This document shows positions 1 through 29,118 of a DNA stretch of 29,118 nucleotides, one piece after another. How positions within the stretch are numbered: the first letter of the stretch is position 1; every line of letters starts with the position of its first letter. The translations under genes were made by a program, and so were the position numbers. Source of the DNA: a virus; the IMG/VR virus record IMGVR_UViG_3300044237_004441, positions 1 to 29,118 of that record. One strand, written 5' to 3'. Under the pieces are notes generated by a model, which made no database searches, had not been told where the DNA came from, and worked only from the letters and a program-made list of their open reading frames with translations.

Positions 1-227
1 ATCAGTTAGAACTAGTTAAACAAGCGGCTGAAAGACAAAAGTATATAGATCAAACACAATCATTAAATTTATCATTTGACCCCAATGACTCACCTAAATG
101 GATTAATCAAGTGCATATGGAAGGTTGGAAGTTAGGTGTAAAAACTTTCTATTACTTGCGAACCGATTCAGTAATTAAAGGAGATTTAGGAAGTCGCCAG
201 GCAGATTGCATTTCCTGTGACGGATAG
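1..227 (+). CDS. nrdA: Ribonucleotide reductase class I large subunit, C-terminal end (partial)
   Basis: The reading frame is open from base 3 to a TAG stop at 225-227 and gives the last 74 residues; the 5' part is outside the window. The segment ending in the motif KTFYYLRTDS resembles the last core strand of class Ia NrdA, which reduces ribonucleoside diphosphates to deoxy forms for phage DNA synthesis. The extreme C-terminus is CISCDG, a CXXC pair like the mobile tail cysteines that pass electrons from thioredoxin or glutaredoxin to the active site. T4-like phages usually carry nrdA/nrdB near the replication genes. A thioredoxin encoded at 8228 could be a reductant (inference). Family call is fairly secure, although only the tail is visible. 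Confidence 0.85.
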   Translation, partial: QLELVKQAAERQKYIDQTQSLNLSFDPNDSPKWINQVHMEGWKLGVKTFYYLRTDSVIKGDLGSRQADCISCDG

Positions 228-281
228 ATAAATCTAAAAATATCCTGTCATATTTATTATCAAATATAATAAGATAATAAT
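228..281 (+). promoter_or_regulatory. A+T-rich intergenic gap, possible promoter
   Basis: This 54-base gap between the nrdA stop and the outer-membrane protein gene is almost pure A+T and holds TATAAT-like runs (AAATATAATAAG). It may contain a promoter for the envelope gene block, but no clear upstream element is visible. Low confidence. Confidence 0.25.
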
Positions 282-1520
282 ATGAGGATATTAATATTAA
301 TTGTTGCCTTACTGTTTGCTTTCCCTCTTAATGCGCAAGAAGAAAAGCCAAAGAAAAATTTCTTCAAAGAATTTTATAATGACTTTTTTAAATACGCTAC
401 AGTTTATGGAGCAGGTGACTACAGAGCACCATATGAATCTTCAGATAAAAAGTATTTAATTAGACAACCGGAGGGTGCAGGATTATACGATGTACCAATA
501 GTTGAAGATGTTACTGAATATTTCCCATCAGATTATAGAATTGGATTTGGTATCCGTAAATTAGGTAGATTTGGTTATGAAAGAAAACCAGGTAATTTTT
601 GGACTGGAGATCAAAATATAGAAAGACAAAATGCACTTATAGCTCCTACTTCTGCCGTTCAAGGTTGGGAATATTTATTTCACTTTGAAAAAGAAAGACG
701 TAGAGGTGAAGAGTGGGAAAATCAAAGATATTTCTTAAGACATACAGGTAAATACCACATTGTAAAACTAGAATCAAGATATCAAGGTGCTTATGACTTT
801 AACTATAATGCAGCTGATGTAAGAGCCAGATTACCAATAGGAAAGAAATTTAGTATTTCTGCTGGTGCTGCTTTTAGAACACATGAAAGAGTTTATGGTG
901 TTAATCCTTATGAAATTTGGGTTAGTGCTTTAGATGATGATGGTAATCAGGTAAATTATTGGTACGAATTAGCTTATGAGTATGGATTTACTGATGCATT
1001 CTATCAAACAACAATCCAAAACCCAGTAACTGGTCAACAACAAAATGTAGCTGGTTATTTTTGGTATAACCCACAAGGATTAGTTGTAGCTTCTTCCGAC
1101 CCTCAATTCAGAGATGGTCCTTACAAAAGATTAATTTCATTATATAACCAACAAGTATTAGGTAATACAAGTACATTTGGACTAGTTAGTCCCGTAGTTG
1201 GATTTGATTTTTATCATTATAAATCAAATTTCTGGGCTCACTTATATGGTTCAGCTTTCTTACCCTATCACAAATATGTAATGGGAGATGAGGATGATTA
1301 CGGTAGAGTTCCATTATCCTATTTATTTAGAAATAGTTGGGATCAATATGGATTAGCTGATGCAGCAAAAGGAGAACAATGGTGGGATTATCAAGCTGGA
1401 GCCAATATAGGTTGGAAATTAAGTAAGTCAATAGGAATATTTGCAGAAGGTGAATATACTAAAATGTGGGATTCAGAATTTTTTATTACAACATTTGGAA
1501 TAAATTATACATTTAGATAA
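282..1520 (+). CDS. Putative secreted outer-membrane beta-barrel protein
   Basis: The 412-residue product starts with a clear signal peptide (charged MR, hydrophobic core to about residue 17, cleavage expected near LNAQ-EE, a Gln-rich site typical of Bacteroidetes). The rest is rich in Tyr, Trp, Phe and Gly in alternating patterns, and it ends in a strand NYTFR with a penultimate aromatic, like the C-terminal beta-signal recognised by the BAM machinery. It is therefore predicted to sit in the host outer membrane. I do not recognise a specific family. It opens a run of envelope-directed genes (1522, 1809, 2220) with spacing of 1 to 9 bases, so it is probably co-transcribed with them. Possible roles are superinfection exclusion, altered uptake, or a host-derived moron. 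Presence of the gene is sure; function is not. Confidence 0.8.
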   Translation: MRILILIVALLFAFPLNAQEEKPKKNFFKEFYNDFFKYATVYGAGDYRAPYESSDKKYLIRQPEGAGLYDVPIVEDVTEYFPSDYRIGFGIRKLGRFGYERKPGNFWTGDQNIERQNALIAPTSAVQGWEYLFHFEKERRRGEEWENQRYFLRHTGKYHIVKLESRYQGAYDFNYNAADVRARLPIGKKFSISAGAAFRTHERVYGVNPYEIWVSALDDDGNQVNYWYELAYEYGFTDAFYQTTIQNPVTGQQQNVAGYFWYNPQGLVVASSDPQFRDGPYKRLISLYNQQVLGNTSTFGLVSPVVGFDFYHYKSNFWAHLYGSAFLPYHKYVMGDEDDYGRVPLSYLFRNSWDQYGLADAAKGEQWWDYQAGANIGWKLSKSIGIFAEGEYTKMWDSEFFITTFGINYTFR

Positions 1521-1521
1521 G

Positions 1522-1806
1522 ATGGCAAAACAAATAGGTGAAGATACTAAAGTAACACTAGACTTAAAAACAATAGGAATGATTGTAACTTTTGTAGTTA
1601 TGTTAGCTGGTATGTGGTTTACATTACAGGCTGATATAGCTGAAGCAAAAGAATTACCAGAACCTGTTATTGATAGAATCGAATATGATTTAAAAGATGA
1701 ATTAATTCGACAAACAATAATGGATACACAAGAAGACGTAGATAAGATTTTAGAAGAAATTGAAAAGATTGATGAGCGTCTTTACGAGATCCAAAAAAAT
1801 AATTAA
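1522..1806 (+). CDS. Small membrane protein with C-terminal coiled coil
   Basis: The 94-residue product has one hydrophobic segment at about residues 17-36 and then a highly charged Glu/Lys/Asp/Ile-rich helix (about 50-94) with heptad-like spacing, so it is predicted to be a single-pass protein with a coiled-coil domain. It starts one base after the preceding stop. A single N-terminal TM followed by a periplasmic coiled coil is also the layout of inner-membrane spanins, and a lipoprotein is encoded two genes later, so an i-spanin role is possible but unproven. No family recognised. Confidence 0.75.
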   Translation: MAKQIGEDTKVTLDLKTIGMIVTFVVMLAGMWFTLQADIAEAKELPEPVIDRIEYDLKDELIRQTIMDTQEDVDKILEEIEKIDERLYEIQKNN

Positions 1807-1808
1807 AT

Positions 1809-2210
1809 ATGAGGAAATTAATCCTTATTCTAATGCTGGCACTTCCTTTTGCTAGCTTCTCACAAACCTGGGCAGACGATTCTTCATTAGATGAAATACT
1901 AAATTCACAAAGTGCATTTGGTGATGATGAAACTTCGATAGTTGTTGTTGAATTTTGGGCAAAATTTAACGAAGCTAATGCCTTTAGTGATTGGAATAAA
2001 TTGCAGGGAGTTCAATATGTTCGTGTAGATATTGCTAAAGCTGCAAAGGCAAAAAAAGAATATAGAATTAGAATGGCACCCACAATAATTATATTTAAAG
2101 ATGGTGTTGCCGAAGAAAGTTTTAAGGCAGGTTTAGATTTAGCTTGTCCAGTAAACTTAGACGAATTGCGGGAAGCAATTGAAGAGGTAAAACTCGCTGG
2201 AGCTTTTTAA
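1809..2210 (+). CDS. Secreted thioredoxin-fold protein lacking the CXXC active site
   Basis: The 133-residue product has a signal peptide (MRKLILILMLALPFASFSQ, cut expected at SFSQ or just before Q). The mature part reads as a thioredoxin fold: a central strand VVVEFWAKF followed by a helix, a second strand YVRVDI, and the cis-proline loop MAPTIIIFKDG. At the place where thioredoxins have WCGPC the sequence is FWAKFNEANAF, so both redox cysteines are absent; the only mature cysteine is the one in LACPVN near residue 111. It is thus unlikely to be an oxidoreductase and may be a binding or chaperone-like periplasmic protein. It lies in the envelope gene block between a TM coiled-coil protein and a lipoprotein. 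Compare the canonical cytosolic thioredoxin at 8228. Confidence 0.75.
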   Translation: MRKLILILMLALPFASFSQTWADDSSLDEILNSQSAFGDDETSIVVVEFWAKFNEANAFSDWNKLQGVQYVRVDIAKAAKAKKEYRIRMAPTIIIFKDGVAEESFKAGLDLACPVNLDELREAIEEVKLAGAF

Positions 2211-2219
2211 ATTAAATCA

Positions 2220-2771
2220 ATGAAAAAATTATTATTACTTATATCTATTTTCTTCTTATTAGGATGTGAAAAAGAAGAAGAAGTACTTACCCCAATATTT
2301 GAAATATCATTAGATGGTGAATCATTTAATCCATATGAAAGATATGCTAAGGTTGAAACGTTTGGTGGTCAAAAATATGTACAATACAATAATGGCAGTA
2401 CTTTAAAGAAAATTTTTATTCTTTATCTACAAATAGATGAGGGGGAGCCAAGATTAGATAAACAACACTTTTCATTATATTGTTTAGACTCAGATGCAAA
2501 TGATGATGATGAATTGTTAGATGTAGGTACTTATACATGGGAAAATCCAGATAATAAGTATGCTGGGGTAGAAATACCAGGTGATCAGGAGTACATTGTT
2601 TGGAATGAAGTAATAGTATCTAATGTAAATGGTACGTTAATTGATTTAACAGCTGAAGGAGAATTTTTTAATCCTTACATTCAAAGAACAATGACAGTAT
2701 CAATGAGATTAGAAAATTTCCCTATTGGACTAGATATTGATGCCACTCCTTATGGCTATCTTTTAAATTAA
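2220..2771 (+). CDS. Putative surface lipoprotein
   Basis: The 183-residue product has a lipoprotein signal: MKKLLLL core, then the lipobox LLGC with the cysteine at residue 16. The residues after the cysteine are EKEEE; an acidic stretch right after the acylated cysteine resembles the lipoprotein export signal that sends lipoproteins to the cell surface in Bacteroidetes (known for Capnocytophaga and Flavobacterium). The mature domain is predicted mostly beta and acidic, with no family I recognise. In context it ends the envelope block that starts at 282. A role in excluding other phages by masking surface receptors is plausible but is inference; an outer-membrane spanin subunit is a weaker alternative because the protein is long for that. 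Confidence 0.75.
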   Translation: MKKLLLLISIFFLLGCEKEEEVLTPIFEISLDGESFNPYERYAKVETFGGQKYVQYNNGSTLKKIFILYLQIDEGEPRLDKQHFSLYCLDSDANDDDELLDVGTYTWENPDNKYAGVEIPGDQEYIVWNEVIVSNVNGTLIDLTAEGEFFNPYIQRTMTVSMRLENFPIGLDIDATPYGYLLN

Positions 2772-2797
2772 TATATTTATAATAAAATACAATTATT

Positions 2798-3109
2798 ATG
2801 TTTAGTAAATTATTTCAAGATAACAATAATATAAACGAAAAAAGTATAGTAGGTTTTATAGCATTTGCTATAATGGTTTTATTCGCTTTAGCTGATTTAT
2901 TTTTAGGTTTTTTCGGAGGAAAAGATTTAGTAATAAATGAGCACATTTACGATTCATTCCTAATTATAACATTAGGTTGTTTTGGAATTGCTGAAGCAGG
3001 AAATATTTTAGGTAATAAAAAAATAGATCCACCAGCTCCAGCAGAGGAAGAAAAACCTAACAATTCTCGACCTGACATCAATATTAATATTGATGGTGAC
3101 GATTGGTAA
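2798..3109 (+). CDS. Holin-like small membrane protein
   Basis: The 103-residue product has two hydrophobic segments (about residues 18-38 and 53-71) joined by a short loop, and a hydrophilic acidic tail with a proline-rich stretch (PPAPAEEEKP) that ends DDW. Size, two-TM topology and position just before a second two-TM protein, a terminator and a DUF5675 gene suggest a holin, which would permeabilise the inner membrane at lysis. No specific holin family recognised. The start is preceded by an ATTATT run, a common pattern before starts in this window. Confidence 0.65.
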   Translation: MFSKLFQDNNNINEKSIVGFIAFAIMVLFALADLFLGFFGGKDLVINEHIYDSFLIITLGCFGIAEAGNILGNKKIDPPAPAEEEKPNNSRPDININIDGDDW

Positions 3110-3159
3110 CGAAATTAATAGTTGCTAGTTATCGTATTGTTTAACTAAAACCCAATTTT

Positions 3160-3390
3160 ATGGAAATTCTAAACAAGATCGGCTCTTGGGCTGATAAACT
3201 GACTCAAATAGGAGTTAGTGTAATTGCTTTAGGAGTAGTATTAGAAGTACTATTTTCAGGAGCAGGAATCCCATTTTGGCCTAATATCTCTGTAGTGGAA
3301 AATATTATGGCTATTTTAGGATCTTTAAATGCCGAAGGGCTATTAGGACTTGTTGGTGCATTTGTATTGTATCACATCCTTAAAAAGTAA
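3160..3390 (+). CDS. Small two-TM membrane protein, possible holin
   Basis: The 76-residue product has an amphipathic N-terminus (residues 1-14), a hydrophobic segment at about 15-35, a short hydrophilic loop with PFWPN, and a second hydrophobic segment at about 57-73 ending in basic HILKK. It is a second holin or antiholin candidate after the one at 2798. A strong terminator follows at 3410-3436, so it is probably the last gene of its transcription unit. Function is inferred only from size and topology. Confidence 0.6.
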   Translation: MEILNKIGSWADKLTQIGVSVIALGVVLEVLFSGAGIPFWPNISVVENIMAILGSLNAEGLLGLVGAFVLYHILKK

Positions 3391-3409
3391 TTAGTTTGCA
3401 AATATTTAT

Positions 3410-3436
3410 ACCCGCACTTAACGGTGCGGGTTTTTT
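3410..3436 (+). terminator. Rho-independent terminator
   Basis: An 8-bp stem (ACCCGCAC at 3410-3417 pairs with GTGCGGGT at 3424-3431) with a six-base loop is followed at once by a run of T (3431-3436). It is the clearest terminator in the window and lies 20 bases after the holin-like gene at 3160, separating the envelope/holin unit from the DUF5675 gene. Confidence 0.9.
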
Positions 3437-3454
3437 ATTAATTAAAGTTAAGAT

Positions 3455-3937
3455 ATGAAATTAGAAGTAATTAGATTTAGCTCACAAAATGACTCAACTT
3501 TAGGGTTATTATTTGATGTTACACATGGAAGAAAATTTTTATGTTTTACATTAGAAGACGAAGCCAGAGACACAAAAGTAAATGGTGAAACTAGAATCCC
3601 AGCTGGAATTTATGATTTAAAATTAAGAACAGAAGGAGGTTTCCATAATAGGTTTCTAAAAAAGTTTGGTCCTGCATTTCATAAGGGAATGATTTGGGTT
3701 CAAAATGTTCCAAATTTTAGATGGATTTTATGGCATACAGGTAATACTGATGAAGATACAGCTGGATGTCTATTATTAGGAGATTCTTCTCAACAAAATG
3801 TTTCTAAAGGTGGATTTATTGGAGCTTCAAATGATGCTTACAAAAGAGTTTACCCGGTGATAGCAGATGCTATTTTATCTGGTCAAAGCGTAAGAGTAAA
3901 ATACATAGACTATGATAATGGCGTGAGGTTGAGTTAA
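3455..3937 (+). CDS. DUF5675-family protein, possible lysis enzyme
   Basis: The 160-residue product matches the remembered pattern of the DUF5675 family: an N-terminal strand pair, the segment CFTLEDEAR, an RIPAG turn, and the conserved HTGNTDEDTAGC (His94 to Cys105) followed by LLLGD. The His-X-Gly then Gly-Cys arrangement recalls the catalytic region of YkuD-type L,D-transpeptidases, which suggests action on peptidoglycan cross-links; this analogy is mine and not established. DUF5675 genes are frequent in phages of Bacteroidetes near holins, as here. It has its own transcription start to find, since a terminator lies just upstream. No signal peptide, so release would need a holin. Confidence 0.75.
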   Translation: MKLEVIRFSSQNDSTLGLLFDVTHGRKFLCFTLEDEARDTKVNGETRIPAGIYDLKLRTEGGFHNRFLKKFGPAFHKGMIWVQNVPNFRWILWHTGNTDEDTAGCLLLGDSSQQNVSKGGFIGASNDAYKRVYPVIADAILSGQSVRVKYIDYDNGVRLS

Positions 3938-3957
3938 TCCCTTATTATATTATTATT

Positions 3958-4983
3958 ATGTTTAAAAATTTAAAAAAAGGGTTTCTCCCGTTTTTAGTGG
4001 GATTTTCTGCACTTTCCGTATCTGGATCGGCAGCTTTTTATTCTGTTTTTGGATTAAGTAAGTTATTTGCAGGAGCAAGTACTGAAGTTATTATAATGGC
4101 TGGTTCATTAGAGGTAGCTAAATTGGTAACTGCTTCACTTTTATATCAATATTGGGATACAATCAATAAAGTACTTAAATACTATTTAACTTTAGCAGTT
4201 ATAATTTTAATACTAATAACAAGTATGGGTATTTATGGTTTTTTATCCTCAGCTTACCAAGAAACCTTTAATGAACTTACTTATGTAGAAAATGAAAAGA
4301 AATTTTTGAACCAAAAAATAGAATTTTATCAACAAGATGTTACAAGATATGAAAAAGAACTTCAACAAACTTTGGACAATATTACTTCTTTATCTGAAGC
4401 GAGATCCGTTTCAATCCAAGTCAAGGACACCAGTGTGGTTGGAGGCATTCGAAATACCATTTCCACGGTTGACTTACGTGCTGCACAAGATAGACTTAGA
4501 ATTGAAGAAAATAAAAGGAAAGATGTCAATTTAAAAAGAGATATTGCAGTAGATTCATTACGTACTTACCAACGACAAGTATTAGAATTAGATAATAACG
4601 CCGATGTAGCTGGTGAATTAGGGCCACTTAAATATATAGCGGGATTGACAGGTTATCCCATGGATAAAATTATAAATGTGCTGCTTCTTATAATTATTTT
4701 TGTATTTGATCCCTTAGCTGTTTCTTTAGTTATAGCTGCTAATTTTGCTTATAATCAAGCTTTTCCTAAAAAAATTTATAGAAAAAATTTATATGAGGAA
4801 GATGTAGAAGTAAAAAATGTTTTTGATGATTATTCAGAAGATGATGAAAAAAGAATGGATATTATAGGCCAAAATGGAAATGATGGAGAACATTATGATA
4901 GTGGTGAAGAAATAGTTAACGGTAAAGTAGTTAAAAAACTCTATCCTGAAGAAAAATTAGACGATCTTACTAAAACTTATTAG
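3958..4983 (+). CDS. Large membrane protein with central coiled coil
   Basis: The 341-residue product has three N-terminal hydrophobic segments (about residues 9-38, 43-62 and 75-97), a long charged alpha-helical region (about 100-215) with coiled-coil character, one more hydrophobic segment (about 238-264), and an acidic hydrophilic tail (about 285-341). I recall similar coil-containing membrane proteins in marine T4-like phages, but know no function. The middle of the coil (bases 4381-4500) has G+C near 43%, well above its surroundings. It follows the DUF5675 gene by 20 bases and may be part of the lysis or lysis-timing block (inference). Confidence 0.8.
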   Translation: MFKNLKKGFLPFLVGFSALSVSGSAAFYSVFGLSKLFAGASTEVIIMAGSLEVAKLVTASLLYQYWDTINKVLKYYLTLAVIILILITSMGIYGFLSSAYQETFNELTYVENEKKFLNQKIEFYQQDVTRYEKELQQTLDNITSLSEARSVSIQVKDTSVVGGIRNTISTVDLRAAQDRLRIEENKRKDVNLKRDIAVDSLRTYQRQVLELDNNADVAGELGPLKYIAGLTGYPMDKIINVLLLIIIFVFDPLAVSLVIAANFAYNQAFPKKIYRKNLYEEDVEVKNVFDDYSEDDEKRMDIIGQNGNDGEHYDSGEEIVNGKVVKKLYPEEKLDDLTKTY

Positions 4984-5008
4984 TAAAAATTTGGCTCCCC
5001 GGGAAATC

Positions 5009-5022
5009 TTTCGTATATTTAT
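5009..5022 (+). promoter_or_regulatory. Promoter-like motif TTTCGTATATTTAT
   Basis: This is one copy of a motif that recurs in intergenic regions (near 5402, 6137, 16721, 19125 and 21449). The core TTTCGTATATT contains a TATATT that can act as a -10 element. It lies in the gap after the membrane protein gene and 26 bases before the ATG at 5048. The same gap holds CATAAATA at about 5026-5033, which resembles a T4 late promoter box TATAAATA. Confidence 0.5.
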
Positions 5023-5047
5023 GGCATAAATAAAAATAATTAAGGTT

Positions 5048-5326
5048 ATGTCAAATTTACAAGAAGTGTTAGAATTCATTAAAAATTCAGAAAAATCAGA
5101 TTTAAAATCCATCTATAATTCTTACGCAATTAGAATGTCCGAAATTAAAAATGAAGTTAAAAATTCATTTAGAATAGGTGATATAGTTGGTATTGATCAT
5201 AAGAAAATTAATCCTAGTGATAATTTTAGAATTACTAAAATTAATAATAAAAATATTAAAGTAGTTTCTTCAAGTGATTTTCTTAAAGAATATACAGTTT
5301 CACCAGGTTTATTAATTAAAAAATAA
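5048..5326 (+). CDS. Hypothetical protein, possible SH3-like fold
   Basis: The 92-residue product has an N-terminal helix (about 1-38), then a beta-rich part FRIGDIVGIDHKK...FRITKINNKNIKVV (about 46-78) that looks like a small SH3/KOW-type barrel. No family recognised. It is headed by the promoter-like motif at 5009 and its TAA overlaps by no base with the next small gene, whose ATG follows directly. Confidence 0.7.
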   Translation: MSNLQEVLEFIKNSEKSDLKSIYNSYAIRMSEIKNEVKNSFRIGDIVGIDHKKINPSDNFRITKINNKNIKVVSSSDFLKEYTVSPGLLIKK

Positions 5327-5470
5327 ATGAAAGAGTTTATAATTTTTACCAGGGATGCTTTTAAAGCATTCCTGGAAAAACCAGTTGATAGTATAGTTGC
5401 TTTTTTGTATATTGCACTGGTATTTTATTTGTTATATTTTAGTTTATGGGTTTTTTGCCCATGTGGTTAG
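5327..5470 (+). CDS. Small single-TM protein (47 aa)
   Basis: An ATG directly after the stop of the preceding gene opens a 47-codon frame ending TAG at 5468-5470; the next ATG is at 5472. The product is basic at the N-terminus (MKEFIIFTRDAFKAFLEK) and has one hydrophobic segment at about residues 22-42. The exact head-to-tail packing with both neighbours supports it as a real gene. Odd point: codons 8-16 contain a long inverted repeat (5349-5375), and the sequence TTTTTTGTATATTG inside it matches the promoter-like motif. Confidence 0.6.
   Translation: MKEFIIFTRDAFKAFLEKPVDSIVAFLYIALVFYLLYFSLWVFCPCG
5349..5375 (+). repeat. Near-perfect 27-base inverted repeat
   Basis: The arms CCAGGGATGCTTT and AAAGCATTCCTGG pair over 13 positions with one G-U pair and a single central base. 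No T run follows on either strand, so it is not a standard terminator. It could be an RNA processing hairpin or an operator. Confidence 0.5.
5402..5415 (+). promoter_or_regulatory. Promoter-like motif TTTTTGTATATTGC
   Basis: A copy of the recurrent TTTNGTATATTG motif lies inside the 47-aa membrane gene, about 56 bases before the ATG at 5472. Its position inside a reading frame makes it less certain than the copies next to start codons. Confidence 0.35.
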
Positions 5471-5471
5471 T

Positions 5472-5969
5472 ATGTTTAATGTAGCTCAAAGTAGAAAATT
5501 TGTTGAAAAAGAACTCACTAAGTTCCAAAAGCTAAATTATAATCAGTTTAGATGGTGGAGGTGGTATGAATCAAGAAATAAACCATTACCTAATAAAGCT
5601 GATTTTCGTGATAAAATATTTAATGGTGATTTTGATCAGGGTCCTTATCAATTACAGGCATGGCTTTGCGAACATATGCTTAATGAAATGTTAGATGAGT
5701 GTGAGGGTGATTATCAAAAATACTTAGAAAAATCTAAGTTATTAGGTGCAAGAAGAAAAAGATTATGGGAGGATCATGAGCGAGATGAAGCAGATAAATT
5801 AGATAATTTATACAAACATTTTATGAAAAACTTTAATATATCAAGAGACGAATTAAATCAAGAAGTGGATATATGTATGGGCACAATATTAGATTTGTAC
5901 TATCAAATTGAAGAAAAATATAATAAAATTTTTGTAAAAAGTCGTAGAGGACGCCCAGCTAAAATATGA
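5472..5969 (+). CDS. Hypothetical protein, charged, basic C-terminus
   Basis: The 165-residue product starts at the ATG one base after the preceding TAG; a longer frame back to a TTG at 5397 exists but would overlap the small membrane gene, so the ATG is preferred. It is helical and strongly charged, with an aromatic cluster FRWWRWYESR near residues 26-35 and a basic end (KSRRGRPAKI) that could touch nucleic acid. No family recognised. Its stop overlaps the next ATG (ATGA). Confidence 0.7.
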   Translation: MFNVAQSRKFVEKELTKFQKLNYNQFRWWRWYESRNKPLPNKADFRDKIFNGDFDQGPYQLQAWLCEHMLNEMLDECEGDYQKYLEKSKLLGARRKRLWEDHERDEADKLDNLYKHFMKNFNISRDELNQEVDICMGTILDLYYQIEEKYNKIFVKSRRGRPAKI

Positions 5970-6112
5970 TAAATAATACCGATCAACAAAATGGTAATAC
6001 TCAATTAAATCAAATTAGAAATGATTTTAATGAAAGAATTTACCGCAAAAAATTTTTAGGTGAAACACCTAGAGTTTATTGGAATAGTTCAAGAAGATTT
6101 AGAACTATTTAA
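5966..6112 (+). CDS. Small hypothetical protein (48 aa)
   Basis: The ATG overlaps the TGA of the preceding gene (ATGA), and the frame runs 48 codons to TAA at 6110-6112. The product is hydrophilic, rich in Asn, Gln and Arg, and ends with YWNSSRRFRTI. The ATGA coupling and the absence of any other frame in this stretch support it. No family recognised. Confidence 0.55.
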   Translation: MINNTDQQNGNTQLNQIRNDFNERIYRKKFLGETPRVYWNSSRRFRTI

Positions 6113-6136
6113 AATTACTTGGAAAAGTAAATAAAA

Positions 6137-6156
6137 GTTTGTATAATATGGTTATG
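6137..6156 (+). promoter_or_regulatory. Promoter-like motif ending at the dpdA start codon
   Basis: GTTTGTATAATATGGTTATG aligns with the copies at 16721, 19125 and 21449: TTTNGTATA then six or seven bases and GTTATG, where ATG is the start codon. It has a TATAAT box. By this alignment the start is 6154 and not the upstream ATG at 6148. Confidence 0.5.
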
Positions 6157-6957
6157 AAAGTAAGTCACGAGGTACCTAGATGTTTACTATTAGCATCTCA
6201 AGAATTTAATGATTATGATTATTGTCTGCCTCACTTACTAGATAAAGATGAGGAATATAAACAATATTTTTTTGATGCTAAAAAATCCGGAAGATATATT
6301 ATTATGGATAATTCGCTTCATGAATTAGGAGAAGCTTATGATTATGGTAGATTATTACATTGGGTTAAAGAATTAAAACCTAATGAGTTTATTGTTCCTG
6401 ATGTCTGGATGGAAGGTCACCAAACAGCAGCTCAAGCTAAGTATTGGAAACAATATAAATATCCAAAAGGAACTAAAATTACAGCTGTAATTCAGGGTAA
6501 AGATTCCGATGATGCTTTTTTATGTGCTAGTTTATTACAAAATTTGGGTTATGAAAAATTATGTGTTTCATATGGTGCAACTTGGTATAATGATTGTTTT
6601 ATCCATTCAAACCCAGATATGGGTAAAGCATTAGGTAGAGTTAGATTTGTTCAAGAACTATTAGAAATGAAAAGGTATAAAAATATTAAATTTCATTTGT
6701 TAGGTTGTTCCATACCTCAAGAATTTGGTTGGTATGATAATCACCCACAAATAGAGTCCATAGATACTTCTAATCCTGTTATGGCGGCTCTAGAAGGAGA
6801 ATTATATGATGAAAGAGGTTTAAGTAAAAAACCAAAAGCCAATATGAATGATCATTTTGATATTAAGTTTGAAGATGTAGATTATCAAAGTATAATGCAT
6901 AATACAACTTTATTTAGAGAAATAAATAATATTCCTAAAATTAATGAGTATGTATAA
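6154..6957 (+). CDS. dpdA: DpdA-like DNA guanine transglycosylase
   Basis: The 267-residue product resembles phage members of the queuine tRNA-ribosyltransferase superfamily that insert 7-deazaguanines into DNA (DpdA). Visible TGT-like landmarks in order are IIMDNS (Asp52), VPDVW (Asp83), VIQG (Gln114, Gly115), SYGATW (about 139-144) and SIDTSNP (Asp204), the last in the position of the nucleophilic aspartate of TGT. It lacks the zinc-site Cys motif of tRNA TGTs, as expected for short phage DpdA. It would exchange guanine in phage DNA for the base made by FolE2, QueD, QueE and QueC, all encoded within the next 5 kb, releasing free guanine. The start is set by the promoter-like motif; ATG 6148 is possible. 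Family assignment comes from motifs and context; the subfamily (DpdA1 to DpdA4) cannot be decided here. Confidence 0.8.
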   Translation: MKVSHEVPRCLLLASQEFNDYDYCLPHLLDKDEEYKQYFFDAKKSGRYIIMDNSLHELGEAYDYGRLLHWVKELKPNEFIVPDVWMEGHQTAAQAKYWKQYKYPKGTKITAVIQGKDSDDAFLCASLLQNLGYEKLCVSYGATWYNDCFIHSNPDMGKALGRVRFVQELLEMKRYKNIKFHLLGCSIPQEFGWYDNHPQIESIDTSNPVMAALEGELYDERGLSKKPKANMNDHFDIKFEDVDYQSIMHNTTLFREINNIPKINEYV

Positions 6958-7020
6958 AAAACGAAATGCGTTTGCCTATACGCTTTATAATACCTGGCAA
7001 AATTTAAATCAATTATTATT
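6958..7020 (+). promoter_or_regulatory. Intergenic region before queC with TATAAT box
   Basis: This 63-base gap contains a perfect TATAAT at 6986-6991, giving an expected start near 6998 and a short A+T-rich leader with ATTATTATT directly before the queC ATG. A weak hairpin (GCGT...ACGC around 6968-6983) lies upstream of the box. I looked for a preQ1 riboswitch and saw none. Confidence 0.4.
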
Positions 7021-7815
7021 ATGAGTAAACACGCAGTTGTTTCGCTAAGTGGCGGGATGGATAGTTCCACACTTTTACTCAGAGCGTTATCTGAGTATGA
7101 TTCAGTTACAGCTTTATCTTTTGATTATGGTCAAAAACATAGAGTTGAACTACAAAGAGCACAGTCTCTTATAGATTATTTAGCTAGTAAAGGTCACAAT
7201 GTAACATATAAGCAAATTAAACTTGATGGTTTAGTTGACTTATTAAACTCTTCCTTAGTACAAGGTGGGGATGACGTTCCAGAAGGTCATTACGAGCAAG
7301 ATAACATGAAAGAAACAGTAGTACCTAATAGAAATAAAATGTTCGCTTCAATTACACAAGCAGTAGCTTTATCTAAAGCAAATGCTACACAGGAGCAAGT
7401 TGATATTTGTTTAGGAATACATGCTGGTGATCATGCAGTTTATCCTGATTGTAGACAAGAATTTAGGGATGCAGATGATGCAGCCTTTAGAATTGGTAAT
7501 TGGGAAGCTGAAAGAGTAGGTTACTTTACACCTTATCTTGATACTGATAAACTTGGTATCTTACAGGATGGTTTAGTTTTATGTGATGAATTAAATATAG
7601 ATTTTGATGATGTTTATAAGAGAACAAATACATCTTATAAACCTTATCCAAGTGGTAATTCTGATTATAAATCAGCATCATCGGTTGAGAGAATTGAGGC
7701 ATTTATAGCATTAGGGAGACCTGATCCTGTTCAATACGAAGATGAAACAGGTCCTGTTTCTTATGAAGTAGCAAAAGCTTCAGTTGAAAAAGTATTAGCT
7801 GAATACTCAGCATAG
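7021..7815 (+). CDS. queC: QueC-like 7-cyano-7-deazaguanine synthase with degenerate zinc site
   Basis: The 264-residue product has the ATP pyrophosphatase PP-loop SGGMDSST (residues 10-17) and the segment FDYGQKHRVEL typical of QueC, which turns 7-carboxy-7-deazaguanine (CDG) into preQ0 with ATP and ammonia through an amide intermediate (ADG). Near the C-terminus, QueC proteins carry four zinc-binding cysteines (C then CXXCXXC). Here the equivalents are Ser205, Asp215, Ser218 and Ser221 (codons TCT, GAT, TCA, TCG), with the following VER and the ALGRPDPV segment preserved. The frame is intact and the downstream motif is in register, so this is replacement and not frameshift. It may fold without zinc, stop at ADG, or have another substrate. 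The tRNA-Gln gene follows by six bases. Confidence 0.85.
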   Translation: MSKHAVVSLSGGMDSSTLLLRALSEYDSVTALSFDYGQKHRVELQRAQSLIDYLASKGHNVTYKQIKLDGLVDLLNSSLVQGGDDVPEGHYEQDNMKETVVPNRNKMFASITQAVALSKANATQEQVDICLGIHAGDHAVYPDCRQEFRDADDAAFRIGNWEAERVGYFTPYLDTDKLGILQDGLVLCDELNIDFDDVYKRTNTSYKPYPSGNSDYKSASSVERIEAFIALGRPDPVQYEDETGPVSYEVAKASVEKVLAEYSA

Positions 7816-7821
7816 TACAAT

Positions 7822-7892
7822 TGTCTCATGGTGTAATGGTAGCACAGCTGGTTTTGGTCCAGCTAGTTAAGGTTCGAGTCCTTATGAGACTA
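7822..7892 (+). tRNA. trnQ: tRNA-Gln (anticodon UUG)
   Basis: A 71-nt cloverleaf can be folded: acceptor TGTCTCA with TGAGACT, D arm around TGGTGTAATGGTAGCACA, anticodon stem GCTGG/CCAGC with loop TTTTGGT (anticodon TTG at 7854-7856, reading CAA), and T arm TAAGG/CCTTA with loop TTCGAGT. CCA is not encoded. The terminal pair reads T1-T72, a mismatch where tRNA-Gln usually has a weak U-A pair. CAA is clearly the favoured Gln codon in the neighbouring phage genes, which fits a codon-supply role. It lies inside the deazaguanine cluster, but a UUG anticodon is not a queuosine substrate (those are GUN). Confidence 0.92.
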
Positions 7893-7900
7893 CTAATAAT

Positions 7901-8032
7901 ATGAAAAAAAAAGAAAGACAAAATTTATTTAATATGATTCAATTAACTATTGGTATTAGTATGGTTAGTGCCTGTGTAGTTGCTATTATTATTTTAGGTT
8001 TATTTTTCTTAGGTTCAAAATTTAATTTTTAA
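7901..8032 (+). CDS. Small single-TM protein (43 aa)
   Basis: An ATG nine bases after the tRNA opens a 43-codon frame ending TAA at 8030-8032; the next ATG is at 8034. The product has a basic N-terminus (MKKKERQ) and one hydrophobic segment at about residues 13-37 ending FFLGSKFNF. It is tightly packed with the following small membrane protein gene, suggesting a pair. No family recognised. Confidence 0.6.
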   Translation: MKKKERQNLFNMIQLTIGISMVSACVVAIIILGLFFLGSKFNF

Positions 8033-8033
8033 T

Positions 8034-8231
8034 ATGTTAGACGTAAATGGTATAAAAAGAGATAGAGAAAATTTAGAATACATGCCTAATCAAAAATGGC
8101 ATCAAATTATAAGTTTTATTAAATCCGGCATTAGAATTGCTGGTTATGGACTTCTGCTATATTCCGTGCCTATTGCAGTGGGAGTTCTTATATTGTCGGA
8201 AGCAATAGGCATAATAGAAGAATTAGTATGA
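8034..8231 (+). CDS. Small membrane protein (65 aa)
   Basis: The 65-residue product has a charged N-terminal third and a hydrophobic stretch at about residues 33-58, enough for one TM segment. It follows the preceding small gene by one base and its stop overlaps the thioredoxin ATG (ATGA). No family recognised; the two small membrane proteins lie inside the modification cluster without an obvious link to it. Confidence 0.65.
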   Translation: MLDVNGIKRDRENLEYMPNQKWHQIISFIKSGIRIAGYGLLLYSVPIAVGVLILSEAIGIIEELV

Positions 8232-8476
8232 AACAAATTATTTATTTTACAGCAAAATGGTGTGGTCCTTGCCGAACATTAGGACCGATAATGGAAGGTC
8301 TTTCTAGTGAATTAAATATTAGAAGAGTAGATGTTGATCAAGACAGAGAACTCTCAACTAAATATGGAATAAGATCAGTTCCAGCATTAGTTTTAGTTAA
8401 TGAAGCTGGTGAAGAGATAAAAAGATCAATAGGTGTTCAATCTCGTGAAGTAATAAAAGAATGGTATAATGGGTAA
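8228..8476 (+). CDS. Thioredoxin / glutaredoxin-like protein
   Basis: The 82-residue product is a compact thioredoxin fold: strand IIYFTA, then the classical active site WCGPC (residues 12-16), strand RRVDVDQD, the cis-proline loop SVPALVLV (about 56-63) and a C-terminal helix. It is shorter than the usual 105-110 residues because the N-terminal helix is missing, as in many phage thioredoxins. It is cytosolic (no signal peptide) and could reduce the phage ribonucleotide reductase, whose tail is at the window start, or serve an enzyme in this cluster. It overlaps the next gene by eight bases. Confidence 0.88.
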   Translation: MKQIIYFTAKWCGPCRTLGPIMEGLSSELNIRRVDVDQDRELSTKYGIRSVPALVLVNEAGEEIKRSIGVQSREVIKEWYNG

Positions 8477-8933
8477 ATTTCAATCAAGTAAAGTATTTGA
8501 CGGATTTAGTACAGTGTTTCGTCAATGGAAAGCAGAAACAACACACTGTAGATTTGTTCATGGATATGGTATTTCATTTAAAGTTTACTTTGAAGGTGAC
8601 CTAGACGAAAGAAATTGGGTTTGGGATTTTGGAGGAATGAAGAGAGCAAAAACTCAAATTGACGGTAAATCCCCTAAAGAATGGATGGATTATATGTTTG
8701 ATCATACTCTAATAGTTGCTGAGGATGATCCATTTATAAAAGCATTTCAACAAATGGAGGAAGCAGGAGTTGCACAGGTAAGAATCATACCAGCAACTGG
8801 TGCAGAAAAGTTTGCTGAATATATTTATAATAAGCTTAATGAGTTTGTTGATACCGAAACTGAAGGTAGAGTTAGAGTTACCAAAGTTAAGTTCATGGAA
8901 CATGGTAAAAATGCAGCTTGTTACGTAGAATAA
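8469..8933 (+). CDS. queD: QueD-like 6-carboxy-tetrahydropterin synthase
   Basis: The 154-residue product belongs to the 6-pyruvoyl-tetrahydropterin synthase family; it should convert 7,8-dihydroneopterin triphosphate (from FolE2) to 6-carboxytetrahydropterin, the second step to 7-deazaguanines. Visible landmarks are THCRFVHGYG (His26, Cys27, His31), WVWDFGGMK (about 51-59), FDHTLIV (about 78-84) and a C-terminal VKFMEHGKNAACYVE with the acid that binds the pterin. The classical HGH is HGY here (Tyr33), and the first zinc His of the usual FSAAH motif seems replaced by His26. I recall the same variant in a subgroup of this family from alphaproteobacteria and marine phages, so this is probably functional. 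It lies between the thioredoxin gene and queE. Confidence 0.85.
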   Translation: MGKFQSSKVFDGFSTVFRQWKAETTHCRFVHGYGISFKVYFEGDLDERNWVWDFGGMKRAKTQIDGKSPKEWMDYMFDHTLIVAEDDPFIKAFQQMEEAGVAQVRIIPATGAEKFAEYIYNKLNEFVDTETEGRVRVTKVKFMEHGKNAACYVE

Positions 8934-8976
8934 GTTTTATATAGTGAATGAAAAACCACTTTAAAAAATTGACAAT

Positions 8977-9759
8977 ATGCACAAACAATTAAAAAGAATA
9001 GAGGACTATCAAAAGACTCTAGGGGTGTTAGAACTTTACACCGCGGTACAATCAGAAGGTTCAAGACAAGGTTATCCTACAATTGTTGTTAGAACATCAG
9101 GATGCACACATAGATGTTATTTTGGAGAAGGTGGATGGTGTGATTCTTGGTATACAAGTATCCATCCAGAAAAAGGTACTTATTGTTTCCAAGATATTAT
9201 AGACATGTATGATGCAAATCCTCATATTAAGGAAATGATGTTAACAGGGGGTTCTCCTACAATGCATCCTGCTTTAGTAAATGAACTTACACATTTTGCG
9301 AACGATAGAGAAATTTTTATTACAATTGAAACAGAAGGATCCCATTTTCTTCCTACCGATTATCCTATTAATTTGCTATCTATTAGTCCTAAGTTTAGCA
9401 ACAGTATTCCAGTGGTGGGAGCTATAACTCCTCAAGGTGCTGTTGTAGACGAAAAGATGGTTAAGAAACATAATTCAAAAAGAATGAATTTAGAAGCCAT
9501 TAAACAATCTATTGAATATCATTCCGATTATCATATCAAACCAGTAATAGATAAAGAATTATCTATGATTCCTGAAGTAGATGAAATGATTGAAAAATTA
9601 GGAATACCAGCAGAAAAAGTTTGGGCAATGCCTGCTGGTGATGATAGAAAGTCATTAATGGAATCTTATCCTATAGTTATGAATTTTGTCAGAGATAAGG
9701 GATGGCGTTTTACAGGACGATCTCATATAATGGCATTTAACACTGAAAGATGTGTCTAG
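8977..9759 (+). CDS. queE: QueE-like radical SAM 7-carboxy-7-deazaguanine synthase
   Basis: The 260-residue product shows the QueE layout: an N-terminal LYTAVQSEGSRQGYPTIVVRTSGC, the radical SAM cysteines, LTGGSPTMHP (about 89-98), an IETEGS strand, SPKFS, KPVID, and a C-terminal RSHIMAFNTERCV like the RLHxxxWGxxRGV end of QueE. It would contract 6-carboxytetrahydropterin to 7-carboxy-7-deazaguanine using SAM and a 4Fe-4S cluster. The cluster cysteines are Cys43, Cys47 and Cys55, that is CX3CX7C with a Gly-rich insert, instead of the usual CX3CX2C; CDS directly after Cys55 is the conserved position. A small gene overlaps its end. Confidence 0.87.
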   Translation: MHKQLKRIEDYQKTLGVLELYTAVQSEGSRQGYPTIVVRTSGCTHRCYFGEGGWCDSWYTSIHPEKGTYCFQDIIDMYDANPHIKEMMLTGGSPTMHPALVNELTHFANDREIFITIETEGSHFLPTDYPINLLSISPKFSNSIPVVGAITPQGAVVDEKMVKKHNSKRMNLEAIKQSIEYHSDYHIKPVIDKELSMIPEVDEMIEKLGIPAEKVWAMPAGDDRKSLMESYPIVMNFVRDKGWRFTGRSHIMAFNTERCV

Positions 9760-9889
9760 AGAGGAAGCACTAGAAATTTTAGAGGAAATAGAGGAAAATG
9801 TAGGTGTTTGTTGTGCTATTACAATGGAGCCAGATGAAGTATTAGTCCTTATTGATAAATTAAAAAATTATTTAGAAAATGAATCTTAA
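9752..9889 (+). CDS. Small acidic protein (45 aa), GTG start
   Basis: Between queE and the oxygenase gene there is an open frame of 45 codons from GTG 9752, overlapping queE by eight bases and the next gene by eleven. The product (MSREEALEILEEIEENVG at the start) is acidic and helical with a central CC pair. The overlaps on both sides match the gene packing of the window, which supports it, but the start codon is not ATG and nothing is known of its function. Confidence 0.5.
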   Translation: MSREEALEILEEIEENVGVCCAITMEPDEVLVLIDKLKNYLENES

Positions 9890-10514
9890 AGATATAGTAG
9901 GCATTTATGATGACGTTTTTACGGAATCAGAATGTAAAGTTCTAATGTATAAATTAGAAGAAGCAATAAAAAATGGGACGGCTTATAAGGGAGCTCATGC
10001 AGGTGTAGGGGAATTAAAAGTATCTACAGATTATGATATTCTTTCTGATGATAATAATCAGATGATTTCTAATTTAGTTATGGAAAAATTTAATAGTACC
10101 TTATCTAATGTATATTTAGAAAATACTTTATACGTTGATGATTATAATAACCATAGATTAGTTAATGGTCACACGTATTATCCACTACTACAAATCCAAA
10201 AATATAATAAAAATAATGGACACTATAATACTTGGCATGTAGAAGCTGAAAATTATCCTTCAAGCGACAGAGCCTTTGTTTTTATTTTATATCTTAATGA
10301 TGTTGAAGAAGGTGGGGAAACTGGATTTTTATTTAAAGAGGATAATGATTGGTTTAAAGTAAAACCAAAAACAGGAAGATTAATAATTCATCCTGCTCAA
10401 TTTCCTTTTATACATAAAGGTTATATGCCAAAATCATCTGACAAATATATTTTAACAACTTGGTTATGTTGGAAAGATTTAAGTCAGGAACAAAATCCCT
10501 TGTTTATTAACTAA
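9879..10514 (+). CDS. 2OG-Fe(II) oxygenase, prolyl 4-hydroxylase-like
   Basis: The 211-residue product has the double-stranded beta-helix signature of this superfamily: an N-terminal IVGIYDDVFTESEC, the metal pair WHVE (His120, Glu122), YLNDVEEGGETGF (about 139-151), and a distal PFIHKGYMPKSSDKYILTTW with His179 and a basic 2-oxoglutarate anchor. Glu in place of Asp in HxD is uncommon but tolerated in some members. Such enzymes hydroxylate proteins, small molecules or bases. Position between queE and folE2 makes modification of the deazaguanine or of DNA an attractive idea (inference); T4-like marine phages carry many such genes with unknown targets. Confidence 0.8.
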   Translation: MNLKDIVGIYDDVFTESECKVLMYKLEEAIKNGTAYKGAHAGVGELKVSTDYDILSDDNNQMISNLVMEKFNSTLSNVYLENTLYVDDYNNHRLVNGHTYYPLLQIQKYNKNNGHYNTWHVEAENYPSSDRAFVFILYLNDVEEGGETGFLFKEDNDWFKVKPKTGRLIIHPAQFPFIHKGYMPKSSDKYILTTWLCWKDLSQEQNPLFIN

Positions 10515-10531
10515 ATTTTTATTATATTGAT

Positions 10532-11560
10532 ATGAACAAAATGAATAAATTTGAAAAAAAATACGAATGGGTTGGAGATGTAGACTCCTATAAAGAAGCT
10601 GAACCTAATGAACATTCGGTAAAATATAATGAACCGAATAGAGATTATGATTCTGATTACAAACCAACAAAAGAGGATATTGAAACATTTCCTGATTTAC
10701 AAAATGGTCCCTCTTCATTAATTCAGGGCTCACCTGTAGAAATTCAACAAGTAGGTATTCATAATTTTAGATTACCTCTGAAATATAGTACTAGAGATAA
10801 TGGTGATATAGAATTAGAAACTAAGGTAACAGGTACTGTGTCTTTAGAAGCACATAAAAAAGGTATTAATATGTCTCGTATTATGAGATCATTTTATGAG
10901 TTTAGGAATGATACTTTTAGTATAGATAAATTAAAAGATATTTTATACGCCTATAAAGAAAAATTAAACACGTTTGATTCTAAAATTGCACTTAAATTTT
11001 CTTATCCTATTATTAAAAAATCACTAAGATCAGATAATGAAGGCTACCAGTATTATAATGTTACTTTGGAGGGTGGTTTAGATAAGGAAGGTGATTTAAA
11101 AAAGTATATTCATTTTGATTTTGTTTATTCTTCAGCTTGTCCTTGTTCCTATGAATTAGCTGAGTATGCTAGAAAATATAGAAATAAGGCCACAGTATCA
11201 CATTCCCAAAGATCAGTAGCCAGAATATCTATTGAATTTGAGGATATGGTTTGGATAGAGGAATTACAAGAAATGTGTGATAGAGCTCTTAATACAGAAA
11301 CTCAAGTAGTAGTAAAAAGAGAAGATGAAATGGCGTTTGCCGAGCTTAATGGTTCATATCTTAAATTTGTAGAAGATGCTGCTAGATTATTATATGAGCA
11401 ATTAATTGCAGATAAAAGAATAAAAGATTTTAGGGTAATATGTTCACACCAGGAATCACTTCATTCACATGATGCTATTTCTGTTATATTACACCCTAAT
11501 AGTAAGTTTTGCCCAGATGTTTCTCACGAAACATGGTCAAGTTTAATTCATATATCTTAA
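10532..11560 (+). CDS. folE2: GTP cyclohydrolase IB, FolE2 type
   Basis: The 342-residue product resembles FolE2, the metal-dependent GTP cyclohydrolase that makes 7,8-dihydroneopterin triphosphate, the entry to the deazaguanine pathway. Landmarks in order: VGIHNFRLPLKY (about 73-84), a long TVSLEAHKKGINMSRIM (compare KGxHMSR of the family), SSACPCSYELAEY with Cys203 and Cys205, a HSQRSVA segment, and near the end QESLHSHDAISV, matching the ExxHxHxA signature. The first 65 residues are an acidic, low-complexity extension not usual in the family. It overlaps nothing and is followed directly by the phosphoribosyltransferase ATG. QueF, which shares the T-fold, is excluded by the CPCS and HSHDA motifs. 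Confidence 0.85.
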   Translation: MNKMNKFEKKYEWVGDVDSYKEAEPNEHSVKYNEPNRDYDSDYKPTKEDIETFPDLQNGPSSLIQGSPVEIQQVGIHNFRLPLKYSTRDNGDIELETKVTGTVSLEAHKKGINMSRIMRSFYEFRNDTFSIDKLKDILYAYKEKLNTFDSKIALKFSYPIIKKSLRSDNEGYQYYNVTLEGGLDKEGDLKKYIHFDFVYSSACPCSYELAEYARKYRNKATVSHSQRSVARISIEFEDMVWIEELQEMCDRALNTETQVVVKREDEMAFAELNGSYLKFVEDAARLLYEQLIADKRIKDFRVICSHQESLHSHDAISVILHPNSKFCPDVSHETWSSLIHIS

Positions 11561-11965
11561 ATGGATAATAAAGTTTATGTAACATGGGGTCAAGTATATA
11601 AGTTACTTGATAAAATTCATGAACAAGTAGGAAGTGAAATTGATTTAGTTGCTGGTATTCCCAGAGGTGGAACCTTATTAGCTATTTTATATTCACATAG
11701 ATATGGAGTAGAATATACGGAATGGCCTAATGATAAGTATCCTCACCTTTTAATTTTAGATGATATTGCTGATACGGGTAAAACTTTAAAAATATGGCAA
11801 GATAAAATAAGTGTTCCTTATTATGCCACTTTACATTATAAAAGAAGTTCTATTGTAGAACCTGACTTTTATGGAAAAAAATTAATAAAAGAAGATAAAT
11901 GGATAGTTTATCCATGGGAGAGAAAAGATTCTAAACCAATTCAAGATTATTTAAAAAATGAGTGA
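11561..11965 (+). CDS. Purine-type phosphoribosyltransferase
   Basis: The 134-residue product has the PRPP-binding signature LLILDDIADTGKTL (about residues 63-76) and the upstream loop LVAGIPRGGTLLA (29-41), as in hypoxanthine/xanthine-guanine phosphoribosyltransferases (base plus PRPP to nucleoside monophosphate). It is short and lacks a long hood domain, so the base cannot be told from sequence. It starts directly after the folE2 stop and overlaps the MazG-like gene by eight bases. The DpdA reaction should free guanine from DNA, so salvage of guanine to GMP would close the cycle (inference). Confidence 0.8.
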   Translation: MDNKVYVTWGQVYKLLDKIHEQVGSEIDLVAGIPRGGTLLAILYSHRYGVEYTEWPNDKYPHLLILDDIADTGKTLKIWQDKISVPYYATLHYKRSSIVEPDFYGKKLIKEDKWIVYPWERKDSKPIQDYLKNE

Positions 11966-12542
11966 ACAATTAAAATTATTTAACGTAGATACAGAAGTTT
12001 ATAGAGTTATGTCAGTTAAGGGAGCTGTACCTTTTGTAGATGAAGTGGAAGAATTTAACTCTACATTTAAAAAACCTAATAATTATGAACCAACGATACC
12101 GAAGGAAAAGAAGGAGTGGCAATTCGTATACGACTTTGTACTTGAAGAACTGGAAGAATATAGACAAGCTTGCCAAAACGGAGACATCGTGGAAATTTTG
12201 GATGCTTTGTGTGATATTACTTATGTTTCCCTTGGGAACGGGGTTATGTTACATGGCCTTAAAGATAAGATATGGCCGGCATATCAAGAGGTACAAGCAT
12301 CGAATTTGTCGAAGTCTTGTAGCACTGAGGAAGAAGCCATGGAAACTGTCACCCTCCGTTCTAAAGAACAAGCTGAGTCATGTCATTATGAGCAAGTAGA
12401 AGATAGATTTGTTGTATATAGATCAAGGGATAGAAAAGTTATGAAATCAATAAATTATTTTAGACCTAATTTACGCCAATTTTTCACTGAAGAAGAAATA
12501 GATAAATGTAGACCTAATTACGATCCAGGAACTATTATATAA
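11958..12542 (+). CDS. MazG-like nucleotide pyrophosphohydrolase
   Basis: The 194-residue product has an all-alpha NTP pyrophosphohydrolase core: EELEEY (residues 64-69), then a helix with DIVEILDALCDITYV (76-90) that gives the EXXD-type metal site (Glu79, Asp82, Asp86), as in MazG/HisE-like enzymes that hydrolyse (d)NTPs to monophosphates. Phages use such enzymes to shape nucleotide pools or (p)ppGpp. A C-terminal extension (about 130-194) is unlike the core family. Bases 12181-12360 have about 43% G+C against 25-30% around, with different codon choice, as if that part was acquired separately. Its stop overlaps the polymerase ATG (TAATG). Confidence 0.75.
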   Translation: MSEQLKLFNVDTEVYRVMSVKGAVPFVDEVEEFNSTFKKPNNYEPTIPKEKKEWQFVYDFVLEELEEYRQACQNGDIVEILDALCDITYVSLGNGVMLHGLKDKIWPAYQEVQASNLSKSCSTEEEAMETVTLRSKEQAESCHYEQVEDRFVVYRSRDRKVMKSINYFRPNLRQFFTEEEIDKCRPNYDPGTII

Positions 12543-14245
12543 TGTATAAAAAGTGTTACGCTAGTAGAATAAAAAATAACAAATATAAAATCCATTTATG
12601 GGATGATATTGGTTATGATGAAATAGTTTGGTATGACACTGCTTATGAGCAAAATAAAGATGGAAAGTATACTGGAGTTGATGGAGTAAAATTAAGTAAA
12701 ACAACTAATTGGGATAGAAATGATCTTGGATTATATTTTCAAGATATGAAACCACACCAAAAATATTTAGTTGAAAGATATGGGACAGCAGATGAACCCT
12801 CAACATCACATAAAGAATTATTTTTTGATATTGAGTGTGAAATAGGAGGTGCTTTAACTGAAGAATATATTGAAAATGCTCCGATGCCTATTACATCAAT
12901 AGCTTGGTGGTATAAACAAAAAGACGAGTGGGCTATATTAATTCTAGATAAAAAAAACCAACTTAAACATACTAAAGCCAGAAATAAAGAAATTATACCA
13001 TGTAAAACTGAATCTGAATTATTAGCAACATTTTTAGAAAAGTTTAGAGAGATTGATCCTGATATTCTAGTAGGTTATAATAGTGATTTCTTTGATATAC
13101 CTTATCTATATTATAGAATGTGTAATGTATTAGGAAATGAATGGGCTGATCATTTATCACCACTTACTAAAGTAAATGCTAAAAAAGGTAATGATTATTT
13201 CTTTAAACGTAATCAATTTGTAGATATTATTGGTGTGGAATCATTAGACTATATTAGATTACATAAAAAATATAGCTGGAAAGATGAACCAAGTTGGAAA
13301 TTAGATGCAATAGGAGAAAAATATACAGGAATAGGTAAGGTGGAGTATGAAGGTAATTTGGATCAATTATTTGAAACTGATATTCATAAATTTATTCAAT
13401 ATAATTTTCGTGATGTAGAAATATTAAAACTATTAGATGAAAAATTACAATATTTAGCTTTAACTAAAAACTTATCTCATAAAGGTAAACATAATTATAG
13501 TGAAGTTTATTCTAATAGCATTACACAAGATGGAGCTATATCAGCCTATCTACTATCACAAGGAATTGTTCCACCTGCTAGGCATAGAAACCCTAAAGCT
13601 AAAAAAGGTTATGCTGGTGGTTATTTGTTTTGCCCCCAAGCTGGATTATATAAATACATGTTTGATGAAGATTTAACATCGCTATATCCATCTATAATTA
13701 TGTCTTTAAACATAGGTAGGGAAACTTTCAAGGGACGTATCATAGATGCTGATGATCGCAATAATAGATTGGGTTTAAACGATTTAAAAGAACGTGACCC
13801 TGAAGAAGAATTATTAGTAGAAAATGATAAAAAACAACAAACTAGAGTTAATGTAGGTAGATTAATAGCTATGATTGAGCAAAATAATCTAGCTATATCA
13901 GCTAATGGTTGTTTATTTTCTACTGATAAAGAATCTACATTATCAACTGTTTTAAATAAATGGTTTGATGAAAGAGTAAAATATAAGAATGAAATGAAAA
14001 AAGCATATAAATCTGGAGATAAAGAAAAGGGTGCTTATTATCATTTAATGCAATACACAATGAAAATTTTATTAAATAGTTTATATGGTGCTACAGCATT
14101 ACCTGGATTTAGATATGGCTTACCAGAATCTATTTTAAGTGAATCCATTACTCTAACAGGTTGGAGAATAATCCAGGAAAGTGCTTTATGTGCTAATAGA
14201 CATATGAATAAAGTAATTAAAAATGAAGTTAAATTAAATATATAA
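12542..14245 (+). CDS. 43A: DNA polymerase family B (gp43-like), N-terminal part: exonuclease and Pol motifs A and B
   Basis: The 567-residue product carries the proofreading exonuclease motifs FFDIECE (Asp96, Glu98), NSDFFD (Asn180, Asp185) and YNFRD (Asp291), then Pol motif A DLTSLYPSI (from Asp377) and motif B KILLNSLYG (Lys508 to Gly516). It stops 51 residues after motif B, before the catalytic motif C. Motif C is found in a separate gene at 15779. The two together give about 880 residues, the size of T4 gp43 (898). The C-terminal piece must bind to rebuild the palm domain. Split gene 43 is known in some Aeromonas T4-like phages, where a homing endonuclease is involved; none is visible here. 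Confidence 0.93.
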   Translation: MYKKCYASRIKNNKYKIHLWDDIGYDEIVWYDTAYEQNKDGKYTGVDGVKLSKTTNWDRNDLGLYFQDMKPHQKYLVERYGTADEPSTSHKELFFDIECEIGGALTEEYIENAPMPITSIAWWYKQKDEWAILILDKKNQLKHTKARNKEIIPCKTESELLATFLEKFREIDPDILVGYNSDFFDIPYLYYRMCNVLGNEWADHLSPLTKVNAKKGNDYFFKRNQFVDIIGVESLDYIRLHKKYSWKDEPSWKLDAIGEKYTGIGKVEYEGNLDQLFETDIHKFIQYNFRDVEILKLLDEKLQYLALTKNLSHKGKHNYSEVYSNSITQDGAISAYLLSQGIVPPARHRNPKAKKGYAGGYLFCPQAGLYKYMFDEDLTSLYPSIIMSLNIGRETFKGRIIDADDRNNRLGLNDLKERDPEEELLVENDKKQQTRVNVGRLIAMIEQNNLAISANGCLFSTDKESTLSTVLNKWFDERVKYKNEMKKAYKSGDKEKGAYYHLMQYTMKILLNSLYGATALPGFRYGLPESILSESITLTGWRIIQESALCANRHMNKVIKNEVKLNI

Positions 14246-14248
14246 ATT

Positions 14249-14551
14249 ATGAAAGTTATAAAACCACGATTAGTATTTGGTCATTATGTAACACTATTTG
14301 ATCCTCTTTTTAAAGCTTATGATTATTTTATCAGTAGTATTGAGGATACAGTTGAATTTGAACAAGAACCAATTTCATCTAGACCAGTAAAACCAGAAGT
14401 AACATTTACACAAGCATCAGAAGATAACAATTGGAAATTTTCTATGAACTTAACTTATGATTTTAGTGAAAACCCAAATAAGGAAGAAGTTTCTAAAATA
14501 ATTAACGGTCTTGCTTCGGATACTATAGATCCATTACCAAGAAAATTATGA
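14249..14551 (+). CDS. Hypothetical protein in the polymerase split
   Basis: The 100-residue product has mixed alpha/beta character and no recognised motif. It starts three bases after the stop of the polymerase N-terminal part, with its own stop overlapping the next ATG (ATGA). It is one of four genes between the two polymerase parts and has no homing endonuclease motif (no GIY-YIG, HNH or LAGLIDADG). Confidence 0.7.
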   Translation: MKVIKPRLVFGHYVTLFDPLFKAYDYFISSIEDTVEFEQEPISSRPVKPEVTFTQASEDNNWKFSMNLTYDFSENPNKEEVSKIINGLASDTIDPLPRKL

Positions 14552-14814
14552 CTCTAAAAAAACAATCTATTAGATCTAATATGACTATCTTTGTTGATAG
14601 AAAGTTAATATCTAAAGAGGAGTTAATTAACATGAGTACCCTTTGGAGTGAAAATCAGGAATCATTTTTTAGAAAAATGTTAAAACAGGGGGGCAAGTTT
14701 AAAATTAATGGGGTGCCCTTTGAAGTACAATTGGAACAAGATAATAGGTTAAGATCTGACTACACTAAAGATAGTGGAGTTAAAAAAATACCAGGTGAGG
14801 ATGGCAGATTCTAA
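14548..14814 (+). CDS. Hypothetical protein in the polymerase split
   Basis: The 88-residue product is basic and hydrophilic. The ATG at 14548 overlaps the preceding TGA (ATGA), which favours it over the internal ATG at 14581. Its tail (KKIPGEDGRF) overlaps the start of the next gene by 14 bases. No motif recognised. Confidence 0.65.
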   Translation: MTLKKQSIRSNMTIFVDRKLISKEELINMSTLWSENQESFFRKMLKQGGKFKINGVPFEVQLEQDNRLRSDYTKDSGVKKIPGEDGRF

Positions 14815-15181
14815 AATTAGAATATCTAATGGTGAATTACTAGATAGAATTTCTATACTGGAGTTAAAAATGCTTAGGGTAGAAGATCCTGCTAAGTTAG
14901 CTATAGTTAAAAGGGAATTTCTTGAAATTAATCCTTTATGTGTTTCTTTATTTACTAAAAATGATAGTTCACTTCAAATGTTATATTTGGAATTAGCTAA
15001 TATTAATGGACAGTTATGGAATTTAGAAAATCAAGTTAGGGATTTTAAAATTAAGGATAAACAGTTTATTAAATCCTCCAGAAAAATATTTCAATTAAAC
15101 CAAACTAGAAACCAAATCAAAAATGATATTAATTCTATAACTGGTGATGATTATAGAGATATAAAAGAATATGAATTATAA
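14801..15181 (+). CDS. DUF6165-like protein in the polymerase split
   Basis: The 126-residue product starts MADSKIRISNGELLDRISIL; the frame extends upstream to 14774, but this would overlap the previous gene more and the match to the family begins at ISNGELLDRISILELKM (residues 8-24). I recall this pattern (GELxDKIxILxIK followed by a helix with KL..V) from DUF6165, a small helical family often found near glycan or sulfotransferase genes. It overlaps the following sulfotransferase-like gene by 11 bases. Family call is moderate; function unknown. Confidence 0.6.
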   Translation: MADSKIRISNGELLDRISILELKMLRVEDPAKLAIVKREFLEINPLCVSLFTKNDSSLQMLYLELANINGQLWNLENQVRDFKIKDKQFIKSSRKIFQLNQTRNQIKNDINSITGDDYRDIKEYEL

Positions 15182-15782
15182 TAAAGATTTAGGATTAATT
15201 TATTGGGCAACTGCTGGATGTGCCAGTAGAGTTGGTTTAGGAGTATTTGATAGTTTAGGTGATAGATATACTTGGTATCCCTGGTTAAATGAGGAAAAAT
15301 TATTAGATTCATTCTTACATGATCAAGGTATTCCTCCTTTTTGTGATGATTATCAAATTATTTGTGCTATAAGAAATCCATACACCAGAGCGGTTTCTGC
15401 TTATATTGATCTAGTAGATGAGGGATATAGTAAGAGTTTTAAAGAATATTGCTTTCAAGATAGATATAATGACTACCCAAATGATAAAGATTTATTTTAT
15501 TGGTATGAATGGAAAGATTTAAAAGTTCCTGATTATTTTATTAGATTAGAACATATGGTAGAAGATTGGAAGAAAATTATTTCAATCCAAGATAAAATAG
15601 GTAATATTAAAGAAAAAACAAATATAAACCCAGTAGCAGGAGAAAAACCACTTGATGAATATGACGTGAATGGGCACCAAAAGGTTACTAGATTTATGGA
15701 TCAGGAAGTTGCTGATTTAATCTATAAAAAAGATAATATAATTTTTAAATTAGGTAACTACGATAAAGAAAGTTGGAAATGA
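15171..15782 (+). CDS. Sulfotransferase-like protein in the polymerase split
   Basis: The 203-residue product has a sulfotransferase-type start: a strand LIYWATAGCASRVG (about residues 7-20), in the place of the 5'-phosphosulfate loop, and AIRNPYTRAVSAYIDLV (about 65-81), like the 3'-phosphate-binding RNPxxRxxSxY motif that binds PAPS. It would move sulfate to a carbohydrate or similar acceptor; the acceptor is unknown. The loop is not a canonical PKxGTT form. Its TGA overlaps the ATG of the polymerase C-terminal part (ATGA), so translation of the two may be coupled. Its presence inside a split replicase gene is the striking feature. Confidence 0.7.
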   Translation: MNYNKDLGLIYWATAGCASRVGLGVFDSLGDRYTWYPWLNEEKLLDSFLHDQGIPPFCDDYQIICAIRNPYTRAVSAYIDLVDEGYSKSFKEYCFQDRYNDYPNDKDLFYWYEWKDLKVPDYFIRLEHMVEDWKKIISIQDKIGNIKEKTNINPVAGEKPLDEYDVNGHQKVTRFMDQEVADLIYKKDNIIFKLGNYDKESWK

Positions 15783-16714
15783 AATATTTAGAAGAAACAC
15801 CCTGGTTTATCTGCGATAAAGAGGATACTAATTATTGTGCTTATGTGGACACGGATTCGAACTACTTTAATGCTGAACCTATTTTACTTCATTTGGTTCC
15901 TAATTTTGAAGAACTATCAGATGAAGAAAAAGATAGCAAGTTGGAAAAAGTCGCTTTGGCTTACCAAGATATTATAACAGACCATTATGATAAATTAGCT
16001 AAGGACTGTTTTAATGTTTCTTCTCATAGATTAGAAATGAAAACAGAATGTGTTATTCGTTCTGCTTATTTTAGAGCTACTAGAAGATATGCTCAATGGA
16101 TTACTAAACAAGAAGGTATTGCTAAAGAAACTTTAGATATTAAAGGTTTAGAATTTATGAAGGCAAATTTTCCTCCTATTTTAGGAGAATTCTTTAATGA
16201 TATTTTACAACAAGTATTAAAGGGAGAAGAAAAAGATTCTATAATTCAACAAATAAAAGATTTTAAAGTTAAAATACTTGATGGATCCATTTCATTAGCT
16301 AAACTGGGTAACCCAACAGCAGTAAAAAAATTACAAAAATACTCTGGTCGAAAACCTAGAGCGGGAGAATTATTTACTGAAATATTAAAAGGAGCACCCG
16401 CACCTGTAAGAGCAGCAATTCGTTATAATGATTTACTTAAATTATGGAAGTTAGATAGAAAGTATAATTTAATTACAATGGCTGATAAGGTTAAATGGAT
16501 TTATCTAAAAGATAATCCATATAAAATAGAATCATTGGCTTTTTTTGATTATGATATGCCTGATAAAATAAAACAATTTTTAAATTCATACGCGGATAGA
16601 AAAAAAGTATTTAATTCTATATTATTAAATAAATTAGAAGGATTTTTTAGTGATTTACAATGGAGTTTAGATTTAAACCCATATATAAATGCATTTGATT
16701 CCTTTGAAGTATAA
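15779..16714 (+). CDS. 43B: DNA polymerase family B (gp43-like), C-terminal part: Pol motif C and thumb
   Basis: The 311-residue product begins a short way before the catalytic motif C YVDTDS (residues 22-27, Asp24 and Asp26), followed by a KKRY-like segment RATRRYAQW and the thumb region, and ends with a C-terminal helix that in T4 gp43 contacts the clamp. The ATG at 15779 overlaps the preceding TGA (ATGA) and is preferred over an upstream TTG. It cannot work alone, because exonuclease and motifs A and B are in the gene at 12542. The sliding clamp gene follows after 23 bases with its own promoter-like motif. Confidence 0.92.
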   Translation: MKYLEETPWFICDKEDTNYCAYVDTDSNYFNAEPILLHLVPNFEELSDEEKDSKLEKVALAYQDIITDHYDKLAKDCFNVSSHRLEMKTECVIRSAYFRATRRYAQWITKQEGIAKETLDIKGLEFMKANFPPILGEFFNDILQQVLKGEEKDSIIQQIKDFKVKILDGSISLAKLGNPTAVKKLQKYSGRKPRAGELFTEILKGAPAPVRAAIRYNDLLKLWKLDRKYNLITMADKVKWIYLKDNPYKIESLAFFDYDMPDKIKQFLNSYADRKKVFNSILLNKLEGFFSDLQWSLDLNPYINAFDSFEV

Positions 16715-16720
16715 ATTATT

Positions 16721-16740
16721 TTTCGTATATTATAGTTATG
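16721..16740 (+). promoter_or_regulatory. Promoter-like motif ending at the clamp start codon
   Basis: TTTCGTATATTATAGTTATG ends with the ATG of the clamp gene. It differs by one base from the copy at 21449. If TATATT is the -10 box, transcription would start at or one to two bases before the ATG, giving a leaderless mRNA. Confidence 0.6.
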
Positions 16741-17460
16741 GTAAATAAAAACACATTACAGTCCTTTATAGCAAAATATTATATAAATGGACTAAATAAT
16801 CAGGTTAAATGGAGAATTAAGGATAATAAATTAACCGTTTATGCTGGTGAATCGGGTAGAGTATGTAAAGTAGTTTTAGATAATTTTAGTTTTGAAAATT
16901 GTGAAATAGGAGTTTTTGATACAAATAAATTAATTAAACTTATAGCTATTACAAATGGTGATCTATTATTATCATCAGAAAAACAAGGAGAATTACATAC
17001 TAAATTAAACATATCTGATACAAATTATGAATTAGCTTATGCCCTAGCTGATACACTTATTATGGGTAAAACACCTTGGTATAGTGATCCTAAAGAAGGA
17101 TTTGAAATTAGCTTAAGTTTAGGTAGGGAAGAAATGGATAATTTAATTAAAGCTAAAAATGCTTTAAGTGATGTAGACAATATGTTGATTCAAACAACTA
17201 AAGATTTAGATGGTAATTTGGTATGTGAATTTTTATTTGGGGATAATACAGGATTTTCAAATAAAATTACTTATCAAATACCAGGTACTATTACAGATGA
17301 AGATGTTAGATTGCCTTTTAATTCTGATATTTTTAAAGATATTTTAAATGCTAATAAAGACATAGAAAGTTGTTCTATTAATATTTCTAAACAAGGAATG
17401 ATGAAAATGGCATTTGAAGGTGATATAGATAGTATTTATTATATAGCACGTAACGAATAA
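16738..17460 (+). CDS. 45: Sliding clamp, gp45-like
   Basis: The 240-residue product has the length (T4 gp45: 228) and the two-domain alternating beta/alpha pattern of T4-type sliding clamps: NTLQSFIAKYYINGLNNQVKW at the start, an inner strand/loop FDTNKLIKLIAIT, and a second domain with LPFNSDIFKDILNANKD (about 200-216) before the last strands MKMAFEGDIDSIYYIARNE. It would form a trimeric ring that holds the polymerase on DNA and, in T4, also activates late transcription. Position after the polymerase and before the clamp loader genes supports this. It is headed by its own promoter-like motif. Confidence 0.87.
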   Translation: MVNKNTLQSFIAKYYINGLNNQVKWRIKDNKLTVYAGESGRVCKVVLDNFSFENCEIGVFDTNKLIKLIAITNGDLLLSSEKQGELHTKLNISDTNYELAYALADTLIMGKTPWYSDPKEGFEISLSLGREEMDNLIKAKNALSDVDNMLIQTTKDLDGNLVCEFLFGDNTGFSNKITYQIPGTITDEDVRLPFNSDIFKDILNANKDIESCSINISKQGMMKMAFEGDIDSIYYIARNE

Positions 17461-17464
17461 AAAA

Positions 17465-18166
17465 ATGGGAAAAATTAAAGAAACAGACAGTAATCCAGAA
17501 TCACAGTGGGGTCAAATCCATTCTGATAGATTTAAAATAAGCACAGAACAAAAACAAAGATTAATAATAGTAGATGATTTTTATGAAGATCCTCATGCAG
17601 TTAGGGACTATGCTCTAAAACAATATTATTTTGATGACGAAGGTTATCTGGGAATGAGAACTAGAAAACAACATTTCTTTAATGGTGTAAAAGAAAGATT
17701 TGAGGAATTATTAGGTATGGAAATAATTTCACCTGAAGATTGGGAAGATTATGGAATGAATGGTAGATTTCAATCTTGTATAGCTGGTACTTCCAGAGTT
17801 TATCATTGTGACCAACAAAGATTTGCCGGTATTGTCTACTTAACTCCCGATGCCCCTGTAGGTGCAGGAACTAGTATGATGCAACATAAAGAAACTAAGT
17901 TAAGACATAGTCAAGAGGAAGTAAATGGCCATAATATTGATTCTGCATTTAATCAAGATACATTTGTTGATCCTTATCCTTATGAATTAGTTGATACCGC
18001 AGGCAATGTTTTTAATAGATTAGTTATTTTTGACGCTAGATTAATCCACTCAGCTGGTGATTATTTTGGTCATAATATTGAAACTGGAAGGTTATTTCAA
18101 ATGTTTTTCTTTGATGCTAGAACTAGAAGTGCCTTTGATGCAGAAGATGGCGGAGGAAAAAAATAA
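17465..18166 (+). CDS. DUF6445-type 2OG-Fe(II) oxygenase-like protein
   Basis: The 233-residue product starts its domain with RLIIVDDFYEDPHAVRDYAL (about residues 28-48), a DUF6445-like opening, and has the candidate iron site YHCDQ (His114, Asp116) and distal LIHSAGDYFG (His195) followed by Arg in GRLFQMFFFDA. This is the HxD...H pattern of 2-oxoglutarate dioxygenases. Substrate unknown. It follows the clamp by four bases and overlaps the DUF2452 gene, so it belongs to the replisome transcript. Confidence 0.72.
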   Translation: MGKIKETDSNPESQWGQIHSDRFKISTEQKQRLIIVDDFYEDPHAVRDYALKQYYFDDEGYLGMRTRKQHFFNGVKERFEELLGMEIISPEDWEDYGMNGRFQSCIAGTSRVYHCDQQRFAGIVYLTPDAPVGAGTSMMQHKETKLRHSQEEVNGHNIDSAFNQDTFVDPYPYELVDTAGNVFNRLVIFDARLIHSAGDYFGHNIETGRLFQMFFFDARTRSAFDAEDGGGKK

Positions 18167-18539
18167 AAAACCAGATATGTTTGCAGAAAATAAGGCTATT
18201 ATGCCTTATGGTGATAGTGTAAGTGCTCCTTCAATTATTCCCACTGATTTAACAGCTTATAAACAAGAAAAAGTAATAAAAACGAATCATTATTTTGAAT
18301 CTCGTTTTAATGAAATAAAAGAAGAATATAGAAAGTTAATTGAGGCCTATAAATGGAATGAACTAGTATATAATAGTGATTTTAGGTTTGAACCAATTAA
18401 AGGCCATATTTACCATCTATATCAAAGAGAAGAAGATGAAACTTTATTTTTATCATTAATAGGTCCTGATGAATGGAACCAAATATTTATTGGTTCATTT
18501 AGACTGGATTCAGATGACAAATGGACCAAAGTAAATTAA
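18147..18539 (+). CDS. DUF2452-like protein
   Basis: The 130-residue product (from ATG 18147) has a low-complexity N-terminus, then a helix NEIKEEYRKLIEAYKWNELVYNSDF and the C-terminal signature FEPIKGHIYHLYQREEDETLFLSLIGPDEW, followed by FIGSFRLDSDDKWTKV. This matches the DUF2452 family, known from Bacteroidetes and from eukaryotic C1orf50-like proteins, without known function. The start overlaps the oxygenase gene by 20 bases; ATG 18177, after that stop, is an alternative. A bacterial-type gene of this kind in a phage suggests capture from the host. Confidence 0.7.
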   Translation: MAEEKNKKPDMFAENKAIMPYGDSVSAPSIIPTDLTAYKQEKVIKTNHYFESRFNEIKEEYRKLIEAYKWNELVYNSDFRFEPIKGHIYHLYQREEDETLFLSLIGPDEWNQIFIGSFRLDSDDKWTKVN

Positions 18540-18665
18540 AAATTATTTGGAGAAGTGAATTTTTCTTATTATGTTATATATGTATAATAAACAAAACATT
18601 GTAGCTAGGGCACAAGTTGTGTTTTAAATTAACCGGAAGCTTCGGCTCCACAAAATAAAAATGAT
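18540..18665 (+). promoter_or_regulatory. Promoter and structured leader of the Hsp20 gene
   Basis: This is the longest non-coding stretch of the window (126 bases). It holds TATATATGTATAAT with a TATAAT box at 18583-18588, an 11-base palindrome CACAAGTTGTG at 18611-18621, and a hairpin with a UUCG loop at 18635-18649. Expected transcription start is near 18595, which leaves a leader of about 70 nt that contains both the palindrome and the hairpin. It could act as an operator, an mRNA stabiliser or a thermosensor. Confidence 0.5.
18635..18649 (+). other. UUCG tetraloop hairpin in leader
   Basis: GGAAGC and GCTCC pair around a TTCG loop, with one bulged A. cUUCGg loops are exceptionally stable, and here the closing pair is C-G. 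No T run follows, so it is not an intrinsic terminator. Confidence 0.6.
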
Positions 18666-19088
18666 ATGAGTACATTAGAAATCTTTGAAAGGCATATAAG
18701 TCCTTTCGACATCCTTTTTAGGAATCACTTTAAATCTGACAGCACATTTCAACCTGTTGGAAATTTCAAACAACCACATCCACTTAATATTTTCTTTGAC
18801 GATGCAGGGCTTCATTTTGAAGTTGCTTGTACTGGTCTTACTAAAAAAGACGTAGTATTAGATATAGAAGGGGATATTTTAAAAATTAGTTATACTAAAC
18901 CAGAAAAAGAAGAATTTCATGAAGGAATGATTCATAATGGTTTATCTAAAAAGTCATTTGATTTAAGGTATAAAATAGCACCTAAATTTAATTTGGGTAA
19001 TATTGATGCTACTTTAACAAATGGATTATTAGAAATTTTTATACCATTAGCTGAAGAGGCTAAACCAAAATCTATTAAGATTAAATAA
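18666..19088 (+). CDS. Small heat-shock protein, Hsp20/alpha-crystallin family
   Basis: The 140-residue product has a variable N-terminal arm, then an alpha-crystallin domain: PLNIFFDDAGLHFEVACTGLTKKDVVLDIEGDILKISY (about residues 38-75), and the strand with NGLLEIFIPL (about 119-128), ending in a short tail with an I-K-I motif that can bind the domain groove in oligomers. It holds unfolding proteins in an ATP-independent way. It precedes the GroES and GroEL genes. Hsp20 genes are also common in T4-like cyanophages. Confidence 0.9.
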   Translation: MSTLEIFERHISPFDILFRNHFKSDSTFQPVGNFKQPHPLNIFFDDAGLHFEVACTGLTKKDVVLDIEGDILKISYTKPEKEEFHEGMIHNGLSKKSFDLRYKIAPKFNLGNIDATLTNGLLEIFIPLAEEAKPKSIKIK

Positions 19089-19124
19089 AAGTTTTATTAA
19101 AAAAACGTGTCCTAGCAAATGTTT

Positions 19125-19144
19125 TTTTGTATATTGTAGTTATG
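19125..19144 (+). promoter_or_regulatory. Promoter-like motif ending at a start codon
   Basis: TTTTGTATATTGTAGTTATG ends at the ATG of the gene at 19142. It shares 19 of 20 positions with the copy at 21449. It fixes the start of this gene at 19142 and would serve the GroES/GroEL genes. Confidence 0.6.
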
Positions 19145-19459
19145 AATAAAATCAAACAACTTACGACATTTAAGGATCCAAATTTGGAACCTTATTTTAT
19201 AACTAAGGATGATCATTGTTACACAGTTCAAATGAGGGTTAAACCTAATTCCAATCACTTTAGAACAAAAGGTAAAGGAAAGGAATATATTAAACCTCAA
19301 TGTTACTGGCCTAATTTATCAGGTGCTTTAGATTGGATTGCTCTTGAATTATTGCATGATAAAAAACAACATGAGTCATTAACTGAAGTTATTAATGAAT
19401 TTAAAATTATTGAAAAAAGAATAAAAAGTTTTACAAATGAATTTAGAAGCACTATTTGA
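19142..19459 (+). CDS. Hypothetical protein upstream of groES
   Basis: The 105-residue product starts at the ATG inside the promoter-like motif; a longer frame from 19127 would read through the motif and is unlikely. It is basic, with the segment YFITKDDHCYTVQMRVKPNSNHFRTKGKG and a helical C-terminus. No family recognised. It overlaps groES by 23 bases, so the two are probably co-translated. Confidence 0.7.
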   Translation: MNKIKQLTTFKDPNLEPYFITKDDHCYTVQMRVKPNSNHFRTKGKGKEYIKPQCYWPNLSGALDWIALELLHDKKQHESLTEVINEFKIIEKRIKSFTNEFRSTI

Positions 19460-19799
19460 CGCGGTTATAGTTAAACCTATTGAAAACGAGGAAGTTACTT
19501 ATGGTGGTATTATTGTACCAGATATGGGTAAAGAATTAAATGAAGTAGGTGAAGTTTTAGCTGTAGGTCCTGGTAAACATACACACTCAGGAGAATTTTT
19601 AAAGACAACAATTAAAGTAGGAGATAAAGTAGTTTTACCTACTATGGGATTTACTAAACTTCAATTTGATGGAGAAGAGTATTATGTTGGTCCCGAAAAT
19701 CAAATTTTAGCTAAAGTCAAAATCCAAGTAGAGGATATTTTAGCTGAAACAGAAGTAACTGAAGAAGATAAAGAAAATTTAACTGATATAAGTAATTAA
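19437..19799 (+). CDS. groES: Co-chaperonin GroES
   Basis: The 120-residue product is a GroES/Hsp10 protein: start FDAVIVKPIENEE, the mobile loop VTYGGIIVPDMGKELNE (about residues 20-37) that binds GroEL, then GEVLAVGPGKH, VGDKVVLPTMGFTKLQFDGEEYYV and QILAKV. It is longer than usual (about 95) by an acidic tail of about 20 residues (from ILAETE). It sits two bases before groEL. Unlike T4, which supplies only the GroES substitute gp31, this phage encodes both partners. Confidence 0.95.
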   Translation: MNLEALFDAVIVKPIENEEVTYGGIIVPDMGKELNEVGEVLAVGPGKHTHSGEFLKTTIKVGDKVVLPTMGFTKLQFDGEEYYVGPENQILAKVKIQVEDILAETEVTEEDKENLTDISN

Positions 19800-19800
19800 T

Positions 19801-21441
19801 ATGAAAAAAGTAGAATTTGGAAAAGAAGCTAGAGCTAATTTATTAACTGGAATAGATATTTTAGCTGATGCTGTTGTTTCTACCCTTGGCCCTAATGGTA
19901 GAAATGTTGTTTTAGGAAAGGGTATTATTGAAGCACCTCAAAGTACTAAAGATGGTGTTACTGTTGCTAAAAGTATTGTTTTAAAAGAACCTAATCAAGA
20001 ATTGGGTGTTCAATTAATTAAATGGGCAGCTATTAAAACTGCGGATAGAGCAGGAGATGGAACAACAACCTCTACTTTATTAGCTAGAGATATGATTAAA
20101 GATGGAGTTGTAGCTCTTGATAATGCTGAAAATGCAGTTCAAATAAAAAGGGATATTGATAAAGCAGTTAAAAATGTTATTTCACAACTTAAAGATATCT
20201 CGGAAGATATAGAAGGAGAGAATCAATTAGAACAAATCGCCACCGTTTCCGCTAATAACGATAAAGAAGTTGGTAAATTAATTGCTACTGCTATTGATAA
20301 AGTAGGACAACAAGGTGTTGTTCATATTGAATCTTCTAGAACGGGAGAAAATTTTATTGAAACTGTTGAGGGTATGCAATTTGCTAGGGGTTATAAATCA
20401 CCTTATTTTGTTACCAATAATGATGATATGACCGCGGTCTTAGAAAACCCGGCTGTTCTTATTGTAGATGGTAGATTATCTTCAGTTAAAGAATTATTAC
20501 CTATTTTGGAGGCAGTAGGTGCCCAAGGTAAATCATTATTAATAATCGCAGAAGACATTGATAATGAAGCACTAGCAACTCTTATTGTTAATAAAATGAG
20601 GGGTACTTTAAGTGTTTGTGCTGTTAAAGCTCCTGATTTTGGGGATAGAAGAAAAGTTATACTTGAAGATATAGCTATCACTACAGGTGGTACTGTATTT
20701 AGTAAAGATAAGGGAATGAAATTAGATAAATTCTCTTGGGATTGGTTTGGTGAAGCTAGAGTTGTTACTGTAGAAAAAGAACAAACTACTTTAGTTGATG
20801 GTAAGGGAGAAGCTGAAGTAATTGAAAAACGTATTTCTGAAATAGAAAAACAAATTGATAAAGCAAATACACCTTATGAAATTGAACAATTACAAAATAG
20901 ATTAGCTAAATTTGTAGGTGGTGTAGCTATTATTCATGTTGGTGGTTTTACTGAAACTGAAATGAATGAAAGAAAGGATAGAGTTGATGATGCATTACAT
21001 GCTACAAAGGCTGCTATTGAAGAAGGTGTATTACCTGGTGGAGGAGTAGCTTTATTATATGCAAGAGAAAGTATTAAAAACTTAAATACTACAGGTGGAC
21101 AAATTGTTTATAAAGCTTGTGGGAAACCATTTGAACAAATATTAGTTAATGCAGGTTACAATACAACTGATGCTCAAATAATGGGTAAATATAAATTAGT
21201 TGATTCAGGTAATGATCATTGGGCTGGTATTGATATAGATAAGGGTAAAGTTATTGATTATAAGGAGGCAGGTGTAATTGATCCTACTAAAGTAACTAGA
21301 TTAGCTTTACAAAATGCAGCTTCAGTAGCTGGTACTGTTTTACTTACTGAATGTACTATTACTGAAGATAGAGACTCTGATGAATTTAAGGAAAATGGTT
21401 ACAACCAAAATGGAGTTCCTCATCCTTCGGTTGGAATGTAG
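19801..21441 (+). CDS. groEL: Chaperonin GroEL
   Basis: The 546-residue product has the full GroEL length and motifs: VSTLGPNGRNVVLGKG, KDGVTVAKSI, the ATP-binding GDGTTTST (Asp86 onward), an apical domain with GMQFARGYKSPYFVTN, and DDALHATKAAIEEGVLPGGGVALL (ATPase intermediate/equatorial region). The C-terminus ends PHPSVGM and lacks the usual GGM repeats. It has phage-typical codon use like its neighbours, so it was not taken up recently. It would fold phage proteins such as the capsid protein together with the GroES encoded next to it. Confidence 0.96.
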   Translation: MKKVEFGKEARANLLTGIDILADAVVSTLGPNGRNVVLGKGIIEAPQSTKDGVTVAKSIVLKEPNQELGVQLIKWAAIKTADRAGDGTTTSTLLARDMIKDGVVALDNAENAVQIKRDIDKAVKNVISQLKDISEDIEGENQLEQIATVSANNDKEVGKLIATAIDKVGQQGVVHIESSRTGENFIETVEGMQFARGYKSPYFVTNNDDMTAVLENPAVLIVDGRLSSVKELLPILEAVGAQGKSLLIIAEDIDNEALATLIVNKMRGTLSVCAVKAPDFGDRRKVILEDIAITTGGTVFSKDKGMKLDKFSWDWFGEARVVTVEKEQTTLVDGKGEAEVIEKRISEIEKQIDKANTPYEIEQLQNRLAKFVGGVAIIHVGGFTETEMNERKDRVDDALHATKAAIEEGVLPGGGVALLYARESIKNLNTTGGQIVYKACGKPFEQILVNAGYNTTDAQIMGKYKLVDSGNDHWAGIDIDKGKVIDYKEAGVIDPTKVTRLALQNAASVAGTVLLTECTITEDRDSDEFKENGYNQNGVPHPSVGM

Positions 21442-21448
21442 TAAAAAA

Positions 21449-21468
21449 TTTCGTATATTGTAGTTATG
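21449..21468 (+). promoter_or_regulatory. Promoter-like motif ending at a start codon
   Basis: TTTCGTATATTGTAGTTATG is the best copy of the recurrent motif; its last three bases are the ATG of the gene at 21466. It lies in the 24-base gap after groEL and would start the clamp-loader unit. Confidence 0.65.
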
Positions 21469-21732
21469 TCAAAAACAAAGGTTATAGAAGAGAATATTTT
21501 AATTGCTCGCAGAGTTCCACCAGGTGATAAATGGAGACTTGTTGCAAATGAACCTGATGGACCAATCCATAAAACGCTTACTGATACCTTGGAAGCTTAT
21601 ATGGTTAAAACTGGCTTTAAGGGGGAGTATAGATTGGCTCCCCTTAAAAGTGAGTTATATGCTATTTCTACAACTGAAGAAGAAGTAAAACCAGAACCAA
21701 TTAAACAATATTCTATTTATGGAGAATACTAA
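21466..21732 (+). CDS. Hypothetical protein before clamp loader
   Basis: The 88-residue product has a mixed fold with WRLVANEPDGPIHKTLTDTLEAYMV (about 23-47) and an acidic tail. No family recognised. It overlaps the clamp loader gene by 14 bases and is headed by the promoter-like motif. Confidence 0.7.
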   Translation: MSKTKVIEENILIARRVPPGDKWRLVANEPDGPIHKTLTDTLEAYMVKTGFKGEYRLAPLKSELYAISTTEEEVKPEPIKQYSIYGEY

Positions 21733-22633
21733 TCATAGTTTACTAGTAGAAAAATATAGACCTAGCACGTTAGAAAACTATGTAGGTAATAAAAATGTTA
21801 AATCTGTATTATCTAAGTATATAGAACAAAATGATATTCAAAATTTTATATTTTATGGTCCTGCGGGTACAGGAAAAACCACATTAGCTAAAATAATCAT
21901 AGGCAATATAGATTGTGATCATCTTTATATTAATGCATCAGATGAAAGAGGGATTGAAACAATTAGAGATAAAGTATCTAGTTTTGCTTCTGTAGCATCT
22001 TTTAAACCAATTAAAGTAGTTATTTTAGATGAAGCAGATTTTCTTACTATTCAAGCACAAGCATCTCTTAGAAATATAATAGAAACATTTTCTCGTACAA
22101 CTAGATTTGTATTAACTTGTAATTATATAGAAAGAATAATAGATCCATTACAGTCTAGATGTCAAGTACTTAGAATAATACCCCCAACTAAAAAAATTAC
22201 AGCACTTCATTTACTAAAAATATTAGAAAAGGAAAATATCAAACATACAGATGAGGATATTATTACTATTGTAAACCAATATTATCCTGATTTACGAAAA
22301 TGTATTAATACTATTCAAGCTAATACTGTTAATTCACAATTAACTTTAGATGAATCAGTATTATTTACTTCTAACTATGTGGATGAAGTAATAAATGAAT
22401 TAAAAAAATCAAAACCTAATTTTAAAAATATTAGGCAAATAATTGCTAATGCTAATACAGATGACTATGAAGACTTATTTAGGGAGTTATTTGATAGTGC
22501 TAGTGAATATTTACCAAGTAAAGAGGGTACAGTAGCTATGTTAGTTAATGACCATCAATACAAAGCTAATTTCCGAATTGATAAGGAAATTAATACTATG
22601 AGTTTAATCAATAATTTAATTATACAAAAATGA
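21719..22633 (+). CDS. 44: Clamp loader large subunit, gp44-like AAA+ ATPase
   Basis: The 304-residue product is an RFC/gp44-type AAA+ ATPase: EKYRPSTLENYVGN at the start, Walker A GPAGTGKT (residues 47-54), Walker B VVILDEAD (100-107), sensor CNY (134-136) and the arginine-finger motif SRC (146-148). In T4, four gp44 and one gp62 load the gp45 ring on DNA with ATP. Here the gp62-like gene lies one gene further on, and the clamp gene lies upstream, so the loader set is complete. Stop overlaps the next ATG (ATGA). Confidence 0.94.
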   Translation: MENTNHSLLVEKYRPSTLENYVGNKNVKSVLSKYIEQNDIQNFIFYGPAGTGKTTLAKIIIGNIDCDHLYINASDERGIETIRDKVSSFASVASFKPIKVVILDEADFLTIQAQASLRNIIETFSRTTRFVLTCNYIERIIDPLQSRCQVLRIIPPTKKITALHLLKILEKENIKHTDEDIITIVNQYYPDLRKCINTIQANTVNSQLTLDESVLFTSNYVDEVINELKKSKPNFKNIRQIIANANTDDYEDLFRELFDSASEYLPSKEGTVAMLVNDHQYKANFRIDKEINTMSLINNLIIQK

Positions 22634-22917
22634 AACCAGGAAACGCAGGAGGACAAGGGCCTCAACAAAGACAGATGCAAGTAGATTTAACAACTACTAC
22701 AGCTGTTAAAAATTCTAAAGGCGGTAGTGTATTTAAATCAGCAGTTATATTAAGAAAAATTTCTAAATATGTTGCTGGTACAGATGCAGATGCAATTATG
22801 CCTATCCCAGTATTTATTGATCCTTACAACGATAAAATTGTTGCTGATGGATTACCAATGGAACTAAGGGAAGAACTAGCAGATGAAAGTTTTTTAACAG
22901 AACAAGTAAATGACTAA
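22630..22917 (+). CDS. Hypothetical protein between the clamp loader genes
   Basis: The 95-residue product has a Gly/Gln-rich N-terminus (about 1-17), a core VKNSKGGSVFKSAVILRKISKYV (about 27-49) and an acidic tail. No family recognised. It overlaps the gp44-like gene by four bases and the gp62-like gene by eight, so the three are probably made together. In T4 there is no gene between 44 and 62. Confidence 0.72.
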   Translation: MKPGNAGGQGPQQRQMQVDLTTTTAVKNSKGGSVFKSAVILRKISKYVAGTDADAIMPIPVFIDPYNDKIVADGLPMELREELADESFLTEQVND

Positions 22918-23323
22918 AAATATTTGGGATTGGCTAAAACAAATTAACTATATTAAAGCCGATCCCTCTTCTTTTTCTGATAAGGATTGGGATATTTGGA
23001 ACAGTTACATGGTACATAGATTTATTTCAATGAATCAAGATTATGTAGATATAGTAAACGAAGTACAACAAATTAATCCTCAGAATAAAAAAGAAATTTA
23101 TACTATTTATAGGGAATATATTCCTAAAAATAATAAATGGAATAAATATATTAAATCAAATGTTAAACAATATAAATCTGATCTATTAAAGCATTTATCT
23201 CAATATTGGGAGTGTTCACAAAGTGAAGTAAAGGAATACCTAAACTTCTTGGATAATGATGAAATACTTCGTATATTGAATAGATTAGGTGTACAACAAA
23301 AAGAAATAAATCAATTATTATGA
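22910..23323 (+). CDS. 62: Clamp loader small subunit, gp62-like
   Basis: The 137-residue product is a helical protein beginning with IWDWLKQINYIKADPSSFSDKDW, then VHRFISMNQDYVDIVNEV (about 40-57), a basic loop, and a C-terminal DLLKHLSQYWECSQSEVKEYLNFL...ILNRLG. The order matches remembered gp62 proteins of marine T4-like phages, where the short form (about 130-140) is common compared with 187 in T4. It is adjacent to gp44 and ends by ATGA with the next gene. Homology is weak by nature in this family. Confidence 0.72.
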   Translation: MTKNIWDWLKQINYIKADPSSFSDKDWDIWNSYMVHRFISMNQDYVDIVNEVQQINPQNKKEIYTIYREYIPKNNKWNKYIKSNVKQYKSDLLKHLSQYWECSQSEVKEYLNFLDNDEILRILNRLGVQQKEINQLL

Positions 23324-23565
23324 ACGTAGAAGTATATAACTTTTTAAAAGCAGAAGCCGAAGCAGATAAAGCTAAAGCTTTAGCTAGCATTAAATTACTA
23401 ACTGGACATCCAGCTGGTATTGGTGATCATTCCACTAAGGATTATTGGGACAATTGTAATGAAGCTCTTAAATTATTAGCATCCTCAGAGGAAAGATTAG
23501 AAATACTAGAAAAATATTTTAATACAGCTCCCCCATCTGATGAAAAACAGCAATTAAATGGGTGA
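23320..23565 (+). CDS. Hypothetical protein (81 aa)
   Basis: The 81-residue product is helical with an Ala/Lys-rich N-terminal part and no motif I recognise. It is coupled by ATGA to the gp62-like gene and overlaps the DUF1599 gene by eight bases. A copy of TTCGTATATTG lies about 48 bases upstream inside the gp62-like gene. Confidence 0.65.
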   Translation: MNVEVYNFLKAEAEADKAKALASIKLLTGHPAGIGDHSTKDYWDNCNEALKLLASSEERLEILEKYFNTAPPSDEKQQLNG

Positions 23566-23986
23566 TAGTATAAGTAAATATTACGAATTAGTCAGTGAGG
23601 AAGAATTTGATAAAACAGTGAAAAAATTAAAGAAAAAAAGTATTGATGGCCTAGGTGTTATTGAAGTATTTGAAACAGAATACCCTGAATTGGCTAATGA
23701 ATTTAAATCCATACAATCAGAAATGTATGAAATGTTTGCTCGTAAACATATGGATTATGGTTTAAACAATATTGCTCTTGGAGGTGATTTAACTAACAAT
23801 GAAGACAAAAAATATTCACTTACTGGTTTAGCTATTAGACTCACTGATAAAATTTCAAGATTAAAAAATCTTCTTATTAACGGCAAAAATTATGTTAAGG
23901 GAGAAGGAATGGAAGACACGTTTATTGATATAGCTAATTATGGAATAATTGGCTTATTAGTAGGACGTGATAAGTGGAAAAAATAA
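23558..23986 (+). CDS. DUF1599 / nucleotide modification associated domain protein
   Basis: The 142-residue product has the pattern of DUF1599 (renamed, as I recall, nucleotide modification associated domain 1): ARKHMDYGLNNIALGG (about 62-77), GLAIRLTDKISRLKNLL (about 90-106) and a helix with DTFIDIANYGIIGLLV. The conserved KxxDYG, DKxxR and DxANY residues are present. Family members occur in phages with altered DNA bases, but a biochemical role is not settled; together with the deazaguanine cluster at 6154-11560, a part in nucleotide or DNA modification is plausible. Confidence 0.72.
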   Translation: MGDSISKYYELVSEEEFDKTVKKLKKKSIDGLGVIEVFETEYPELANEFKSIQSEMYEMFARKHMDYGLNNIALGGDLTNNEDKKYSLTGLAIRLTDKISRLKNLLINGKNYVKGEGMEDTFIDIANYGIIGLLVGRDKWKK

Positions 23987-23989
23987 TTT

Positions 23990-24961
23990 ATGCCTAAAAA
24001 GGTACCTAAAATAGTTAGGGAGATTCAACAAAATCCCCCTGAAGAGATTAACTTTGCATTTCAAAGGAATATATCTTATTCCCAAATGTCTATTTTTAGG
24101 GGATGTGCTCATAGATGGAAGCTACAATATAAAGATAAGATTAAAAAGTTTGACTCTTCTATCCATACTGTTTTTGGAACTTCTATTCATGAAACAATGC
24201 AACATTATTTAGATGTAGCCTACAGTAAATCATTTGCAGCAGCCGATAGGGAAATAGACATTAAAGAATATTTTCAAGAAAAGTATATTAACGAATATCA
24301 AACCCAATATAAAAAAAATAACAACACCCATTTTTCTGATGCATTAGAAATGAGAGAATTTTTTGAAGATGGAGTTGCTATATTAGATTGGTTTAAGAAA
24401 AAACGTAGTAGATATTTTAATAAAAAGGGTACTTATTTAGTAGGTTGTGAGTTACCAATTGTTATCGCCCCAAATAAAATGTATAATAACGTATTATACA
24501 TGGGGTATCTAGATGTTGTCACATATAATGAGAGAACAGATACATTTAAAATAATCGACATAAAAACCAGTACTAAAGGTTGGAATAGTTATGCTAAAAA
24601 GGATGAAAATAAACAATTTCAATTATTATTATATAAACAATTTTTTTCACAACAATATAATATTCCTTTAGATAAAATAGAAATTGAATTTTTTATAGTA
24701 AAAAGAAAAGTATTAAGTTGGGATGATAGTAATATTATGTCACCTCATCAGGCGTATAGAGTTCAAACTTTTACTCCCCCTAGTGGAAAAATAAAGTTAA
24801 ATAAGGCAAAAACTGCTATTAATAATTTTATTAAAGAGTGTTTTAATAGTAGTGGAAATATTAAAGAAAGAGATTATTCAAAATCACCATCAAAATGGAA
24901 TTGTACTTTTTGTCCTTATAAAGAAGAACAAGAATTATGTGGAGAAGGAATAATCTATTGA
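23990..24961 (+). CDS. PD-(D/E)XK exonuclease, Cas4/RecB-like, with Fe-S cysteines
   Basis: The 323-residue product has the RecB-family nuclease motifs: YSQMSIFRGCAHRWKL at the start, GTSIHETM (His67), the metal ligands GYLD (Asp175) and IDIKTS (Asp190, Lys192), and QLLLY (211-215, QxxxY motif). Cys39 and the C-terminal trio Cys305, Cys308 and Cys317 fit the 4Fe-4S cluster pattern of Cas4 and AddB. It should degrade DNA ends or single strands. There is no CRISPR or cas gene around it, so the role is likely in recombination, replication or host DNA breakdown. Confidence 0.85.
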   Translation: MPKKVPKIVREIQQNPPEEINFAFQRNISYSQMSIFRGCAHRWKLQYKDKIKKFDSSIHTVFGTSIHETMQHYLDVAYSKSFAAADREIDIKEYFQEKYINEYQTQYKKNNNTHFSDALEMREFFEDGVAILDWFKKKRSRYFNKKGTYLVGCELPIVIAPNKMYNNVLYMGYLDVVTYNERTDTFKIIDIKTSTKGWNSYAKKDENKQFQLLLYKQFFSQQYNIPLDKIEIEFFIVKRKVLSWDDSNIMSPHQAYRVQTFTPPSGKIKLNKAKTAINNFIKECFNSSGNIKERDYSKSPSKWNCTFCPYKEEQELCGEGIIY

Positions 24962-25012
24962 TATTTTGATATATGTATAAACAAATATAAATGTTATTTA
25001 ATAATTAAGATT
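24962..25012 (+). promoter_or_regulatory. Intergenic gap with promoter-like TATATGTATAA
   Basis: This 51-base A+T-rich gap contains GATATATGTATAAACAAA. The same element, TATATGTATAA, occurs in the Hsp20 leader (18577-18588), so it may be another promoter class. It would drive the small regulator-like gene and the glycosyltransferases. Confidence 0.4.
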
Positions 25013-25201
25013 ATGGCAAATAAAAGACCAATGACACTAACAAGTGTTAAAGTTCAAACTGACCTGTTTAATGATTTTAAAATTGAGTGTGTTAAGCGAA
25101 AATTTTCATTCCAAAAGCTTGCTGATCGGACTTTATTTTTGTATCTTACGGACGAAGATTTTCGTAAGAAAATTACTAACCAAATTAATTTAGAACTTTA
25201 A
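25013..25201 (+). CDS. Small protein, ribbon-helix-helix-like
   Basis: The 62-residue product has a strand TLTSVKVQ, then two helices (about 17-30 and 34-46). This is compatible with a ribbon-helix-helix DNA-binding regulator (Arc/CopG type), but the signature is weak. Standing directly after a promoter-like gap and nine bases before the glycosyltransferase operon, it might regulate that operon. Confidence 0.55.
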   Translation: MANKRPMTLTSVKVQTDLFNDFKIECVKRKFSFQKLADRTLFLYLTDEDFRKKITNQINLEL

Positions 25202-25210
25202 ATTAAAAAA

Positions 25211-26656
25211 ATGAATAAAAGTTATAAACACTTACCAAAAGATAAACGTAAAAAAATCTTATTGGTAACAGATGATATTAGAGTTCATTCTGGTGTTGCT
25301 ACTGTTGCTAGAGAGATTGTGATTAAAACATGTCACCATTATAATTGGGTCCAAATAGCTGGTGCTTTAAAACACCCAGATGAAAGAAAAAAATTAGATA
25401 TCAGCGCGGATTGTAATAAGTATGCTGGTATAGATGATGCTTCAGTAATGCTTTATGGGGTTAATGGTTATGGAAACCCAGAAATTTTAAGAGGGGTAAT
25501 TGGAGCTGAAAAACCAGATGCCATATTTTTAGTTACAGATCCAAGATATTTTCGTTTCATTTTTAATATGGAGCATGAAATTAGAAAAAATATTCCAATA
25601 GCTTATCTTAATATTTGGGATGATTATCCAGCACCAATGTATAATCAGGCTTTTTATGAATCATGTGATTTACTAATGGGTATTTCTAAACAAACTGTTA
25701 ACATTAATAGATTAGTATTAAATGATAGAATTGGTAATAGAATATTAAAATATGTTCCTCATGGATTAGATCATAATATTTACAAACCAATTCCAGATGA
25801 TAATGAGGAATTAGTTAAATTTAGAAAAACTATTCTGGGGGATAATCATAAAGATATAGATTTTATAGGTTATTTTAATTCTAGAAATATTAGAAGAAAA
25901 CAAATTCCAGATACAATGATGGCTTTTAGATACTTTTTGGATCAACTCCCGGAAGAAAAAGCACATAAGTGTAGATTAATTTTACATACTGAACTTTCCT
26001 CAGATCATGGTACAGATTTAGTAAGGGTAAATGAATATTTATTTGGAGAAAAATATCCAAATGCTGTTATATTTTCAACTCATAAACTTACACAACCTCA
26101 ATTAAATATGTTATATAATTTAGCTGATGTTCAAATGTTACTAACTTCAAATGAAGGTTGGGGTTTAACAATAACTGAAGCCATTTTAGCTGGTACACCT
26201 ATAATAGCTAATACAACTGGGGGGATGCAAGATCAAATGAGATTTACTGATAATGAAGGTAATTGGTTTACTCCCAGTCCAGAAATACCATCAAACCATA
26301 GAGGTACATTTAAAGAACATGGTGAATGGGCTTTTCCAGTTTATCCCGCTTGTAGATCAATTCAGGGTTCTCCTCCTACACCTTATATTTTTGATGATAG
26401 ATGTAGGTGGGAAGATGCTTCCGAAAGATTATTAGAAGTATATGATTTAGGTAGAGATGAGAGAAAAAAAAGAGGATTAAAGGGAAGAGAATGGGCTATT
26501 AGTGATGAAGCAGGATTTACATCTGAAAGACAGGGATTAAGAGTATTAGATGCCCTTGATGAATTATTTAAAACTTGGGAACCTAGACCTAAAATTGAAA
26601 TAACTAATACTAATGATTATAAGGGTCATTTTTTAAACCATAATATAGTATACTAA
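25211..26656 (+). CDS. Glycosyltransferase, GT-B fold (GT4-like)
   Basis: The 481-residue product has a GT-B layout: an N-terminal KKILLVTDDIRVHSGVATVAREIV (about 15-38), a middle HGLDHNIYKP loop, and the C-terminal nucleotide-sugar motif NEGWGLTITEAILAGTPIIANTTGG, with the E-X7-E pair of family GT4. It transfers an activated sugar to an unknown acceptor. A second GT-B enzyme follows with a TAATG overlap. The acceptor could be DNA, a virion protein or host surface glycan; context (GT2 and DegT aminotransferase) points to a surface glycan. Confidence 0.87.
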   Translation: MNKSYKHLPKDKRKKILLVTDDIRVHSGVATVAREIVIKTCHHYNWVQIAGALKHPDERKKLDISADCNKYAGIDDASVMLYGVNGYGNPEILRGVIGAEKPDAIFLVTDPRYFRFIFNMEHEIRKNIPIAYLNIWDDYPAPMYNQAFYESCDLLMGISKQTVNINRLVLNDRIGNRILKYVPHGLDHNIYKPIPDDNEELVKFRKTILGDNHKDIDFIGYFNSRNIRRKQIPDTMMAFRYFLDQLPEEKAHKCRLILHTELSSDHGTDLVRVNEYLFGEKYPNAVIFSTHKLTQPQLNMLYNLADVQMLLTSNEGWGLTITEAILAGTPIIANTTGGMQDQMRFTDNEGNWFTPSPEIPSNHRGTFKEHGEWAFPVYPACRSIQGSPPTPYIFDDRCRWEDASERLLEVYDLGRDERKKRGLKGREWAISDEAGFTSERQGLRVLDALDELFKTWEPRPKIEITNTNDYKGHFLNHNIVY

Positions 26657-27948
26657 TGAATAAACCACTTTTTTATATAAGTTGTCCTTTTGATACCTAC
26701 AGTGGTTATGGGGCAAGAGCTAGAGATATTGTTAAGGCAATAATTGAATTAGATAAATACGAAGTAAAACTATTATCTCAAAAATGGGGTGATACGTCTT
26801 GGGGTTTTTGTGAAGACCATGAATCATGGAAATTTTTACATGACTATTCAGTACCTAATGTACCCCAGGGGGTTCAACCAGATATTTGGATGCAAATAAC
26901 TATCCCTAATGAATTTCAACCTTATGGTAAATTTAATATTGGTTGTACTGCGGGTATTGAAAGTACTGGGTGCCAAGGAGACTGGATTGCGGGTTTAAAT
27001 AGAATGGATATGAATTTTGTATCTTCTAAACATAGTAGAAATACATTTCAAAATCTTGAATTTGATACTATTGATGAAAGAACTAAAAAACCTACTGGTA
27101 AAAAATTAAAATCCGAGAAACCCATTCATGTGATTTTTGAGGGAGCAGATTTAGACACTTATAAATTTATTCCATCTAATGAAAATAATTTAGATTTAAG
27201 TGAAATAAAGGAATCATTTTGTTTTTTATTTGTTGGAATGTGGATGCAGGGTGATTTAGGACATGATAGAAAAAATGTTGGTTTTATGATTAAAACGTTT
27301 TTTGAAACATTTAAAAATAAAAAAATAAAACCGGCTTTGGTTCTTAAAACATCAACTGGTTTAGAGAATTATATGAGTAGAAATGAAATACTGGATAGAA
27401 TTAACAAAATAAGATCTCAAGTCCAAGGAGATTTACCTAATGTTTATTTGATACAGGGTGAATTTTCTAATAGTGATATGAATGAACTTTATAACCATTC
27501 TAAAATTAAAGCTATGGTAAGTTTTACTAAGGGAGAAGGATTTGGTAGACCATTATTGGAATTTTGCTTATCTAAAAAACCAGTAATTGCTTCAGGATGG
27601 TCAGGCCAATTAGACTTTTTAAATCCTAATTTTACTGCTTTATTACCTGGTAAACTAGAAAATGTACATCCTTCAGCTGCCAATAAATGGTTATTAAAGG
27701 ACTACCTATGGTTTGGTGTTGATGAAAGAAGAGCTAGTAAAACCTTAAGAGATGTTTACCAAAAATATAAAAAATTTGTAGTACCGGCTAAACAACAAGG
27801 TCACTATGTTAAAACTAATTTTAGTTTTGATAAGATGAAAGAATTAGTTGGTAAGGTATTAGATGCTAATTTACCTAAATTTGCCCAACAAGTAGATTTA
27901 AAACTACCAGAAATTAATTCTAATGTTAAATTACCTAAATTAAGTTAA
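26656..27948 (+). CDS. Glycosyltransferase, GT-B fold
   Basis: The 430-residue product starts PLFYISCPFDTYSGYGARARDIV (glycine-rich N-domain loop) and has the C-terminal donor motif GEGFGRPLLEFCLSKKPVIASGWSGQ, again with the E-X7-E spacing. It differs clearly in sequence from the previous enzyme and so is probably not a recent duplicate. The start overlaps the previous stop. The donor and acceptor are unknown. Confidence 0.82.
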   Translation: MNKPLFYISCPFDTYSGYGARARDIVKAIIELDKYEVKLLSQKWGDTSWGFCEDHESWKFLHDYSVPNVPQGVQPDIWMQITIPNEFQPYGKFNIGCTAGIESTGCQGDWIAGLNRMDMNFVSSKHSRNTFQNLEFDTIDERTKKPTGKKLKSEKPIHVIFEGADLDTYKFIPSNENNLDLSEIKESFCFLFVGMWMQGDLGHDRKNVGFMIKTFFETFKNKKIKPALVLKTSTGLENYMSRNEILDRINKIRSQVQGDLPNVYLIQGEFSNSDMNELYNHSKIKAMVSFTKGEGFGRPLLEFCLSKKPVIASGWSGQLDFLNPNFTALLPGKLENVHPSAANKWLLKDYLWFGVDERRASKTLRDVYQKYKKFVVPAKQQGHYVKTNFSFDKMKELVGKVLDANLPKFAQQVDLKLPEINSNVKLPKLS

Positions 27949-27949
27949 T

Positions 27950-28393
27950 ATGCAATATGATGAAATAATAAATTGTCCCAAATCAGGAGGGGATTTATGT
28001 TATAAAGTAGAAATTAATAAAGAAATTACTAATTATTTAAGTTTATCCTGTGGTTTTTGGACTAACAGTTTAATGAAGGAAAATTCTGAATTTTATAATG
28101 AACAAATATCTACCTTACCTGAATTATATAAAGATTTAGCTTGGACTGACCCAGAAACGGATTTAATATGGATCCCTAATACTATTAATATTGAAGATAA
28201 AGGAATGGTATTTGCAAATGGTCCTAATTCAGAAGAATGGGGTTGGGCTGCAGTTAAAGCTGTAGAGTTACAAGAAGATGATGAAGCTAAAGTTGAGGGG
28301 CAAACACATAAAATGGATATGTCTACATTACAAACTTTTAGTGAAAGAGATTATATGGATGCACTTTCTTTTATAGGAATTTTACCTGAATAA
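27950..28393 (+). CDS. Hypothetical protein with conserved cysteines
   Basis: The 147-residue product begins YDEIINCPKSGGDLCYKV and continues with YLSLSCGFWTNSLM (about 29-42); the three cysteines could bind zinc. The middle is rich in Trp and acidic residues. I recall similar proteins of unknown function in marine T4-like phages. It lies in the glycosyltransferase operon, one base after the previous gene. Confidence 0.72.
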   Translation: MQYDEIINCPKSGGDLCYKVEINKEITNYLSLSCGFWTNSLMKENSEFYNEQISTLPELYKDLAWTDPETDLIWIPNTINIEDKGMVFANGPNSEEWGWAAVKAVELQEDDEAKVEGQTHKMDMSTLQTFSERDYMDALSFIGILPE

Positions 28394-28394
28394 G

Positions 28395-29012
28395 ATGAAA
28401 ATAAGTTATGCAATTACAGTTTGTAATGAATTTTTTGAAGTAAAAAGATTAATAACTTTACTTCAAGAAGTAAAAAGAAACGAAGATGAAATTGTTGTTC
28501 TATTTGATAAAGGAAATGGAACAGCCGAAGTTTGGAATTATTTACAATTACAAAAAGATTGTATTTGTGAAGCTAAAACATTTAAAAATCATTTTGCTGA
28601 ATGGAAAAATTATTTAAAAAAAATGTGTTCTGGAGATTACATATTTCAATTAGATGCTGATGAAGTACCACATAGAGTTTTAATTGATTTACTTCCCAAT
28701 TTACTTGAAAGCAACCCACATAATGAAGTGTATTTAGTCCCCAGAGTAAATACAGTTAAAGACATGGAAGAGGAACATATTGCTAAATGGGGGTGGAGAG
28801 TAGATAGTCAAGGTTGGATTAATTGGCCTGATTACCAATGGAGAATTTGGAAAAATAAAAAAGAAATTTATTGGGGAAATAAAGTACATGAGAAACTTTA
28901 TGGACATTCTACATATGCTCCCTTACCTAAGTCTGAAATGTATGCTATTTATCACCCTAAAACAATAGAAAAACAAATAAAACAAAACGAATTTTATGAT
29001 ACCCTTATTTAA
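28395..29012 (+). CDS. Glycosyltransferase family 2, GT-A fold
   Basis: The 205-residue product has the GT2 pattern: MKISYAITVCNEFFEVKRLI at the start, DEIVVLFDKGNGTAE, and the DxD metal site FQLDADEVPHR (about 82-92). It is short, limited to the catalytic domain, as in LPS-type sugar transferases. It overlaps the aminotransferase start by 17 bases, supporting a common sugar pathway. Confidence 0.85.
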   Translation: MKISYAITVCNEFFEVKRLITLLQEVKRNEDEIVVLFDKGNGTAEVWNYLQLQKDCICEAKTFKNHFAEWKNYLKKMCSGDYIFQLDADEVPHRVLIDLLPNLLESNPHNEVYLVPRVNTVKDMEEEHIAKWGWRVDSQGWINWPDYQWRIWKNKKEIYWGNKVHEKLYGHSTYAPLPKSEMYAIYHPKTIEKQIKQNEFYDTLI

Positions 29013-29118
29013 AGTTTTTATGGCCCCAACTGCTAAAGAAAAAGTTGGAGAAGTATTAGATAGTGGATTTATAGGTCAGGGACCTAAAGTTGAAGAATTT
29101 GAAGAAAACCTAAAAAAT
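28996..29118 (+). CDS. DegT/DnrJ/EryC1/StrS-type sugar aminotransferase, N-terminal part (partial)
   Basis: The frame from ATG 28996 stays open to the window end (41 codons). The segment VLDSGFIGQGPKVEEFEENL (residues 20-39) is the typical N-terminal signature of PLP-dependent aminotransferases that make amino sugars from keto-sugar nucleotides. Only the start is visible; the PLP-binding lysine lies outside. It suggests that the glycan built here contains an amino sugar. Confidence 0.75.
   Translation, partial: MIPLFKVFMAPTAKEKVGEVLDSGFIGQGPKVEEFEENLKN

Follow-up and report, generated by a model that had tools for sequence, protein, structure and literature searches.

A phage QueC lacking all four zinc-binding cysteines is probably a working preQ0 synthase

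Results

A zinc-less QueC within a 7-deazaguanine gene cluster

Judged from its sequence, its relatives and its gene neighbours, the queC gene of the marine phage fragment analysed here (the window, 29,118 bases of a virus record) probably specifies a functional preQ0 synthase that no longer needs structural zinc. The four-cysteine motif counts as a QueC hallmark, and a 2026 family study called zinc required for QueC function, natural zinc-less proteins lying outside the tests of that study (PMC13329287). An abundant marine phage clade, as well as marine group II archaea and planctomycetes, nevertheless carry QueCs without this motif that retain the other parts of the enzyme and, it appears, its product. 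No description of a zinc-less QueC was found in the literature searched. The gene is part of the following cluster, and the neighbours DpdA, QueD, QueE and FolE2 make the pathway complete, which argues for a preQ0 synthase.

6154–6957, plus strand: dpdA-like DNA guanine transglycosylase (AlphaFold model and sequence identity; start at 6154 inferred from relatives)
7021–7815, plus strand: queC, zinc-less 7-cyano-7-deazaguanine synthase, 264 residues (PF06508; TIGR00364 below cut-off; catalytic signature)
8469–8933, plus strand: queD, 6-carboxytetrahydropterin synthase, with replacements at two of its three usual zinc histidines (PF01242)
8977–9759, plus strand: queE, radical SAM protein, CDG synthase (TIGR03365, E=4e-13; phrog_2076)
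9879–10514, plus strand: 2OG-Fe(II) oxygenase within the cluster (PF13640; found in 7 of 82 loci)
10532–11560, plus strand: folE2, GTP cyclohydrolase IB, where most relatives have folE1 (PF02649, E=6e-70; NF010200 above cut-off)
11561–11965, plus strand: phosphoribosyltransferase of the cluster (PF00156; conserved synteny)
11958–12542, plus strand: MazG/PRA-PH-like pyrophosphohydrolase of the cluster (PF01503; phrog_671)

The catalytic signature of QueC is retained

The 264-residue reading frame at 7021–7815 matches PF06508 (E=3.5e-38), identifying it as a QueC homologue, and also phrog_1550, while it scores 128 bits against the NCBIfam QueC equivalog TIGR00364, below the cut-off of 150.3. The published catalytic signature of QueC comprises SGGxDS, YxQxHxxE, VPxRN, YPDC, K165 and Y189, and the E. 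coli variant Y189A is inactive (PMC13329287). The window protein reads SGGMDS at the PP-loop, YGQKHRVE, VPNRN and YPDC, with Lys177 and Tyr206 as the equivalents of E. coli Lys165 and Tyr189. Each of these positions is invariant in 38 zinc-less phage QueCs and in 16 QueCs from archaea and planctomycetes, changes being confined to the zinc ligands. The window protein thus shares PP-loop, motifs and the K165 and Y189 equivalents with canonical QueCs of PF06508 cluster 1, such as those of B. subtilis (3bl5) and Erwinia (2pg3), and the presence of queD and queE nearby is the neighbourhood of canonical queC. It differs from them in the loss of all four zinc cysteines, in its sub-threshold TIGR00364 score and in its greater length, with an inserted and a C-terminal segment. 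A tRNA-Gln gene (anticodon TTG, 7822–7893) lies directly 3' of queC.

All four zinc-ligand positions are replaced

Alignment with motif-keeping QueCs places Ser205, Asp215, Ser218 and Ser221 at the positions of the zinc cysteines: the motif-keeping locus L115 reads TRTCYKDQVLSCGKCGSCVERLEAF, and the aligned window protein reads TNTSYKPYPSGNSDYKSASSVERIEAF. The corresponding codons, together with that of the retained tyrosine, are as follows.

7633–7635, plus strand: Ser205 codon, zinc ligand position 1 (alignment; TCN and AGY codons in relatives)
7636–7638, plus strand: Tyr206 codon, equivalent of E. coli Tyr189, kept (alignment)
7663–7665, plus strand: Asp215 codon, zinc ligand position 2 (alignment)
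7672–7674, plus strand: Ser218 codon, zinc ligand position 3 (alignment)
7681–7683, plus strand: Ser221 codon, zinc ligand position 4 (alignment)

A column check returned S, D, S, S in 38 of 38 relatives and C, C, C, C in 22 of 22 canonical QueCs. The window protein therefore carries S, D, S, S in place of the canonical C(x)8CxxCxxC motif. A preliminary description of this DNA had reported the replacement of all four cysteines beside an intact PP-loop, and its coordinates and residues proved correct. Its statement that the motif spacing is kept holds for the last three positions and not for the first interval, which is x9 in the window instead of the published x8 and extends up to about 30 residues in relatives. 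The same column check over 38 relatives identified no newly conserved cysteine or histidine in the zinc-less phage clade, hence no obvious replacement zinc site, and a substitute site elsewhere in QueC was rejected. The window protein itself contains three cysteines (130, 144 and 188).

Structural modelling was performed with AlphaFold2 on 80 sequences, such models being built without metals. Mean pLDDT is 93.7 for the whole protein and about 95 for residues 200–225, which correspond to the old zinc knuckle. Model residues 2–234 superpose on B. subtilis QueC (3bl5) with Z 20.1 and 2.5 Å over 188 residues, consistent with a QueC fold; the scores are Z 19.0 with 2pg3 and Z 20.2 with Cap9 (9nto). 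The knuckle fold is thus predicted to persist without zinc.

The zinc-less segment is under strong purifying selection

The motif TNTSYK...SDYKSASSVER is nearly letter-identical in the best 80 IMG/VR relatives, whose QueCs are 74–91% identical to that of the window, and in Flavobacterium phage immuto (68%). All related marine-phage QueCs examined are without the cysteines, which establishes the phage clade sharing the loss that the preliminary description had proposed to look for. At the three serine positions, TCN and AGY codons are both in use and no other amino acid occurs among 82 phages, and pairwise dN/dS against the window queC is 0.08–0.13. The use of both serine codon boxes together with a dN/dS of about 0.1 indicates that the zinc-less segment is actively maintained. 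It is under strong purifying selection, and its loss of ligands reflects neither chance nor decay. That queC is a decaying relic has nothing in its favour beyond the ligand loss itself; given an intact frame, the low dN/dS and a motif invariant across 82 phages, the selection data rule this reading out, and we assign it practically no probability.

Zinc-less QueCs of archaea and planctomycetes, and repeated loss

A scan of bacterial and archaeal genomes revealed a subfamily that shares about 50% identity with the window QueC along most of the protein. Its members are found in Pirellulaceae-type planctomycetes and in marine group II archaea (Poseidoniales, Thalassarchaea), and none of these archaeal and planctomycete QueCs has the zinc cysteines, their own replacements (S, S/H/D, S/T, D) differing from the S, D, S, S of the phages. 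Two further QueCs of this subfamily keep Cys4: L182, encoded in a Bacteroidetes MAG, and L176, in a Pseudomonadota MAG. The zinc-less protein is the sole full-length QueC in 21 of 24 subfamily genomes, which are draft MAGs from whose assemblies a second copy could be missing; the exceptions are both Cys4 genomes and a MAG with two QueCs (G052). The sole-copy pattern nonetheless recurs from one genome to the next. A tRNA-guanine transglycosylase is encoded in 23 of the 24 and QueF in all five planctomycetes, and in two archaeal loci (L166, L168) the zinc-less queC sits within a folE-queE-queC-queD run. The simplest reading is that zinc-less QueC would supply preQ0 for tRNA in these organisms. 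Several Poseidoniales QueCs, unlike that of the window, are fused C-terminally to an MsrB (SelR) domain, as seen in L161 and L166.

In a maximum-likelihood QueC tree computed with the zinc-motif columns left out, the window clade (support 100/99), archaea (98/87), planctomycetes (100/97) and Iggy-type phages (100/95) each form one group. The Iggy-type Queuovirinae QueCs (Iggy, PSASB_03, RHph_X3_2, 83AMN) resemble the window protein in lacking zinc cysteines and belonging to a phage preQ0 cluster, but carry a different motif, SYDGxYPPTxxNHSNLLRA, and form a separate clade, sister to the Cys4-keeping QueCs of CAjan and phiSM and distant from the window clade. This position implies that zinc was lost at least twice, and in the tree the Iggy-type loss is clearly separate from that of the window clade. 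Within the window's own subfamily, the best tree requires more than one loss, since the Cys4 members L176 and L182 fall inside the group, whereas an AU test of a single loss for the phage and archaeal/planctomycete branches (p 0.195) leaves one loss possible.

Genomic context points to preQ0 as the product

QueF reduces the nitrile of preQ0 and so requires preQ0. Of 40 phage records that carry this QueC, 18 encode QueF as well, with QueCs 68–86% identical to that of the window. The catalytic segment CxxTxQPDW is kept in all QueFs read out, and in immuto matches to both QueF domains were obtained. No QueF was seen in window-type phages, in which DpdA adjoins QueC, so the end product of these phages is judged from QueF-bearing relatives at most 86% identical. 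Phage immuto has a formyltransferase-like gene (L102:7040–7567) placed between its dpdA and queF genes; the encoded protein might alter preQ1 further in DNA.

Reference phages with analysed DNA offer a second comparison. The host of phage Iggy, P. aeruginosa, encodes a QueC of its own, so this phage lends support and does not make a clean test. The only QueC of Iggy is zinc-less, and dPreQ0 was reported in the DNA of this phage (Olsen et al. 2023, as cited in PMC11945000 and PMC11008142). DNA of Campylobacter phages CP220/CPt10 was reported as 100% dADG (PMC8306585). The QueC of Campylobacter phage CP21, of this dADG group, has Cys4 intact, so loss of the cysteines and the presence of ADG do not go hand in hand. 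Four lines thus point to preQ0 as the probable product: co-occurrence with QueF, the cellular genomes with a sole zinc-less copy, Iggy, and Cys4 in the dADG phage group.

The three alternatives offered in the preliminary description, and the final base it drew from them, fare differently in this light. Stability without zinc is supported by a confident model of the knuckle that superposes on solved QueCs, by the lack of new cysteines or histidines and by the clade-wide loss. An enzyme that stops at ADG finds no support, given QueF in 18 of the 40 records, the sole-copy genomes and the retention of all catalytic residues; nor does a different substrate, in view of QueF co-occurrence and of 21 cellular genomes with this as sole QueC, nearly all with a TGT. 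ADG or CDG as the final base fits neither the Cys4 QueC of the dADG phage group nor, as far as the citing papers report it, the dPreQ0 of Iggy, and a product change of this kind was rejected on QueF co-occurrence, sole-copy genomes and these reference phages.

Proposed mechanism and alternative explanations

The best reading of a QueC stable without zinc is metal-free packing in place of the structural zinc. The serine and aspartate side chains and a new helix cap, SDYKSASSVER, would hold the knuckle by hydrogen bonds and packing, replacing the Cys4-zinc site, and the enzyme would still run both ATP-dependent steps, CDG to ADG to preQ0, with ammonia. The adjacent DpdA would then exchange guanine for preQ0 in phage DNA, and in the QueF-bearing sister phages DpdA would insert preQ1-type bases. 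Zinc loss would accordingly alter the needs of the protein and not its product, a plausible benefit being that the phage need not rely on host zinc in sea water.

Continued metal binding is an unlikely alternative, be it weak binding at the old site through Ser, Asp and water, binding of another metal there, or zinc held elsewhere in the protein. Asp can serve as a metal ligand, Asp215 is invariant in the phages, and the archaeal QueCs have an invariant Asp of their own at ligand position 4; serine, however, is a poor zinc ligand, the replacement patterns of phages and archaea differ, and neither the phage clade, with no newly conserved Cys or His, nor the window protein, with its three cysteines, offers other ligands. 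Release of ADG after the first step, with DpdA placing ADG into DNA, is improbable as well. It would agree with the absence of QueF from window-type phages and with the window DpdA being closest, immuto aside (36% identity), to the proteins of the dADG phages CP220/CPt10 (35–36%). The CP21 protein of that very group keeps its cysteines, though, QueF accompanies QueCs up to 86% identical to that of the window, every residue required for preQ0 formation is kept, and a zinc-less Iggy-type QueC goes with dPreQ0 in the report cited above. The likeness of DpdA to that of the Campylobacter phages raises the separate possibility that full replacement of G occurs in the window phage too.

Use of another substrate, for instance CDG joined to a protein N-terminus as thought for Cap9/QatC, we regard as very improbable. 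In its favour, the model matches Cap9 just as closely as QueC, and there are earlier cases of re-use within the family (PMC13329287, PMC13279940). Against it, queC belongs with dpdA to a complete preQ0 cluster, neither a CD-NTase nor a QatB-like partner was seen, and Cap9 and QatC keep their zinc cysteines, so that zinc loss points elsewhere. These anti-phage homologues share the QueC-like fold and PP-loop, but reside in defence operons, and QatC is without the CDG-binding motifs. The C(x)19CGxCxxRR motif, the long N- and C-terminal extensions and the qatA/qatD neighbours of QatC are absent from the 264-residue protein and its preQ0 cluster; Cap9 is shorter (about 185 residues), with a cysteine motif that is lacking here, and no CD-NTase occurs among the cluster genes. 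LarE (PF06508 cluster 3) has a three-cysteine Fe-S motif and no QueC motifs, all of which are present in the window protein, and no amidotransferase family match as in Gat-QueC, which acts in dG+ synthesis, was found in it. A metal-free preQ0 synthase remains our preferred reading.

If correct, the zinc of QueC would be structural and dispensable. Such proteins will be overlooked or misassigned by annotation rules that demand the cysteines, and a changed DNA base must not be deduced from ligand loss alone. Other bacteria have ribosomal protein paralogues that work without zinc. Together with FolE2, these Zur-regulated proteins are a precedent for the replacement of a zinc protein by a zinc-free one, but they are stand-by copies of a zinc form, whereas zinc-less QueC is the only copy here. 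The FolE2 class replaces zinc-dependent FolE1 in zinc-starvation regulons (PMC6103462).

Zinc sites in the remainder of the pathway and other features of the window

The model of the window DpdA (pLDDT 91.7) aligns to TGTs and to the DpdA structure 7ui4, a DNA preQ0 insertase (Z 16.4, 3.3 Å, 232 residues). No cysteine follows its catalytic Asp, and a TGT-type Cys3His zinc site is therefore absent. QueD reads FRQWKAETTHCRFVHGYG: at positions that we take to correspond to the E. coli zinc ligands, two of the three histidines are replaced by Phe and Tyr, while the catalytic Cys and Asp-His/Glu are kept and a new invariant His adjoins the catalytic Cys. A PDB sequence search with the window QueD returned no QueD match. 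Iggy and two Cellulophaga phages, phiST and phiSM, have this type of QueD too, in phiSM beside a Cys4 QueC. FolE2 occurs only in the window, L007 and L029 among the loci searched.

Judged by sequence, the window lacks all canonical zinc sites of the pathway: FolE2 stands in for FolE1, QueD is minus two His, QueC minus Cys4 and DpdA minus Cys3His. More tentatively, every step between GTP and 7-deazaguanine DNA might do without its usual zinc sites in this phage, which we consider possible and on balance doubtful; if so, the phage would modify its DNA by a zinc-free pathway, as would suit sea water poor in zinc. A pathway of this kind general to all relatives was rejected, FolE1 being present in 34 of 40 related records, with the usual zinc ligands kept in the FolE1s read out. 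The 2OG-Fe(II) oxygenase of the cluster might modify the inserted base.

Outside the cluster, a family B DNA polymerase is apparently split into two genes (12542–14245 and 15773–16714, the second with YVDTDS) with four reading frames between them. A small heat-shock-like protein, GroES and GroEL are encoded consecutively by the phage at 18666–21441.
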